This document shows positions 1-64,000 of a stretch of 64,000 nucleotides of DNA, one piece after another. Source of the stretch: a bacterium (GTDB taxonomy: Bacteria > Armatimonadota > Fimbriimonadia > Fimbriimonadales > Fimbriimonadaceae); NCBI GenBank assembly GCA_013823945.1, contig PNMZ01000002.1, forward strand, positions 558,001 to 622,000, given 5' to 3'. The notes beneath the pieces were generated by a model. It did not search any database and was not told the origin of the DNA. It saw only the letters and a program-made list of their open reading frames with translations. A program made the position numbers and the translations under genes. The stretch's first letter is position 1. Each line of letters starts with the position of its first letter.

Positions 1-590
1 GTCTTGATGACGGCAATTTCGCTACCAATCTCGCCTACCTAGGTACGCCCGGGGCCCTTCGAGAAATTGATTTTCGCTCGCCCGCAGTAGATGGGTGGGA
101 TGTTTCCCTGCATCTCGCAACAACAGGTGCAGAAATTGACCGAGCCGCCATCGTTTTCAACCAATTCACCGAGAACATAGTTGTCGCTCACGGTGTTCAG
201 AACTTTGGAGCCGAACCCCTCAAACGGCTTCGCTTCTCAACATTCACTATCGACCGATCCCGCCCCAACGGCAACCGGGCAAAGCTCATCATCTTCCATG
301 CCGCAGAACGAGAAGCCGGACTTGATACCGCTCAAATCACGTTCAAAACGCCTGGAGATAATGCTCTGTTTTCTGCATCTCCCATCAGCGCGGGGCAAAG
401 CACAGTCCTCAATACAGATAGCGGCAACTTGACCTTCGAAGCCCGTAACACTGGTACCCAAGGCAATTTCACCACGGGATCCCAAACCCTTGCCCCTGGA
501 GGCGTTTACCTGGTTCTCATTGCGGGTCTCGAAAATGATCCGACCCGGCCAATCAGCATCAATTTTTTCCAACTTCCATCCACTCTGTAA
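1..590 (+). CDS. DUF4397-like protein, 3' part (5' end outside window)
   Basis: An open frame enters from the left edge (first full codon at base 3) and stops with TAA at 588-590, giving about 195 C-terminal residues. The text resembles DUF4397 repeats: short beta-rich units with an alanine/glycine-rich turn and a recurring pattern of 'LFSASPISAGQST', 'LAPGGVYLVLIAGL'. This family is found in exported or surface proteins of unknown role. No membrane anchor or sorting signal is visible at the C-terminus. A hairpin terminator follows directly. The family assignment is from pattern recognition; the missing N-terminus would be expected to hold a signal peptide. Confidence 0.6.
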   Translation, partial: LDDGNFATNLAYLGTPGALREIDFRSPAVDGWDVSLHLATTGAEIDRAAIVFNQFTENIVVAHGVQNFGAEPLKRLRFSTFTIDRSRPNGNRAKLIIFHAAEREAGLDTAQITFKTPGDNALFSASPISAGQSTVLNTDSGNLTFEARNTGTQGNFTTGSQTLAPGGVYLVLIAGLENDPTRPISINFFQLPSTL

Positions 591-612
591 AACTGTCCCC
601 AATATGTGCAAA

Positions 613-652
613 AGCTCAGGTCGCCCACAAGCTACCTGAGCTATAATTTTTT
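613..652 (+). terminator. Rho-independent terminator
   Basis: A 9-bp perfect stem (AGCTCAGGT at 613-621 with ACCTGAGCT at 634-642) is followed by ATAATTTTTT. It closes the DUF4397-like gene and separates it from the sigma factor gene. Confidence 0.75.
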
Positions 653-682
653 GCGGCGAAACGCGCGCCCAATACGTCATTT

Positions 683-1228
683 ATGTCGAGCAATCCTCGC
701 GAAGATTCACTTGCTGAAAAACGCTGGCTGAACGCCCTTGCAAAGGGCGATTCTTCTGCGATGAATGGGCTGTACCAGCTATATGGCGAAAAGATTTTTC
801 GCTACACCTACCGAATGCTAGGCAATCGGGCGGATGCTGAAGATGCAACTGCAGAGACGTTTCTGCGGGTTCTCAAGCGGGCAAACGATCTGCGCGCCGA
901 TGGAGCCTTCAAAACATGGCTGTTCCGCATCGCACGCAACCTATGCATCGACAAAATGCGCCAGCCGAAACTGCTTGAGATTTCGGGAGAAAGGTCATAC
1001 ACTGGAACTGAGGAACGCGCCGCCCTTCGGGTTACGGTTCAGAACGCTCTGAACGAACTCCCACTGGACTACCGCGAACCCCTCATCCTCTGTGACCTTG
1101 AGGATATATCGGCCAAGGAAGCGGCTGACACACTAGGGATTAGCGTCCCCGCTCTCAAATCGCGACTCTATCGCGGAAGAAGGGCTCTGCGCGAAAAGCT
1201 AGGTGGCTCACTGGAGAAACTGAAATGA
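683..1228 (+). CDS. ECF RNA polymerase sigma factor (first of three)
   Basis: This 181-residue protein has the sigma-70 region 2 and region 4 arrangement of extracytoplasmic-function sigma factors. Region 2 (about residues 25-90) contains 'YRMLGNRADAEDATAETFLRVL' followed by 'FKTWLFRIARNLCIDKMR'. Region 4 (about 115-170) contains 'LPLDYREPLILCDLEDISAKEAADTLGISVPALKSRLYRGRRALR', a helix-turn-helix that would bind the -35 element. There is no region 1 or 3, as expected for this class. It overlaps the next small gene by 4 bases (ATGA), so the two are translationally coupled, which suggests a sigma and regulator pair. The regulon cannot be told from the sequence. Confidence 0.93.
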   Translation: MSSNPREDSLAEKRWLNALAKGDSSAMNGLYQLYGEKIFRYTYRMLGNRADAEDATAETFLRVLKRANDLRADGAFKTWLFRIARNLCIDKMRQPKLLEISGERSYTGTEERAALRVTVQNALNELPLDYREPLILCDLEDISAKEAADTLGISVPALKSRLYRGRRALREKLGGSLEKLK

Positions 1229-1503
1229 ACGATCTATATCGCAAACTCGTGGACCTCTACGCGGACGACCAACTCACGGAAGAAATGGTTGCCGAACTCA
1301 CTGCTGCCGCCAAAGATGACGACATTCTCAAATCCGAAATGTCCACTCTCAAGCAAACCGTCGATCTTTTGAAGACCGATTCCGGACCTGAATTTAACGA
1401 ATCCGACTACCTGAGGATCATCTTCCGAATGCAAACCGCCGGAGCCGATATCAGCTTCGAAGAAAGAGAGTCGCATCCCGGACAGTACCAACTCCCCATG
1501 TAG
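1225..1503 (+). CDS. Small acidic protein coupled to ECF sigma factor; possible anti-sigma
   Basis: A 92-residue acidic protein with the start 'MNDLYRKLVDLYADDQLTEEMVAEL', whose helical pattern recalls the N-terminal sigma-binding domain of anti-sigma factors ('..YLDGELSEEE..'). It has no HxxxCxxC zinc motif and no transmembrane segment, unlike classical anti-sigma factors. The ATGA overlap with the sigma gene upstream is the main argument for a regulatory partnership. Function is inferred from position only. Confidence 0.6.
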   Translation: MNDLYRKLVDLYADDQLTEEMVAELTAAAKDDDILKSEMSTLKQTVDLLKTDSGPEFNESDYLRIIFRMQTAGADISFEERESHPGQYQLPM

Positions 1504-1541
1504 TCAAAAAGCAAAATAATCATTAATCAACGAAGTGGGAA

Positions 1542-2639
1542 ATGAAAGTAACCGTTAACCGAAAAGACTTGAACGACGCACTCGCCATCGCGGCGGGTGC
1601 TTCGTCCGTTCGAACCGCCCTCCCCGTCCTTGCATCCATCCAGATCAAGGCCGCAAATGGCGGACTGACTCTCACCGGGTGTGATGGAGAAATGTGGGCC
1701 CAAGCAACTTGCCACGCCCAAATCGACGACGAAGGAACCGTTTGCGTCCAGCAAAAACTTCTCTCCGATGTCTCCAATCAACTCCCCGAGGGCGAAGTCG
1801 AAATCAGTCTTGAAGGCACTCAAGTTTTCCTTCGCATCGGCGTATCTGAGTGGAAGCTCATGGCTTATCCCGCCGATGAATTTCCTCCTGTGCCTGAAGT
1901 CAGCCCGGCTGGTTCACTCAATCTCAAGTTTGGTCAACTCACGAAAGGACTCGGTAGCGTCATGTACGCCGTCAGCGACGATACAAGTCGTCCCGTCCTG
2001 ACCGGTGTGTTGTTCACCTATGACGGCGAAAGCTTGACCCTCGTCGCAACAGACACCCACCGAATGGCTGTCCACAAGGTCTCGCAAGAGGGCATCGGAT
2101 CCCAAGTCACCGCCATCGTTCCCGAAAAAGCCTTGCGGATCATCCGATCTCTTCACCTTGGGATGGATGACACCATCACCATCGGTTTGGAAGAAAATCG
2201 CCTGATCGTGGACATCGGATCCGCAAAACTCGTGAGCCAACTCCTCGTCGGGCAATATCCAAATTGGGAACGTGTTGTCCCAAGCGAATACACCCGCGTG
2301 TGGACAATGGACCGCGATGAACTTAGCGTCAACATCAAACGCGCTATGATTCTCGCGCGCGATTCCGCGAACCGAATCCGATTCTCCGGACAAGGAGAAA
2401 AAATTGTCATCTCCGCGCGCAGTGAAGACAAAGGCGAAGCTAAGGAAGAAGTTGCAATGGTCAGCAAAAACGGCGATGTGGATATCGCCTTCAATGGTCG
2501 GTACGTCATAGAAGCCCTGAACGCCCTCGAAGGAGAAGGCGTCCGGGCTGAAATGACGGAATCAAGCCGCCCTGCAATCCTTCGACCTACCGACAGCGAA
2601 GACACTTTCTGTGTCGTCATGCCGATGGCAATGGGTTAG
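1542..2639 (+). CDS. dnaN: DNA polymerase III subunit beta (sliding clamp)
   Basis: A 365-residue protein, the normal length for the bacterial beta clamp, a ring-shaped dimer that tethers the replicative polymerase to DNA. The three tandem clamp domains are recognisable: 'MKVTVNRKDLNDALAIAAGA' at the start, the central 'TDTHRMAVHKV' (about residue 170), which is a strong family signature, and the C-terminal 'FCVVMPM' that forms part of the protein-binding pocket. dnaA, recF and gyrB, the usual neighbours at the origin, are not adjacent; instead it follows an ECF sigma pair. A hairpin terminator lies right after the stop. Confidence 0.97.
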   Translation: MKVTVNRKDLNDALAIAAGASSVRTALPVLASIQIKAANGGLTLTGCDGEMWAQATCHAQIDDEGTVCVQQKLLSDVSNQLPEGEVEISLEGTQVFLRIGVSEWKLMAYPADEFPPVPEVSPAGSLNLKFGQLTKGLGSVMYAVSDDTSRPVLTGVLFTYDGESLTLVATDTHRMAVHKVSQEGIGSQVTAIVPEKALRIIRSLHLGMDDTITIGLEENRLIVDIGSAKLVSQLLVGQYPNWERVVPSEYTRVWTMDRDELSVNIKRAMILARDSANRIRFSGQGEKIVISARSEDKGEAKEEVAMVSKNGDVDIAFNGRYVIEALNALEGEGVRAEMTESSRPAILRPTDSEDTFCVVMPMAMG

Positions 2640-2659
2640 GCCAAACCAGTGCCCAATCT

Positions 2660-2693
2660 AAAAGTGTCAGAGACTTGCTCTCTGGCACTTTTT
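2660..2693 (+). terminator. Rho-independent terminator after dnaN
   Basis: A long stem (AAAAGTGTCAGAGA with TCTCTGGCACTTTTT, one G-U pair) and a short CTTGC loop end in a T run. It lies 20 bases after the dnaN stop. Confidence 0.85.
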
Positions 2694-2726
2694 GCATAAC
2701 GAATTTATCCCAAGACCGTCCAAACT

Positions 2727-3185
2727 GTGAGAACCATGATTTCAACACTATTCGTTGCCATAGCGCTAACCACCCCGCCCGCCCCCAAAGATTGGGTAAC
2801 TCCCCTCCTCGCCCAAAGTCGGACAACGGTTGAAAAAACCCTTGGCAAGCCAACTGAGACTGTCTCTGAGGTTGAGAATGAAGTCATGGCAACCTACAAG
2901 CACAAGACTTTTGAAAACATCTATGTTCTCTACAAGAAAAATAAAATGGAATTCGTTACTTTTGAGTTCAAAACCAACCATCGTTCATGGCAAGCCGCAC
3001 TCAAAGAGCTGACAATACCAACGACCTCAGTGAAAAGTAAAACTGAGCAAATTGAAGGCCAAGAGTTCATCAAATTGACAAATTTCACCAAGGCCCCGAA
3101 AGGATGGTCGGCCAATTTCTTCCCCGCAGACGATTCAATAAAAGCTATCATCTCCTTCTTCAGTCCCAACCATCAAGGCGGTTAG
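2727..3185 (+). CDS. Small exported protein of unknown function
   Basis: A 152-residue protein beginning at GTG (2727) or at the in-frame ATG nine bases later. The first 20 residues ('MRTMISTLFVAIALTTPP') look like a signal peptide, so it probably acts outside the cytoplasm. The following 'LLAQSRTTVEKTLGKPTETVSE' resembles the helix and 'lGkP' turn of SmpA/BamE-type lipoprotein folds, but there is no lipobox. It stands alone between two terminator-like regions and converges with the debranching enzyme gene. I do not recognise a specific family. Confidence 0.65.
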   Translation: MRTMISTLFVAIALTTPPAPKDWVTPLLAQSRTTVEKTLGKPTETVSEVENEVMATYKHKTFENIYVLYKKNKMEFVTFEFKTNHRSWQAALKELTIPTTSVKSKTEQIEGQEFIKLTNFTKAPKGWSANFFPADDSIKAIISFFSPNHQGG

Positions 3186-3204
3186 AATCGGGCAAAGTTA
3201 AGAG

Positions 3205-5163
3205 TTATTCGCTCGGAGCATGGCACTCTCGCCATGCGCGCAGAACTTCCCCAACACTCCAAGCCTGCCAAGGGCATCCACCTGGAAATTGGGGGGCATC
3301 GCCATCATAAACCTCGGCAATTCCGAGTAATCCATAGCTGCCCATGCTAGCAACCACATGAGTCAGTGCCGATTGCGCCCTTTTCTTATCGCCTGTCACC
3401 CGCAAAACTGCGCTTACATACGGCCCAAGCAGCCAGGGCCAGACGGTGCCCTGGTGATACGATGCATCCCGCTTATCAAGCGGCCCCTCAAAACGGCCGA
3501 CATAGCTCGCCTCACTTGGCCCAAGGGTTCTGAGACCCAGCGGAGTGAGTAATTCTCGCTCAATTTTGTCCAGTGCGATTCCCGCTTCATCACCGCCCAA
3601 GGGAGCAAAAGGAAGAGCCATCGCAATGAGTTGATTCGGCCTGAGAGAAGCATCCGCCGGCTCGACTGTATCGAGATAGTGTCCCATCCTGGGATGCCAG
3701 AACTTCTCCCGCATACTCACTTCTGCCTGATCGGCAAGCTCGGCATAGGCATCAGCTTTAGCTCCCAGTTTTTGGGCGATCCACTCCGCTATCCGAAGCA
3801 AATTCACCCACAAACCGTTGATCTCGACCGGTTTTCCGTGCCGGGGCGTAACGACCCAATCACCTACCTTTGCGTCCATCCATGTCAGTTGAACTCCTGG
3901 CTCACCTTGTGACACCAAGCCATCCGACGGATCAACATGAATCCCGTATCGAGTCCCCTTGCGGTGCCACTCAATAATCTCCGCAAGCCACCCTAGTGCT
4001 TCTCGCGCAAAGTCTTCGTCCCAATCTTTTTTCAATGTCAGGTAAGCAGCGTTCCCAAACCAGAGCGACGCATCAACCGTGTTGTAATCCGGGGTCACCC
4101 CGCGATCAACAAATCTATTCGGAATAAGCCCCTCCCGCATTTGACTGGCATAACTCCGCAGAATTTTTTGAGCCACGTCAATTTGCCCCGTTTCAAGACA
4201 AATCCCCGGCAACGAAATCATCGTATCCCGACCCCAATCAGTAAACCACGGGTACCCCGCGATGATGCTCGTCCTCTCGGGAGTTGTCACGACGAACTTT
4301 TTCGCCGCCGAGACAAGTGCGTCCTCTACTCCCCCCTCGACCCCAACCTCTTTCTCAAAAAGCGGGATTGCGTCGGCACCTTCATCGCTCGAAGCAACCA
4401 AGTAGACCGATTCGCCCGGGGCCAAAAAGTACTTCAACTCACAAGGGCAAAACAAATCATCAATTGCATCTAGTCCCCGCTCAGTTTCTCGAGGATGCTC
4501 AAACCGGTAATACCAACCCGTTGTCGGTGTTCGATCCGCTCCCGGATGATCCAAATGAAGTGAAATACCATCATGAGCCACCGTCGTCCGGTCTTCCGGG
4601 AAAAACAAGAACTCCGGATAAAAATCTGTGACCCGGAAGTTCTGATGATAAAACTTGTGGCTGACCAGGGGACGCAAGCTCAAGGTGATCGCTTCATCCG
4701 ATAGGTTCTTGTATCCCACTGTGACTGCATTGACCCTATCGTGCATCCCCAGCCGCTTGGCCACCAAAGCTCCTCCGACTTCCCAAACCCACTCAACCAT
4801 GTCGCCAACCGCGAAGGACTCCATCCTCCGGTAACCCTCCGGATGAACCGTTCCAACGTACTGATTGGAACTCAGACCAAATGACTCTGAACCCACAACA
4901 ACATAGGCTTCCAGACCAGCCAGCAGAACAGTACGAATCTCTGGTGCCTGAGTTGCCGCCACCAAATGTCCGTGGTACCGCCGCGTATTAGTCCCCGCAA
5001 CTGAGCCCATCGCAAATCCGCCGATCCCATTAGTCAGAATCCACTCTAAACGAGAACTTCTAGCATAGTTCTGGCATACATCCTTGCCTAATCGCTGAAC
5101 CACCGTCGCCACAGCAAAGTAGTCTACAACCGAAACGCCATTATTATCAGCCAGAAATCCCAC
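3205..5163 (-). CDS. Glycogen debranching enzyme, amylo-alpha-1,6-glucosidase family
   Basis: A 652-residue protein matching the bacterial/archaeal debranching enzyme family. The N-terminal domain carries 'EWILTNGIGGFAMGSVAGTN' followed by 'TRRYHGHLVAA' (about residues 40-70). The C-terminal (alpha/alpha)6-barrel carries 'FTDWGRDTMISLPGICLETG' (about 305-325) and 'HQGTVWPWLLGPY' near the end; the acidic residues in these motifs belong to the GH15-like catalytic site. It should hydrolyse alpha-1,6 branch points of glycogen or dextrins in the cytoplasm, since no signal peptide is seen. No other glycogen genes are nearby, so its operon context gives no further information. Confidence 0.93.
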   Translation of the reverse strand: MGFLADNNGVSVVDYFAVATVVQRLGKDVCQNYARSSRLEWILTNGIGGFAMGSVAGTNTRRYHGHLVAATQAPEIRTVLLAGLEAYVVVGSESFGLSSNQYVGTVHPEGYRRMESFAVGDMVEWVWEVGGALVAKRLGMHDRVNAVTVGYKNLSDEAITLSLRPLVSHKFYHQNFRVTDFYPEFLFFPEDRTTVAHDGISLHLDHPGADRTPTTGWYYRFEHPRETERGLDAIDDLFCPCELKYFLAPGESVYLVASSDEGADAIPLFEKEVGVEGGVEDALVSAAKKFVVTTPERTSIIAGYPWFTDWGRDTMISLPGICLETGQIDVAQKILRSYASQMREGLIPNRFVDRGVTPDYNTVDASLWFGNAAYLTLKKDWDEDFAREALGWLAEIIEWHRKGTRYGIHVDPSDGLVSQGEPGVQLTWMDAKVGDWVVTPRHGKPVEINGLWVNLLRIAEWIAQKLGAKADAYAELADQAEVSMREKFWHPRMGHYLDTVEPADASLRPNQLIAMALPFAPLGGDEAGIALDKIERELLTPLGLRTLGPSEASYVGRFEGPLDKRDASYHQGTVWPWLLGPYVSAVLRVTGDKKRAQSALTHVVASMGSYGLLGIAEVYDGDAPQFPGGCPWQAWSVGEVLRAWRECHAPSE

Positions 5164-5304
5164 TAGCTAGCACCGTTACGAGTTTCTGAGAACCAGGGGA
5201 ACAACTGCCACAGATACCAGGGACATCACCCTCCCATTCAAGGCATATAACCCTCGTTGAGGAAGGATTGACTCCCTCCAATTTAATCACAAAGGGCAAC
5301 CACC

Positions 5305-5520
5305 ATGTTGATTTCTGAAGCTAAAACCCTCATTGGACAAACCGTAGCATTGACCTACACAGACCGAACCGGAAAAGAGTACACCGAAGTCACCGAGATT
5401 TACGATGTTGCTTTCATTCCGCTCTACGGACCGTGCATGATCACTGACTCTGGCGAAGTCCGGCTCGACCGCGTACTTGTGTACGAGATGGCCGAGTACG
5501 AATATCGCACTGCTGCCTAA
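5305..5520 (+). CDS. Small conserved-looking protein of unknown function
   Basis: A 71-residue protein with good coding character: 'MLISEAKTLIGQTVALTYTDRTGKEYTEVTEIYDVAFIPLYGPCMITDSGEVRLDRV'. The predicted fold is a small beta barrel, reminiscent of SH3-like or Hfq-size domains, without any membrane segment. It is monocistronic, is preceded by about 140 bases of non-coding DNA and ends at a strong terminator. I do not recognise the family. Confidence 0.65.
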   Translation: MLISEAKTLIGQTVALTYTDRTGKEYTEVTEIYDVAFIPLYGPCMITDSGEVRLDRVLVYEMAEYEYRTAA

Positions 5521-5557
5521 TTTCTCACGAAACGGCTGGTAGGGCGCACGACCAACG

Positions 5558-5590
5558 AACCGTCCGGAAACTCACTCCGGGCGGTTTTTT
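5558..5590 (+). terminator. Rho-independent terminator overlapping a convergent stop codon
   Basis: The stem AACCGTCCGGA/TCCGGGCGGTT (one G-U pair) is followed by TTTTT. The loop holds the stop codon of the convergent LptD-like gene (5572-5574), so the two transcription units overlap in the terminator. Confidence 0.85.
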
Positions 5591-7122
5591 CTACTCAGGT
5601 CGCGATCAACCAACCGATTCGTAAAGCCATCAACCCGGAACCGAACCCCTATGCGGTAATCACTTGGAAACTCTCTTCGGGTGACAAACGGTTCCAATGA
5701 ACCCGCCGCCAGCGCAATCTCCCACTCAACATCGTACCAATCCTTAGTTGAAAAATCGTATTTACGGAGATACCGCAATGTGTACGGTCCAAAGACGTAG
5801 TCCGCGCGAAATGCAAACCCACTCCCAAACGGGAGACGATCATAAAGAAAGTCCGCTGAGCCAGTCTCGGTTGCGTTGACATAAACTCCTCCAACGGTCA
5901 ACCCTCGAAATACTTCGCCATACGCACCTATTTCCCCTCGAATAATCCCAAAGGTATTGTCGCCACTAAACGTACCAACTAAATCCAATCGAGCATGGGA
6001 TTTCCAACTTCCAAATTTGTACCTAGGAGCTACAAATGATGTCTCAAAAACCGCTCGGTCAACCCACTGCGCCTGGCCCGAATCGCGAACTCGCTGGATT
6101 CTGCCCGTACCGATCCAACCCCCCTGACCCAATGCACCACCTTTTTCATACACAAAATCCCAAGCCTTACTAATCCCGGCTGAATCTTGCCGACGACCCA
6201 CACTTCCTATATTCCAATAACTTCCTGCCGAAAAACTCGCCTTGGGATCACGAAGCCGGTTAAATTCTTCATCTGGGTGAGAAATCGAAACATTGTTGAA
6301 CCACCCATCCGCTGCGCGTTCTCCCAAATCTCCCCGAGGAGCAACCCGAGTAATTTGCTTTCCTCCATCAATAAATGACTGTGTGTATTGAAACTGATAT
6401 TCCTGTAACCGCCCAGGAAAGCTGTTCCACGCACCAGAAATCACGGAACGATCACTGAGTAAAAAGCTACTATCCCAACTGATTCCAATCCCAACTCCTC
6501 GTCGATTCGTCACGCTTGGAAACTTAAACCCGCTGACCCGACGATCCAAGTTGAAAGTCTGGCTGGGAAATGGCCCAACATTGATCCCCAGCAACTCATA
6601 AAAAACTCGCCGCGCGATCGCCCGCTTCCCCGGCTGAATCACAAGTTCATCTGCAGCAAAGCGAGTACCTCCCGAACTTAAATCTGTCAACTCAACCTGC
6701 GCTTTCCGAACCGTCCAAAGCGGCTCTGGCTCTCTCTGAATCTCTAGTGACTCCCCCTGAACCAAAACATAGCCAACTTCCAACCGAACTGACTGCCCTG
6801 ATCCAATCCCCGTCTCCCAGTTCACCTCCAGCGAGTCCACCGAAAGCTCACCTTCTGGATCTATGATCCGGGTCGTCCCCTCGGTACGCAAGACTTTACT
6901 ATTCGTATAGACGAAAAGCCGCTGAGTCTGGAGAACAGTCGGACCGTACTTAGCTTTGACTCCCCCTTCAAAAACCAAAACCCCGTCCGCAACATCCCGG
7001 TACCAGGAATCAGCCTCAATCGTCAAGGTGTCGTCAACCGCCACCGACTGTCGAGATTCCTGAACCATTGGCGTAACCGGCAGGTCAACCGGCATCGCCA
7101 CCCCACCAACCGGAATGATCAT
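5572..7122 (-). CDS. LptD/OstA-like outer-membrane beta-barrel protein
   Basis: About 516 residues. The first 150 or so form repeated short strands of the OstA/LptA type ('LTIEADSWYRDVADGVLVFEG', then 'GELSVDSLEVNWETGIGSG'). The rest resembles the LptD barrel, with a family-like block at 'FKFPSVTNRRGVGIGISWD' and alternating aromatic strands up to the end. LptD places lipopolysaccharide in the outer membrane. It is shorter than proteobacterial LptD (about 780) and lacks an obvious signal peptide from either start. I chose ATG 7122 because GAGAGG precedes it by 7 bases; GTG at 7179 is the alternative. It is divergent from an ECF sigma gene. Confidence 0.72.
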   Translation of the reverse strand: MIIPVGGVAMPVDLPVTPMVQESRQSVAVDDTLTIEADSWYRDVADGVLVFEGGVKAKYGPTVLQTQRLFVYTNSKVLRTEGTTRIIDPEGELSVDSLEVNWETGIGSGQSVRLEVGYVLVQGESLEIQREPEPLWTVRKAQVELTDLSSGGTRFAADELVIQPGKRAIARRVFYELLGINVGPFPSQTFNLDRRVSGFKFPSVTNRRGVGIGISWDSSFLLSDRSVISGAWNSFPGRLQEYQFQYTQSFIDGGKQITRVAPRGDLGERAADGWFNNVSISHPDEEFNRLRDPKASFSAGSYWNIGSVGRRQDSAGISKAWDFVYEKGGALGQGGWIGTGRIQRVRDSGQAQWVDRAVFETSFVAPRYKFGSWKSHARLDLVGTFSGDNTFGIIRGEIGAYGEVFRGLTVGGVYVNATETGSADFLYDRLPFGSGFAFRADYVFGPYTLRYLRKYDFSTKDWYDVEWEIALAAGSLEPFVTRREFPSDYRIGVRFRVDGFTNRLVDRDLSRKNRPE

Positions 7123-7226
7123 TGCTTGCCTCTCAGGATACCGCTCCCCGTAAAATTCACAAAGTATTGAACGTTTCACCCCAAAAGAGGTGTCTAAGTT
7201 GTATCCTTAGTCCAGGGAAAGTGTAG

Positions 7227-7790
7227 ATGGCTGAAAAACTGACTTTCGTCCCCACCCTCGACCCAAAAGTCGAAGAATTGGCTCTCGTCGCTCGCCTCCG
7301 GCAGAACGATCAAGTGGCTATGAATACCATCGTCACTCGCCACCGAGACCGATTGATCAGAACCGCAACCAACCTCCTCCGCGACTCCCATGAAGCTGAG
7401 GACATTGCTCAAGAGGCTTTCCTAAAATCGTTCCGAGAAATTCATAAGCTCCGAGACGACCGGGCTTTCTCCGGCTATCTCTACAAAATTTGTGTCCGCC
7501 TGTGTATGGATCGACTTCGATCACGCAAGCCAACCGGCGAAGCCGTTGAGCGCGGCATGGGAGGTACCGATCGCCGAGTGGTCAATCAGATTCTCGTCCA
7601 GGAACTTCTGGCCCATCTCCCGCCGGAACAAGCCCAAACGCTCGTCTTGAGAGAGATGGAGCAAATGAGTTACGACGAAGTTGCCGACATTATGGACATC
7701 CCCGTTGGCACCGTACGCTCCAGGCTACATGCCGCCCGAGAAAAGTTTCGCGCAATTTGGCTCGAAGCCACGGAGGAACAGGCACGTTGA
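7227..7790 (+). CDS. ECF RNA polymerase sigma factor (second of three)
   Basis: A 187-residue sigma-70 family protein with region 2 at about residues 30-95 ('LLRDSHEAEDIAQEAFLKSF', 'FSGYLYKICVRLCMDRLR') and region 4 at about 120-175 ('LPPEQAQTLVLREMEQMSYDEVADIMDIPVGTVRSRLHAAREKFR'). It heads a tightly coupled group: the next gene starts at TTG overlapping this stop (TTGA, 7787-7790), and a membrane protein follows with an ATGA overlap. It is divergent from an outer-membrane LptD-like gene, so an envelope-related regulon is possible, but this is inference. Confidence 0.94.
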   Translation: MAEKLTFVPTLDPKVEELALVARLRQNDQVAMNTIVTRHRDRLIRTATNLLRDSHEAEDIAQEAFLKSFREIHKLRDDRAFSGYLYKICVRLCMDRLRSRKPTGEAVERGMGGTDRRVVNQILVQELLAHLPPEQAQTLVLREMEQMSYDEVADIMDIPVGTVRSRLHAAREKFRAIWLEATEEQAR

Positions 7791-8200
7791 CCCAGTCTGA
7801 ATTTAATCTTCTCGCCGAAATTGTCTTTGACAAAGAAGCAACCCCGATCGAAACAGAACTTTTTGAACAAACTCTTGAAAGGAACCCGGAATGGATGGAC
7901 GCATTCCTTGATAACCGTTCTATTCTTGACGAGGCATTTACCGAAGTTCCAACTACGCCGACAAATTTCAACCAGCAACTCCTCGCCCGATGGCAAGCGG
8001 ATCAAATTCGTACCTCGTTTCAATACTGGGCCCCATCAATCGTCGCCGCGGTTGCTGCTGGAGTCGGACTCCTGGCAATACTCACAACTCTTGGTAAACC
8101 CGTCCTCAATCCCAGTCGACTAGACTCGCCTGCTGAAGCTCAGTTGGAAACAACATCTTCAGTAGATTTTCCCACCCTCCAAGAACCTCTTGACAGATGA
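7787..8200 (+). CDS. Membrane-anchored putative anti-sigma factor
   Basis: About 137 residues from the TTG at 7787, which overlaps the sigma stop (TTGA); an ATG at 7757 would intrude 34 bases into the sigma gene and is less likely. The N-terminal part is helical and acidic ('EFNLLAEIVFDKEATPIETELFEQTL'), and a single transmembrane helix follows at about residues 80-102 ('SIVAAVAAGVGLLAILTTLG'), with a short outer tail. This is the layout of membrane-bound anti-sigma factors, but no zinc-binding motif is present. The role is inferred from its coupling to the sigma gene. Confidence 0.7.
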   Translation: MTQSEFNLLAEIVFDKEATPIETELFEQTLERNPEWMDAFLDNRSILDEAFTEVPTTPTNFNQQLLARWQADQIRTSFQYWAPSIVAAVAAGVGLLAILTTLGKPVLNPSRLDSPAEAQLETTSSVDFPTLQEPLDR

Positions 8201-9723
8201 GCATTGCTCAACGCGCATTTCTAGGTGCGTTATTCGGTGCGATTCTCGCCCTATTCATTCATCCGATGTCTCGCCCTTGGTTTCAATACGGACTTTATCG
8301 GTTTGAACCTTCTTTAACCGCCGCAAATTCGCCAAGCCTGGCCAAAACCCTAACTTCCCTGCCACCCCCAACCAACGACCAGAACGTCTCCCTCTATGTC
8401 CAAGTCGCAGCCGAGAAGCTCTCACAGGGAGAATCGCTCAACCCCAGCGATACGCTTCTCCTGATTGAGCTTTGTCGAACTGCCGCTGAAAAAGACCCGA
8501 CAAACGCCTTTTGGAGACAGAGCGAGGCCCTCTTCCAACAGGCAATAGGCAACGAGGAAGCCGCTCTTGTCGCCTGGCAAAGAGCCGCAAACCGGTCTTC
8601 TTGGACTGACTATCAGTCCATTCAACTTCGGGAGTTCATCTCAAAGCTCAAAGCCGAGTCTCGAATCACGATGGCCTGGCACTACGCCGCCGCCGCATCC
8701 CGAAGAAGCTCCGATCTCCCGCGAATGGTGTCTTCACTCGGAACTGGATACATCATCACCGATCAATCGCTCAAGTCACGACTAACCGCATTTCTTAATG
8801 GAAATCTGATTCGAGATAACGCCAGGTCTAAAATGAGTGCATCCCACGGTTACAATTTGTCCGAATTTGCCGCAACCGGTCCGTACCCTATCCCCGGCAC
8901 CCGACGAGAAAGAACCTTCAATCGCGCCGAATTTCCGACTGAAATCATAAAAATTGGCGACCCTGACAGCGCAAAAGTGATTGCCAGTGGCCTCCGCAAA
9001 AATGAAGCATATCAAGCCCTAGTTTTCACCCGAGATACAAAGAAAACACTCCAACGGCTAACCGGACAATCAATATTGACTAGTTCATTGCCTGGATCGC
9101 TTCTCATCACTTCAGTCTTATTTTTAGCGCTACACGCTCTGTTGTGTGTTTGTCCATGCGCCAAATTTCCCCGACTTGCTCCGTCTTTGCCAGCCATTCT
9201 CGGCCTCGTTGCTGGGAGCACCCTCTACTTCATCACAAAACAACCACTTCTCAGTTTATGGATTCTCCTCATCCTCGCAATCTTTTCTGTTCGCCCACCA
9301 TTAGAATTACTTGCCACGCCACCACGGATTCAACCTGCGACCCAAATTATCGGATCAGTTTTGGTTCTCATGATCGGAGTCAGCGTCACCTGCTACGCCA
9401 TTGTCAGCGCACCTCCGATGACTTCTCTCCGTGACTCTCTCATTGAAGGCTGGTGGACTTCCCCAGAAGTATCAATGGGTGCTTCGATTCTCTTCTTTGC
9501 TGGTCTACTAGCAATCCTCGCCCAGTACTTTGCATATCGTCAACAGCGACCCGCCGGCAGATTCCTCATTATGCTCACCCGCTATGCGACAAAGCATGCC
9601 GCCCTCGCCACTCTCCTATGCAGCATAATCCTCACCCCCTTTTGTATCTACTGGGATTCAAAAATCCAACCTGATCTTATGAACATTGCCCTCAATGAAA
9701 CGGCATACTATCTCAATAGATGA
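8197..9723 (+). CDS. Multi-pass membrane protein of unknown function with helical soluble domain
   Basis: A 508-residue protein with one N-terminal membrane helix (residues 5-22). A soluble helical stretch of about 250 residues follows, in which 'ALVAWQRAAN' and 'AAEKDPTNAFWRQSEALFQQA' have a TPR-like flavour. The C-terminal half then holds about seven hydrophobic helices, starting near 'LLITSVLFLALHALLCVC'. It overlaps the putative anti-sigma gene by ATGA and the glnD gene by ATGA (9720-9723), so it belongs to one coupled transcript. I do not recognise the family. It could be the sensor or target of the sigma module, but nothing in the sequence proves that. Confidence 0.75.
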   Translation: MSIAQRAFLGALFGAILALFIHPMSRPWFQYGLYRFEPSLTAANSPSLAKTLTSLPPPTNDQNVSLYVQVAAEKLSQGESLNPSDTLLLIELCRTAAEKDPTNAFWRQSEALFQQAIGNEEAALVAWQRAANRSSWTDYQSIQLREFISKLKAESRITMAWHYAAAASRRSSDLPRMVSSLGTGYIITDQSLKSRLTAFLNGNLIRDNARSKMSASHGYNLSEFAATGPYPIPGTRRERTFNRAEFPTEIIKIGDPDSAKVIASGLRKNEAYQALVFTRDTKKTLQRLTGQSILTSSLPGSLLITSVLFLALHALLCVCPCAKFPRLAPSLPAILGLVAGSTLYFITKQPLLSLWILLILAIFSVRPPLELLATPPRIQPATQIIGSVLVLMIGVSVTCYAIVSAPPMTSLRDSLIEGWWTSPEVSMGASILFFAGLLAILAQYFAYRQQRPAGRFLIMLTRYATKHAALATLLCSIILTPFCIYWDSKIQPDLMNIALNETAYYLNR

Positions 9724-12095
9724 GCGAACGATTCAAAAATGCCACCCAAAGCATAAACGAACGCCGCCAAGAACTCTTCGCGCAACTGAGGGCACAACCC
9801 AGTGGATGGAATTGGTGCCGAAAACTCAGTGCGCTCCATGACGAATTGTGGCGAGAGCTTTGGAGCGAAATCACACAGGAATTTTCCAATCTTCCGCCTC
9901 TGTCCATTGTGGCTACGGGAGGCTACGGGCGACAGGAAATGTCTCCTTCCAGCGATATTGATGTCGCATTCATCCCTCTTGCTGAATCACCTGAACTAGA
10001 TCAGGCGATCCGAATCCTGTTTCGCAACGCCCACGATGCATTTGGCCGCGCCCTTGGTGTCCGCTTGTCATATGTCTATCGCCTTGCCGCTGACCTTCCC
10101 GGACTCGATAGCATTAGCTTGACGAATCTACTAGATGCTCGCCTCATTACAGGTTCCTCTTCGCCTTTCCAAAATTTCAAAGAAGCTCTTTGGCAAGACT
10201 TCCCAACCGCAGAATTCCTCAATGCAAAGCTCGAAGAAAGACGTTCCGAAACCGAAAGGACACACACTACCCCCCTCGTCACACAGCCAAATCTCAAGCA
10301 TGGGGCGGGCGGACTCCGCGATTTTCACTGCTACAACTGGATCGGACTTGCAATCGGCGAGCGAGCAATACCCCCAACCGCTGCTGCCGACCAACTTCTC
10401 CTCTACCGCAACTTGCTTCATCTCCTTTCTGGCAAATTGCAGGATGAACTGAATTTTGCTCGACGTGATGAACTCGCCGATGCCCTTCAAACAGACCCAT
10501 TTGTCCTCGGATCTAATATTGCCGAAGCTCTCACCCAAAACCACAACGACTTCCTCCATGGTCTTCGTCGGCTCACAGATAATCGCTACTCTCTCGGACA
10601 AATTGCCGATGCTGCTCGAGGAGAAATCCGAATCAATACGGGAGCTCAAGCAGGTCAAGCGGCCGCACTTCTTGCTCAGGCCAAAACAATTGGATTAGAA
10701 CTACCAAATCAACTTCCCGCCCTTACTCCCCAAGTTGGCCCTGAGATACTTTCCGCCGTGGCCTCGCCCACTGCAACCCTTCGAGCAATCGAATCTACCG
10801 GAATTTTTGAAATGATCTTTCCGGAACTTTCCGCCTGCAAGTCCCTCATGCCCGGAGATGCTTCCCACCGATATACCGTTCTGGAACACACTTTACAAGC
10901 AATGGAGGAGTTTGAAAAAATTGGCCCCGGCTCCCCTTTTGCTGAAATTCGGAATGAACTCGCCGATCCCAATCTACCGTCCCTGGCCCTACTTTTTCAT
11001 GATCTTGGAAAGGCCATTCCCGCAGGACACCACCAAGATACCGGCGCAGTTATTGTCTCTGATGTCGCGGCTCGATGGGGCCTCGAATCATCCCTAAAAT
11101 CCAACCTCATCTGGCTTGTTCAGAATCACTTGTTGATGAGTCAATACATCCGGGTTCGAGATATTGACCACCCGGATACAATCACCGAATTCGCCGCTCA
11201 AATGCCGAATCTCGAGTTACTTCGGGTTCTCACCCTTCTCACCTATTGCGATGTCCGAAGTGTGAGTCCGGAACTCTGGACACCCGTCCAACAAACGTAC
11301 CTCTTGAGCCTTTACGAACGAGCTGCTCCGATCATTGAGTCCAATGAAAATCCGACCGAAGTTGAATCATCCGCAATCCGCAGAGTACTCAGTACCGCGC
11401 GGTCAAGCGGAAACACATCTATTCAAGATATTGAAGAATTCCTCAGCGTGATGCCCACGCGCTATCTGTTGAGCACATCGGAAGAAACTATTCTTCTCCA
11501 TCACCAACTTTTCAATCAAGTCGAATCCGAATCAATCATCGTCACTTTCCAAGATCATCGCGAATTGGGGCTCACTGAAATCACCCTTGTAACCCCCGAC
11601 CGACCTGGATTGCTCCTCAACATCCTTGCCGCGCTCTACGCCCACAATCTCAGCATCCAAAATCTGCGCTGCGCGACTTCAGAATCAAACCCGGCAATCA
11701 TCATCGACTCTTTCTTTGTGAGCAAAGCAGGGTCAACGCTTCCTCACCATCTTCGCCAACGATTAGATATTGATTTCAACCGAATTCTCAAAGGCGAGAT
11801 CACCGCAACGCAACTCCTTCATTCAAAGGGCAAAGACCCTGAACGCAAGCAGCAATTCTTCACGCTGGAAATCACCGAGAGAAACCCGCTCATTCTTGAA
11901 ATTCGCGCTCCACGGGGGCGTGGTCTCGCCTATCGTTTGGCAAAGGTAATCAGCGAGCAAGGGCTGAGCATCCTGACCGCACGACTTGGCCAATGGGCCG
12001 GATCTGCAAGTGCAGGGTTCTATGTCGTCCACCCAGACGATCAACCCATCAATATCCCCAGTCTTCGTGAGGCATTCCTCTCCTCTGCGGACTAA
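9720..12095 (+). CDS. glnD: Bifunctional [protein-PII] uridylyltransferase/uridylyl-removing enzyme
   Basis: A 791-residue protein with the GlnD order of domains. The nucleotidyltransferase site is at residues 67-82 ('GGYGRQEMSPSSDIDVAF', with the two Asp that bind metal). The HD phosphohydrolase domain holds 'HRYTVLEHTL' (about 383) and 'FHDLGKAIPAGH' (about 426). Two C-terminal ACT domains follow at about 620-690 and 715-785 ('VTPDRPGLLLNILAALY'; 'APRGRGLAYRLAKVISEQG'). The enzyme adds or removes UMP on PII in response to glutamine. It is somewhat shorter than the E. coli protein. No glnB, glnK or amtB gene is in the window. It is coupled by ATGA to the membrane protein upstream. Confidence 0.93.
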   Translation: MSERFKNATQSINERRQELFAQLRAQPSGWNWCRKLSALHDELWRELWSEITQEFSNLPPLSIVATGGYGRQEMSPSSDIDVAFIPLAESPELDQAIRILFRNAHDAFGRALGVRLSYVYRLAADLPGLDSISLTNLLDARLITGSSSPFQNFKEALWQDFPTAEFLNAKLEERRSETERTHTTPLVTQPNLKHGAGGLRDFHCYNWIGLAIGERAIPPTAAADQLLLYRNLLHLLSGKLQDELNFARRDELADALQTDPFVLGSNIAEALTQNHNDFLHGLRRLTDNRYSLGQIADAARGEIRINTGAQAGQAAALLAQAKTIGLELPNQLPALTPQVGPEILSAVASPTATLRAIESTGIFEMIFPELSACKSLMPGDASHRYTVLEHTLQAMEEFEKIGPGSPFAEIRNELADPNLPSLALLFHDLGKAIPAGHHQDTGAVIVSDVAARWGLESSLKSNLIWLVQNHLLMSQYIRVRDIDHPDTITEFAAQMPNLELLRVLTLLTYCDVRSVSPELWTPVQQTYLLSLYERAAPIIESNENPTEVESSAIRRVLSTARSSGNTSIQDIEEFLSVMPTRYLLSTSEETILLHHQLFNQVESESIIVTFQDHRELGLTEITLVTPDRPGLLLNILAALYAHNLSIQNLRCATSESNPAIIIDSFFVSKAGSTLPHHLRQRLDIDFNRILKGEITATQLLHSKGKDPERKQQFFTLEITERNPLILEIRAPRGRGLAYRLAKVISEQGLSILTARLGQWAGSASAGFYVVHPDDQPINIPSLREAFLSSAD

Positions 12096-12128
12096 CCCAT
12101 TGTTGGCATAGGTATTCTCAGGTCTGAT

Positions 12129-12581
12129 ATGAAGGTCGTCATTTTGGGATGTGGTCGCTCCGGAGCGTCGCTCGCCCTGCAACTTGCCGCGATGAATCAT
12201 CAAGTCACGGTGATCGAAAAAAGCCCCGAATCGCTAAGACGACTGGGCAAAACCTACCCCTGTCGAATTGTCCTGGGGAATGGCCTCGATCTGGACACAC
12301 TCGAAAAGGCCGACATCAAAGACTGCAACGCGTTTTTCGCCATGACCCGTGGAGACAACACAAACCTCATGGCCGCACAAATCGTCCAACGAAACTTCCG
12401 AATCGAGCGAGTAGCCGTAAAAGTCGCTGACCCATTGCGCGCCGAAGCCTATCGCAAACTTGGCCTCTTCACGATCAATGCCGCTGCCCTCCTTGCCGGA
12501 ATGTGTCGTGATTGGCTCCTCGGCGAAGAGTTCAAGCCGATTGACCACTACAATGTCGACGGAGTCGAGGTGGAACTGTGA
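12129..12581 (+). CDS. TrkA-type NAD-binding protein (RCK_N only)
   Basis: A 150-residue protein with a Rossmann nucleotide-binding fold: 'VVILGCGRSGASLALQLAA' with GxGxxG at residues 7-12, an acidic residue at the end of the second strand ('VTVIEKS'), and 'GNGLDLDTLEKADIKDCNAFFAMT', typical of TrkA/KtrA-like regulators of potassium channels. It has only the N-terminal RCK domain; its C-terminus lacks TrkA_C. It overlaps the next, complete TrkA gene by GTGA. The pair probably forms a hetero-oligomeric gating ring on a K+ transporter whose membrane subunit is not in the window. Confidence 0.85.
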   Translation: MKVVILGCGRSGASLALQLAAMNHQVTVIEKSPESLRRLGKTYPCRIVLGNGLDLDTLEKADIKDCNAFFAMTRGDNTNLMAAQIVQRNFRIERVAVKVADPLRAEAYRKLGLFTINAAALLAGMCRDWLLGEEFKPIDHYNVDGVEVEL

Positions 12582-13249
12582 GCTATTACGTCATTATCGT
12601 TGGTGGCGGCAATGTAGGAATCCAACTTGCTAAGCGTCTAATCGCTCGTGGCCACGAAACCGTCCTCCTCGAAAAAGATAGCCGACAAGCCCAAAAACTC
12701 GGCAATCTCCTGGGAGATGAGCACATTGTCTATGGGGATGGATGCGACATTCTCGTCCAAAAAGCTGCCGGATTCAAAAGGGCCGACATCGTCGTTTCGG
12801 TCACGGGTGAAGACGAAGATAATCTCATCTGCTGCCAACTCGCAAAAGAAGTTTGGGGGGTCAATCGGGTCGTCGCTCGGGTCAATGATCCGGCCCACGA
12901 AGCAATTTTCCGTGAGATCGGCATTGATGACACTGTGTCAGCCACTGGCATCATTTTCTCGCTCATTGATCAACAAATTTCCAGCGACGAACTTGTTCCC
13001 GTTGGACACTTGCACAAAGGGCATGTCGAAATCGTCGAAAGCACGCTCGGCGAGAAGTCTCGCCTCATCGGGCAGGCAGTTCGCGACATCACCCTTCCCC
13101 AAGGCTCTTTCATCGCCTACGTTTTTCGAAACGGAGCGGGAATGCAAGTGAATGGCGACACAATCTTTGAAACGGGAGACATGGTCGTAGCAATGGTTCC
13201 GACCGCAAGAGCCGAAGAACTTCGCTCCGTTTTTGCTGACATCGCTTAG
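12578..13249 (+). CDS. TrkA family potassium uptake regulatory protein
   Basis: A 223-residue protein with RCK_N ('VIIVGGGNVGIQLAKRLIARG', GxGxxG near residues 8-13; 'GDGCDILVQKAAGFKRADIVVSVTG') and TrkA_C (about 140-220, 'RLIGQAVRDITLPQGSFIAYVFRNG', ending 'FETGDMVVAMVP'). This is the standard length for a single-unit KtrA/TrkA. It binds NAD(H) or ATP/ADP and gates a Trk/Ktr potassium channel from the cytoplasmic side. The start is GTG overlapping the stop of the preceding RCK_N gene (12578-12581). No trkH or ktrB is visible here. Confidence 0.9.
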   Translation: MSYYVIIVGGGNVGIQLAKRLIARGHETVLLEKDSRQAQKLGNLLGDEHIVYGDGCDILVQKAAGFKRADIVVSVTGEDEDNLICCQLAKEVWGVNRVVARVNDPAHEAIFREIGIDDTVSATGIIFSLIDQQISSDELVPVGHLHKGHVEIVESTLGEKSRLIGQAVRDITLPQGSFIAYVFRNGAGMQVNGDTIFETGDMVVAMVPTARAEELRSVFADIA

Positions 13250-13303
13250 TCAGGGGAAAAGCTTCGATACCGCCAACTCACTACCAGCGTCCATAAACGG
13301 CAC

Positions 13304-15040
13304 ATGACCGCTAACCACGAGAATGAACTCGCTCACTCATCAATTTGGGATATCCAAACAACCGATGAAACCGCTGCGACCGCTCTCATCCAGGAACTGA
13401 ATCTTGAACCCATTGTTGCGCGACTTCTCGTTCAACGAGGGTTCACCACTCCAGAATCCGCCGAGCAATTCCTCACGCCCAATCTCGAAGATCTCACCCT
13501 CCCTTCGCTTCTTCCCGATTTCGAGAAAGCCAAAGCCGCCTTGCTCAACGCACGTGACAAGCAGGAAAAAATTTATATTCACGGCGATTACGACGTCGAT
13601 GGAGTGACGTCTGCCGCTATTCTTTACCGATTTCTTGACCGGACAGGATTTATTGTTGAGGGCCACGTCCCCCACCGAGAAGCCGAAGGCTACGGAATAC
13701 ACATTGACACCGTGCGGCGAGCACATGCCTGTGGTGCCAAACTCATATTGACGTGCGACTGTGGCACATCCAGCCATACTCAACTCGAAGCCGCCTATGA
13801 GCTGGGTATGAAGGTCGTCATCACCGACCACCACGAGAGCCCGGCAATTCTTCCTCCAGCCGAAGCAATTGTCAATCCTAAACGACGTGATTTCACCGGC
13901 CCCGGAGGAGAACTCTCAGGCGCTGGAATAGCATTTCTCTTCTGCCTCGGTCTCTGCGACGATCTTGGAATCAAGCCGGAAACCTACTTTCGAAATTTCC
14001 TAGACCTAGCCGTAATGGGCACAGTTGCCGATGTGATGCCCCTTCACTTGAACAATCGTATCATCGCCCGCCACGGACTGCCTGCCCTTCACGCCACCCA
14101 GAAGAAAGGTCTCCGCGCTCTCCTTCGAGTTTCAAATCTGGATGATTTCAGCGTCAAGCTCACCACCCGCCATATTGGATTCCAAATCGGACCAAGAATC
14201 AATGCCGTTGGACGTATTGACGATGCAGATGTCGCATTCCGGCTCCTGACCACCAACGACGCCAAAGAAGGCACCGAGCTTGCTGAGTTTCTTGACCGGA
14301 AGAATCAAGAAAGGAGGTCACTTCAAGATGCACTCGTTGAAGAAGCTACAGCAAAAATCATCGCCGAAGGACTCGACAAGAACTCTGCAATCGTTGTTGC
14401 CGGGGAGAATTGGCAGAAAGGCATTGTCGGAATCGTGGCGGGCAAGGTCACTGAAAAGTTTCGACGCCCCGCATTCGTCCTCGGGATTCACGGTGACCAA
14501 GCGACTGGCTCCGCCCGATCAATCCCCGCATTCAACTTATTCGATGCCATCGAAGCTAATCGCGGCCTGATCATCAAAGGAGGAGGTCACGCCGCCGCTG
14601 CTGGTGTCACGATCGCCGTTGCGAACCTAGAAGCCTTTCAAAACGCAATCAATGAATTTGCTCAAAATCTCCTTCAACCAGAAGACTTCTTGCCTCGAAT
14701 CCGAATCGATCAACCGATCACACTTCCAGAAACTTCCCTTGCCCTAGCCCAATCAATCGCCCAGCTCGAACCATTTGGCGAAGCGAACCCCGAACCCCAA
14801 TTCCTCATGCCGGGCGTCCACCTAGCCACCAACAATCCAACTCGAAACCCCATTCACACCCGGGTTCTTCTTAAATCTGGATCTGAAGACCGGATGGCTA
14901 TGGCCTTCGGCCTCGGCGAGCAGTTTGCCGAAATTCCTCTCCAAACTAAAATAGATACAGTCGTGAATATTGAAGAAGATCAATTCAATGGAAAAAAACG
15001 CCTAAAAATGGTTGTCCGCGATTTCCGCCTAGCCGAGTAA
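13304..15040 (+). CDS. recJ: Single-stranded-DNA-specific 5'-3' exonuclease RecJ
   Basis: A 578-residue protein, the usual length. The DHH phosphoesterase motifs are present: 'IYIHGDYDVDGVTSAAIL' (about residues 86-103), 'CDCGTS' and 'VITDHHESP' (about 172-180, the DHH motif). The DHHA1 domain carries 'GGGHAAAAGVTIAV' (about 426-439), and an OB-like C-terminal domain follows. RecJ degrades 5' ends of single-stranded DNA in recombination and repair. The gene ends in a 12-base overlap with the convergent PDZ protein gene. A tract of about 54 bases without a clear promoter precedes it. Confidence 0.95.
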   Translation: MTANHENELAHSSIWDIQTTDETAATALIQELNLEPIVARLLVQRGFTTPESAEQFLTPNLEDLTLPSLLPDFEKAKAALLNARDKQEKIYIHGDYDVDGVTSAAILYRFLDRTGFIVEGHVPHREAEGYGIHIDTVRRAHACGAKLILTCDCGTSSHTQLEAAYELGMKVVITDHHESPAILPPAEAIVNPKRRDFTGPGGELSGAGIAFLFCLGLCDDLGIKPETYFRNFLDLAVMGTVADVMPLHLNNRIIARHGLPALHATQKKGLRALLRVSNLDDFSVKLTTRHIGFQIGPRINAVGRIDDADVAFRLLTTNDAKEGTELAEFLDRKNQERRSLQDALVEEATAKIIAEGLDKNSAIVVAGENWQKGIVGIVAGKVTEKFRRPAFVLGIHGDQATGSARSIPAFNLFDAIEANRGLIIKGGGHAAAAGVTIAVANLEAFQNAINEFAQNLLQPEDFLPRIRIDQPITLPETSLALAQSIAQLEPFGEANPEPQFLMPGVHLATNNPTRNPIHTRVLLKSGSEDRMAMAFGLGEQFAEIPLQTKIDTVVNIEEDQFNGKKRLKMVVRDFRLAE

Positions 15041-16057
15041 GCGTCCCTTCACACCTACCGTCATCTTAACTTCCATCTGCTTCCCACCCCGATAGATGCG
15101 CATTGTCAGCTCACTCCCTGGCTCAACACCGAATAAGAGTGCCGCAAGGTCAACCACGTTTCCAACCGGCGTTCCGTTTGCCGTCATGATCAAATCGCCC
15201 GGCTTCAATCCCGCCAAATCACTCGGACTCCCCGGAGTCACCTCATCAACAACCACTTGCCCCGGTCCGTCTCCAGCTCGGAAAAAGAGCCCGACGCTGG
15301 GATGCTCAACCTTATGATCATCCCGCTGAAATCCAGCAACGACTCGGTTCAAGATTTTTGAACCGAGGGCATAAGCTACGGTCAAGCCTTGTGGACCAAA
15401 TCCATTTCGAACCTTCTGGGTCTGGCCCGCATCTCCCCCCGCTGCCAAATTCATTGCGCTGGTTTGAGGCATATCAGGCTGAAGAATCGCGCCAAGAATC
15501 CCCACCATCGCCCCTGAATTGTCGAAAACAATTGCTCCCCCCATTGGGACATCCTTCGTTTCAAACTGAATCTCTGCCAGAGGCACAAATCGCTGACTGG
15601 GCATCAAAATTCCCGGACGATCATCACTCGTCAACATCCCACGAACCGCACCCTGAACAGTCGCGACCATCATTTCCCCTGGTTTTGTTTGGGGGGCCAA
15701 CCGAACTGCTTGCCGCTTGCCCGCTACCCAATTGTGTGCTCCAAGCAAAACCAAGCTGGTCTCCTTGTCGTACCCAATCCGCCCCAGCTTAACTTCGACC
15801 CCACCGCTCAATTTCGCCGTTAACGGTTCAAAAACCAAACTTGAAGCATGAGCCACAAAATATCCCCGATCATCAATTAAAACCGCAACCCCAAACGGGT
15901 TCCCGTTGATGTCGGGAAGAACCGCAAGGGAATCTACAACCGAGGCCCAAGCCGCATTCTGATACGGCCCAATAGGCACCAATGGCGTCTCAATAATGTT
16001 CCGCTCTTGAGTGACAACCTGAGAAGCCAGTAAGACACTAACCGCCAAAGACCACAT
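15029..16057 (-). CDS. HtrA-like PDZ protein, catalytically dead
   Basis: A 342-residue exported protein with a trypsin-like domain and a C-terminal PDZ domain (about 260-340, 'VDEVTPGSPSDLAGLKPGDLIMTANG'). A short signal peptide starts at ATG 16057, which is preceded by GGAGGT 11 bases upstream; an upstream ATG at 16120 would overlap the previous gene by 83 bases. The protease landmarks are recognisable but altered. His is kept ('GYFVAHASS', H70). The Asp position reads 'KETSLVLL' (S101 where HtrA has D), and the serine loop reads 'VPMGGAIVFDNSG' with Met172 where HtrA has the nucleophile. It is therefore probably a sensor or adaptor, not a protease. It is the third gene of a sigma/anti-sigma group. 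Confidence 0.8.
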   Translation of the reverse strand: MWSLAVSVLLASQVVTQERNIIETPLVPIGPYQNAAWASVVDSLAVLPDINGNPFGVAVLIDDRGYFVAHASSLVFEPLTAKLSGGVEVKLGRIGYDKETSLVLLGAHNWVAGKRQAVRLAPQTKPGEMMVATVQGAVRGMLTSDDRPGILMPSQRFVPLAEIQFETKDVPMGGAIVFDNSGAMVGILGAILQPDMPQTSAMNLAAGGDAGQTQKVRNGFGPQGLTVAYALGSKILNRVVAGFQRDDHKVEHPSVGLFFRAGDGPGQVVVDEVTPGSPSDLAGLKPGDLIMTANGTPVGNVVDLAALLFGVEPGSELTMRIYRGGKQMEVKMTVGVKGRLLG

Positions 16058-16994
16058 TTCGCTTATCGACCTCCGTTGCCGCACTCGCCCGAGTTTGGGG
16101 ATCCGTCCCCGCACCAACAATCACAACTTTTCCGGCTTCACCCATTCCTACCGGTGCCGCCATCATCGCTCCCGGCGTTGCATTGTCTGCCGATTCTCGT
16201 CGACTAAATCCCTCAATTGCTCCCGCCGCAATGCTCGCCACTGCCGAAGACGCCGAAGAACCTCTGTCAACCGTAACACCAGATCCAACACCACCACGTC
16301 CATCAATCTTCGCCGAAATATCCGCCCCCGACATCGTTAAGGAAGCCCCATTCGAGACAGGTTGAGCAGACGCATAGCGTGGAGCTTGGCTTCGCTTCGG
16401 CGTACGTCTTACTTGACTCCGTACTCCGGATCGATTTGCCCTGCTGACTTCGCCTTGAGCCGGCTCCCCAGCTCCAGAATTCAAAGCACCACCATTTGAT
16501 GACTGAGGAGCAGTATTGGGTTGTGAGATACCCAACTCTTGCTCAATTCTCGGTTGACGACTCGCATCCATCCGCGCCATCGGCGAGATTCCGTGCGTTT
16601 CGACCCCCATACTTGCGACCACCGGCGAACTTTCTCCATTACCGGTCGTGACTACACGGTTTGGATTCATTAAGAAGACCGCAAGGGCCGCACAGGCCGC
16701 AACCGGCAATGCAAACCGCCCCCAACTGGCAAACCAAGACGTCCGGGCTTCGGGAATACCTTGGCCCAAGATCGCATCCTTTACCCGAGAAGAGTTCAGT
16801 TGGCATTCTGGAATGTCGCCAAGTGCCTTGAGTTCCGACTTAAGGTTCCCCAAAACCACCAACTCTTGTGCCATCGCCTGAGTCACTTCCCCACCATCAC
16901 CCGCATCCAGCAACTGCTGATCCCCTGCTTCTTCTTCGCCAAAAACTCTGCGGAAAAGCGCATCCATTTGTTCGTTTGTCATCTTGTTATCCAC
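16038..16994 (-). CDS. Membrane-anchored putative anti-sigma factor with low-complexity outer tail
   Basis: A 318-residue protein. The N-terminal 90 residues are acidic and helical and would lie in the cytoplasm ('QAMAQELVVLGNLKSELKALG'). One membrane helix follows at about residues 93-108 ('FALPVAACAALAVFLM'). The rest is a Gly/Ser/Ala-rich tail with Arg-rich patches, probably outside the membrane and largely unfolded. The GTG start lies 2 bases after the stop of the ECF sigma gene, and its end overlaps the pseudo-HtrA gene by 20 bases. Order and topology resemble RseA-type anti-sigma factors, but no known anti-sigma motif is clear. Confidence 0.7.
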   Translation of the reverse strand: MDNKMTNEQMDALFRRVFGEEEAGDQQLLDAGDGGEVTQAMAQELVVLGNLKSELKALGDIPECQLNSSRVKDAILGQGIPEARTSWFASWGRFALPVAACAALAVFLMNPNRVVTTGNGESSPVVASMGVETHGISPMARMDASRQPRIEQELGISQPNTAPQSSNGGALNSGAGEPAQGEVSRANRSGVRSQVRRTPKRSQAPRYASAQPVSNGASLTMSGADISAKIDGRGGVGSGVTVDRGSSASSAVASIAAGAIEGFSRRESADNATPGAMMAAPVGMGEAGKVVIVGAGTDPQTRASAATEVDKRNVVFGG

Positions 16995-16995
16995 G

Positions 16996-17640
16996 TTATT
17001 CCCCCCCCATCAAAGGTGCCAGTCGATCCCGCAACGCACGCCGTGCCCGCAATACGCGGAGCTTTGCTCCTCCCACTGAGCAACCAAAAAAGTCGGCAAT
17101 TGCATCGTATTCCATCTCTTGAATGTCTCGAAAAACCACCGCATTGCGATGATGTTCCGGCAGCGAGGCAATTGCTTCTCTGAGCAATTCTCGCGTTTGT
17201 TCTCGTTCCAAATTCTTTATCGGGTCTTCACCGATGTTCCCCACGGTCATCCAGGTCAGGGCACCCGCCGATTCTCGCGTTTCGAGCTTCTGACGCCGAT
17301 TTGACATCCGGGCTTTGTCTGTACCGAGGTTAGCGGTGATCCGCAAAAGCCAAGTCGTGAACTTTGCTTCATCTCGGTACCGCTTCAAATTCTGATAAGC
17401 CTTAACAAACACTTCCTGAACAATATCTTCCGCATCGTCGCGTCGAGGAGCCATTTGGTATGCATAGCGGTAGACCAAATCGCGGTGACGATCAAACAGA
17501 CGTTCAAACGCCGAAAAGTCACCGTTGCGCGCTTGCCACACCAAGGCCTCATCCGAATCAGGAGCCAGTCCCGCCGGAATCGCTTTGGATCGTTCGCTCA
17601 TTGGCGGCTGATCAAATCTCAATGCACTCCTCAAAGCCAT
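16996..17640 (-). CDS. ECF RNA polymerase sigma factor (third of three)
   Basis: A 214-residue sigma factor close to the SigW/RpoE style. Region 2 reads 'RHRDLVYRYAYQMAPRRDDAEDIVQEVFVKAYQNLKRYRD' (about 50-90) with 'FTTWLLRITANLGTDKAR'; region 4 reads 'LPEHHRNAVVFRDIQEMEYDAIADFFGCSVGGAKLRVLRARRALRDRL'. The start is uncertain: ATG at 17640 or the in-frame ATG at 17601 ('MSERSKAIPAG'). It is the first gene of a minus-strand group with a membrane anti-sigma-like protein and a pseudo-HtrA protein, which points to an envelope-stress response; this last step is inference. Confidence 0.93.
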   Translation of the reverse strand: MALRSALRFDQPPMSERSKAIPAGLAPDSDEALVWQARNGDFSAFERLFDRHRDLVYRYAYQMAPRRDDAEDIVQEVFVKAYQNLKRYRDEAKFTTWLLRITANLGTDKARMSNRRQKLETRESAGALTWMTVGNIGEDPIKNLEREQTRELLREAIASLPEHHRNAVVFRDIQEMEYDAIADFFGCSVGGAKLRVLRARRALRDRLAPLMGGE

Positions 17641-17703
17641 CTTACATTAACTCAAACGAACCAAGTTCCGCCGAGTTACTGAAATAACCTTCTCACGGTA
17701 GGA

Positions 17704-19110
17704 CTACTCCATCGCTTCTTCTGGAATCACCGTACCTTGGCCTTCCCATTCCGCAACACATGCGGCAATTGCGATGTCCCCCGTCACGTTCAAGACGGTA
17801 CGACTCATATCCAAGATTCGATCAATTCCAAGCGCCATCCCAATTGCCCCGGCCGGAACTCCAAGACCTTTTACAATCGAGCCAATCACGGGCCAAGCCC
17901 CGCCCGGTACTCCTGCCGTCCCAATGCCCGCCAAAATCGACAAGCCCATGATCATCACCTGCTTCTGGAAGTCGAGCGGAACACCGAACAACTGACAGAA
18001 GAAGATTATCGTGATCCCCTCGAAGAGGGCCGTCCCGTTCTGGTTAGCCGTTGCCCCAACTGTCAAAACAAAACTCGAGATATTTTTCGGCAAACCCAAA
18101 TCTTCTTCCGCAGATTTCAAGGCGACCGGAAGCGTCGCATTACTTGAACTCGTCGCAAAAGCGGTCAACATCACATTCTTAATGCGCCGGAAGAAATCCC
18201 ACGGATTCCGCTTCGCAATCAGCCGAATCAAGATTGCGTAAACAACAAACATATGCAAGGCCAACCCAACGAGAACTGTCAAAGCATAAACTCCCAGTAT
18301 CGCAAAAATCGTAAACCCTAGGGTCGAGGTCGTCTTGAATATCAGGGCAAAGACCCCAATCGGGGCCAAAGCCATCGCAAATTCAATCACTTTCTGCGAA
18401 ATCTCAAAGATCGCTTCACAGAACTGCCGGAACGGCGCAACGACTTCCGGGTCACTCTTCGCCAATCCCAACCCAAAAATGAGAGCAAAGAACATAAACG
18501 GCAGAATTCCTCCGCTCAATGCCCGGGTTGCCTCCAAGAGCGGATTCTTCGGCACAATTCCCGCAACTGGCGGATCAGCCTGCGTCCCACCTTTTGGGGC
18601 CGCATTTTTCTCCTCAAGCTCGCTCTTGCCCTCCGGACTCGCTTCACGCTCCGCAAAAATCTGATTGACTTCTTCGTCCGTGAACCCTTCTTTTTTCAAC
18701 CCATCCCGTTCATATTGCTGTTGTAATTCAGTTCTCTTACTTTCCGCAATCGCTTTCCCCGGCTGGACAACATTCACCAGTGTCAACGCTATAATCACGG
18801 CAATCCCGCTGAACAAAACCGTCATCACCAGCGACCGAACTCCAATCCGGCCAACCTTCGCCACGTCCCCCAACTCGCTGATCCCCAAAACCAAAGCCGA
18901 AAATAAAAGCGGGACAACGATCATAAATATCATAGCCAGGAACGAATCGCCGACCAAGGTCATCACATGCTCGTTGACCTTGCCGAGCGTATCCTTAAAC
19001 TCCGGACTTGAACCCGCCATAACATTGGCAATCACTCCCAATACTGCCCCCAAACCAAGACCGACCAAAATCTTGTTGTGAAGTGCCATCCCTTGGCCTT
19101 TCTCTGACAT
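17704..19110 (-). CDS. Dicarboxylate/amino acid:cation symporter (DAACS family)
   Basis: About 468 residues from ATG 19110 (a frame from 19248 would run into the divergent ribokinase gene; ATG 19089 is also possible). Family marks are 'FMIVVPLLFSALVLGI', the serine-rich re-entrant loop 'AFATSSSNATLPVAL', 'TANQNGTALFEGITIIFFCQ' and 'GIDRILDMSRTVLNVTGDIA' with the substrate and Na+/H+-binding residues. It should import glutamate, aspartate or C4-dicarboxylates across the inner membrane. An unusual charged stretch of about 65 residues (about 120-185) follows the early PG motif, longer than I expect for this family. Confidence 0.92.
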   Translation of the reverse strand: MSEKGQGMALHNKILVGLGLGAVLGVIANVMAGSSPEFKDTLGKVNEHVMTLVGDSFLAMIFMIVVPLLFSALVLGISELGDVAKVGRIGVRSLVMTVLFSGIAVIIALTLVNVVQPGKAIAESKRTELQQQYERDGLKKEGFTDEEVNQIFAEREASPEGKSELEEKNAAPKGGTQADPPVAGIVPKNPLLEATRALSGGILPFMFFALIFGLGLAKSDPEVVAPFRQFCEAIFEISQKVIEFAMALAPIGVFALIFKTTSTLGFTIFAILGVYALTVLVGLALHMFVVYAILIRLIAKRNPWDFFRRIKNVMLTAFATSSSNATLPVALKSAEEDLGLPKNISSFVLTVGATANQNGTALFEGITIIFFCQLFGVPLDFQKQVMIMGLSILAGIGTAGVPGGAWPVIGSIVKGLGVPAGAIGMALGIDRILDMSRTVLNVTGDIAIAACVAEWEGQGTVIPEEAME

Positions 19111-19187
19111 AGCGATCAGTATGCCCCGAACACCCTGTGCAAAAAAACCTCTCGCTGAATCATCCACCCGACCGGTAAAGTGAAAAC

Positions 19188-20108
19188 ATGTCAAATCGGT
19201 GCTGGGTGATCGGAAGCGCAATTCTCGATACCGTCTACTCGGTGCCACACCTGCCCCTGCCCGGAGAAAGCGTTCTTGCTACTCAAGTTCAGCAGTTTCT
19301 AGGAGGAAAAGGAGTCAATCAAGCCATCGCTGCTGCAAGATCTGGCGTACAAACTGAGTTAATCGCTGCCCTCGGCGAAGATTCTGCCGCTAATAAATTT
19401 ACAGGGCTGTTTACATCCGAACCAAACCTCAATTCCAGAATCTGCGGAGACACCGAACATCCAACCGGCCAAGCGAGCATCACCATTGACCCAACTGGTC
19501 GAAACCAAATCACCGTATTCCCCGGTGCAAACATGCACCTTCCCGCCACTGAAATTGAAAAATGTGATCTCAAGCCCAGCGATTACATCCTGTGCCAAAA
19601 CGAAGTGCCTGACGATTGCCTTATCGCCGCATCTCGGGCCGGAAATCTTATCTACAACCCCGCTCCCTACCGTCCCTTTCCCACTGAAGTTCTTAACGGG
19701 TGCTTTGCCATCACGCCCAACGAAACCGAAGCCGCTGCCCTCACCGGAATCATTCCGGACACCAATAAAAATCTGTTACTCTGTGCTAACCACCTTCTGC
19801 ACCTCGAGGTTCAAAACGTGATCATCACCCTCGGCGAGCGCGGAGCATTCTTCACAAACGGTAAAGAACAGCACTTCTTCGCCGCCAAGAGCGTCGAAGC
19901 CGTTGACACCACCGCCGCTGGAGATGTCTTCAACGGCGCCTTCATCGCCCGCCTGACGATTGGAGATTCAATTCTCCAAGCCGTTCAATACTCCGTTGCC
20001 GCCGCAACGATCTCTGTTACACGTCACGGTGCTGTTCCGAGCATCCCTCGCCGGAAAGAAATAGAACAATTTTTACAAAACTGGGAACTTCCAGCCCAAA
20101 CCTTCTGA
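19188..20108 (+). CDS. rbsK: Ribokinase, PfkB family
   Basis: A 306-residue PfkB carbohydrate kinase. The N-terminal signature is 'LGGKGVNQAIAAARSG' (sugar binding, about residues 40-55) and the C-terminal one 'VDTTAAGDVFNGAFIARL' (about 245-262, with the catalytic Asp in AAGD; most homologues have GAGD). 'TPNETEAAALTG' is the typical ribokinase NETE motif. It should phosphorylate D-ribose or a related sugar with ATP. No ribose transporter is nearby. The gene is divergent from the symporter, with a short shared upstream region. Confidence 0.9.
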   Translation: MSNRCWVIGSAILDTVYSVPHLPLPGESVLATQVQQFLGGKGVNQAIAAARSGVQTELIAALGEDSAANKFTGLFTSEPNLNSRICGDTEHPTGQASITIDPTGRNQITVFPGANMHLPATEIEKCDLKPSDYILCQNEVPDDCLIAASRAGNLIYNPAPYRPFPTEVLNGCFAITPNETEAAALTGIIPDTNKNLLLCANHLLHLEVQNVIITLGERGAFFTNGKEQHFFAAKSVEAVDTTAAGDVFNGAFIARLTIGDSILQAVQYSVAAATISVTRHGAVPSIPRRKEIEQFLQNWELPAQTF

Positions 20109-20158
20109 TACACTTGTCTACGTGATCATGAACGATCCGAAATAGACAGGAAAAAACC

Positions 20159-20542
20159 ATGGAAAAGAAAGTTGTCAACTGGATGGAAGTCAATTCACCC
20201 AATGCCGCTGAAGCATTCGCTTTTTACAATGCCGTCTTCGGTTGGACCAAGTCCGAAGTCGATATGGGCGAAATGGGAATGTACTCTATGCTCCACGAGG
20301 CCGGAAAGGAAGAACCGTTTGCTGGAATCATGGAAATGAAAGGCCCCGACTGGGAAGGTATTCCTCCCCATTGGATGACGTATTTCCACACCGACGACAT
20401 CAACGCTTCGTGCGATAAGATCAAAGCAGCCGGAGGCAATATCCACCACGGGCCATTCGAGATCCCTGAAACAGGAATGATCGCGGTTTGCTCCGACGCC
20501 CATGGAGCCCATTTCAGCCTCCATCAACCCACTCAAAGTTAG
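20159..20542 (+). CDS. VOC-family (glyoxalase/bleomycin resistance-like) protein
   Basis: A 127-residue protein with one to two beta-alpha-beta-beta-beta modules of the vicinal oxygen chelate fold: 'VNWMEVNSPNAAEAFAFYNAVFGWTKSEVD' at the start, 'HWMTYFHTDDINASCDKIKAAGGNIHHGPFEIPETGMIAVCSDAHGAHFSLHQ' at the end. The closest style is the glyoxalase-like group used as a 'VOC family protein'; a substrate cannot be named. The RBS (AGGAAAA, 8 bases before ATG) is good. It sits between ribokinase and glyA without tight coupling. Confidence 0.85.
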   Translation: MEKKVVNWMEVNSPNAAEAFAFYNAVFGWTKSEVDMGEMGMYSMLHEAGKEEPFAGIMEMKGPDWEGIPPHWMTYFHTDDINASCDKIKAAGGNIHHGPFEIPETGMIAVCSDAHGAHFSLHQPTQS

Positions 20543-20551
20543 GGTGCAAAT

Positions 20552-20594
20552 CCCCCCTCTCCGTTTAATGGAGAGGGGGTTAGGGGGTGAGGTC
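20552..20594. repeat. Perfect 10-bp hairpin with G-rich tail, interspersed-repeat style
   Basis: CCCCCTCTCC (20553-20562), a GTTTAAT loop and GGAGAGGGGG (20570-20579) form a perfect stem, followed by TTAGGGGGTGAGGTC. This composite resembles short interspersed palindromes that I have seen described in several bacterial phyla. Only one copy is in the window. There is no T run, so it is not a classical terminator, although it may stop transcription of the VOC gene. Confidence 0.55.
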
Positions 20595-20665
20595 AAGCCG
20601 CCTTCGCAGAAATGGGCTGACCAAAACCCCAGCAACCGTCGCGCTAAATCCGCCACAATAAACCA

Positions 20666-21931
20666 ATGGCAACCGCGCCCCAAACGCACCCACACCGGCA
20701 TCCTCTCGCCGAAGTTGATCCCACCATCGCTAGCCTTATTGCCCAGGAAGAGCGACGCCAAGAAGACAACCTTGAACTGATTGCCAGCGAGAATATCGCT
20801 TCCCTCGCCGTCCGCCAAACGATGGCTTCAGTCTTCACCGACAAATATGCCGAAGGATATCCCGGCAAACGCTACTACGGTGGATGCGAAATTGTTGATC
20901 AAGTCGAATCTCTTTGTATCGAGCGCGTTTGCCAACTCTACGGTGCCGAAGCCGCCAATGTCCAACCTCATTCCGGCGCATCCGCCAACATGGCAGTCTA
21001 CTTCACATTCCTCCAACCTGGAGACACCCTCATGGCCATGAACCTCGCCCATGGCGGACACCTTACCCACGGATCTCCCGTGAACTTCAGCGGCCAGCTT
21101 TACAACGTTGCCGCTTATGGCGTGGATGAAACAGAATTCATCAACTACGACGAAATGCACCGCATTGCCGTCGAAACCAAGCCGAAAATCATTGTTTCAG
21201 GCGCAACCGCCTACTCACGAACATTTGACTTCCCACGAATCCGACAAATCGCCGACGAAGTGGGCGCAATCCACATGTGCGATATGTCTCACTACAGCGG
21301 CCTCATAGCAGCCGGTGAATATTCCAGCCCAATTCCGCATTGCCAAGTTGTCACCTCAACGACTCATAAATCTATTCGCGGCCCTCGCGGCGGAATGATT
21401 CTCGGTGAAGCGGAATATATCAAAAAAATCAACAAAACGGTGTTCCCTGGTCTCCAAGGTGGGCCACTCGAACACGTGATCGCCGGCAAAGCTGTGGCAT
21501 TCCTCGAAGCCTCCAAACCGGAATTCAAAACCTATGCCGCCCAGGTCAAAAAGAATGCCGCAACTCTGTCTGAATCCCTCATCCACGAAGGATTCCGCAT
21601 CGTATCCGGCGGCACCGATAGTCACATGATGCTCGTTGATCTTCAGCCATTCGGTGTCAACGGAAAGATTGCTCAACAAGCACTCGAAGACGCAAACATT
21701 ACGACAAATAAAAACAGCATCCCAAACGATCCCGAATCTCCATTTGTCACGTCTGGAATCCGCCTCGGCACACCTGCAGTTACAACCCGGGGCATGAATG
21801 AAGCCGAAATGAAGCAAATCGCGGCCTGGATCGCCACCGTCCTCCGCAACCATTCCGACGAAGGGACAATCAGTAAGGTCAAGGCCGAAGTCACGGGGCT
21901 CTGTCGTTCGTTCCCGATCCACTTTGTCTAA
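20666..21931 (+). CDS. glyA: Serine hydroxymethyltransferase
   Basis: A 421-residue PLP enzyme that interconverts serine and glycine and feeds one-carbon units to tetrahydrofolate. Signatures are '[20 protein letters not shown]' (about 30-50), '[16 protein letters not shown]' (about 55-70) and the PLP lysine in '[15 protein letters not shown]' (K235). The C-terminal '[15 protein letters not shown]' is also typical. Length is normal (about 415-420). It is monocistronic, followed by a strong hairpin. Confidence 0.97.
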
Positions 21932-21937
21932 ACGATT

Positions 21938-21968
21938 ATCGGGGTCAGCGACAAAAACTGACCCCGAT
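21938..21968. terminator. Strong hairpin between glyA and a convergent gene
   Basis: An 11-bp perfect stem (ATCGGGGTCAG/CTGACCCCGAT) with a CGACAAAAA loop lies 7 bases after the glyA stop. It has no T run on either side, so it may act as a bidirectional hairpin for the convergent genes or only as a 3' end stabiliser. Confidence 0.6.
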
Positions 21969-21986
21969 GATCCGCACTCTGCTTGC

Positions 21987-22631
21987 CTACTTACTTCTCT
22001 TACGAAGAGCAGCCAAAGCCGCGACTCCCAAAATAGTCAGAGTAGCTGGCTCCGGAACTGCTTCCTGAGAAAACACAAGCTCGCGCCCCGCGGTATTCCA
22101 ACCATTGTTCCAAGTCACAGTCAAGCTTTCTCCTACGACTGACGGAAAAGTGATAAGAGTATTGGTCGTTCCGTCCGGAATGCCCTGCCAGTTGAACAGC
22201 TCAGCGTTTGTACCATCAAGTACCCTAAACGTCGTTACCAAGGGTGACCCGTTCCAATCCGCCAACCGAATGGACCGCAACCGAACCAAGAAACCAGGAT
22301 CTGCCGTCAAAGTGAACGAAACTGGAGTCGCATCTGATGTTGAAGAACTAGTCGAGTTCCGTCCCCATATTGCAGTTGGAAGATCACCATACCCAGTACC
22401 CCAAAGTCCAACATTATTCGTGTAATCAAGAACGACATTGGGTGTAAAACCACCCTCGGAGCCATAGGCAAGGCCACCTTGCGACACTGATGTGACACGA
22501 TCTCCGTAGTCTTCGAGTTGCGTCTGACTGATAACAGCCCCCGAATCTGTCGCAAAAAGCAGATTCGTTGCCGCAGCGACTCCTGATGCCACAACCATCC
22601 CCCCGATGCTAAGTAATTTTGTCAATGTCAT
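21987..22631 (-). CDS. PEP-CTERM sorting domain protein
   Basis: A 214-residue exported protein. The N-terminal signal peptide is 'MTLTKLLSIGGMVVASGVAAAT', a beta-rich body follows, and the C-terminus is the canonical PEP-CTERM tripartite signal: 'VPEPATL', a hydrophobic helix 'TILGVAALAAL', and a basic tail 'RKRSK'. Such proteins are processed by an exosortase and placed on the cell surface or in the extracellular matrix. No exosortase gene is in the window. RBS AGAGGA precedes the ATG. The function of the body is unknown. Confidence 0.9.
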   Translation of the reverse strand: MTLTKLLSIGGMVVASGVAAATNLLFATDSGAVISQTQLEDYGDRVTSVSQGGLAYGSEGGFTPNVVLDYTNNVGLWGTGYGDLPTAIWGRNSTSSSTSDATPVSFTLTADPGFLVRLRSIRLADWNGSPLVTTFRVLDGTNAELFNWQGIPDGTTNTLITFPSVVGESLTVTWNNGWNTAGRELVFSQEAVPEPATLTILGVAALAALRKRSK

Positions 22632-22732
22632 TTTTCCTCTTTGTCCCCAAAATCATAAGGCACCTTGCAACACTATACAGGAAATTCAGAACAGAGTATA
22701 GACATCAACCCATGCTTTACCAATTGTTTAAG

Positions 22733-22764
22733 ATCAAGGCCCCTGGTTATCCAGGGGCCTTGAT
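22733..22764 (-). terminator. Perfect 14-bp stem terminator after the lipoprotein gene
   Basis: ATCAAGGCCCCTGG and CCAGGGGCCTTGAT with a TTAT loop form a perfect stem. On the minus strand it follows the lipoprotein stop by 12 bases; the trailing sequence CTTAAACAATT is only weakly U-rich. Confidence 0.75.
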
Positions 22765-22776
22765 GTTCAAATTGGG

Positions 22777-22980
22777 CTACTCGCCCGAGTCGCCTTTACT
22801 CTCTCGCTCAATCTCTCCACGGTTGGGCTGAGCCGCATTGGCATCCTCAACCGTCGCTCCCTCATCTTTCGCAACCGAACCAGGAGCGTCGCTCTTTGGT
22901 GTTTCGGATGCACAGCCCATAAGACCGAGTCCGATCGACGCCAAGATCAGGAACAAACCAAGTTGGCTTATCTTTCGCAT
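22777..22980 (-). CDS. Small lipoprotein of unknown function
   Basis: A 67-residue lipoprotein from ATG 22980. The signal peptide 'MRKISQLGLFLILASIGLG' leads to a lipobox 'LMGC' (Cys23), and the mature part is short, polar and acidic ('SETPKSDAPGSVAKDEGATVED'), as in small anchor-type lipoproteins. It overlaps the end of the upstream pseudopilin gene by 13 bases (22968-22980), so the two are probably co-translated. A longer reading from 23076 would run through the pilin gene and is not likely. No family is recognisable. Confidence 0.75.
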   Translation of the reverse strand: MRKISQLGLFLILASIGLGLMGCASETPKSDAPGSVAKDEGATVEDANAAQPNRGEIERESKGDSGE

Positions 22981-23999
22981 AGAGCATTCATTCCTGTTGC
23001 ACCAAAGTCGTAGTTCAGATTCGTATCCGGTCTGAACATACTCTGATAGTGGGGAGAGCCAACCGCCGAAACGCATCGCATCGGAGAATCAACGTTGCCC
23101 GCCGGGTAGCCGCCTTGAGGACCGTAGTACGTGTACGCTGGCTCAAAGTACTTCCGCACCGCTCCTCCCGAGGGAGTGGGAGTGTCAGATCCCATCGGAA
23201 TGTACTTCGCTGAACTATCCGCGAATACAACGATATTGCCGCGTCCGAATACGCGAACAGTGTCGTTCGCCGCAACAAAAGTGAACTCGTACGTATCTTC
23301 TCGTGATCGTGGGGTGATTCCAGCTTGAACAGCTCCGCCGGGATTGAATCGGCAAGGAGGAGCCGGTGCGGCCGCCGTACCAACTGCAGTGCATCTTAGA
23401 TAGGGACTCGTATAGGAATAGCCTCGGTACGATTCCTTTCCGTTACCGAACCAGAACAGCGGCGTGGAACTGACTCCTGCAACCGCCGTTGCGTTGTATC
23501 CATTCAACAAACCGTTGCCGGACAAACCAACCGTCGGAAGGTTAATCCCCGCCGGATAAGTAAATCCAGTGGTATAGAGGTTCAAAGAGCCGCTACCCGA
23601 GTAGATGTCGTTGTTTTTCGTGTAAGGAAAAATGGAGTTCGTCCATGCCACCGCATCCGCAGCTTGAGCCGCCGCATTCGGACCCCAACCAGCTGGCACT
23701 GATGCCAACCGATATGGTCCAAGACCACTGGCTGCCACATTTGTGTGCAGGTATGTTCCCGTGGCAGGATCAATTGGGTGCATGAGCATGAACGTATCGT
23801 CATAGTCCGCAATGTAAATTTGAGCCGCAGTACCTGTTTGTTTAGTTTCAGCTAGAGTTTTACTCTTCTTAGCTGCTTCCTTTGCCTGAGCAAAGACCGG
23901 GAAGAGAATTGCCGCCAGAATGGCAATGATCGCAATTACGACCAGCAGTTCGATAAGGGTAAACCCGCTCTTCGAGTTGGTTTGAGTTTGTTTCATCAT
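22968..23999 (-). CDS. Type II/IV pseudopilin, large C-terminal domain (DUF1559-like)
   Basis: A 343-residue protein with a class III prepilin leader: 'SGFTLIELLVVIAIIAILAA' (cleaved before the Phe, with Glu5 conserved), then a hydrophobic helix running into 'AQAKEAAKKSKTL'. A long secreted domain of about 270 residues follows, rich in Gly, Ser and Tyr ('YIADYDDTFMLMHPID' near the start). This architecture is abundant in Armatimonadota and Planctomycetes. It is probably a component of pilus or secretion filaments. The start ATG is next to a second ATG; a hairpin sits just upstream. It is divergent from a second pseudopilin. Confidence 0.88.
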   Translation of the reverse strand: MMKQTQTNSKSGFTLIELLVVIAIIAILAAILFPVFAQAKEAAKKSKTLAETKQTGTAAQIYIADYDDTFMLMHPIDPATGTYLHTNVAASGLGPYRLASVPAGWGPNAAAQAADAVAWTNSIFPYTKNNDIYSGSGSLNLYTTGFTYPAGINLPTVGLSGNGLLNGYNATAVAGVSSTPLFWFGNGKESYRGYSYTSPYLRCTAVGTAAAPAPPCRFNPGGAVQAGITPRSREDTYEFTFVAANDTVRVFGRGNIVVFADSSAKYIPMGSDTPTPSGGAVRKYFEPAYTYYGPQGGYPAGNVDSPMRCVSAVGSPHYQSMFRPDTNLNYDFGATGMNALCER

Positions 24000-24007
24000 G
24001 AATCACC

Positions 24008-24027
24008 GGGCTGGCGCAAACCAGCCC
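24008..24027 (-). promoter_or_regulatory. 5'-UTR hairpin upstream of the pseudopilin start
   Basis: A 7-bp perfect stem (GGGCTGG with CCAGCCC, loop TTTGCG on the minus strand) lies 9 bases before the ATG of the minus-strand pseudopilin gene. It could stabilise the mRNA or limit access to the start; this role is inferred. Confidence 0.5.
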
Positions 24028-24156
24028 ACACACTATATACTTCAATAAAAGGCAAAATAGATTCACAATCTTCGAAAACATTCCTTTAATGCTAAATCAA
24101 TCACGTAGACTGAGATAAACTTTTCTCGCTCGGGCACTTCAAATCAAAATTGGATC

Positions 24157-25020
24157 ATGATAGATCGGTACTCACGTAAGTCTAACTTGGCTTTCACTCT
24201 CATTGAACTCCTCGTTGTCATCGCGATCATCGCGATCATCGCCGCTATTCTCTTCCCGACATTTGCCCGCGCCAAAGAATCCGCCAAACGCACCGTTGAC
24301 CTTGCCCACATCAAGCAAATCGGCGTCGCCAACCTGATCTACCTTGACGATTACGACCAAAACTTCCTGAGCTTCCCCTACGCCGACACCTGGAGTAGCC
24401 CCAGCTTCGCAAATCGCCAACGTGGGCCATTCTGGTCAGATCGGGTTATGCCATACATCAAAAGTAACGATATCTTTCAAACTCCCGCGAACACCGATAT
24501 TGCGTACTACCCGCGAGGCTACTGGCTACCCGGTGCAACGTCGGCAACCGACACCCAAAAATACCGGGTCACCTATGCCCTCAATCACCTCATTTCCCGA
24601 GCCGATATGCCCCCTGATCGTGCGGGAAGTTCTAACCAATCCAGCATCTCACTCCCTGCCAATACCGTCCTCGCCGGACCCCAAAACCAACCCTTCACCT
24701 TCTCCTCCTGTCAACCAGATTCACCCGGGAGCCAAACAATGTCTTACTACTGGAACATCAGCGAATCGGGTCAGGGTTGGGGATTTGAACTCTGGAACAA
24801 TTCTAACGGCGAAGGCGGATTTTTCGGTGGGGCCAATTTCACCTATGTCGATGGCCACGCAAAATTTGCGCGACTCGTCAATAAAGGCACCGATCCTGGA
24901 GATCAGATCACATATCAAGGTCGAGACTTGTTCTTTGGATTCTTTGCAGGCGTAAAAACCCGCCCGGAAGTCAGCACAAACGGAACTTGCCCGAACAGTC
25001 GAGCTTCCGCCGTTTTCTGA
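24157..25020 (+). CDS. Type II/IV pseudopilin, second copy
   Basis: A 287-residue protein with a prepilin leader: 'LAFTLIELLVVIAIIAIIAA' then 'ILFPTFARAKESAKRTVDL', the same layout as the divergent gene at 22968-23999. The secreted domain is shorter and keeps 'IYLDDYDQNFL' near its start and 'GGANFTYVDGHAKFARLV' near its end, a common form in DUF1559-type pilins. Both proteins would be processed by PilD/TFPP peptidase, which is not in the window. The leader has 10 residues before the FTL motif. Confidence 0.88.
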   Translation: MIDRYSRKSNLAFTLIELLVVIAIIAIIAAILFPTFARAKESAKRTVDLAHIKQIGVANLIYLDDYDQNFLSFPYADTWSSPSFANRQRGPFWSDRVMPYIKSNDIFQTPANTDIAYYPRGYWLPGATSATDTQKYRVTYALNHLISRADMPPDRAGSSNQSSISLPANTVLAGPQNQPFTFSSCQPDSPGSQTMSYYWNISESGQGWGFELWNNSNGEGGFFGGANFTYVDGHAKFARLVNKGTDPGDQITYQGRDLFFGFFAGVKTRPEVSTNGTCPNSRASAVF

Positions 25021-25043
25021 ATTTTCGTAGGACCTCGTATAAT
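25015..25043 (+). promoter_or_regulatory. Predicted sigma-70 promoter for the caspase gene pair
   Basis: A perfect -10 TATAAT (25038-25043) lies 17 bases after a weak -35 TTCTGA (25015-25020). Transcription would start near 25050, about 77 bases before the first ATG. This supports the start at 25127 over one at 25055. Confidence 0.55.
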
Positions 25044-25126
25044 TCTATGAAACGATGCCCCACAAGCGGGCGTCCATCTGCCGAACAAAACCCACAAAGG
25101 GTCAAAAAGAACAAAACGGGCAACTT

Positions 25127-26086
25127 ATGAAAAAACTTCTCTCAATCGCTGCACTCGCACTCCTTACCGCTTGCGCATTTGCCGAAACCTACAGCCTTTC
25201 CATCGGCATTAACGACTACCCCGATGCAAAAGACGAATCTGGAAACGTTGTAGATAATGACCTAAGTGGATGCGTCAATGATGCAAATGCGATGCGAAAT
25301 ATATTTATCAAGAACTACGGAGTCAAGGAAAACAATACAAAAATCTTACTTGATAAAAACGCTAACGGAGACAAGTTTCTTGATGGGATTAAATGGCTCA
25401 TTACCACCGCAAAAGCTGGAGACCAAGTTATTTTCACTTATTCTGGTCACGGTGCCCAAATCGATGATCCCGAATCTGACGAAACTGACAAAAAAACCGA
25501 GCTCCTCGTTCTTGCTGACGGCATGCTCGTTCAAGATGACTTCTTCAACGAGGTCGCCAATCTTCTTCGGATCAACGGCGTCAACTGCACTTTCATTTTC
25601 GATAGCTGCTTCAGCGGCGGGATGTCCCGGAATGTTGATGGTCGTTACCAAGTCCGCAATCGGGTGATGCAGTACCTTCCGAAGAACCCCAAACTCATGA
25701 ATCGCAAGAAAGAAGAACAGGGTTTACTCGCTTTAGCAAAGAATGCAAAAAGTCGTCAAGTCGGTACTCCAAAACAAGGTGAAGTTGTCTTTATGTATGC
25801 GAGTAAAGAGTCAGAGCCAAGCAAAGACATCAGCGGAATCCCTGATACCCCTGCGCATGGCTTGTTCACACTTCTACTCTTGGATGTACTCAAAGCAGAA
25901 GTAACCATGTCCGTAAGAGACATTTACAACGTTATCGATGGCTTCCTTGCGAAGATAAACAAGGATATCATGGAAGACGGTTTGCAAAACAACATCAAGA
26001 AAGATGCAATTCCTCAGTTCGTCCAAGGGCCAAACTTCGAAGCGAGCGCAACCCGATCTGCCCTCCCGATCATCCTCCCCAACTAA
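25127..26086 (+). CDS. Secreted metacaspase-like protein (caspase family, peptidase C14)
   Basis: A 319-residue protein from ATG 25127. The leader 'MKKLLSIAALALLTACAFAE' contains a possible lipobox (LTAC, Cys16), so it may be a lipoprotein, or it may be cut after AFA by signal peptidase I. The caspase p20 fold follows: 'LSGCVNDANAMRNIFI' (about 45-60), the catalytic His in 'TYSGHGAQ' (H108) and the catalytic Cys in 'FDSCFSGGMS' (C161). Metacaspases cleave after Arg or Lys, often with Ca2+, but this is not shown by the sequence. The next gene, a second caspase-fold protein, begins 4 bases after this stop. Confidence 0.88.
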   Translation: MKKLLSIAALALLTACAFAETYSLSIGINDYPDAKDESGNVVDNDLSGCVNDANAMRNIFIKNYGVKENNTKILLDKNANGDKFLDGIKWLITTAKAGDQVIFTYSGHGAQIDDPESDETDKKTELLVLADGMLVQDDFFNEVANLLRINGVNCTFIFDSCFSGGMSRNVDGRYQVRNRVMQYLPKNPKLMNRKKEEQGLLALAKNAKSRQVGTPKQGEVVFMYASKESEPSKDISGIPDTPAHGLFTLLLLDVLKAEVTMSVRDIYNVIDGFLAKINKDIMEDGLQNNIKKDAIPQFVQGPNFEASATRSALPIILPN

Positions 26087-26090
26087 GAAA

Positions 26091-29000
26091 ATGAATATCA
26101 GCCGCCGCGCCCGAACAACCTTTGTCCTGATCGCGGCGGCTCTTCTTTCCGCCGTCGCTTTCCCAAAACCTCTTGAAGACGGACGACTCCGACTTGTTCC
26201 TCTTCTGACCGACGGGTTCATTCTCGATATCCAAGAATCGCCTGACGGCACCCGGCTACTCACTCATGATCGAGGCTACGCCCCCCGGCTTTGGGATGCC
26301 CGCTCCATGCGAATACTCGGCTTTTTGTCCCACAACACCCGGGAAGTAGCTCAAGCCGAAATGAGCGAGAAGGGAAATCTCGTCGTCACAAATTCTTACG
26401 ATGAGGTGAAAATTTGGAATGCGAAAACTGCACGTCTCCTCACAACATTTAATAATAACGGCGATAAGGACTTCGGCGCTAACCGATTTGCCATCTCATC
26501 AGACGAAAGAACTATAGTCCTCAGTCAAGAGTCTGGCTTATGGCTGGGATATGCTCCAGATTTCAAATTCAAGAAAATTATAGATTTTCCCGAAGAATTC
26601 TTTGCTTACGATGTTCAGTTCTCACCAGATAACACAAAGCTGGCTATTGCAGCCGGTTCACAGTCTAAGCTTGGCACTTACGATCTGACAACCAAAAAAC
26701 TCAACTTCTACTCCGTTGATTCTGATGGCAACATCTTCGTCGAGTTCAGTCCTGATTCCAAACGGTTACTCGTCACCGGAATCTCAAACAAAGCTCATCT
26801 TGTGGATTTCTCTACCGGGAAAGTCCTCGCGCAGTATCCGCACTTTATTGGCGAAAGAGGCCGCTACGGCAATGTCCAGATGGCAGCTCTTTTTGTTGGG
26901 CCAAGTCTTTCACAATTCGTAGTCTGCAGCCAAAAAGGCACCATGACAATTTACGACCGCAAGACTCTCAAAGTCGTTCGTGAACTCACGGGATACAGCA
27001 ACGCAATCCGTGAAATCCGCAAATCTGCAGATGGTCTCCGGTTGGCAACTTATGAGGATAATGATATTGAAGAATATGAACCACTCAAAATTTGGGACGT
27101 AAGCACTGGAAAAGAATTCCCCTTCAGCCGAGCGGGAGAACCAACCGCTGGCTCATTCAATTCAGATGGATCCAGCTTCTGGGTCGGTTACATGAATGGA
27201 ACCATTGTCAAACACAACTTAACCGATGGAGAGTGGAATTCTTCAACCGTCAACGCTCTCAAGCCTTTGGCAAAAGTCCAGTTCTTTGGCAATACAGGTC
27301 GTGTCGGAATCTCAACAACCCAAGCCGCCTATGAATTTTATGTTTTTGATTCCCGAAAGATTGATCTTTCCAATCGGTACTCTGCTGGAAAAGATGTCCT
27401 CAATAGCTCTCCAAACGGAGAGTATGCCCTGTCTCCTGCCTACTCAGAAAATGAAGACGGCAGTCAGAAAAAGCAACTTGCTTGCTGGCAACTCAGCACA
27501 GAAAAGCTCGTCACCATTTTCAACGAACAGGCCATTGACAACATGTGGCTATCAGACAACACATTCATCGTGTGGACTGAGAAAACAATTTTTCATTACA
27601 ACCCATCCAATTCCAATGACGAGCAATTCCTCGGCGCTCGTTACGCCGCTCCCGGCCCCATCCTTTGGGTCAAGCCTTCACCGGATGGAAAAGCTATTCT
27701 CGTCTCCTTCCAAGACCCAAAAACTGAAAAATTCTTTGTGCAACATGTCTCAATACCTGAAGGCACTCTGCAAGCCACACTATCAACAGAAGAGCCAACC
27801 GAACCTTCAAGCTGGGCCGTCAGTTCCAGTCAGCCGCTACTCTTTGTCACGGACAGATATACCTTTGCTTTTGACCACCAAACAGGCGAGCAAGTCTGGG
27901 AACTAAAAAATCAGTATCTTCAGACAGTCACCAACCTGTACTCTCAAGACAACTCTGTCATCTACTCAATTTCAACATCAACTTTCAGGCAACTTGATCC
28001 AAAATCAGGTGAGATCGTCAGATCAACTGATTTCGATTCGGTTGGGGACACAACCATCAACAGCGTACAATTTTCCTCAGACCTCAATATATTAACCTTT
28101 GCATTATATAACCAAGTCATATTCTTTGATCTCAAAACAACCCAGCTACTCCGAACTATCAATCGCCCTGGTGCAATCTCCAACGTCAACTTCATTGCAG
28201 GTCAAAAGCGTGTTCTGATCACCGATAGTCTCGAACAAATCAGCATCTGGGACACCAACGAAATAGTCCAAAATGCAGACCCCCAACCAATTGGGTTTTT
28301 TGTCGTCATGAACGATCTTACCAATGGCGTTCCCTCGTGGCTCGTCATGGATCGAGACGGACGCTACGACGCCTCCGACCCAAGTAACGTCACCGGAGCA
28401 TCCTACGTGATGGAATGGGAAGGTGGGCTTGAACCGATTAACGTCTCCCAGCTGAAATCCCTGTACTACGAACCAGGCCTCTTTGCAAAACTTACCGGAT
28501 ACGATTCCAGCACTGTCCGACCCGTTCCTGATCGCAACGCCCTTAAACTGTTCCCGCAAATTGTAATCGAAAAATCTACCCGCGATCCGAATCGAGTCAA
28601 CATTACGCTCACCGAACGAGACGGTGGTGGAGTTGGAAAAACCGAAATTCTCCTCAATGGAAAACTCGTACAAACCTCAGAAAAATCTGGATATATCAGC
28701 CTCAAAGTCAGCGATTTTCAGCAATATCTACTCCCCGCCTCACAGCTTCCCGAAGGGAAAGGAAATCAACTCTCTGTTGTCGCCTTTAACTCCAAAGGTG
28801 ATCTTGCGAGTCAGCCCTATTCGATTGATGTAGGCGTCCCCGAAGGCCTCAAAACCCCCGAAGTAAACATCCACGCATTGTTCGTTGGAGTAGGCGACTA
28901 CGTTGGCAATCGCCGTGACCTCACTGCCCCCCCTTATGATGCCCAAGCCCTCCAAAATGCCATCGAAAAATCGGCCGAGCGCCTCCTCCCGGGTCGAGTT

Positions 29001-30056
29001 CATGTCACTACTCTTACGACCCAAAGTGCAAAATCGAATCCCGATAACGCAAATCCAAACCGAGAGAATATTCTCAAATGGTTCGCCGAAACTTCCGCCA
29101 TAGCCACCTCCAGCGACATCATTCTTGTTTTCTTTGCCGGTCACGGCACGAGCCAAATCGGTGATCAGGCCGGCTACTTCTTCCTCACTTCCGGGGCAGA
29201 TCCCTCCGACATAAACAAGTCCATCCTTGATGTCCACACAATTAGCGGCGACGATCTCAAATCCAATCTCGCCAAAATTCCTGCCGCCAAGCAAGTCATC
29301 ATTCTCGATACTTGCCACAGTGGCGCAGCTGCAAGTTCTTTGGTTCAGGATCGAAGCGTATCAAGCGACTATGTTCGCGCCTATGAATCAATCCGGGAAA
29401 GCTCCGGCACCTGGCTTCTTGCCGGAGCCGCCGCCGACCAACTCAGCTACGAATCCCGCGCCGTAGATCACGGTCTCCTCACCTATTCGCTGCTCGAAGC
29501 CGTTGATCAAGTTGCCCCCGAAGCCCTCCGTGGAACACCATCCGGCGAATACTTCCTCGATGTCGAACGCTGGCTCTCTTACGCCGCCGCCCGGGTGGAA
29601 TCCCTCCGCAACGAGGTCGGGGTCGTCGGTGTCCAAAAACCTGAGCTTAAGCGGTCAAACTCCAACCAATCATTCGATATCGGCGTCACGCGGCCCCAAT
29701 TCCGAGGCGAAATTGCCCTCACTCCACCCAAACCCATCGTTCTCATGGGAACGTTTGACAACGAAGGTGAGGACTCTCTCGGACTCGAAAACGCAATCAG
29801 CAACGGACTTCAATCCGCAACTGAATTCAAGCTCTGGAACAATGTCAGTAGGCACCCCCGCGTCTTTCGGATTACTGGTCGCTACACAACCGAAGGCGCA
29901 ACCCTCAAAGTCACCCTCTTCCTCCAATTCATTAACGCCGACCAAGAACTCAAGCGTCTGAAAACGATCGAGTTCACTGGCCCCGCCAATGACATTCAGG
30001 GAATGGTTGAGCAAATCCGCAAAGCCGTCGCGACCGAAGTTCCCAAAGCAAAGTAA
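26091..30056 (+). CDS. WD40-repeat/caspase fusion protein, exported
   Basis: A 1321-residue protein from ATG 26091 (an earlier ATG would overlap the metacaspase gene). A signal peptide or anchor comes first ('RTTFVLIAAALLSAVAF'). About 700 residues of beta-propeller repeats follow, with WD-like blade ends ('RLWDARS', 'KIWNAKT', 'KIWDVSTG', 'SIWDTNE'). An Ig-like linker comes next (about 830-920), then a C14 caspase domain with His1018 in 'FFAGHGTS' and Cys1075 in 'LDTCHSGA'. A C-terminal domain of about 140 residues has no clear family. WD40-caspase fusions are known in bacteria, where the propeller is thought to sense or hold partners. It is probably co-transcribed with the upstream metacaspase. 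Confidence 0.88.
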   Translation: MNISRRARTTFVLIAAALLSAVAFPKPLEDGRLRLVPLLTDGFILDIQESPDGTRLLTHDRGYAPRLWDARSMRILGFLSHNTREVAQAEMSEKGNLVVTNSYDEVKIWNAKTARLLTTFNNNGDKDFGANRFAISSDERTIVLSQESGLWLGYAPDFKFKKIIDFPEEFFAYDVQFSPDNTKLAIAAGSQSKLGTYDLTTKKLNFYSVDSDGNIFVEFSPDSKRLLVTGISNKAHLVDFSTGKVLAQYPHFIGERGRYGNVQMAALFVGPSLSQFVVCSQKGTMTIYDRKTLKVVRELTGYSNAIREIRKSADGLRLATYEDNDIEEYEPLKIWDVSTGKEFPFSRAGEPTAGSFNSDGSSFWVGYMNGTIVKHNLTDGEWNSSTVNALKPLAKVQFFGNTGRVGISTTQAAYEFYVFDSRKIDLSNRYSAGKDVLNSSPNGEYALSPAYSENEDGSQKKQLACWQLSTEKLVTIFNEQAIDNMWLSDNTFIVWTEKTIFHYNPSNSNDEQFLGARYAAPGPILWVKPSPDGKAILVSFQDPKTEKFFVQHVSIPEGTLQATLSTEEPTEPSSWAVSSSQPLLFVTDRYTFAFDHQTGEQVWELKNQYLQTVTNLYSQDNSVIYSISTSTFRQLDPKSGEIVRSTDFDSVGDTTINSVQFSSDLNILTFALYNQVIFFDLKTTQLLRTINRPGAISNVNFIAGQKRVLITDSLEQISIWDTNEIVQNADPQPIGFFVVMNDLTNGVPSWLVMDRDGRYDASDPSNVTGASYVMEWEGGLEPINVSQLKSLYYEPGLFAKLTGYDSSTVRPVPDRNALKLFPQIVIEKSTRDPNRVNITLTERDGGGVGKTEILLNGKLVQTSEKSGYISLKVSDFQQYLLPASQLPEGKGNQLSVVAFNSKGDLASQPYSIDVGVPEGLKTPEVNIHALFVGVGDYVGNRRDLTAPPYDAQALQNAIEKSAERLLPGRVHVTTLTTQSAKSNPDNANPNRENILKWFAETSAIATSSDIILVFFAGHGTSQIGDQAGYFFLTSGADPSDINKSILDVHTISGDDLKSNLAKIPAAKQVIILDTCHSGAAASSLVQDRSVSSDYVRAYESIRESSGTWLLAGAAADQLSYESRAVDHGLLTYSLLEAVDQVAPEALRGTPSGEYFLDVERWLSYAAARVESLRNEVGVVGVQKPELKRSNSNQSFDIGVTRPQFRGEIALTPPKPIVLMGTFDNEGEDSLGLENAISNGLQSATEFKLWNNVSRHPRVFRITGRYTTEGATLKVTLFLQFINADQELKRLKTIEFTGPANDIQGMVEQIRKAVATEVPKAK

Positions 30057-30123
30057 AACTGACCAGATCCGCAACCTCCAGGGAAAAGAGTCCGTCCCCT
30101 TGATTTAATCAGGGCGACACCAC

Positions 30124-32835
30124 ATGGACGATCGGCTCATAACTTCTCTGCTCGAACGGCTCGACCGAATTGAACAACGTCTTACTCAAATAGAATCTGG
30201 TGCTGTAACCAAGGTTGAACCAATTCGACCTACTCCCGTAATTCGTCCAACCCCTCCTCCCTACCCCGTCAAATCGAGCACTCCCCCTCAGATAAAACCT
30301 CAGCCCGCCCGGCCCGTTCCTAAATTTGAACCTACGGTATCCATCCCCGATTCCAAGCAAGCACCTAGTTCTGAATATCTCCTCGGAGCCCGCGTTCTTC
30401 CATGGGCGGGATCACTTCTGCTCATTATTTGTATCACCACCTTTGTAACAATCGCATATCGCCAAGGCTTTATCACAAAAGAACATATCTTTGGCCTCGC
30501 AACAACCATCTGTCTAGGATTCATCGGAGTCGGGCAACGGCTCCGCGACACGAAAGAGGAATTCGGCCACCTTCTCACCGGGCTAGGCTCCGCTGGCCTC
30601 TACATCACTTTTGCCGCCGGACATTTCGCTCAGAACATCTACACAAATCAAGTCATGCTTGGACTCTTCGTAGTCCTGAGCTTAATCAATCTGGCTTACA
30701 GTTACTGGCGAGAAACCACCGCTTTTCTCATCATTGGCGGGCTCGGGGGCTACGTTGCTGCCCTGATGCCTCTCATGAAGGGGGACATCGCCAGCAATCT
30801 GACCCTTGCGGCGTTAATAACTGTTCCAATCAGCCTCATCATCAGCCGCCACCGCTGGACAACCCTGAGTTATCTGATCCTCCCTTTAGCAGTTGGAGTT
30901 GTTAGTCCCGGTCTGTGGACGCCTGGTTTCGAATGGCAAAAAGTCGCCTATCTGACTCTCATTGCTGCAGTAGGAAGTTTCGGCTATGCGACCGCTTGGC
31001 GCGAATCAGATTTGAAACCAAACCAAGAGGTTTTCCTTCCAATTTGCCTTGCCGGAATCGCATGGATCAACTTTGAAATCATTGATGGCCATTTGGGAAG
31101 CCTTCATACTGTCGCCCTTGGAATAGCCCTTGCCGCTACATCTCGATTCACCCCAAGCAACACCGCAACCACGCGACTCCAACAAACCGCCCTTTTCATT
31201 CCTTTGATCGTTGCACCGTGGGGAGCAACTAAACCCGTCGCAACAATGATCCTCGCTGCCCTGAGCATAAGTGCAGCTGTGACCTCATACCGGCTCCAAC
31301 CTCGAACCATTTCCGTTCTCAGCGTAATTCTCGCCGGACTATCGGTATGCGGCTACATCGTCACCATGATTCAAGGAAAACTGGAATCTGCTCCCCATGA
31401 CATGTCCCTTCTTGCAATTCTGACGGTAACAACTCCAATTGCCGCTTTCTCGTTGATCAAAGCGTATCCGGAAACCCGCGAGTACAGCCTAACCATCGCT
31501 GGAATTGTTACTGGAATAACGACCACTTCCTTTCTCTATCAACTCACAACTTTTCCAAAACTTCTACCAGAATTCAACGGACTTCTGATTGCTCTTACGC
31601 TCGTCGCAACTGCCATTCATATCATATCTCAGCTCATCGATTCAAACTCTCTATCCAAGGTTGGCATCGCGTGGACCACGATCCTTCTTATCGTTACAGC
31701 ATCCCCTGTAATTGCAATGGGGGCACCGTTCACGTCCCAAACTCCACTGCTCAATCTCGTGGTCGTCGGCCACCTTTTCCTCCTCTATCGACTTTACGTC
31801 ACCAAAGAAACCGAGAATAAAGAGTCAACAATTATTTTCCTCACCCTTCCGGCTGCTACCTTGATTTGGGACACACTTCGCCAATTCCTAAACTTTCCCT
31901 CCGCCGGATTCGACCCAATTCACTCTGGAATGTATGCCGCAATCATCACCTCTACCGCCTTTGTTATTTATGCCCGGCGTATCAATCTCGAAGGAATCAG
32001 TATCATTGCCCTCCTGTCTGGACATTTAATACTTCTTGGAACATTCCTCAGCCGTATTCCATTCAAGACCGAGCCAACCTTAGCTGAGTATGGTTTGATA
32101 GGTTTGTCCCTAACTCTCGTTTACTTCCTCAGCAAAATTTGGTCTCTAAAGGATGACGGAACGCCGAACCCCACGCCCCAAGCGGTCGCAACCATTCAAA
32201 CATCGTTCTTCGCCTTGTATGCCGGATTCATCACCCTCTCCGCTGCTCCATTTTTCTGGCCATTTCATCGGAGTCTTATTGTCACCGCCGCGGTCATAGC
32301 CCTTGTCCTTGTCGGTATCCACTTCCGGATCAATCGCCCGCTCAACCTCATTCCCGCATGGCTGATGGGAGCCATCATCGGAGTGACGGTCTATCTCACC
32401 GCTCTAAACTCCATCTCTGCCGTTGGAATTCTCCTCGTCGTCCAAATTGCTCTCGCAATCGCGGGCGACAAACTCATCCGTCCTCCTACTTCCCACCGGG
32501 CCCTCAACTCCTTGATCGGTTCAATAACTGCCACTCATCTCGGGACTCTTATCCTGACAAGTCCCGCGTTCAATCTCCCGATTGGCCCCGCTATCACGAC
32601 GACATGGGCAATCCTCGCAACGCTGTGCCTCATCACCGGATTCAGTGCACGCATCACCGAACTCCGGCACACAGGTCTAACTCTCCTCTTCCTCGCCGCT
32701 GGCAAAGTCATCTTCTTCGACCTCGCTTCAACTCCCGAGCTGATCCGGGTCGGCGTAACGTTCATCCTCGGACTCGCAATGATCGGCGGCGGCTATCTTT
32801 ATATCCGCCTCCAAAGTCGGCTTGCCCCCGAGTGA
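30124..32835 (+). CDS. DUF2339 multi-pass membrane protein
   Basis: A 903-residue protein. The N-terminus has a coiled-coil heptad ('LLERLDRIEQRLTQIES', residues 8-24) and a proline-rich linker. The remainder (about residue 85 on) is a run of more than twenty hydrophobic helices, with the DUF2339 pattern 'LGARVLPWAGSLLLIIC' and 'GLGSAGLYITFAAGHFAQNIY'. The family is large, of unknown function, and thought to be an inner-membrane protein of cell-surface processes. It starts 67 bases after the WD40-caspase gene in the same direction and could be in the same transcript, but there is no direct proof. Confidence 0.82.
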   Translation: MDDRLITSLLERLDRIEQRLTQIESGAVTKVEPIRPTPVIRPTPPPYPVKSSTPPQIKPQPARPVPKFEPTVSIPDSKQAPSSEYLLGARVLPWAGSLLLIICITTFVTIAYRQGFITKEHIFGLATTICLGFIGVGQRLRDTKEEFGHLLTGLGSAGLYITFAAGHFAQNIYTNQVMLGLFVVLSLINLAYSYWRETTAFLIIGGLGGYVAALMPLMKGDIASNLTLAALITVPISLIISRHRWTTLSYLILPLAVGVVSPGLWTPGFEWQKVAYLTLIAAVGSFGYATAWRESDLKPNQEVFLPICLAGIAWINFEIIDGHLGSLHTVALGIALAATSRFTPSNTATTRLQQTALFIPLIVAPWGATKPVATMILAALSISAAVTSYRLQPRTISVLSVILAGLSVCGYIVTMIQGKLESAPHDMSLLAILTVTTPIAAFSLIKAYPETREYSLTIAGIVTGITTTSFLYQLTTFPKLLPEFNGLLIALTLVATAIHIISQLIDSNSLSKVGIAWTTILLIVTASPVIAMGAPFTSQTPLLNLVVVGHLFLLYRLYVTKETENKESTIIFLTLPAATLIWDTLRQFLNFPSAGFDPIHSGMYAAIITSTAFVIYARRINLEGISIIALLSGHLILLGTFLSRIPFKTEPTLAEYGLIGLSLTLVYFLSKIWSLKDDGTPNPTPQAVATIQTSFFALYAGFITLSAAPFFWPFHRSLIVTAAVIALVLVGIHFRINRPLNLIPAWLMGAIIGVTVYLTALNSISAVGILLVVQIALAIAGDKLIRPPTSHRALNSLIGSITATHLGTLILTSPAFNLPIGPAITTTWAILATLCLITGFSARITELRHTGLTLLFLAAGKVIFFDLASTPELIRVGVTFILGLAMIGGGYLYIRLQSRLAPE

Positions 32836-32872
32836 AAATCGGCCCAGGACAACCGTCCCAATGAACCGGAAA

Positions 32873-32899
32873 TTAGCAGTCTCACTGGTACACTGCTAA
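32873..32899 (+). promoter_or_regulatory. CIRCE-like operator (HrcA site) upstream of groES
   Basis: TTAGCAGTC-N9-CACTGCTAA has the size and spacing of CIRCE (consensus TTAGCACTC-N9-GAGTGCTAA). The two outer arms are intact, and position 7 is changed in both halves in a matching way (AGCAC to AGCAG, GTGCT to CTGCT). It overlaps the predicted -10 of the groESL promoter. The HrcA repressor gene is not in the window. Confidence 0.8.
32886..32894 (+). promoter_or_regulatory. Predicted extended -10 for groESL
   Basis: TGG-TACACT (TG at 32886-32887, -10 at 32889-32894) is an extended -10 element inside the CIRCE-like operator, so a bound HrcA repressor would block it. No good -35 is seen. Confidence 0.4.
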
Positions 32900-32950
32900 C
32901 AAATCCTTCGTCATAAACGAAGAACCTCAAAGGAGTTTTTAAGCACAACA

Positions 32951-34869
<1,919 letters not shown>

Positions 34870-34880
34870 GAAGTCCAACT

Positions 34881-34926
34881 ATCGCCCTCTCCCTCAAGTC
34901 AATTGGGGTGGAGGGCGATTTTTTTC
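34881..34926 (+). terminator. Rho-independent terminator after groEL
   Basis: The stem ATCGCCCTC (34881-34889) pairs with GAGGGCGAT (34911-34919) around a 21-base loop and runs into TTTTTTTCTT. It closes the groES-groEL operon. Confidence 0.85.
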
Positions 34927-34943
34927 TTAAATTCCAAGTCGTC

Positions 34944-34964
34944 ATTCCGGGCGTGACCCGGAAT
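34944..34964. repeat. Isolated 8-bp hairpin, possible interspersed palindrome
   Basis: ATTCCGGG-CGTGA-CCCGGAAT forms a perfect stem, embedded in 'GTCATTCCGGGCGTGACCC'. It resembles REP-like palindromes of the CGTCATTCC family. Only one copy is in the window. It lies in the 213-base gap between groEL and the cysteine desulfurase gene; no gene is seen in the rest of that gap. Confidence 0.5.
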
Positions 34965-35082
34965 CTCACCTTTCCATAAGTATTCAGCGGAAGCGCAAAT
35001 TCATCATCCCAGCGTAGGCTGTGATGCATCCGTCTGTCGACGTTAATTCTCACCTCCTAAATTACATTCCATAATCATCTTA

Positions 35083-36120
35083 GTGCTCCCCGAAAACTAC
35101 TTCGACAACGCCGCTACCACCCCGCTACTCCCCGCCGCTCTGGAAGCGATGCTCCCCTGGCTCACCACCCAGCACGGCAACCCCCATTCTCTCCACTCCT
35201 GGGGTACCCGCGCCCACCACGCCATTGAGCAAGCCCGCACCGAAATCACCGAACTCCTGAACCTCGAAGACCGTTCCCAAATCATCTTCACCTCTGGCGC
35301 AACCGAATCCTGCAACACCTTCTTCAATCTCAGCGCTAACCTCCAAATCTCCCCATTCGAGCACTCAGCCCTCCGTGTCCCAGCAAAGCTCAAACACATC
35401 CCCATCATTCCCAATCAGATCCATGCACTCAACCCCGACCCATCTAAAACCCTGATTCTCACCGCCTGCAGCAATGAAACGGGTGCCCTCTACTCCACAA
35501 CCCAACCCTGGTACTGCGACGCCACCCAAATCATCGGCAAACTCCCGTTCGACCTCTCCCAAACCGAAGCCGCCGCCTTCTCTGCTCACAAATTCGGTGG
35601 CCCCATGGGAGTTGGCGTGCTGTATCTCAGGGATCCGAACATTCTTAACGAAACCAACGCCCACCAAGTCGGCGGCGGTCAAGAACACTCCCGTCGATCC
35701 GGCACGCTCAACGTCCCTGGAATCATTGGCCTCGCGACCGCCCTTCGCATCGCTCTCCAGAATCAAGACCAAACGACAACCCACGTCCGAAGCCTCCGCC
35801 AAGCTCTTCAGAGTGAACTTGAATTCCCGTTTACTGACGCACCGAATCAGTCTCCTTACATAGCCAGCATAACCATCCCCGGCATCGTCGCCCAAAATCT
35901 CGTTCTTGAACTCGACCGCCGCGGTTACGCCATCTCCTCGGGTGCCGCTTGTTCTTCCGCGTCCACAGAGCCTTCTCCCGTTCTGCTTGCTCTGGGCCTT
36001 TCCCCCGCGGAAACCCAAAGCACTATCCGCATCAGTTTCTCCGCCCAAAACACCCCAGAAAGCACAAAAGGCCTGGCAATTGAACTGAAAAAAGCTGTCC
36101 AGTCCCTCCGAACCACGTAA
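35083..36120 (+). CDS. Cysteine desulfurase (NifS/IscS type, class V aminotransferase)
   Basis: A 345-residue PLP enzyme from a GTG start. Marks are 'YFDNAATTPLLPAALEAML' (N-terminal), the PLP lysine in 'FSAHKFGGPMGVGVLYLR' (K170), and the persulfide Cys in 'SSGAACSSASTEPS' (C290). It takes sulfur from cysteine for Fe-S clusters, thio-tRNA or other uses. It is shorter than IscS (about 400). No iscU, sufBCD or mnmA gene is adjacent, so the acceptor is unknown. The next gene is the primary sigma factor, with a gap of 250 bases. Confidence 0.9.
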   Translation: MLPENYFDNAATTPLLPAALEAMLPWLTTQHGNPHSLHSWGTRAHHAIEQARTEITELLNLEDRSQIIFTSGATESCNTFFNLSANLQISPFEHSALRVPAKLKHIPIIPNQIHALNPDPSKTLILTACSNETGALYSTTQPWYCDATQIIGKLPFDLSQTEAAAFSAHKFGGPMGVGVLYLRDPNILNETNAHQVGGGQEHSRRSGTLNVPGIIGLATALRIALQNQDQTTTHVRSLRQALQSELEFPFTDAPNQSPYIASITIPGIVAQNLVLELDRRGYAISSGAACSSASTEPSPVLLALGLSPAETQSTIRISFSAQNTPESTKGLAIELKKAVQSLRTT

Positions 36121-36181
36121 TCTTTCCATAAGGGACCCCTGCAACTTAACCAAACCTTATTGCGTCACAACCCTTGGCACG

Positions 36182-36199
36182 ACTTGTGTTGGGACAAGT
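36182..36199. promoter_or_regulatory. Short palindrome upstream of the primary sigma factor gene
   Basis: ACTTGT-GTTGGG-ACAAGT is a perfect 6-bp inverted repeat that lies 35 bases upstream of the predicted -35 element. It may be an operator, but no matching regulator or second copy is known in the window. Confidence 0.35.
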
Positions 36200-36234
36200 A
36201 ACGTCGCGATTTCAAGAAAATCCGCCCCCCTGGC

Positions 36235-36263
36235 TTGGCAAAAACCAAATCCTCTGATACAGT
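36235..36263 (+). promoter_or_regulatory. Predicted sigma-70 promoter for rpoD
   Basis: TTGGCA (36235-36240) and TACAGT (36258-36263) are separated by exactly 17 bases and match the TTGACA/TATAAT consensus at 5 and 4 positions. Transcription would start near 36270. It shows that an upstream in-frame ATG at 36235 cannot be the true start. Confidence 0.75.
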
Positions 36264-36372
36264 AAATGCCAAACCATCCCGCCCCTATCAAAACCGAATA
36301 CGAATTCAAACGACCTGGCGCCGAACAAAATTTCGACATCTCAGGCGTCTAGTAAACAAGGAAACACAAACT

Positions 36373-37509
36373 TTGAGCGAAAAACCAGTAGAAGATAAGA
36401 TGCCGACCCAGGTCAAGCGCGGCAAGGCCATCACTGTGCGAACCCACAGCCGCCATGCCTATATCGACGCCAACAAGCATATGCTTGATGACGCTGAGCC
36501 AATTGACGAGGATCTACTGGAGGAAGAGGAGGAGGAAGAGGCCGAAGAGGCCGCCCCTCGTCGGGATGAAGGTGAAGAACTTGAAATGTGGATGCGGCAA
36601 ACCCGCCGCGCGCACCTTCTCACTCCCGGACAAGAAGAAGACCTCGCCAAAAAGGTTCAAGCCAAAGATCTTGCTGAGCAGGGCAAGTGGGATCGCGTTG
36701 CCGAACTGTTCAACCTCCCCAAAGACCACGAATTTGACGATTTTGAGCGCAAAGATGTGATGAAAATTGGCACCCAAGCCAAACAGCAACTCATCGAATC
36801 GAACCTCCGTCTTGTCGTTTCCATTGCCAAGAAGTACAACGCGCGGGGCATCCCCCTCGCTGACCTCATTCAAGAAGGCAACCTCGGTCTCATCCGTGCC
36901 GTCGAGAAATTTGACTGGCGCAAGGGCTTCCGCTTCTCCACTTACGCAACTTGGTGGATTCGCCGGGCCATCGCCCGAGCCATCATCAACCAAGGCCGAA
37001 CCGTTCGAATTCCCGTCTACGTTGCCGAGCTTATCAACAAGGTGATGAAGACCGCCAATCAACTCCAACAAGAGTTGCACCGCGAACCAACACCCGAAGA
37101 AGTCGCTGAGAAAGTTGGCATGGCCGCCGACCGCGTTCAAGAGATGATGCGCGTCGCCGTCGAACCCCTGTCTTTGGAAACTCCAGTAGGTGAAAAAGAT
37201 AACAGCAGCATCGGTGACTTTATCCCAAGCCACGGAATGCCTACACCGTCCGACGTGACCACGAACCTCATTCGCCGGGAAGAAATCGATGGCATCCTCG
37301 GTCGCTTGACCAGCCGTGAACGCGATGTTGTTCGCCTCCGCTTTGGTCTTGATGATGGTCGCGCCCGAACTTTGGAAGAAGTCGGCTCTGCCCTCAACGT
37401 CACCCGCGAGCGCGTCCGCCAAATCGAACTCCGCGCAATGAAGAAGCTTCGCCACATCGGGCAAGAACTTGCCCAGCAAGGCTTCACAATCACCCCCAGC
37501 CCGAACTGA
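36373..37509 (+). CDS. rpoD: Primary RNA polymerase sigma factor (RpoD/SigA)
   Basis: About 378 residues. Region 1.2 is near '[24 protein letters not shown]'. Region 2 holds '[27 protein letters not shown]' and '[21 protein letters not shown]' (promoter melting and -10 binding). Region 3 follows, and region 4.2 has '[28 protein letters not shown]' (-35 helix-turn-helix). The start is TTG 36373, with AAGGAAA about 10 bases upstream; ATG 36400 is the alternative. An acidic run with seven consecutive Glu lies near residue 50. Its own promoter is predicted at 36235-36263. Confidence 0.95.
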
Positions 37510-37567
37510 GCCAAGGTTCAGTGAACTTTGAATCAGAAGATTGGCATAGAACGTCAAAAAGAGTTAG

Positions 37568-37783
37568 ATGAGCGATCAGATAAAACCAGATCCCCAAACC
37601 AAATGGGGTCACATTCATGAATTGGATCGCTCATTCGACTTGGAATACTGGCAAAAGCAATCAAGCGAAGCCAGAATGAAAGCTGTATCAAAGATGGTAG
37701 AAGACTATCTAATATCTCGCGGAGAAAAACATGCACTCAGAATTCAAAGAGATGTTGTCACTTTTGGAGTCAGAAGGCGTTGA
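37568..37783 (+). CDS. Small protein paired with a nucleotidyltransferase; likely antitoxin-like partner
   Basis: A 71-residue protein with 'RSFDLEYWQKQSSEARMKAVSKMVEDYLISRG', a form I associate with small proteins encoded just before MNT-like nucleotidyltransferases. It overlaps the next gene by 53 bases, which fits translational coupling. Codon use is more A/T-rich than in neighbours. Its function is inferred from the pair: neutralising or stabilising the downstream protein. Confidence 0.6.
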   Translation: MSDQIKPDPQTKWGHIHELDRSFDLEYWQKQSSEARMKAVSKMVEDYLISRGEKHALRIQRDVVTFGVRRR

Positions 37784-38180
37784 GTATTTAGTTGTAGGTG
37801 GGCTAGCGTATGCCGAGTATGCGGAGCCTCGATATACAAAAGATATTGACATCTGGATTCGGATTGATACAAGAAATGCTCAAGCCTTATTTGCAGCCCT
37901 CGCAAAATATGGTGCGCCTTTGGATGGTGTAAAACCCGAGGATTTTGAAGTTCCAGATCGTTTCTTCCAAATTGGTGTCCCGCCAATTCGAATCGACATC
38001 CTTATGGGGATTGATGGTGTAGAATTTGAGAGTGCCTGGCAAAGACGACGGATCCGACCATATGAAGACGTGAATGTAAACTATTTATCGAAAGAAGACC
38101 TCATCACGAATAAACTCGCTTCCGGTCGTCCCCAGGACTTGGTAGATGTTGATATATTAAAGCAAGCTCCAGAATACTAG
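37731..38180 (+). CDS. MNT/AbiEii-like nucleotidyltransferase (toxin-antitoxin type)
   Basis: A 149-residue protein with the minimal nucleotidyltransferase motif 'YLVVGGLAYAEYAEPRYTKDIDIWI' in two parts: GG at about 23-24 and D-x-D at about 38-40; the third catalytic Asp is near 'IRIDILMGIDG'. The fold is of the DUF6036/AbiEii type used in toxin-antitoxin and phage-defence loci. It overlaps the small upstream gene. Low GC and the isolated position between rpoD and hisD suggest that it was acquired. Its activity (toxin or antidote) cannot be decided from sequence. Confidence 0.75.
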   Translation: MHSEFKEMLSLLESEGVEYLVVGGLAYAEYAEPRYTKDIDIWIRIDTRNAQALFAALAKYGAPLDGVKPEDFEVPDRFFQIGVPPIRIDILMGIDGVEFESAWQRRRIRPYEDVNVNYLSKEDLITNKLASGRPQDLVDVDILKQAPEY

Positions 38181-39509
38181 CTAGTCGCTTTCCAGCCGCA
38201 CCGCCCCACCCCGCCCGTGCATTGGAAACCCTTCCATCGCCCCAAAGCGTTCCACAACCGGGCTCAGCTCCTCCAAATCAGACCTCGTCAACGAAGACAC
38301 TGACTGCACCTTCAAAAAGTCCAAAACGCTCACCGGCGAACTAAACCGCGCCGCACCACTTGTCGGCAAAGTGTGCGATGGACCACTCACAAAGTCGCCT
38401 GCCGCTTGAGGCGTATCTGGCCCAATCAAAACACATCCACAATTTCGAACTTGCTGCGCCAAATATCCCCCATTCTCACAATGCAACGACAAATGTTCCG
38501 GCGCAAACCGATTGATGACACGACCTGCTTCCTCGTCGTCCTTCACTACAACGCAGACCCCGTGATTGCGCAAAGCTGACCGCATCACATCCTCACGCGC
38601 CGAACCAATCAGTAATCCTTCGCACTCGGCGATCACCGCGTCCGCTACCCGTTGACCCCGACAAATCAGAACCCCAACGTTATCCTCAGCATGCTCAACC
38701 TGTGTTAACAAATCAACCGCCGAAACCTTCGCCGAGCAACTCCCATCCGCATAGACCGCCACTTCGCTTGGCCCTGCATACGAATCCAAACCAACGCTTC
38801 CCCAAAGCTGTCGTTTCGCTTCATTAACAAACTTATTCCCCGGGCCAACCACCTTGTCCACCCGCACAAAACCAGAGCATCCAAAGGCAAGAAGCCCGAC
38901 CGCCGCCGCCCCCCCTGCTTTCACCAGTTGAGTCACCCCCGCAAGCTGACAAGCGACCAAAACCGCCGGATCAACTGTTCCATCTTCCCGAGCAGGCGTG
39001 CAAACAACAATCCGCTCCACTCCGGCGACCCGGGCCGGAATCGCATTCATCAAAACCGAACTCGGATATGTCCCCTTTCCTCCCGGAACATAAACACCCA
39101 CCGACTCCAATGGCAACAAGCGCTGACCCTCAAACCCCGTATCTTCCCCCTCCTCGATGGCATCCATCCGCCAACCCCAACCCAGCGGTAACTCTTCCCA
39201 ACCATCTACAAGTGTTGATAGCTGCACCTCATGAAAATCCTGAATCCGATCTGCTGCAAGCCGAAGCGCTTTTTCATCTTCCTCCGGAACTATTGCGTTC
39301 GCTATGTCTTCCGGCGACAACCAAATCGACTCAAGTAACGCTGAATCAAAGCGCCGCGATTGCTCCAAAACCGCCGCTTCCCCGCGATCAAAAACATTTC
39401 CCAATATCTCAACCACCTGAGCCGCTAACTTGGGATCAAACTCTGGAGACCGATCAAACCACCGATTCAATCGTTCATCGCCAAACTCATAGATTGGGAG
39501 CAAACTCAA
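38181..39509 (-). CDS. hisD: Histidinol dehydrogenase
   Basis: A 442-residue protein of normal length. It carries out the last two oxidations of L-histidinol to L-histidine, with NAD+ and zinc. Signatures are 'VGVYVPGGKGTYPSSVLMNAIPA' (about residues 136-158), 'DSYAGPSEVAVYAD' and 'QVEHAEDNVGVLI', and the zinc/active-site region 'FAPEHLSLHCENGGYLAQQVRNCG'. The start is TTG overlapping the stop of gltX (TTGA, 39506-39509), so translation is coupled to glutamyl-tRNA synthetase. Other his genes are not in the window. Confidence 0.96.
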   Translation of the reverse strand: MSLLPIYEFGDERLNRWFDRSPEFDPKLAAQVVEILGNVFDRGEAAVLEQSRRFDSALLESIWLSPEDIANAIVPEEDEKALRLAADRIQDFHEVQLSTLVDGWEELPLGWGWRMDAIEEGEDTGFEGQRLLPLESVGVYVPGGKGTYPSSVLMNAIPARVAGVERIVVCTPAREDGTVDPAVLVACQLAGVTQLVKAGGAAAVGLLAFGCSGFVRVDKVVGPGNKFVNEAKRQLWGSVGLDSYAGPSEVAVYADGSCSAKVSAVDLLTQVEHAEDNVGVLICRGQRVADAVIAECEGLLIGSAREDVMRSALRNHGVCVVVKDDEEAGRVINRFAPEHLSLHCENGGYLAQQVRNCGCVLIGPDTPQAAGDFVSGPSHTLPTSGAARFSSPVSVLDFLKVQSVSSLTRSDLEELSPVVERFGAMEGFPMHGRGGAVRLESD

Positions 39510-41044
39510 CCCAATTTCTCCATCGCCCGGCTCACCCTTGCCTTCACCCGGTCAGAACCGAGAACCGCCATCAGATCAAACAATCCCGGCCCTGCCAGCT
39601 TGCCCGTCATCGCAACGCGAATCGGCATAACGACTGGCCCCATTTTCTCAATTCCCTGCTCCGCTGCCCAGTCATGAACGGACTTGTCCCAATCTGCCGA
39701 CATAAACCCATCAGATTCAACCGCCAACAAGAATTCAAAAAGCCCTCGAACATGATCTGCCCCGAATGCCTTATCCACTGACTTCTGGTCAAATTCCACC
39801 TCATGAACAAAGAAGAATTCACATGCTGGTCCAAAATCTGCCAACGTCGAAACTCGTTCTTGCTCGAGCGGCAACACTGACCGCACATATTCCGGATCAC
39901 GCTCCAGGGCCTGTTTCAACAGCGTCATCCCCGGAATGAAATGAGCCGGATCAATCTTCAATTCGTCGTCCTTTTCAAGCGTATTCCAATATCCCCACGT
40001 AATTTCGCTCGCCAAATACTCCTGCAACGTATCAAACAGCTTCTCAACCGACATCGCCCGAATAGCCAAGCCGTTCATCCATTTCAATTTGTCCAAATCA
40101 AACCGACCTGGTGACGGTTGAATGCCCTTAATCTCAAATGCCTGGGCCAAACCTCCATCGCTCATCGCCTCCCGTTCATCCCCGGGGTTCCAACCAATCA
40201 AAGCTATAAAATTGCGGAGAGGCTGGGGCAAGTATCCTTGCGAAGCATAGTCCAGAACTCGGGTGGCTCCGTGACGTTTGCTCAGCTTTTTCCCGTCCGT
40301 TCCCACAATGACCGGGCAATGAACAAAAACCGGCATCTCCCATCCAAATGCCTGAAAAAGAACAATGTGCTTGGGATAACTACTAATCCACTCTTCACCG
40401 CGGAACACATGGGTGATCTCCATAAGGTGGTCATCCACCATTGCGGCAAAGTGATATGTCGGCATTCCATCTGCTTTCAGCAGAACCGGATCATCAATCG
40501 TATTGCTATCCCACTCCAGTTTCCCCCGAATCGCATCCTCTCCCGTTATCTTCACATCCCGAGGAATTTTGAGCCGAATAACATAGGGCCGACCCGCTGC
40601 CTCCGCTGCCGCAACTTTCTCTGGTGAAGCATCGCGCCAATCCCCGCCAAAATAACCCGTCGGCATTTTGTTGATTCGCTGAAATTCGCGCATCTCGTCC
40701 AGCTCCTCGCTCGTATCAAATGCCTTGTAAACCGCCCCCTTTGCCATCAGTTCAGCAATTTTCTCCGCGTATATTCCTGCTTCCTTTCGCTCACTCTGAC
40801 GATACGGAGCATCCTTTCCCCCCAAGTGCGGCCCTTCATCAAACTCAATCCCCGCCCATTTCAATGTATCAACAAACTCCTGCTCGCTTTCCGGGTTGTA
40901 ACGAGTTCGATCTGTATCCTCAATCCGCAACAGCAAACTCCCGCCTTTGCCCTTCGCAAAAAAATCATTAAACACTACTGTCCTCAACGCCCCAATATGG
41001 AGCAAACCGGTCGGAGAAGGAGCAAATCGGACGCGAACTGACAT
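39506..41044 (-). CDS. gltX: Glutamyl-tRNA synthetase
   Basis: A 512-residue class I synthetase from ATG 41044 (an ATG 60 bases upstream adds residues that match nothing in the family). It has the HIGH-type motif 'SPTGLLHIGALRTVVFN' (H16), 'LRIEDTDRTRYNPES', and the KMSKS-type motif 'KKLSKRHGATRVLDY'. It attaches glutamate to tRNA-Glu (or tRNA-Gln if non-discriminating). It is coupled by TTGA to hisD downstream. Confidence 0.97.
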   Translation of the reverse strand: MSVRVRFAPSPTGLLHIGALRTVVFNDFFAKGKGGSLLLRIEDTDRTRYNPESEQEFVDTLKWAGIEFDEGPHLGGKDAPYRQSERKEAGIYAEKIAELMAKGAVYKAFDTSEELDEMREFQRINKMPTGYFGGDWRDASPEKVAAAEAAGRPYVIRLKIPRDVKITGEDAIRGKLEWDSNTIDDPVLLKADGMPTYHFAAMVDDHLMEITHVFRGEEWISSYPKHIVLFQAFGWEMPVFVHCPVIVGTDGKKLSKRHGATRVLDYASQGYLPQPLRNFIALIGWNPGDEREAMSDGGLAQAFEIKGIQPSPGRFDLDKLKWMNGLAIRAMSVEKLFDTLQEYLASEITWGYWNTLEKDDELKIDPAHFIPGMTLLKQALERDPEYVRSVLPLEQERVSTLADFGPACEFFFVHEVEFDQKSVDKAFGADHVRGLFEFLLAVESDGFMSADWDKSVHDWAAEQGIEKMGPVVMPIRVAMTGKLAGPGLFDLMAVLGSDRVKARVSRAMEKLG

Positions 41045-41197
41045 AACGTCACCAGAGGCTACCTGCCCCGTCCCGTGAGTCCAAGGACATTCAAAAACCT
41101 GCAAAGTACCCCGCCTTTATCCCGTTTTATCTCCAGACCGCAACCGACTTGGCTCACAAACAGTCTATTCTCCCAGGCAGGCAATACAACCTTTCGC

Positions 41198-41761
41198 ATG
41201 AGCCAATCCGAAACAGCAGAATGGTACTACGTCGGTCACTACGGTCAACTTGGCCCTCTGACCCTTGAAAACATGGTCGAACTAGCGTCCGACGGAGTGA
41301 TTGAGCGCGAAACCTATGTTTGGAATCCCAAGATGCCCGACTGGGACATGGCCGCCAACGTCTCGGAACTTTTTAGCCACTTCACCCAGCCTCAGTCCCC
41401 ACCACCAACCCCGGGGCAAAGAGCCGCTACTCCTCCCACTTTCAACCCAGCTGATCCCTCCACTCTCCGTGATCTCAGTCCTTATCAACCTGCTGCCCGA
41501 CCAATGACGCCTTATGGAGGTTCTCAATGGATGCTGGGGCCAATAAACGCCCCCAAAAGTGACAAGAATCGACTCACCGCTGCCCTCCTTAACGTCATTC
41601 CCGGTTTCGGCCGATTTTATCTGGGCCACGTTGCAATCGGAATCCTCCAAATCATGACTTCATTCTGCGGAATTGGTGTCATTTGGTCATGGATCGATGG
41701 CGTTTATATCCTTGCTGGAGGAGTGAAAACCGACGGGTACGGACGAGAACTCCCTGACTGA
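41198..41761 (+). CDS. GYF_2 and TM2 domain protein
   Basis: A 187-residue protein. An N-terminal GYF_2 domain ('AEWYYVGHYGQLGPLTLENMVELASDGVI', residues 7-36) is followed by 'DTYVWNPKMPDW'-like text, then a Pro/Thr-rich linker (about 60-115), then a TM2 domain ('LLNVIPGFGRFYLGHVAIGILQIM', with a polar turn and a second membrane helix). GYF domains bind proline-rich sequence. Function is unknown; such proteins are common in Armatimonadota and Planctomycetes. The 3' end overlaps trpE (convergent) by 58 bases. The start is ATG 41198; longer readings have no support. Confidence 0.82.
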   Translation: MSQSETAEWYYVGHYGQLGPLTLENMVELASDGVIERETYVWNPKMPDWDMAANVSELFSHFTQPQSPPPTPGQRAATPPTFNPADPSTLRDLSPYQPAARPMTPYGGSQWMLGPINAPKSDKNRLTAALLNVIPGFGRFYLGHVAIGILQIMTSFCGIGVIWSWIDGVYILAGGVKTDGYGRELPD

Positions 41762-43191
41762 TTTAGATCCAAGCCCCGCTGAGCTAAAGCAACAGCCTGC
41801 AAAGCCGCTCGGGCCTTATTCAAACACTCCTCGTACTCTTTTTGGGGTTCTGAATCATAAACCAATCCTGCCCCGGCCTGAACATGGGCAAATCCATCCA
41901 CCATCAAAACAGTCCGGATTGCAATTGCTAGACTCATATCCCCGTTAGCCGAAAATGTCCCAACCGCTCCACCATAGAGTCCCCGCTTGGTTTTCTCAAG
42001 CTCCTCAATAATCTGCATCGCCCGCACCTTGGGTGCCCCGCTGAGCGTCCCCGCCGGAAAGGTCGCCCGCAGCAAGTCGATTGCATCAACACCTTCACTC
42101 AACTCACCCACAACATCACTCACGATGTGCATCACATGGGAATACATCTCAATCGCCATCAATCGATCAACCTTTACCGATCCTGGCTTGCAAACCCTCC
42201 CCAAATCATTGCGCCCCAAGTCAACAAGCATCACATGCTCCGCCCGTTCCTTTTCGTCCGCCAAAAGCTCTTGCGCCAAAGCCGAATCTTCCACTTGAGT
42301 CAATCCTCTCGGCCGAGTCCCCGCGATTGGCCTGACCCTCGCCTCCCGGCCATGCAATGAAACGAGCAATTCCGGTGATGCCCCCGCAATATCAAAACCT
42401 TCAAACCGGAACAGATACATAAACGGAGATGGATTCAAGCCCCGGAGGGCACGATAAACGGTAACTGGATGCACATCCACTCGTTGAGAAAATCTCTGCG
42501 ACAGAACTACTTGAATGCAATCTCCCGCCGCGACATACTCCCGGACCCGGTCAACGCCTGCCATGAACTCTTCTTTACTGACATTTGCCGACACTTCCCG
42601 TGTCTCAAAAACTTCATCTGGGAGTGGAGGTAATGCTCCAGCAAGCCTGCTCTCAAGTCGGTCAAGCTCAGCAACTCCCGCATCATATCCGTCATCAGAA
42701 CCCCCAGCCAGCGCGATCAGCAGAATTTTCGCCCGGGCATGGTCAAAGACTACAACCGAATCACAAATCATCAAAGCCACATCGGGGAGTCCTAACTCAT
42801 CCGGATTCTCACCGCGAATGTCTTCAATCGCCCGGACATAGTCATATCCAACCATCCCAACCGCTCCACCAACAAACCCGGGCAAATTTTCCAAAATTTC
42901 CGATGCACCTGAGTCAACCTCCGGCAACATTTCTCGAATATGTTCAAGCGGATCAACTCCCCCAACCATCTCCCGCACAACATGCCGGGGCCGAACGCCG
43001 ATCATTGAGTATCGCGCCACTTGTTCTCCTCCACTGACACTCTCAAGCAAAAATGAATTCGTTTCGTCGTGTGCGAGTTTCCAGTAGGCGCTGAGCGGCG
43101 TCTCCAAGTCGGCAAACATCTCTCGAACAAGGGGCCAAACTTTGCCTTTCTCCACCCGCCCCAAAAACTCATCGCGACCAATCAAATGCAT
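41704..43191 (-). CDS. trpE: Anthranilate synthase component I
   Basis: A 495-residue chorismate-utilising enzyme. The N-terminus has the tryptophan feedback site 'FLLESVSGGEQVARYSMIG' (about 47-65). The C-terminal catalytic domain has 'IAGASPELLVSLHGREARVRPIAGTRPRG', 'DEKERAEHVMLVDLGRNDLGRV' and 'FPAGTLSGAPKVRAMQIIEELE'. It makes anthranilate from chorismate with a glutamine amidotransferase (TrpG), which is not in the window. No leader peptide or attenuator is visible in the 42 bases shared with the divergent YggS gene. Confidence 0.95.
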   Translation of the reverse strand: MHLIGRDEFLGRVEKGKVWPLVREMFADLETPLSAYWKLAHDETNSFLLESVSGGEQVARYSMIGVRPRHVVREMVGGVDPLEHIREMLPEVDSGASEILENLPGFVGGAVGMVGYDYVRAIEDIRGENPDELGLPDVALMICDSVVVFDHARAKILLIALAGGSDDGYDAGVAELDRLESRLAGALPPLPDEVFETREVSANVSKEEFMAGVDRVREYVAAGDCIQVVLSQRFSQRVDVHPVTVYRALRGLNPSPFMYLFRFEGFDIAGASPELLVSLHGREARVRPIAGTRPRGLTQVEDSALAQELLADEKERAEHVMLVDLGRNDLGRVCKPGSVKVDRLMAIEMYSHVMHIVSDVVGELSEGVDAIDLLRATFPAGTLSGAPKVRAMQIIEELEKTKRGLYGGAVGTFSANGDMSLAIAIRTVLMVDGFAHVQAGAGLVYDSEPQKEYEECLNKARAALQAVALAQRGLDLNQSGSSRPYPSVFTPPARI

Positions 43192-43233
43192 CTATTCCTA
43201 GTCTATCCTCTCAACAGAGACCTTCACGCCGAC

Positions 43234-43887
43234 ATGTCCTCCCCAATTGCCAAAAATCTTGCCTCCATACAAGAGCAAGTCAATCGTGCTTGCGATTCTG
43301 TTCAAAGAAACCCCGCCGAGATCACCCTCGTTGCCGTCAGCAAAACATTTTCCGTCGTCGATATCCAAGCCGCCTATGACCTTGGGCTCCGAGACTTTGG
43401 CGAGAGCAAAGCTCAAGAACTCCAGACAAAGGTCCACCATCTGCCAAACGATATTAACTGGCACTTTATTGGCACACTTCAGTCCAATAAAGCCAAACAT
43501 GTAGCTGAAATGTCTACTACTATTCACACGATCGAAAACGAAAGACAACTCCGAGAAATCGATAAACAGGACCGGACCATTGATGGTTTTATTCAAGTCA
43601 ATATCGCTTCAGAATCACAAAAATCTGGAATTTTAATCGAAAGTCTTGACACGGTCCTTTCATATGTTCTAACCTCTCACCAAGTTCGGTTTCTTGGCCT
43701 GATGACCATCGGTCCCCCAGTCCAAAACCCCGAAGAGAGTCGGCCCTACTTCCGAAAACTTGCTGAACTGAATCAACAAGCCAACGGAACAATGCTCAGT
43801 ATGGGAATGAGCAACGACTTCGATGTGGCGATCCAAGAAGGAGCCACCCACATCAGAGTTGGATCCGCCCTCTTCGGCAAACGCTGA
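43234..43887 (+). CDS. YggS-family pyridoxal phosphate homeostasis protein
   Basis: A 217-residue PLP-binding protein from ATG 43234 (earlier in-frame ATGs would overlap the divergent trpE gene). It has the fold-type III barrel, with the PLP lysine in 'ITLVAVSKTFSVVDI' (K37), 'LRDFGESKAQEL', 'WHFIGTLQSNKAKHV' and the C-terminal 'LSMGMSNDFDVAIQEGATHIRVGSALFG'. It balances PLP pools and is usually encoded next to sepF, as here. Confidence 0.95.
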   Translation: MSSPIAKNLASIQEQVNRACDSVQRNPAEITLVAVSKTFSVVDIQAAYDLGLRDFGESKAQELQTKVHHLPNDINWHFIGTLQSNKAKHVAEMSTTIHTIENERQLREIDKQDRTIDGFIQVNIASESQKSGILIESLDTVLSYVLTSHQVRFLGLMTIGPPVQNPEESRPYFRKLAELNQQANGTMLSMGMSNDFDVAIQEGATHIRVGSALFGKR

Positions 43888-43913
43888 ACAACCAAGGAAG
43901 GAAAACTGGAATC

Positions 43914-44330
43914 ATGGAAGAAACACTTGAGCGCGTCACCCTCGTCGATCGCATCCGAGACTTTTTTGTCCGCGAAGAAGTAGAGGAGCACGACACTGAC
44001 CACGTCCCTACGCGCAGCCGTGTAGAGTCCAATAGCATCCGACTCCACGCAACCCACCGGTACCACGTCACAGTTCGCAGCCAGATCGTATCATTTCAAG
44101 ATGCCGTAGCCGCTGCAGATGGACTCAAGCGAGGCGAGCAGCAGCTCTTGAACCTCAGCCGATGCCCTGAAGATCTCCGCGAAAAAATCAAGGACTTCAT
44201 GTGCGGTGTCAACTATAACGCTGAAGGAAGCTGGGAAGAAGTTGCTGACAACGTCTATCTCCTTGCACCCGCTATTGCCCACGTTGAAGTCGCACCCGCG
44301 AGTCAACGCATGGTTGCAGGTCGAAACTAA
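43914..44330 (+). CDS. SepF-like cell division protein
   Basis: A 138-residue protein whose C-terminal part matches SepF: 'QIVSFQDAVAAADGLKRGEQQLLNLSRC', 'REKIKDFMCGVNYNAEGSWEEVADNVYLLAPA'. SepF polymerises and links FtsZ to the membrane. The N-terminal 50 residues are charged and differ from the usual amphipathic anchor, so membrane attachment cannot be confirmed. Its place 26 bases after the yggS gene is the conserved SepF context. A terminator follows. Confidence 0.85.
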   Translation: MEETLERVTLVDRIRDFFVREEVEEHDTDHVPTRSRVESNSIRLHATHRYHVTVRSQIVSFQDAVAAADGLKRGEQQLLNLSRCPEDLREKIKDFMCGVNYNAEGSWEEVADNVYLLAPAIAHVEVAPASQRMVAGRN

Positions 44331-44407
44331 GACCAAGCCCCAAACACTTTTCATTTCCTCTCCATAGAAGGGACAAAAAGAGCGAAAGCACTTGGGAACA
44401 CCTAATT

Positions 44408-44439
44408 ACCCTCCGGGTTGGCCCCCGGAGGGGTTTTTT
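44408..44439 (+). terminator. Rho-independent terminator after sepF
   Basis: CCCTCCGGG and CCCGGAGGG form a strong stem with a short TTGGCC loop, followed by TTTTTT. It lies 77 bases after the SepF stop. Confidence 0.9.
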
Positions 44440-44464
44440 GTCAGAACTCAGTCATAATTGAAAC

Positions 44465-45064
44465 ATGTCCGGATTTACCGTTGCCACCGGGAAAATCGCT
44501 GTCTACCTCCAAGACCACGTTGATACCGACCGGATCATCCCCGCCCGGTTCCTCACTATGGTTACAAAAACCGGTTACGGTGAGCTTGCCTTTGCGGACG
44601 CACGGAAGCAGGAATCGGATTTTTTCCTTGATCAACCGAGTGCATCCGGTGCTTCTATTCTGGTCACCGGAACGAACTTCGGTTGTGGATCTTCCCGAGA
44701 ACACGCCGTCTGGGCAATCCAACAAGCTGGATTTATCGCCGTCATCGCCCGGATAGACTCCGAAACTCCTGGCTACAGCGACATATTCCGCCAAAATTCT
44801 GCCAATTGCGGTCTCCTCCTTGTTGAACTCCCATCTGAGTCCCATGCCAAAGTGTCCGCACTTCCACAAGGAACCGAAATCACCATCGATCTCCCGAACC
44901 AACTCGTTAAAGCAATTGGCCAGGATTTGCCGTTCGAAATCAACCCAGCCACCAAAGATCAGTTGATTAAGGGGCTCGACCTAGTCGGCACAACTCTTGT
45001 TTACAATGATCAAATTGACCAATTTGAATCGAAGTGGACAGCTTTTGCTCCCGCTACAAAATGA
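44465..45064 (+). CDS. leuD: 3-isopropylmalate dehydratase small subunit
   Basis: A 199-residue swivel-domain protein. The start 'VDTDRIIPARFLTM' (about 19-32) and the central 'GTNFGCGSSREHAVWAIQQAGF' (about 66-88) with 'FRQNSANCGLLLVEL' are LeuD signatures. With LeuC it isomerises isopropylmalate in leucine synthesis. LeuC and other leu genes are not in the window. It could also be a homoaconitase small subunit, but length and motifs fit LeuD. Confidence 0.93.
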   Translation: MSGFTVATGKIAVYLQDHVDTDRIIPARFLTMVTKTGYGELAFADARKQESDFFLDQPSASGASILVTGTNFGCGSSREHAVWAIQQAGFIAVIARIDSETPGYSDIFRQNSANCGLLLVELPSESHAKVSALPQGTEITIDLPNQLVKAIGQDLPFEINPATKDQLIKGLDLVGTTLVYNDQIDQFESKWTAFAPATK

Positions 45065-45110
45065 AACCTAAAACCAAGAACCCTCACAAAACGTCAATTC
45101 AAGGAAACTC

Positions 45111-45605
45111 ATGCCCATGCTAAGCCCCGTCCTCCTCTTCCTGGCGATCAATCAAACCCAACCGCCAATCACTCAAGAACCCCGATTCATCGCCGAAAGA
45201 AATTTCCAACTGAAAGACATTACCACTGCAAAAATCAGCTTCAAAGAGAAGCATCAAATGACCGCATGGGTAATGGACACAAACATGAAGCGAGCCGAAG
45301 GAATGATGTTCGTCAAAGACACCGACTTCACCGAAAAGCAGGCCATGATTTTCGTTTTTCGATATCCTCAAATTCTTAGTTTTTGGATGCGCAACACCCA
45401 CGTTGATCTGGATATCGCTTACGTAGACGGGGCTGGAAGAATTGTCAAAACCTACACCATGAGAGCCTTCGACGAAACCACTGACTACAGTTCCAAGCTC
45501 AACGCCATGTTTGCCATTGAAGTCAAAGCTGGACTTTTCAAAAAACTCGGCATCGAAGCTGGTGACTTTGTCCAAATCCCAAGCTCTGTCAAATCCAGAG
45601 AATAG
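45111..45605 (+). CDS. DUF192 family exported protein
   Basis: A 164-residue protein with a hydrophobic leader ('MPMLSPVLLFLAI') and then the DUF192 domain: 'ITTAKISFKEKHQMTAWVMDTNMKRAEGMMFVKD', 'MIFVFRYPQILSFWMRNTHVDLDIAYVDGAGRIVKTYTM' and 'FAIEVKAGLFKKLGIEAGD'. The domain is widespread and uncharacterised in function. The lead is weak as a signal peptide and cleavage is not certain. It lies upstream of the nusA leader, 47 bases after leuD. Confidence 0.85.
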   Translation: MPMLSPVLLFLAINQTQPPITQEPRFIAERNFQLKDITTAKISFKEKHQMTAWVMDTNMKRAEGMMFVKDTDFTEKQAMIFVFRYPQILSFWMRNTHVDLDIAYVDGAGRIVKTYTMRAFDETTDYSSKLNAMFAIEVKAGLFKKLGIEAGDFVQIPSSVKSRE

Positions 45606-45630
45606 AGACTCAAAGCCTGCCTAGGCGTTG

Positions 45631-45639
45631 TGCTACAAT
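45631..45639 (+). promoter_or_regulatory. Predicted extended -10 promoter for nusA
   Basis: TGC-TACAAT (45631-45639) is an extended -10 element; a matching -35 is not seen. Transcription would start near 45646, upstream of a terminator-like hairpin and about 100 bases before nusA. Confidence 0.5.
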
Positions 45640-45676
45640 AGTCGCATTACAACCAGGCAGGAACCGAATACAAACC

Positions 45677-45702
45677 GGGTGGCCAATGGGCCGCCTTTTT
45701 TG
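45677..45702 (+). terminator. Terminator hairpin in the nusA leader (possible attenuator)
   Basis: GGGTGGCC-AATG-GGCCGCC (one G-U pair) is followed by TTTTTTG. It lies between the predicted nusA promoter and the nusA start, so it can either end transcripts from upstream or act as an attenuator. Confidence 0.7.
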
Positions 45703-45743
45703 TTATATTCGCACCTCGTCTGGCGTAAAAAGGACGAGCAGCG

Positions 45744-46808
45744 ATGGACATCTTAAAACAGCTAGAACAAATTGCCAACGAACGCGAACTTTCAATGGAC
45801 GAGCTCAAAATTGAACTTGAGACCGCCCTCGCCGTTGCATACAAAAAATACAAAGCCGTCCAGGGCGATATTGTCCTTCGACTCGATAACTCAGTTCCAA
45901 GCGGTGCCATTATCGAAAAAGAAGTTGTCGGCGAGGTTCTTGAGCCTTCCATGCAGGTCAGCATTGAAGTTGCAAAGAAGTATAAAGAAGACGTTCAAAT
46001 CGGAGACTTCCTCCCCCTCGAAGTTGATCCCAACACCTTCGGTCGAATCGCCGCCCAAACATTCAAACAGGTTCTCCAACAAAAATTCCGCGAGGCCGAA
46101 CTCCGCAAACTTCACGATCAGTTCTCCGAGATGGTTGGCGAAGTTATGAGCGGAATCGTCACCCGTCGAGAAGAAGGCAATGTCCTCCTCCAAGTCAACC
46201 GGCACGAAGTTGTTCTCCCCAAGCGAGAGCAAGTAGGCACCGACGATTACCGTCCTCAAGAGCGACTCCGTGTTCTAGTCCTCAAAATTGAAGAAGATCG
46301 ACGAGGATTCCAAGTTGTAGCCAGCCGAAGCCACCCCAACCTCATTCGAAAACTTCTCGAACAAGAAGTCCCCGAAATTTCTGAAGGCGTAGTCGAAATC
46401 ATCGCCATAGCCCGAGAACCTGGTCAGCGCAGCAAAATAGCCGTCACGAGCCATGACGAACGAGTGGACGGAGTTGGTGCATGTGTCGGTCAACGAGGTT
46501 CACGAATCCAAATTCTGATGGATGAACTGCGACCCGAAAAAATCGATGTCGTTCCCTTTTCGGAGGATCCAAAGACCTTCATCATCAATGCTCTCAGCCC
46601 CGCCAAAGTCAACACCATACGTTTGAACGAAGAAGAAAAGAGTGCATACGTCACAGTTCCCGATAACCAACTCAGCTTGGCAATTGGTCGAGGAGGGCAA
46701 AATGTTCGCCTCGCCGCCCGCCTCACCGAGTGGAAAATCGACATCCGTAGCGAAGAGCAAGCCAATCAAGAAAAGGCCGCCGCTCAAGCTCAAGGAGAGG
46801 CCAACTAA
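45744..46808 (+). CDS. nusA: Transcription termination/antitermination factor NusA
   Basis: A 354-residue NusA of the short form (no C-terminal acidic repeats). The N-terminal domain binds RNA polymerase; S1 (about 130-200, 'GEVMSGIVTRREEGNVLLQV'), and two KH domains follow ('VDGVGACVGQRGSRIQILMDELRPEKIDVV' and 'LSLAIGRGGQNVRLAARLTEWKIDI'). It modulates pausing, termination and antitermination. The RBS AAAGGA is good. The usual upstream partner rimP is absent; a DUF192 gene stands in its place. ylxR and infB follow directly. Confidence 0.97.
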   Translation: MDILKQLEQIANERELSMDELKIELETALAVAYKKYKAVQGDIVLRLDNSVPSGAIIEKEVVGEVLEPSMQVSIEVAKKYKEDVQIGDFLPLEVDPNTFGRIAAQTFKQVLQQKFREAELRKLHDQFSEMVGEVMSGIVTRREEGNVLLQVNRHEVVLPKREQVGTDDYRPQERLRVLVLKIEEDRRGFQVVASRSHPNLIRKLLEQEVPEISEGVVEIIAIAREPGQRSKIAVTSHDERVDGVGACVGQRGSRIQILMDELRPEKIDVVPFSEDPKTFIINALSPAKVNTIRLNEEEKSAYVTVPDNQLSLAIGRGGQNVRLAARLTEWKIDIRSEEQANQEKAAAQAQGEAN

Positions 46809-47065
46809 TTTCCGGCCCGGTCAGATCCTGCATCTCATGCCGGGCCAAAAAACACCCGAACGAGCTGATCCGCTTCAATCTCGAAGCGGATCTCTCCCTG
46901 ACCATCAATGCCCGGGCAAGAACCGGGCGCAGCTTCTATATCTGCCAAAATAGAGACTGTCTCAACTCAGCCAGCGCCAAGGATGCATCCCGTGTCCTCA
47001 AATCTCCGGTAACGGCTGAGACCCTAGCCACAGCAATTCAAAACCCATCATGCCAACAGAGGTAA
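46808..47065 (+). CDS. ylxR: YlxR (DUF448) family protein with ATT start
   Basis: An 85-residue protein in a frame without any ATG, GTG or TTG before its conserved part. The text 'GPVRSCISCRAKKHPNELIRF', then 'INARARTGRSFYICQNRDCLNSAS', is the YlxR family (P-R-C-x-x-C-R, LIRF, GR, Y-x-C). In-frame TAG at 46748 sets the upstream limit. The only plausible start is ATT at 46808, which overlaps the nusA stop (TAATT) and has a strong AAGGAG about 10 bases upstream. YlxR binds nucleoid or RNA in the nusA-infB operon. It overlaps the infB start by 16 bases. Confidence 0.85.
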   Translation: MSGPVRSCISCRAKKHPNELIRFNLEADLSLTINARARTGRSFYICQNRDCLNSASAKDASRVLKSPVTAETLATAIQNPSCQQR

Positions 47066-48999
47066 AGTCAAGCTCAATGCAATATAACGTCAAAGACTAC
47101 GCAAAAGAAATCGGCGTGCCCGAGCAAACTTTGCTCGACGCGCTAGCGGAGTCGGACGTAGAGGTCGTCAACGGAAAGTTCGCATGTGATACAGATACTC
47201 TTGAATTTGTCGCTGAGCTCGCTCGGGAAAACGCACCCGAAGACGGAAACTCCGTCCACCTTCAGCCTGGTCGAACCCCCCGCGATCTCGCTGCCGCATT
47301 TGGAGTCACCGAAAAAGACATCCAGATGACCCTGATCAAGAAATTCAAGACGATGGCAACCTTGACCACTGTTTTGGGTGATGACCTCGTTGAGAAACTG
47401 GGAAGCGAATTTAACAAGACGGTGAAGTGGGGTGCGCCCGCCGCTCCCAAAAAATCGACTGCGAAGATCGGTGTCGCGAAAAAAGGTGGCGGTGCCATCA
47501 CTCGACCCCCCGTTGTCACAATCATGGGACACGTCGACCATGGCAAGACTTCCCTCCTCGACTACATCCGAAAAGCCAATGTGGTCAGCAAAGAACACGG
47601 CGGAATCACCCAGCACATTGGTGCATACCAAGTCAACCTCCCAGAAGGAACAATCACATTCCTCGATACCCCTGGCCACGCTGCATTCACCGCAATGCGC
47701 GCTCGTGGAGCCCAAGTCACCGATATCGCTATTCTTGTCGTTGCCGCCGATGACGGCATCATGCCCCAAACGAAAGAGGCTATCTCCCACGCCAAAAATG
47801 CGGGAGTACCGATCATTGTCGCAATTAACAAAATTGACAAAGCGGGAGCCAATCCAGAGAAAGTTCTCATGGCCCTGCCCCAACATGAGCTTGTTCCGGA
47901 AGCTTATGGTGGTGACATAATCACTGTCCCCGTTTCCGCTCACACTGGCGAAGGAGTCCCAAACCTTCTCGAGATGATTCTCCTCCAAGCGGAAGTCTTG
48001 GAACTCAAAGCCGATCCCGATGGAGAATTTAAGGGCGTGGTCGTTGAAGCCCAATTGGAAAAGGGCCGTGGCCCCGTCGCCACCGTTCTGGTCGAAGAAG
48101 GCACTCTCAAAGTCGGCGACATCGTCACAGTTGGCAACACCTGGGGCAAGATCAAAGCCATGACCGACTACGCGGGTGAGCGTATCAAAACCGCTGGCCC
48201 GTCCCAACCCGTCGAAATTCTCGGTCTCAATGAAGTTCCCGGAGCTGGCGATCCTGTCAACTACGCCGCTGACGAACGCGATGCTCGTGAATACGCATCA
48301 GCCGCTGAAGATCGCATCAAGGCTGCGCTCAATTCAGGACCCAAGAAAAAACTCAGCCTCCGCGATCTGCGCAAACACCTCGAAGCCACCGACGTCAAAG
48401 ACCTCAACCTCATCATCAAGGCCGACGTCCAGGGTTCAGTAGAAGCTGTTCGCGGTCTCGTGGAAAAAGTTCAAAACGACGAAGTTAACGTCAAGATTCT
48501 CCACGCCGGCGTCGGCAGCATCACAGAATCAGATATCCTCCTTGCCAGCACCGGAAATGCCATCTGCGTCGGTTTCAATGTCAAGCCCGAACCTAAGGCC
48601 AAACAAGAAGCTGACCGCCAGAAAATCGAAATCCGAACTTACACGATCATCTACGAACTGATCGAAGATATCGAAGCCGCTGTCAAGGGCATGCTTGAGC
48701 CCAAGTTCGAAGAAGAATATCACGGTACCGTCGAAGTCCGCGCCGTCTTCAAGCTCACAAAAGCTGGAAAGGTCGCAGGGTCCCACGTTACCGACGGAAA
48801 AATCCTTCGCAACGACAAAGTCCGAGTCAAAAGAGCAAATGAAATCGTTTTTGAAGGCACCATCGAGTCACTACGCAACGTGAAGCAAGACGTTCGTGAA
48901 ATGTTCGCCGGACAAGATTGCGGTCTCCGCTTCAACGGATGGGAAGATTTCAAAGAAGGCGACATCGTCGAAGCCTATGACATGGTTCAAATTGACTAA
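47050..48999 (+). CDS. infB: Translation initiation factor IF-2
   Basis: A 649-residue GTPase with a short N-terminus of about 150 residues. The G domain has '[20 protein letters not shown]' (G1), '[13 protein letters not shown]' (G3) and 'AINKIDKAG' (G4). The four-domain C-terminal part ends in the IF2-C2 fMet-tRNA binding domain. It brings initiator tRNA to the ribosome. The start is ATG 47050 or ATG 47080 ('[14 protein letters not shown]'); the second fits the usual IF2_N beginning and has AGAGGT about 17 bases upstream. It overlaps ylxR. Confidence 0.97.
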
Positions 49000-49019
49000 G
49001 CCCCAAAACTAAAAAAATA

Positions 49020-49805
49020 GTGAAACTCTGCCGCTTCACCCTCACAAATCGCCCCGATGAACCAAGAACCGGGGTCTATCACGAAGGAAAAGTATACGAA
49101 ACCGATGGTCAATCCGCCGCCGGAATCCACGAACCTGCCAATATCACCTTCATTGCCCCCATCGGCACTCCACCCGCTGTCCGACTGTTTGACCAATTCG
49201 ACGCCGACGGTGGCTATTTCCTGAGCTACTTTTTCATGAACCCCGCCCAGCTCAAGGGCACCAACGAGTCTCTTTCCATGCCGCCGCAAGTCGAAGAACT
49301 CGGCATCGAAATCCGCATCGCTGGTGTGCTTCAAGATGGCGACCAGCTCATCGAACCCCAAGAGGCCGAAAAGTACATTCTGGGCTACACGGTCATGCTC
49401 TGCTTTGTTGACCGAACTCTCCAGGCCGAAGCCGAAAACCATCCGGCAATCTGGACAGAATCCCACGACATAGGTGCCCTTCTCTCCCCGTTCATCGTAA
49501 CCCCCGAAGAGATGAGTGCCCACCTCATCCGCGAAACTAAATCCGGTTTCAATTGGGTCTATAGCATCTTTGTCAACGAAAAACCCATTGTTGAGGAACG
49601 TCAGTTCGCGTTTGATGTAGAGTTTTACGACCTCATCCAACGCGCCAGCCTGCGTTCTCCCCTCGCAACCGGAGAAGTTATCGCCTTCCCCAGCCTCCCA
49701 ATCCCTGATTTCACTGCCACCGAACTTGGTCGCGAACTCGAACCCGGAGACCGAGTCCGAGTCGTCGTTGATGGACTTGGTGCCGTGAGCAGTATCATCG
49801 GCTAA
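49020..49805 (+). CDS. Fumarylacetoacetate hydrolase family protein
   Basis: A 261-residue FAH-fold protein with a short N-terminal domain and the catalytic domain ('IRIAGVLQDGDQLIEPQEAEKYILGYTVMLCF', 'FDVEFYDLIQRASLRSPLATGEVIAFPSLPIPDF', 'LEPGDRVRVVVDGLG'). The typical E-x-E metal motif and 'GTGxPxG' are altered: 'LATGEVIAFPSL' takes its place. Family members are hydratases, decarboxylases or hydrolases of keto acids; the substrate is unknown. Its GTG start lies 20 bases after infB, and the M16 protease gene follows 21 bases on, so the three may share a transcript. Confidence 0.8.
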   Translation: MKLCRFTLTNRPDEPRTGVYHEGKVYETDGQSAAGIHEPANITFIAPIGTPPAVRLFDQFDADGGYFLSYFFMNPAQLKGTNESLSMPPQVEELGIEIRIAGVLQDGDQLIEPQEAEKYILGYTVMLCFVDRTLQAEAENHPAIWTESHDIGALLSPFIVTPEEMSAHLIRETKSGFNWVYSIFVNEKPIVEERQFAFDVEFYDLIQRASLRSPLATGEVIAFPSLPIPDFTATELGRELEPGDRVRVVVDGLGAVSSIIG

Positions 49806-49826
49806 TCCTTCCCCCCAAAAAAACTC

Positions 49827-51053
49827 ATGGAATCTGTCCAGAAATCTGAACTTAACAACGGTGTACGCATCCTCACCGAACACCTCCCCTATGTCGGCTC
49901 CGCGAGCATCGGAGTTTGGTGCACCACTGGCTCAACCCATGAAACCGAAAGCGAGGCCGGAATCACCCACTTTATTGAGCATATGCTGTTTAAAGGCACT
50001 CCCAAACGGACCAGCCATCAGATCGCCGAATCAATCGAGGGCCGTGGGGGCATGCTCAACGCTTTTACCGACAAAGAACGCACGTGTTACTACTGCCGTG
50101 TTTTAACTGAAGATTCTGGAGTCGGATTTGATGTCCTCTCAGACATGGTCGCGAACGCCCTCCTCGATGCCGAAGAACTCGAGAAGGAAAAAGGAGTCGT
50201 CCTCGAAGAAATAAAACGGAGTGAAGATGAACCCGGCGACCACGTTCACGACCTCCATCTTCAAGGATTCTGGCCGAACTCAGAATTCGGTCTCCCCGTT
50301 ATCGGCACAAACGAATCTGTGTCCAGTTTCACCCGCCAAAACTTGGTTGACTACATTGATCGCCGATACCACGCCGGAACCGTTCTCGTGACAGCCGCTG
50401 GGAACGTCAATCACCAAGACTTCGTCAACTGGGCTCAGGTCAACCTCGGACATCTCAAACCAGGTCCAAAAAATCCCGTCCTCGACCGTCCCAGCGCACA
50501 ACCCGGCAACCAACACTTTGGTAAAAAAGTGGAGCAAGTCCATTTCTGCATCGGAACCACCGGAGTCAACTACTTTGAAGATGACTTCTACACCATGGTC
50601 GTTCTTGATGGCGTACTCGGCGGCGGCATGAGTAGTCGCCTTTTCCAAGAAATTCGGGAGAAAAGAGGCCTCGTCTATGCGATCGGCTCGTATATGCTCA
50701 CTTACACTGCCGGAGGTGCCTTCACGATTTACGGGGGAACTGGCCCCAAAACATGGGCCGAACTCCAGTCCGTTGTCCGCACTGAGCTCGACAAAATGAT
50801 GAACGACGGCCCAACCCCAGAAGAGGTCAATAAAGTTCAAAAGCAAATCGCCGGAAACATCGTTCTTGGACTCGAATCAACTTCCGCTCGAATGCAACGC
50901 ATGTCCAAGAACGAAATCGTTCATGGTCGCCAAATAAGCATGGAAGAGACCGTCAAGAACATCAACGCAATCACACCTGCCCAAATTCAAGACCTAGCGC
51001 GGCGAATTTTCCCCGAAGACCAAATGCGAACAACCGCCATCGGACCAGAATAA
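49827..51053 (+). CDS. M16-family zinc metalloprotease (processing peptidase type)
   Basis: A 408-residue protein with the inverted zinc motif 'THFIEHMLFKGTPKRT' (H48-x-x-E51-H52), the distant Glu in 'LEKEKGVVLEEIKRSEDEP' (about residue 128), and the C-terminal half-domain 'LGGGMSSRLFQEIREKRGLVYAIGSY'. It belongs to the pitrilysin/mitochondrial processing peptidase group, the small forms of which degrade peptides. No signal peptide is seen, so it is probably cytoplasmic. It is 9 bases upstream of the histidine kinase gene. Confidence 0.93.
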   Translation: MESVQKSELNNGVRILTEHLPYVGSASIGVWCTTGSTHETESEAGITHFIEHMLFKGTPKRTSHQIAESIEGRGGMLNAFTDKERTCYYCRVLTEDSGVGFDVLSDMVANALLDAEELEKEKGVVLEEIKRSEDEPGDHVHDLHLQGFWPNSEFGLPVIGTNESVSSFTRQNLVDYIDRRYHAGTVLVTAAGNVNHQDFVNWAQVNLGHLKPGPKNPVLDRPSAQPGNQHFGKKVEQVHFCIGTTGVNYFEDDFYTMVVLDGVLGGGMSSRLFQEIREKRGLVYAIGSYMLTYTAGGAFTIYGGTGPKTWAELQSVVRTELDKMMNDGPTPEEVNKVQKQIAGNIVLGLESTSARMQRMSKNEIVHGRQISMEETVKNINAITPAQIQDLARRIFPEDQMRTTAIGPE

Positions 51054-51062
51054 CTCTCTACC

Positions 51063-52643
51063 ATGCGCGAGCTGTACCAACTCTGGAACACGACAACCAC
51101 CGAGCCAGAAAGACTCCGCATCCTTGCCGAACACTTTGTCCATGCAACGCCCGCTGACGCTTGCGATGTTTTCCTTGCTTCAGAAGGAGGGTCGCTTATC
51201 CTTGCCGCAAGTACAACTGATGCAAGCCTCGTTGAGCGAATCCGACTCGCCAAAGGCGTTGGCCTCGTTGGCACTGCTTATCACAACTCTCGAAACATCA
51301 TCATCGAATCAAACTTGCCTTCCCATCCGGAAAGCCGCCCTGTCGAAGGATTTGATCACCCTCAATACCTTGCCGCTCGGATCTATCCGTTCCAATTCAG
51401 TTCTGGATTCAAAGGCTGCATTTTCCTCCGACGCAAACAAAACTGGAAACTCCAAGCCCGCGAAGAAACTGCCTTTGCCCAAGTGAGGGAAACCGCCCTC
51501 GTCGCCTACACGGCATTCCGCGCAGGATATGACGCCGGGTCAAACGCAAACCGGCTCGATGCCCTCTCCGAAGTCGCTCGATCTCTCACCGAATCCCCTT
51601 ATCTTGAAGAAGTCCTTCAACTCCTCGTCAATCTCACCGCCAAACGCTTCAACTACCGAGTAGTCACTGTTCGACTTCTAGACGAAGAACGACAAGAACT
51701 CATCCTCCGCGCCACACAGGCCACAAATAAGGCATACCAACGCAAACGCGCCATCAAACTCGGTGAAAGTATCGCGGGTAAAGCCATCGAATCGAGAAGC
51801 CCAGTCTTTACGAACGACGTTCAAACGGATGCCGACTACATCGGCCATGACCTCGCCGAAGAACAAGGCTTGCACAGCATGATCTGCATTCCGCTGATCG
51901 TTCAAAACCGCCCCGTCGGCGTCATGAGTTGCTACACCGGAGAAATCCGCCAATTCACCGATGATGAAATCGCCGTCCTCGAAACCCTGGCCAAGCAAGC
52001 TGCCGTAAGTATCGAGCACGCCCGACTTCAAGTTCGCAATACTCTGATGCAAGAGATGCACCATCGGGTCAAGAACAACCTCCAGCAAATCGCTTCCCTC
52101 CTCCGCCTCCAAATCCGTCAATCTCACTACAAATCACTTGAAGATGCCCTCGGCGATTCACTGTCGCGAATCCAAGCCATCGCTTCTGTACACGATCTAC
52201 TCAGTCGCGACGATCTCGACCATGTCAGCATCAAGCACATCGCCGAAACCCTTGGGAACCACCAACAGCAATCCTTCATCATGCCCGGCAAGTCGATCCG
52301 CTTTACCGTCCGAGGCGATGAAGTCCATCTCAATACTAACCAAGCCACTCAAGTCGCCCTCGTGCTCAACGAAATGATCCAAAATGCAGTTGAGCATGGA
52401 TTCGAACATGCTTCAAACGGTGAAATTCACATCACCGTCGAAGAAAAAAACGATGAGATCGGGATATGGGTGAGCAACGACGGCGACCCCCTTCCTGACG
52501 ACTTTGATCCGATCAAAGGCGGCCAACTCGGCCTCCAAATCATCCGTTCCCTCTCCGGTGCCCTGGGCGGAACATTCAAGATCGAAAACCGCCTTGGCTG
52601 GACCGTTTGCGAAGTCAAGTTCACCCGACAGTTGTCCGAGTAA
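51063..52643 (+). CDS. GAF-domain sensor histidine kinase (HisKA_2 type)
   Basis: A 526-residue cytoplasmic sensor. Two GAF-like domains fill about residues 1-140 and 180-320 ('KRFNYRVVTVRLLDEERQELILRATQ', 'SIAGKAIESRSPVFTNDVQTD', 'MICIPLIVQNRPVGVMSCY'). The HisKA_2 dimer domain has 'QEMHHRVKNNLQQIASLLRLQ' with the phospho-acceptor H334, and HATPase_c follows ('LVLNEMIQNAVEHGFEHAS', 'GIWVSNDGDPLPDDF', 'GGQLGLQIIRSLSGALGG'). It would sense a small molecule or redox state. No response regulator gene is adjacent. Confidence 0.92.
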   Translation: MRELYQLWNTTTTEPERLRILAEHFVHATPADACDVFLASEGGSLILAASTTDASLVERIRLAKGVGLVGTAYHNSRNIIIESNLPSHPESRPVEGFDHPQYLAARIYPFQFSSGFKGCIFLRRKQNWKLQAREETAFAQVRETALVAYTAFRAGYDAGSNANRLDALSEVARSLTESPYLEEVLQLLVNLTAKRFNYRVVTVRLLDEERQELILRATQATNKAYQRKRAIKLGESIAGKAIESRSPVFTNDVQTDADYIGHDLAEEQGLHSMICIPLIVQNRPVGVMSCYTGEIRQFTDDEIAVLETLAKQAAVSIEHARLQVRNTLMQEMHHRVKNNLQQIASLLRLQIRQSHYKSLEDALGDSLSRIQAIASVHDLLSRDDLDHVSIKHIAETLGNHQQQSFIMPGKSIRFTVRGDEVHLNTNQATQVALVLNEMIQNAVEHGFEHASNGEIHITVEEKNDEIGIWVSNDGDPLPDDFDPIKGGQLGLQIIRSLSGALGGTFKIENRLGWTVCEVKFTRQLSE

Positions 52644-52691
52644 CGCTCTGCGATCTGCAGCCGTCTAACATGATATCCGCAGGTTCTCAAC

Positions 52692-52973
52692 ATGATCTCA
52701 TTCAAGAATTCACATTCGCTCACTGATTTTCAGCGCAATTCACGATCATTACTGGATCAAGTAAATTCAGAAAAATCTCCTCTGATTCTGACGGTAAGTG
52801 GCAAAATTCAGGGTGTTCTGGTTGATCCATCAACTTATGAAGAAATGACCCGGCAAGTTGAAGAATTGAGACTTCTCAAAGCTATTGAAGCCGGAGAAAA
52901 AGCATTCCGAGACGGAAAGTCGACTTCCGCGTTGGAAACTGTGCAAGAAATTCTCCGCGAATATGAAATTTGA
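52692..52973 (+). CDS. Phd/YefM-family antitoxin
   Basis: A 93-residue protein of the Phd/YefM type: 'NSHSLTDFQRNSRSLLDQVNSEKSPLILTVSGKIQGVLVDPSTYEEM' is the DNA-binding part, and the C-terminal helix ('QVEELRLLKAIEAGEKAFRDGK') would wrap the toxin. These antitoxins bind their promoter and neutralise a RelE/ParE-type toxin. The next gene overlaps by 11 bases and appears to be a shortened toxin. GC is lower than in the neighbours. Confidence 0.85.
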   Translation: MISFKNSHSLTDFQRNSRSLLDQVNSEKSPLILTVSGKIQGVLVDPSTYEEMTRQVEELRLLKAIEAGEKAFRDGKSTSALETVQEILREYEI

Positions 52974-53121
52974 TGTGCTCCTGACCGAGCCAGCGGAAAT
53001 CGACATCCGCGGATACCGCTCCGTAGCCATTCACTCGCATCGAGTACTTTTTCGCATCAATGAGACCAGATCCACTGTTCTTATCGTCCGAGTTCTTCCC
53101 GGCGCAACAATCAACGATTAA
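52963..53121 (+). pseudogene. RelE/ParE-family toxin with internal deletion
   Basis: A 52-residue frame, overlapping the antitoxin stop by 11 bases. Its N-terminal strand 'MKFDVLLTEPAEIDI' and the C-terminal strands 'RGYRSVAIHSHRVLFRINETRSTVLIVRVLPG' match the ends of RelE/ParE toxins (usually 85-100 residues). The central two helices, about 40 residues, are absent. The reading frame is intact on both sides, so the gap looks like an in-frame deletion. The residual protein is unlikely to be a working mRNA nuclease, but could still bind the antitoxin. It overlaps the next gene by 4 bases at its end. Confidence 0.7.
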
Positions 53122-54509
53122 ACCTTCGGATCAACAATCCCCAGCGGCTTCATCGTCTTCCACTCACCGCGCGTAAAGTCCGGAAAATCAACCGATGCCC
53201 CGCGATTCTTTACACTCCACTCACTCAGCGGAGTCACGACGCTCCACGCCGCCGCATCATAAACATCTTGGTCCAGAGGCTCACCATTCCGCAAGCAATA
53301 CACAATCCGCCACAGCATTAAGAAGTCCATCCCGCCATGGCCGCCCATCTTCACCGCAAGCTCGCCCTGCTTCCGGAACAACGGATGGTCAAACTCGGCA
53401 TAAACCTTGTCCAGTTCCCCGCCCTGTTCCCACTGCTCAAAGGAAATCCACTTCCCTTCGGCATCTTTCCATTTCTCTTCAATCGCCACACGGCCCGGAA
53501 ATCCAGACCAACAGCCTTTGGTTCCCTGAATCAAGTTGTGGCGCGTATAAGGTCGAGCGAGTTGCTCGTCCCACTGAACCATAATCGTCTTGCCCAAAAC
53601 CGTACGGATAATCGAAGTGTTCAAATCACCACAAACAAATTTTCCGCGTCGCCATTTGTGACCTTCGGGGAAATTCTTCTCTGCATAGATCTCTCGCATC
53701 CGCGCATTGCACGAAACCGAACTCATGTAATCAAATCGATCCCCCCGGTTAATGTTCATGTACTGTGCTACCGGCCCCAGTCCATGCGTAGGATATAGAT
53801 TCCCGTTGGTTTTCATGTAGTGGTGTGTGCGCCAACTCCCCGTACCACGCTTCTCTTCGTGCATCTGCCACCGCAGATCATGAATGTACGCCGCTTCACC
53901 ATGAAGCAGTTCACCCAACGCCCCCTGCCGAACCAAATTCAAAACCATCAACTCTTCCCGGCCATAGTTGACGTTCTCCATCATCATGCAGTGCCGCTGA
54001 GTTTCCTCGGCAGTGTCAACCAACTCCCAACACTCGTCCACCGTAAGTGCCGCCGGAACCTCAATAAACGCATGCTTGCCCTTCCGCATGGCATCCACCG
54101 CCATCGGAACGTGCCACTCCCACGGAGTAGAAATGACAACAATATCAATATCATCCCGATCGTGCATTTTCTTGTATCCATAGGGATCACCAACATACAG
54201 AGCTGGTGCAGGTTGACCAGAATCGACAACCGCCTTCGCACTCCGATCCGCCCAGTCTTGATACAAATCACAGATCGCCTTGACTTCAACCCCTTCCAAC
54301 GCACACATTTGCTCAACGTGTCCACTTCCCCGGGCCCCAACACCGATAAACCCAACTCGCACTTTTTCCATGGGCGGCAAAGCCAACCCCGCAACTGACT
54401 TCCGATTCTGCCGAGCCAGCTTCAAAGTCTCAAAGGGAGTCGCACTTCCGAAACCCGCAACCATCGCTCCCCCAACTGCCGCACCCTTCAAAAAGTCTCG
54501 CCGTTTCAT
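53118..54509 (-). CDS. Gfo/Idh/MocA-family oxidoreductase, GH109-like, Tat-exported
   Basis: A 463-residue protein from ATG 54509. The N-terminus is a twin-arginine leader ('MKRRDFLKGAAVGGAMVAG'). The Rossmann domain has 'VRVGFIGVGARGSGHVEQM' (GxGxxG), and the body keeps 'STPWEWHVPMAVDAMRKGKHAFIEVP' (the EKP-like motif, here EVP) and 'YPTHGLGPVAQYMNINRGDRFDYMS', a block typical of GH109 alpha-N-acetylgalactosaminidases, which use NAD+ in glycoside cleavage. Substrate is not proven. A start at 54548 would lie upstream of the Tat motif. Confidence 0.85.
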   Translation of the reverse strand: MKRRDFLKGAAVGGAMVAGFGSATPFETLKLARQNRKSVAGLALPPMEKVRVGFIGVGARGSGHVEQMCALEGVEVKAICDLYQDWADRSAKAVVDSGQPAPALYVGDPYGYKKMHDRDDIDIVVISTPWEWHVPMAVDAMRKGKHAFIEVPAALTVDECWELVDTAEETQRHCMMMENVNYGREELMVLNLVRQGALGELLHGEAAYIHDLRWQMHEEKRGTGSWRTHHYMKTNGNLYPTHGLGPVAQYMNINRGDRFDYMSSVSCNARMREIYAEKNFPEGHKWRRGKFVCGDLNTSIIRTVLGKTIMVQWDEQLARPYTRHNLIQGTKGCWSGFPGRVAIEEKWKDAEGKWISFEQWEQGGELDKVYAEFDHPLFRKQGELAVKMGGHGGMDFLMLWRIVYCLRNGEPLDQDVYDAAAWSVVTPLSEWSVKNRGASVDFPDFTRGEWKTMKPLGIVDPKV

Positions 54510-54551
54510 CCTGCCCCCATCTAACCCAACTTCATACGCATTAAGCAACGT

Positions 54552-55748
54552 TTAATGCCGGTTCGCTATCGCATTTGCTTCTTCGGGATAGCCCCGAATG
54601 TTCAAAATCGTATGGGCTCCCATACCGGCCAAAGCTCCTCCCAATATCCAAATCGAAGGCACGAAACCCGCAAGTGGTATCAAAAGAATCATAAACCCTG
54701 TCGCCAAATTATGAGGCATCGTAAAGTTCTGATTGAGTTGCCGAACCTCTTTCGTCACGGTCGAATTGTAGAAAACGTGCATCATAACCGCAACAATCGC
54801 CGCTGCTACCGGCAGAATAAACGCCTCAAACCCCTTCAAAACATCGAGAGGATGAACAACAACTCGCTCAACTCCGAGTGCGATCAACACGATTCCACCA
54901 TGAAGCGGCAAATGTCCATACAGCCATGCCCTGTACCGATTCACATCATCTGATGACTTCGGCACTCGGTGCTCCGCCGCCCCGACCCCATCAAAATAAA
55001 CCCACCAAATTGTGCAGGCCAGCATCAACCCCATAACTGCCGCAACTGCCGCCGGAAGTGTCCATTCCATCCCCGTGAGCGTTCCGACCGTCGCAATCAC
55101 AGCTTCTCCCAAAACAATAATAGTGAACAATCCAAAACGCTCAGGCGTATGCATCGGGTGTGGCGGATACTTCACTCCCATTTCGCGACAAAAATTCGGA
55201 GTCCAAAAATCCACCAACATCCCCAAAATCCAGAGTCCATACCGAAATGGCGAAGGCACAGCTAGCGACAAAAGCCACAGCCCAATCGCCAGCAAGAAGC
55301 CCCTTGAGTAAATCATCGTCAAGGGACGTGCCTCGGGGATATGCCGCCCGGCAAACCAATATTCGACCACTAACACTCCTCGAAGCAATCCATAACAAAC
55401 CACGAACCCCGTGACATCGCCGGCGAACGCTTTCGGAATGCTCGTCGCCATGAAGCCCAATACGATGATCTGAAAAAAGCTGGACAGCCGGTGACTCAAA
55501 TCATCCGTATCAAACCGGGAAAGATAAAACACCTGACCAATCCACGCCCACCAAATCGGAATAAATATCAGTCCAAACCGAATCAAAGTATCAAAATCGT
55601 GTGACTTGGCGAGTTCAACCGAAACTCGGCCCAAAACCGCTACAAAAGCTAAATCAAAAAATAGCTCAAGCCAACTTGCGTGCCGTTCCGGATTCTCCTC
55701 GTGATTCCGCAAAACAGGCACCCGCATCGCACTTTTGAAAAAATTCAT
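54552..55748 (-). CDS. Low temperature requirement protein A (LtrA) family membrane protein
   Basis: About 398 residues from ATG 55748, though ATG 55769 is possible; the longest frame, from 55847, would overlap the divergent TerC gene. The family mark is 'RHASWLELFFDLAFVAVLGRVS' (about residues 20-41), followed by about ten membrane helices with 'FTIIVLGEAVIATVGT' in the middle. LtrA proteins are multi-pass membrane proteins of unknown biochemical function, first linked to growth at low temperature in Listeria. It stands alone, divergent from TerC. Confidence 0.85.
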   Translation of the reverse strand: MNFFKSAMRVPVLRNHEENPERHASWLELFFDLAFVAVLGRVSVELAKSHDFDTLIRFGLIFIPIWWAWIGQVFYLSRFDTDDLSHRLSSFFQIIVLGFMATSIPKAFAGDVTGFVVCYGLLRGVLVVEYWFAGRHIPEARPLTMIYSRGFLLAIGLWLLSLAVPSPFRYGLWILGMLVDFWTPNFCREMGVKYPPHPMHTPERFGLFTIIVLGEAVIATVGTLTGMEWTLPAAVAAVMGLMLACTIWWVYFDGVGAAEHRVPKSSDDVNRYRAWLYGHLPLHGGIVLIALGVERVVVHPLDVLKGFEAFILPVAAAIVAVMMHVFYNSTVTKEVRQLNQNFTMPHNLATGFMILLIPLAGFVPSIWILGGALAGMGAHTILNIRGYPEEANAIANRH

Positions 55749-55810
55749 GCCGTGACAATTAAACCGCATCGAAACCCCATGCCCGCCCCGTCTAGTATCC
55801 TTAGTTACAC

Positions 55811-56590
55811 ATGGAATGGCTGACCCAACCTGAAACCCTCGTCGCATTTTTAACCCTCCTCGTTTTAGAAATTGTTCTCGGAATTGATAACATCATTTTC
55901 ATTTCCATCCTCAGTGCAAAACTTCCCGAGGAGCAGCGCAAAAAAGCCCGTCAACTTGGACTTGCCGCCGCCCTCATCACCCGTCTTCTCTTACTCCTCT
56001 CACTTGGCTGGGTCATGACCCTCACCAAACCCATTCAGTTCGGTGGCAATGATCTCGTCATCGGCTCATTTGAAGCCACCGGAAAAAACCTCATCCTGCT
56101 TTTCGGTGGTCTTTTCCTGATCTGGAAAGCCGTTAAGGAAATTCACCACAAACTCGAGGGCCACGGCGAAGCAAAATCAAGTGCCGCCGCCGTCACATTC
56201 TCAAGCGTAATCATCCAAATCATGATCCTTGATATCGTCTTTTCCCTTGATAGCGTCATCACCGCCGTCGGAATGGTCAAGCACGTTGAAATCATGATCG
56301 CTGCCGTCGTTGTTGCCGTCGGAGTCATGCTCGCATTTGCCAATCCAATCGCCGACTTCGTTGAAAAGCATCCCTCCATTAAGATTCTTGCTCTTGCCTT
56401 CCTCATCATGATCGGCGTGAACCTCGTCGCCGAATCCATGCACTACAAAATCCCTAAAGGCTATACCTATTTCAGCATGGCTTTCGCCACCATCGTTGAA
56501 CTCATCAACATTCGCGTGAGCCGCAAGCACAGCCCCGTTAAGCTCAACCAAGACCCGATCATCGCCGAGAATCAACCAACAGATGGTTAA
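55811..56590 (+). CDS. TerC-family integral membrane protein
   Basis: A 259-residue protein with about seven membrane helices. The first holds 'LEIVLGIDNIIFISIL' with the acidic residues shared by TerC proteins; 'QIMILDIVFSLDSVITAVGMV' is the second half of the internal repeat. TerC proteins are linked to metal (Mn, tellurite) handling. It overlaps the ABC ATPase gene by 8 bases. I cannot say from sequence which metal is involved. Confidence 0.9.
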   Translation: MEWLTQPETLVAFLTLLVLEIVLGIDNIIFISILSAKLPEEQRKKARQLGLAAALITRLLLLLSLGWVMTLTKPIQFGGNDLVIGSFEATGKNLILLFGGLFLIWKAVKEIHHKLEGHGEAKSSAAAVTFSSVIIQIMILDIVFSLDSVITAVGMVKHVEIMIAAVVVAVGVMLAFANPIADFVEKHPSIKILALAFLIMIGVNLVAESMHYKIPKGYTYFSMAFATIVELINIRVSRKHSPVKLNQDPIIAENQPTDG

Positions 56591-57326
56591 TACCAGCCAC
56601 CTGACCAAGGTTTTCACTGACGGCAAAAAGAAGATCACTGCCGTCAACTCCGTAGACTTCCACGCCGAGCCGGGCCAAATCCATGCCCTCCTCGGAGTCA
56701 ACGGAGCCGGAAAAACCACCCTCCTCCGGATGCTCAGCACGGTGATTCGCCCTACCTCGGGCACTGCAACCCTCAACAACTTCGATATCCACAAAAATGC
56801 TGCCCAGGTCAGGGAGTCAATTGGCTTTCTCAGCACCTCAACTGCCCTATATGGACGACTGACCGGAAGAGAAATGCTTGATTATTTCGGCGGACTCTAC
56901 GGATTCTCTGGATCGGAACTCAAAGAGCGAGTTCAAGCCGCAATTGCCCAAACTCAAGCCGAAGAGTTCTGCGACCAACTCTGCGATCGCCTGTCCACCG
57001 GGCAAAAGCAACGGATTTCGATCGCCCGATCAATCATTCACAATCCGCCCATTCTCTTCCTCGACGAACCAACTGCCGGACTAGATATCCTCGCCGCACA
57101 AACTGTCCTAACCTTCATCGAAACCGCACGTGACCAAGGCAAAACAATCATTTTCAGCACCCATATCATGAACGAAGTTGAGCGTCTCGCCGAACGGATC
57201 ACGGTCATCCATCAAGGTGAAGTCAAAGGAACCGGCACGCTCACTGATCTCAAATCTACAACCGGAACAACTACCGCCGAACAGATGTTCCTCTCATTAA
57301 TCTCACCCCAAGAGGCACATGCATGA
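56583..57326 (+). CDS. ABC-2 type transporter ATP-binding protein (NatA-like)
   Basis: A 247-residue ATPase. Walker A is 'LLGVNGAGKTTLLRML' (about 36-51), the signature is 'LSTGQKQRISIARSI' (about 138-152), and Walker B is 'PPILFLDEPTAGLDILA' (about 157-173), with a His switch in 'IIFSTHIMNEVERLAE'. It overlaps TerC upstream (8 bases) and the permease downstream (ATGA). NatA-type pairs export Na+ or drugs; the substrate is not evident here. Confidence 0.94.
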   Translation: MVNTSHLTKVFTDGKKKITAVNSVDFHAEPGQIHALLGVNGAGKTTLLRMLSTVIRPTSGTATLNNFDIHKNAAQVRESIGFLSTSTALYGRLTGREMLDYFGGLYGFSGSELKERVQAAIAQTQAEEFCDQLCDRLSTGQKQRISIARSIIHNPPILFLDEPTAGLDILAAQTVLTFIETARDQGKTIIFSTHIMNEVERLAERITVIHQGEVKGTGTLTDLKSTTGTTTAEQMFLSLISPQEAHA

Positions 57327-58516
57327 CCACTGGCACCGGAACCAAGCAAGTGTTCCTGAAGGAGCTGCGGGAAATGGCCCGTGACCGACGTGTGCTCCAA
57401 GCCAGTCTCATCATGCCCATATTTGTCATTGCGCTCTTCGTCTTCGTCATGGGCGTGGTCCAGCGAGCAGTTACCGAAAAGCCAGAAGTCCGCATAGCCA
57501 TCGTGGGTGTAACTTTCATCGATCTCAAAGAACAATTCCCCGATCTCAACACCTCCAACATCGACCTTGTTCCGACTTTTGCTGAAGGCACCGCTCTTGT
57601 CGAGGAAAAGGCCGCTCAACTTGTAATCGAAACGACATTGAGAACGGATGACGACGGAATTACAATAACCGTCCACCGTGTCGGATACATCGATTCCGAT
57701 CCCCTTGCCTCGCTCGCCCTCGCCGAACTCAAATCTCAAGTCAACGCCCGAAATCTAGAAAACATCAAGACCGTTCTCCAAGAAAACAATCTCCCCGCTG
57801 GCTTGACCGAAGCCGAGCAAGTCCAACCGGAAAACCTCGGTAAAGATGAAGGCTTAGCTGGATCATCCATCGTTTCACTCTTGCCCTATCTCATCGTTTT
57901 ATGGGCATTCTACGGCGGAATGAGCGTCGTTGCCGACCTCGTCGCCGGTGAAAAAGAACGCGGCACAATGGAAACCTTGATGGTCAGTCCCGTACGGAGA
58001 GCTGCTGTCGCCCTCGGCAAAATCCTTGCTCTCATGGTCGTCTGTTTCATCGGGAGTTTGACCACGCTTGCTGGTGTGTTTATCGCCGGATCAATCAAAT
58101 CCCCCCTGACCGAAAACTTATTTCCCACCGGACTTAGTCTTGGACTCGATGCAATCCTTTTCAGTATCATCACGCTCGTCACACTGGTCGCATTTTTCGC
58201 CAGCATGATGGTCAGCATATGTGCCTACGCCCGTAACATTCGAGAAGCTCAAACCTACCTCGGACTGCTTAGCTTCATCATTATCATGCCCGCAATTTTC
58301 AGCCAGATCATCGGATTCACCGGGTTAGAACGCGCAACATGGGTGCTGTGGACTCCCGTACTCAATACTGCACTCGCTATCAAAGACCTCATCCTCGGAA
58401 GCGCAACCATCAGCCAACTCGGACCAGTTTGGACAGTAAATCTCGTCCTCGCCAGCTATTTCCTTTGGAGCTCTATCAAACAATTCCGAAAAGAAGAAAT
58501 CGTTCTGAGAGTTTAG
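57323..58516 (+). CDS. ABC-2 type transporter permease (NatB-like)
   Basis: A 397-residue membrane protein. The first helix (about 25-48) is followed by a large extracytoplasmic loop of about 120 residues, then five or six helices from about residue 180 ('SSIVSLLPYLIVLWAFYGGMSVVADLVAGEKERGTMETLMVSPV'), the last being typical of ABC-2 permeases. It is the partner of the ATPase, with which it overlaps by ATGA. The gene end overlaps the convergent fliD gene by 4 bases. The exported substrate is unknown. Confidence 0.92.
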   Translation: MTTGTGTKQVFLKELREMARDRRVLQASLIMPIFVIALFVFVMGVVQRAVTEKPEVRIAIVGVTFIDLKEQFPDLNTSNIDLVPTFAEGTALVEEKAAQLVIETTLRTDDDGITITVHRVGYIDSDPLASLALAELKSQVNARNLENIKTVLQENNLPAGLTEAEQVQPENLGKDEGLAGSSIVSLLPYLIVLWAFYGGMSVVADLVAGEKERGTMETLMVSPVRRAAVALGKILALMVVCFIGSLTTLAGVFIAGSIKSPLTENLFPTGLSLGLDAILFSIITLVTLVAFFASMMVSICAYARNIREAQTYLGLLSFIIIMPAIFSQIIGFTGLERATWVLWTPVLNTALAIKDLILGSATISQLGPVWTVNLVLASYFLWSSIKQFRKEEIVLRV

Positions 58517-60738
58517 CGAGCATTCAAGATCGAAGAAAGTTGAGAACCTTGGGAATTCGCACGGCTGATCGCTTCTTCCATCGCCGCAAACCGCAATCGC
58601 AAAGTTTGTTCTCGCAATTCAATCTGAGCGTTCAATCGGTCGATTCGCTCCTGCAAATCCTCAACTTGATCAGTGATGCTGTTATCAACTGTCGTCAGCA
58701 AGCCATTGACCGAATCAGTAAAGGAGCTCACTCGGTTACTCATCAGCCCGCTCATTCCTCGATTAAACACAAACGATCCAATGGAACCTGTTGCCGTACC
58801 CGTATATCGAATTTGCAACCCGTCCGTGTTTGCGTTACCTGTATTCCCTAGCAAAAATTGGCCATTCCCCGTCGCTGCTTCACCATTGATCGTGCCCGCT
58901 ACGTTCAACCCCGCAACCGCCGTTCCACCGGTTGTTCCGAGTCCTGAATTGTCTGCGCCTTCTGCCAAGTTGCTGGTCACGGCAAAGTTGCCCGACGTCC
59001 CAAACCGCTTACTCTCAAGTCTGAGAGACCCTCCTGAATCAGAAGCTGTAACCAAATCCTTGAGCCGACTGTCACTGTTAATCTGACTTACCAGACTCGC
59101 GAGGTTCGTCCCCGCTGAAATTGTTAAGTTAATTGTTGACGACCCGAAAAGTGTTCCTGAGAATGCCAGGGTTTCTCCTCCTGCGTGAGGAGAGCTAAAA
59201 GCATTAAGTGCCGTCACCGATGCCTTCGTCGCCGCTTGAGTGATGTTCACTCCAAATCCCGACGGCCCGGATCCCAAAGACTTGTTCCCACTGCTAACAT
59301 AGCTGATCTCCGAATTTGCACTTGATCCCGTCGCCATCATCAGATTTTTCAAATCACTCAAGTTGTTGGTGATTGCCGCATCTAACTTCGATTCATCAAG
59401 CTCAATCTTTCCCTTATCATCCAAACTAAAACCAATATCCGCAAGATTTTTGAGCGATCCAGTTCCCACATTGCTAAACAGAAGCGTATTCAAACTCGAC
59501 TCAACTTGTGCAGCATTGGAATCGCCAAACAAGGGCCCCGATTGAAATGTTTCGTTATTGAACTGAGAATTGTCCCGTATGTAGCCAATGACGTCGTTGT
59601 ACGCTTTTTGGAATGCCTTGACCTTATCTTTAATCGCCGTGTTGTCGCGTGTCACCGCAATATCAGTCGTCCCAACTTTCTTCAAGTCAAGGGTCATCCC
59701 CCCGACTACGTTGGTAAGAGTGTTACTGGCTGAATTGATCGTCACCCCATCAATCTCTACTTGTGCATCGGAAGCTGTCGTGACCGGATTTGCCGTCCCA
59801 GCCTTGGTTATCCCGAGCACACCGAGCAGATTCCCCGGATCGGTATATGTCGATGGCCAACTTGTCGAGTTAATCTGAATTCGGGTCACATCAACTCCAT
59901 CAACCTTCTCAGTCACTAAGCTCGCCGTGTGATTCCCTGTCAAGTTGATCTTATCGGCGAGAGACTGCAAGGTATCTGTACTTAAGTTATAGGTAATGGC
60001 ATCTGAACCAAGAGTAAGCGTGCCAGAAGTAGTAGCCCCTGTCAAAGTGCCGAGCGTATCCGTTGAATTCTTAAATCCTGCTGACTTCGCAACGGAACCT
60101 GTCAAGTCCCGCAAAGTCGAACTACCTGTAGTGAGTCCTAACGATTGAGCAATTCCCCCACTCACGTCGGCGAGCAAAATAGCATTACGCGCTCCCGTTT
60201 TTCCTCCGCCCAAAACCAAATAGGACTGACCAGTACCACCGTTGATCACGTTAGCTGAAACCCCAACGTTCAACCCATTGATCTTGGAGGCAATCGCGGT
60301 CAAAGAGTCACCTGCCACAACGTCAAGCGATTTGCCATTGACCATGAACGATCCAGCCAATCCAAGCGCATCCGACGTACTCGAAAATGCCGAACTCGTC
60401 ATCTTGTCAGCGCGGGCAATTGCCAAAACATCAATCCCATAGTTACCGGGAACTGCAGCATCGGTGACCGTTGCCGTCGCAATGGTAGTATCGCCACTCG
60501 AAACTTTGTTTGGCTGGAAACTAGAAGCAATGTTCAGCGAAGAAGCCGCCGAATTGAGCCCATTCAATGTGGATTTGAACTGACCATAAATCGTTTGACG
60601 CGCCGAAAGCTGGGCTTGTTGAGCTTGCAATCTCTGAACAGGAAATTGCTCCAGCCGGATCATCTGTGAGATGATGCTGTCAACATCAATTCCCGAGGCC
60701 AAACCCGAAAATCGAACTCCTGTTCCGCTAATGCTCAT
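58513..60738 (-). CDS. fliD: Flagellar filament capping protein FliD (HAP2)
   Basis: A 741-residue protein, longer than E. coli FliD (about 470). The N-terminal FliD_N signature is 'GVRFSGLASGIDVDSIISQMI' (residues 6-26), and the C-terminal coiled coil ('TDQVEDLQERIDRLNAQIELREQTLRLRFAAMEEAISRANSQGSQLSSIL') is typical of FliD_C. The long variable centre is Gly/Ser/Thr-rich. It forms the cap under which flagellin assembles. GGAG lies 9 bases before the ATG. It is downstream of the chemotaxis genes on the same strand. Confidence 0.93.
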   Translation of the reverse strand: MSISGTGVRFSGLASGIDVDSIISQMIRLEQFPVQRLQAQQAQLSARQTIYGQFKSTLNGLNSAASSLNIASSFQPNKVSSGDTTIATATVTDAAVPGNYGIDVLAIARADKMTSSAFSSTSDALGLAGSFMVNGKSLDVVAGDSLTAIASKINGLNVGVSANVINGGTGQSYLVLGGGKTGARNAILLADVSGGIAQSLGLTTGSSTLRDLTGSVAKSAGFKNSTDTLGTLTGATTSGTLTLGSDAITYNLSTDTLQSLADKINLTGNHTASLVTEKVDGVDVTRIQINSTSWPSTYTDPGNLLGVLGITKAGTANPVTTASDAQVEIDGVTINSASNTLTNVVGGMTLDLKKVGTTDIAVTRDNTAIKDKVKAFQKAYNDVIGYIRDNSQFNNETFQSGPLFGDSNAAQVESSLNTLLFSNVGTGSLKNLADIGFSLDDKGKIELDESKLDAAITNNLSDLKNLMMATGSSANSEISYVSSGNKSLGSGPSGFGVNITQAATKASVTALNAFSSPHAGGETLAFSGTLFGSSTINLTISAGTNLASLVSQINSDSRLKDLVTASDSGGSLRLESKRFGTSGNFAVTSNLAEGADNSGLGTTGGTAVAGLNVAGTINGEAATGNGQFLLGNTGNANTDGLQIRYTGTATGSIGSFVFNRGMSGLMSNRVSSFTDSVNGLLTTVDNSITDQVEDLQERIDRLNAQIELREQTLRLRFAAMEEAISRANSQGSQLSSILNAR

Positions 60739-60822
60739 TGTGTTACTCCAAAGTTCAAGTCACCAAGCCAAATCTTCGGCTTCATGCCTGACCATTCATC
60801 CTGTTATTCCTTTCAGCTTTTC

Positions 60823-61695
60823 CTACATCACGCCCAACATATCTTTCGCCAATTCAACCTGCTCTGCCGTTTTCTGCTTCAGACCTTCGTACTGATCCTC
60901 ATTGAAGCCGAGCCACAACCGAGCTTTTGCATCAACCGGACTGGGCGTTCCCACAATTTCTTTCGGAGCCAATTCGTTTGCAATCGCATCCGCGATGTGG
61001 GCACAGAACACTCCATCTTTCGGCACCGTTCCATCCGGAATGATGTCGTGCTGAGAAATCATCTCAATCAATCCTTCAGGGAAATTCCACTTCTCCGCCA
61101 AGATTCCCCCCAACTGAGCATGAGTCACACCCAAAATCCGTGCCTCAACCGATTCCAAATGCTCACCACGATTAATTGACTCCTTCAAAACTTCCATGTA
61201 CGGCAAGTTGAAGAGCGTAAAGAGGAACAGCCGACCCACGTCGTGCAGCAAACCGCCAATAAATATTGTTTCGATATCCTTCTTCGGCAAACCTTTTGCT
61301 TTCGCAATTGATTCCGCACAAGTCGCCGAAGCAAACGAATGCTGCCAAAACGCTTTCTGCGTTTCCAAAATACGAGGTGATGGAGAATTGAGAGCGTTCA
61401 AAACTCCAATGCTCATCACCAAGTTCCGAACCTGGTGCATTCCCAAAATCGCAATCGTCTGGTTGACATTCACAATCTGCCGAGGCAAACCAAAATACGC
61501 GGAGTTCACAACCTTCAAGAGCTTAGTTGTGATCGCCGCATCCGCCATCAACATACTTTCAATCTCTGAGGTCGTCGCGGTCTCTTTCTCCGTCGCTTGA
61601 ACGACCTGCATAACAACGGTCGGCAGGGCGGGTAAGTCCACCATTGCCTTTTCGACATAACGTCGAAGGAGCATATTGTCTGCGCGAAGTGCCAT
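60823..61695 (-). CDS. HDOD-domain protein
   Basis: A 290-residue protein with an HDOD domain over most of its length: 'DLPALPTVVMQVVQATEKETATTSEIESMLMADAAITTKLLKVVNSAYFGLPRQIVNVNQTIAILGMHQVRNLVMSI' then 'LLHDVGRLF' (a kept HD pair, H-D). HDOD proteins are signalling proteins, many without catalysis, often next to chemotaxis or two-component genes. Its position between cheA (18 bases upstream) and fliD suggests a link to motility control. Confidence 0.9.
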   Translation of the reverse strand: MALRADNMLLRRYVEKAMVDLPALPTVVMQVVQATEKETATTSEIESMLMADAAITTKLLKVVNSAYFGLPRQIVNVNQTIAILGMHQVRNLVMSIGVLNALNSPSPRILETQKAFWQHSFASATCAESIAKAKGLPKKDIETIFIGGLLHDVGRLFLFTLFNLPYMEVLKESINRGEHLESVEARILGVTHAQLGGILAEKWNFPEGLIEMISQHDIIPDGTVPKDGVFCAHIADAIANELAPKEIVGTPSPVDAKARLWLGFNEDQYEGLKQKTAEQVELAKDMLGVM

Positions 61696-61713
61696 TTTTG
61701 TGTAGTCCTTTTC

Positions 61714-63798
61714 TTATCCTCGGTCGTTTTTCACGATTCCATTAATGTCCGCAATAAGTGCGACATTGCCATCACCCAAAATTGTTGCGCCACTTACTCC
61801 TGGGACATCCCCGCAGAAGCGGCTGAGCGACTTAATCACAACTTCTTGCTCCCCAACGAGTCGATCCACGATCAACCCCATCCGCTGTTCGGCCAATCCA
61901 ACGATCACAACATAAAACGAATCGGGGGTTTTATAGTCGCCCTGAATCCCAAACACCTCTCTCATCCGTACCAAGGGGGTAGTGACTCCACGAATCACAA
62001 CGACTTCCTTCTGGTTAATGTGCTGAATCTCTTTGTTATCTATCAGCAAGGTCTCGACCACGCTGCCAAGAGGCAAAACGAAAACCGTCTCCGCAACATT
62101 GACCAGCAGGCCACGGATGATCGCTAATGTGAGCGGCAGACGCAGACTAAATCGCGTACCTTCTCCAACAACCGATTCCAGGTCAATCAATCCGCCCAGC
62201 TTTTGAATATTGCTTCGGACAATATCCATCCCAACCCCTCGGCCAGAGACTTCACTCACCTCCGCTGCCGTACTCAAACCGCTGTGGAAGATGAACTGCA
62301 AAGCTTCCTTATCACTGAGTTTTGCGGCAGCATCAGCTGTAACCAATCCCGCTTCAACCGCCTTTTGCTTGACCCGCTCCGTGTTAATCCCTTTCCCATC
62401 GTCTCGTATTTCAATGACAATGTGATTTTCCTGGTGCTTTGCCGAAACCGTAACCGTTCCAGAGCGAGGCTTACCAACCTGCTCACGCTCATCAGGCATT
62501 TCAACTCCGTGGTCAACACTGTTTCGTAGAATGTGGAGCAGCGGGTCACCAATAACCTCAATCACACTTCGATCAAGCTCTGTTTCACCCCCGATCAAAT
62601 CAAGCTTAATCTCCTTATTGAGCTTTTGCGCTAAATCTCGGACAACTCGCGGAAAACGATTAAACACTGTCTCAATCGGCAACATCCTAGCCTTCATGAT
62701 CTGATCTTGAAGGTCACTTGTGATGCGAGCAATATGGCTTACCGTCTCACCCAGGTCGTCAACCTGACGGTCAGTGTAGCGCAACGCCAAGTCAGCCCCG
62801 ATTTGGGCGATCCGGGTCCGGTCAATAACCAGTTCCCCAACGAGATTCATCAAGTTGTCCAGTCGAGCAACATCCACCCGGACGGTCTGGCCAGAATCAC
62901 CTTTTCGCGCCGTACCACTGTTTGCCGACTGAGCCGCGGTTAAAGCGGCAGCAACAGGCTGAGCAGAAAGCACCTCATCGCTCGCTATCACCTCAAGCTT
63001 CGGCTTATCCATAACCGGAGCATCCTTCAAATCACCCCATATGCCAAACTCATAAGCCTCAACCTCACCAATTCCGTCAAATTTCGCTTTGAGCTCCCCA
63101 AACTCAGTTTCACTCGTAAAAACAAGCTCAAAATCTTGATCAAACTGCTCTTCTTCCAAAGCTTCTTGATCTGGACAACAAACCAATATCTCACCCGCTT
63201 CTTGGGCGATTGATACTGCCATAAAGGCTCTGACAAATTTCATCACGCAGTCGTCCGCGAGCCGAAACTGAACATGATAAACTGCACCCGCATCTTTCGC
63301 TGCCTCCAGTGCATCATGCAGATCTTCCGAAACTTGCGTCGGGAAGGGTAAACCGCTTCCTGTACCACTGGTAACTTCGGACGCGACAGCCAAGCCTCCT
63401 CCAATTCCTTGGCCAGACAAAATTTCCTGGAGGCATTTAACGAGTTCACCGCACTCCGCAGTGTCGCCTTCTCCTGATCGGATCGAATCCATCATTCCCG
63501 CCAAGGTATCAACGCAGGCAAGCAAACTGTTGGCAATGTGCGTTGTGACAGCAATCGTATGATTCCGAAGCTGATCTAAAACATTCTCCATTTCATGCGT
63601 TAGCTCCGCAAAATGAGAAAAGCCCATTGCCCGGCTACTTCCCTTCAGGGTATGCGCTGCCCGGAAGATAATCTGCATGCGTTCGTCGCTCGGATCAGAC
63701 TCCAACTTGAGCAACTCCTGCTCAAGAATCTCGATTTGTTCCTCTCCTTCCTGGAGGAACAAATCCGTATACTGCGACATGTCAAGTTCGGCACTCAT
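61714..63798 (-). CDS. cheA: Chemotaxis sensor kinase CheA
   Basis: A 694-residue kinase. HPt (P1) with the phospho-accepting H49 in 'IIFRAAHTLKGSSRAMGF'; a spacer region; the dimerisation domain at about 310 ('VRVDVARLDNLMNLVGELVIDRTRI'); the ATPase domain with 'PLLHILRNSVDHGVEMPDERE' (N box) and 'SEVSGRGVGMDIVRSNIQKLGG' (G box); and a C-terminal CheW-like domain ('LGSVVETLLIDNKEIQHINQKEVVVIRG'). It phosphorylates CheY and CheB. The stop of the cheW gene lies 20 bases upstream of its ATG, so cheW-cheA-HDOD are probably one operon. Confidence 0.96.
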   Translation of the reverse strand: MSAELDMSQYTDLFLQEGEEQIEILEQELLKLESDPSDERMQIIFRAAHTLKGSSRAMGFSHFAELTHEMENVLDQLRNHTIAVTTHIANSLLACVDTLAGMMDSIRSGEGDTAECGELVKCLQEILSGQGIGGGLAVASEVTSGTGSGLPFPTQVSEDLHDALEAAKDAGAVYHVQFRLADDCVMKFVRAFMAVSIAQEAGEILVCCPDQEALEEEQFDQDFELVFTSETEFGELKAKFDGIGEVEAYEFGIWGDLKDAPVMDKPKLEVIASDEVLSAQPVAAALTAAQSANSGTARKGDSGQTVRVDVARLDNLMNLVGELVIDRTRIAQIGADLALRYTDRQVDDLGETVSHIARITSDLQDQIMKARMLPIETVFNRFPRVVRDLAQKLNKEIKLDLIGGETELDRSVIEVIGDPLLHILRNSVDHGVEMPDEREQVGKPRSGTVTVSAKHQENHIVIEIRDDGKGINTERVKQKAVEAGLVTADAAAKLSDKEALQFIFHSGLSTAAEVSEVSGRGVGMDIVRSNIQKLGGLIDLESVVGEGTRFSLRLPLTLAIIRGLLVNVAETVFVLPLGSVVETLLIDNKEIQHINQKEVVVIRGVTTPLVRMREVFGIQGDYKTPDSFYVVIVGLAEQRMGLIVDRLVGEQEVVIKSLSRFCGDVPGVSGATILGDGNVALIADINGIVKNDRG

Positions 63799-63818
63799 AT
63801 TTCTCTATTCCCAACAAC

Positions 63819-64000
63819 TCATGCCGCGAGGGCAAAATCCAAATCAAGCAAAGTAATCAATCGATCATTGGTTTTCGCAACCGCCCTGACAAACTGATTG
63901 TCCGGATCACTCACCAAAGCAGGAGTTTTATCAATTTGCTCTCCCTGCAGAGTCAAAACTTCTGTAACTGCATCAACTACAACCCCAATCTGCCCCGATT
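63819..64000 (-). CDS. cheW: CheW-like chemotaxis adaptor, C-terminal part (5' end outside window)
   Basis: A frame running in from the right edge on the minus strand and ending in TGA at 63819-63821. The last residues read 'GQIGVVVDAVTEVLTL', then 'IDKTPALVSDPDNQFVRAVAKTNDRLITLLDLDFAL', which is the end of a CheW domain (VVDxVxEV and LITLLD). It couples receptors to CheA. cheA follows 20 bases downstream. About 60 residues are in the window. Confidence 0.85.
   Translation of the reverse strand, partial: SGQIGVVVDAVTEVLTLQGEQIDKTPALVSDPDNQFVRAVAKTNDRLITLLDLDFALAA

Follow-up and report, generated by a model that had tools for sequence, protein, structure and literature searches.

A catalytically dead HtrA-like protein in an ECF sigma factor operon of the Armatimonadota, and its possible role in anti-sigma control

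The operon and its sigma and anti-sigma proteins

The window that we analyzed is a stretch of 64,000 nucleotides from a Fimbriimonadaceae genome of the phylum Armatimonadota (contig PNMZ01000002.1, positions 558,001 to 622,000). We identified in it three adjoining genes, on the minus strand as are all coordinates below unless stated otherwise, which encode an ECF sigma factor (16996..17640, 214 aa), a putative single-pass anti-sigma factor (16038..16994, 318 aa) and a catalytically dead HtrA-like protein with an N-terminal hydrophobic segment (15029..16057, 342 aa). Gene order, strand and coordinates agree with the initial annotation of this DNA, which had also described an overlap of 20 bases between the anti-sigma end and the HtrA-like start, exact at 16038..16057. 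The gap of two bases that it placed between the sigma and anti-sigma genes is a single base (16995) with the GTG start that is used, and an internal ATG at 17601 is a possible alternative start of the sigma gene.

Of 81 loci (window included), 78 have the sigma gene upstream in the same orientation, and the remaining three are at contig ends. No fourth operon gene common to the relatives was found, and no protease gene within the sigma/anti-sigma/pseudo-HtrA operon. Of 73 loci, 44 have a member of a single recJ-like cluster as the next gene, which is convergent in the window. Just 5' of the sigma gene (17641-17700) stands GGAACTT, which resembles an ECF-type -35 element. Autoregulation through a conserved ECF promoter is not supported: 31 of 65 relatives (a set that includes the window and leaves out 8 further loci without an anchor) have GGAAC upstream, at no fixed place, where shuffling gives a mean of 19.3, and no conserved operon promoter was found among them. 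Elsewhere in the window, another ECF sigma-like frame lies on the plus strand at 719-1222 (G000:C2:558719-559222, E 8.6e-29), and the protein at 21987-22631 has, by eye, a PEP-CTERM-like C-terminus.

The first protein, with close orthologues across the class, matches Pfam Sigma70_r2 (1.3e-18) and Sigma70_r4_2 (5.7e-11); it contains sigma regions 2 and 4 only and scores above the cut-offs of Pfam and of NCBIfam sigma70-ECF, which supports its original designation as an ECF sigma factor. The second protein probably acts as its anti-sigma factor, as judged from gene position and from orthology to zinc-finger anti-sigmas of relatives. One TM-like segment (about 16668-16724; hydropathy KD19 1.75 at residue 91) separates an N-terminal, presumptive sigma-binding part whose zinc ligands are lost (16740-16994) from a long low-complexity outer part, in keeping with the membrane anti-sigma with a long disordered tail that had been claimed. 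The protein has no Pfam family match and on this account falls outside the zinc-finger anti-sigma (ZAS/zf-HC2) class, while an H...C..C ligand pattern is visible by eye in the anti-sigma orthologues of other families and zf-HC2 itself is matched at locus L154.

Loss of the protease active site and spread of the family

We identified a PDZ domain in the third protein from the single sequence (Pfam PDZ_2, 7.5e-13), while its trypsin-like part (15473..15925, residues about 45-195) was missed by the same scan. Among 36 relatives Pfam recognizes the PDZ domain in all 36 and Trypsin_2 in only 17. A profile of these relatives aligns with the structures of DegP, DegQ, DegS and HtrA (best E 9.1e-45), so that the protein is an HtrA by descent through a profile relation over both domains, and the trypsin-like fold plus PDZ reported earlier is borne out.

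The triad of an active serine protease of this type (TNxH, D, GNSGG) is absent from the window protein. By profile and multiple alignments, the site of the catalytic His is Ser72 (15842-15844), that of the Asp is Ser101 (15755-15757) and that of the Ser is Gly173 or Met172 (15539-15544). The initial annotation had recognized the loss of catalysis and had named Ser101 correctly, but it counted two lost residues and a retained His70. This His70 sits at the Asn of TNxH, two positions ahead of the catalytic site, and since the catalytic His corresponds to Ser72, all three residues are gone. Likewise, the third site was rightly read as non-Ser, although its assignment to Met172 requires a shift of one residue and the ungapped alignment gives Gly173. 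The nearby Asp97 is a structural Asp that is also found in 12 of 14 motif-intact HtrAs. An alignment artefact was rejected as the cause of the lost triad, since realigning moves the Ser site to Gly173 and restores no residue; no alignment that brings back both Ser and Asp was found.

The substitutions are fixed among relatives. In a 99-row alignment of pseudo-HtrAs, which includes two partial genes (L172, L178), no row has the catalytic His or the full triad, and thus no orthologue with an intact triad stands at the same operon position; a simple motif search finds no His region in L268 or L273. Single triad residues persist, with the Asp in seven rows of family f2 and two of f1, and the Ser in f13 and f19 plus a few other rows, while Asp or Glu occupies the His column in 29 of the 99 rows. 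An acidic residue is often seen at this site in families f2-f5, f13 and f19 (e.g. L048, L061, L147, and L154), and the pattern suggests that the acidic substitution may be ancestral and may have preceded drift of the site in f1. The three triad positions are variable within the window's family. The gene as a whole is under purifying selection (six of eight pairs gave an estimate, with dN/dS from 0.006 to 0.172), and gene decay is ruled out by these low values. The third gene therefore encodes a genuine HtrA relative in which the absence of an active site is fixed.

Some match is present in 111 of the 113 genomes of the class, and 100 of the 113 match the family profile at 1e-40 or better. Loci with wide flanks were taken in three sets (80 from the 113 class genomes, then 35 more, then 6), and most counts leave out the near-duplicates L034, L035, L076, L080, L108, and L111. 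The same phylum includes two distant families, f13 and f19, that have the same order of sigma factor, zinc-finger-like anti-sigma and triad-less HtrA. These observations support the view that the pseudo-protease is no local accident and has been kept with the same sigma and anti-sigma throughout the class and in both distant families. In a tree built from 34 pseudo-HtrAs and 14 motif-intact HtrAs (the latter picked for intact motifs, their 14 of 14 being so by construction), the pseudo group occupies one side of a branch with 100/99 support; as an unrooted split, this is consistent with a single ancient loss.

Two complete, reduced genomes (G068 and G069) have neither a close sigma orthologue nor a pseudo-HtrA, and six fragmented genomes of 68 to 91% completeness (G011, G033, G038, G045, G058, and G100) lack both at high score. 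A close sigma orthologue is present in G010, G034, G040, G096, and G105, where the operon is partly seen or cut by contig ends. A protein 98% identical is recorded in Armatimonadetes bacterium Uphvl-Ar1. Beyond the phylum the search consisted of a peptide-pattern scan alone, and its matches were two Armatimonadota records.

The conserved anti-sigma C-terminus and the PDZ domain

The outer part of the anti-sigma consists of a linker (about 16131-16661) and a C-terminal element of 30 residues (16041..16130) that runs from a hydrophobic strand through ...A.EV... to ...VVFGG-COOH. Across the 62 loci of the window's family in which the anti-sigma frame was taken, the conservation profile of the linker is variable while the extreme C-terminus is conserved, with a hydrophobic strand, D..TGA..A.EV and a hydrophobic run to Gly-Gly. 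This conserved C-terminus beside a variable linker is new relative to the initial annotation. Gly-Gly ends 51 of the 62 anti-sigmas, compared with 13 among 520 background ORFs (the remaining ORFs of 250 aa or more at these loci; raw counts that ignore kinship), and at least one such tail occurs in 22 of 29 genera of f1 and in 4 of 5 of f2.

We considered whether the gene overlap or a Shine-Dalgarno sequence could by itself account for the conserved tail and rejected both. Within the overlap, codon positions 1, 2 and 3 of the anti-sigma frame carry 0.99, 0.35 and 1.33 bits, the third varying most. Because third positions are the noisiest, selection acts on the anti-sigma frame of the overlap; were the HtrA frame the driver, these same positions, which are its second positions, would be the quietest, and the opposite is observed. 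Moreover, GGAG or GAGG precedes the HtrA-like start in only 16 of 62 loci, of 12 loci that lack a start codon at the usual place 9 retain the Gly-Gly end, and tails persist in families that have no overlap.

Other families end differently (raw counts, kinship ignored): Ser-Phe in 10 of 10 tails of the sister family f3, Tyr in 6 of 7 and Trp in one of f13, and Val-Glu in 5 of 5 of f19, which is a single genus. The f3 tails (L056-L060, L164, L165, and L168-L170) resemble the Phe-terminal ends of BamA-type outer-membrane proteins. In 9 of the 10 genomes sampled such proteins were identified, and of 14 examined 11 have a C-terminal Phe and 3 a C-terminal Tyr. An outer-membrane-protein-like tail is not supported for the window's family, in which the anti-sigma ends in Gly-Gly whereas the BamA-type protein of the window genome ends in Ser-Phe.

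The PDZ domain of the pseudo-HtrA (15053..15301, residues about 253-335) is delimited by Pfam, by a predicted model and by structure matches. Modelled alone from three sequences, it reaches a pLDDT of 80.7, while the full-length prediction, also from three sequences, has a pLDDT of 46.5. The PDZ model superimposes on the PDZ domains of HtrA and Ctp proteins with Z scores of 12.4 to 14.3 and rmsd values of 1.3 to 2.9 across 82 to 94 residues, including the peptide-bound domains of DegS, AlgW, HtrA2, and HtrA3 (Z 12.6-14.0). By profile and predicted model, then, the PDZ fold is intact. It is hardly better conserved overall (2.25 bits) than the trypsin-like part (2.33 bits). The best conserved part is residues 221-262 (1.76 bits), which extends into the PDZ domain and ends in HP..G.FF, at a site that we take to form the ligand carboxylate-binding loop in HtrA PDZ domains. 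The Gly-Gly end of the window's family differs from the YxF signature bound by the PDZ domain of DegS (PMC8545111).

A possible role in anti-sigma control and its alternatives

In the textbook anti-sigma circuit the HtrA member is the protease that cuts. The operon resembles the RpoE/RseA/RseB/DegS circuit of E. coli, in which an ECF sigma factor, a single-pass anti-sigma, an outer guard and a PDZ-bearing HtrA work together (PMC8103513), in that it combines an ECF sigma factor, a single-pass anti-sigma and an HtrA with a PDZ domain. It differs in that the HtrA is dead and lies inside the operon, no RseB-family protein is encoded there, and the free C-terminus of the anti-sigma is conserved; no MucB_RseB match was found among the Pfam matches of the window HtrA-like protein or its 36 relatives. 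A second, canonical-looking operon of the same genome (L167; contig C1, 394000-400500) has an ECF sigma factor, a zf-HC2 anti-sigma, a protein with a weak likeness to RseB (MucB_RseB_C at E 6.5e-4, where 20.2 bits fall below the cut-off of 30.1) and an HtrA. It shares with the window operon the succession of ECF sigma, then anti-sigma and HtrA, while its HtrA is larger (505 aa) and has the triad intact. The genome also encodes an M50 (RseP-type) protease, several Trypsin_2 proteins and a Prc-type protease. The usual anti-sigma-cutting machinery therefore exists alongside the pseudo-HtrA operon, which adds to it.

Because the HtrA look-alike lacks the cutting residues and the anti-sigma tail is conserved, control is likely exerted by binding and not by cutting. 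We tentatively propose, as possible though a little short of probable, an envelope-stress sigma switch in which a dead HtrA has been repurposed as a non-proteolytic, RseB-like guard that grips the anti-sigma tail. The initial annotation had already suggested that a pseudo-protease may bind this tail through its PDZ domain, working by protection or presentation, and the conservation of the last anti-sigma residues beside an unconserved linker lends indirect support to such a grip. The single-pass anti-sigma would hold the ECF sigma at the membrane, its long flexible outer linker ending in the conserved element with a free C-terminus, and gene overlap would couple production of the pseudo-HtrA to that of the anti-sigma. 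The intact PDZ groove would grip this C-terminus and guard the anti-sigma from the site-1 protease, as RseB does for RseA. Release would come from a signal that either competes for the PDZ domain or draws the pseudo-HtrA away; the anti-sigma would then be open to attack by a true HtrA or a C-terminal processing protease and afterwards by the RseP-type protease, whereby the sigma factor is freed. Tail binding, guarding, the signal and the downstream proteases are the steps that we infer here; a guard would be the most economical reading, with a presenting role nearly as compatible.

The tail could instead serve another PDZ protein. Specifically, it may be a handle by which a true HtrA or a Prc/CtpA-type protease starts the destruction of the anti-sigma, the pseudo-HtrA being a presenting adaptor or allosteric partner. 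The Prc-type protease (258.7 bits) and the triad-intact HtrAs of the genome would be available for this task, and MamO of magnetotactic bacteria, a dead HtrA-type protein, activates proteolysis by MamE (PMC4794232). We nevertheless consider this account unlikely, though not far-fetched, as the type of tail (Gly-Gly, Ser-Phe, Tyr, or Val-Glu) changes together with the family of the pseudo-HtrA, whose gene adjoins that of the anti-sigma in an operon that holds no protease gene. Alternatively, the pseudo-HtrA might be a general chaperone of the periplasm whose sole tie to sigma is co-transcription, the tail being conserved for some other reason. HtrA proteins such as DegP do act as chaperones as well. 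The strict linkage of the pseudo-HtrA to this sigma/anti-sigma pair, together with the two complete small genomes that lack both it and the close sigma orthologue, makes us regard a chaperone as quite improbable. Residual cutting through an unusual site would draw on the acidic residues at the His column of 29 rows and on the Ser that persists in both distant families and in a few other rows. We know of no trypsin-fold protease with such a site, and in the window protein all three positions are replaced and vary within its family, which leaves this idea with hardly any credence.

Precedents for parts of the proposed guard exist in other systems. MamO likewise is of HtrA type with a degenerate active site, and it has non-catalytic roles (PMC4794232); it differs in serving biomineralization and metal binding, without a link to a sigma factor. 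In the AlgW/MucA/MucB circuit of Pseudomonas aeruginosa an HtrA PDZ domain recognizes C-termini, although AlgW is catalytic and is activated by the tails of outer-membrane proteins or MucE and not by the anti-sigma's own tail (PMC8545111). No published description of a sigma/anti-sigma/dead-HtrA system was found in the literature searched, whose coverage leaves out most subscription journals.

A broader hypothesis, which we think rather unlikely as it stands, is that of an ancient, phylum-wide envelope sensor, with a protease converted to a receptor, in which the PDZ domain of the dead HtrA holds the anti-sigma tail and envelope damage is sensed by competition for the groove, e.g. from misfolded outer-membrane protein C-termini. 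If this were true, the Ser-Phe tails of f3, which are like the Phe-ending outer-membrane proteins of these genomes, would show such mimicry directly. Across the whole order and beyond, the scaffold, the PDZ domain and the place in the operon have been kept and catalysis has been discarded, while the anti-sigma tail has been retained. If tail and pseudo-HtrA do bind, the system, whose short peptide and small domain make it readily open to experiment, would be a clean natural case of a pseudoprotease acting as a receptor in sigma-factor control.
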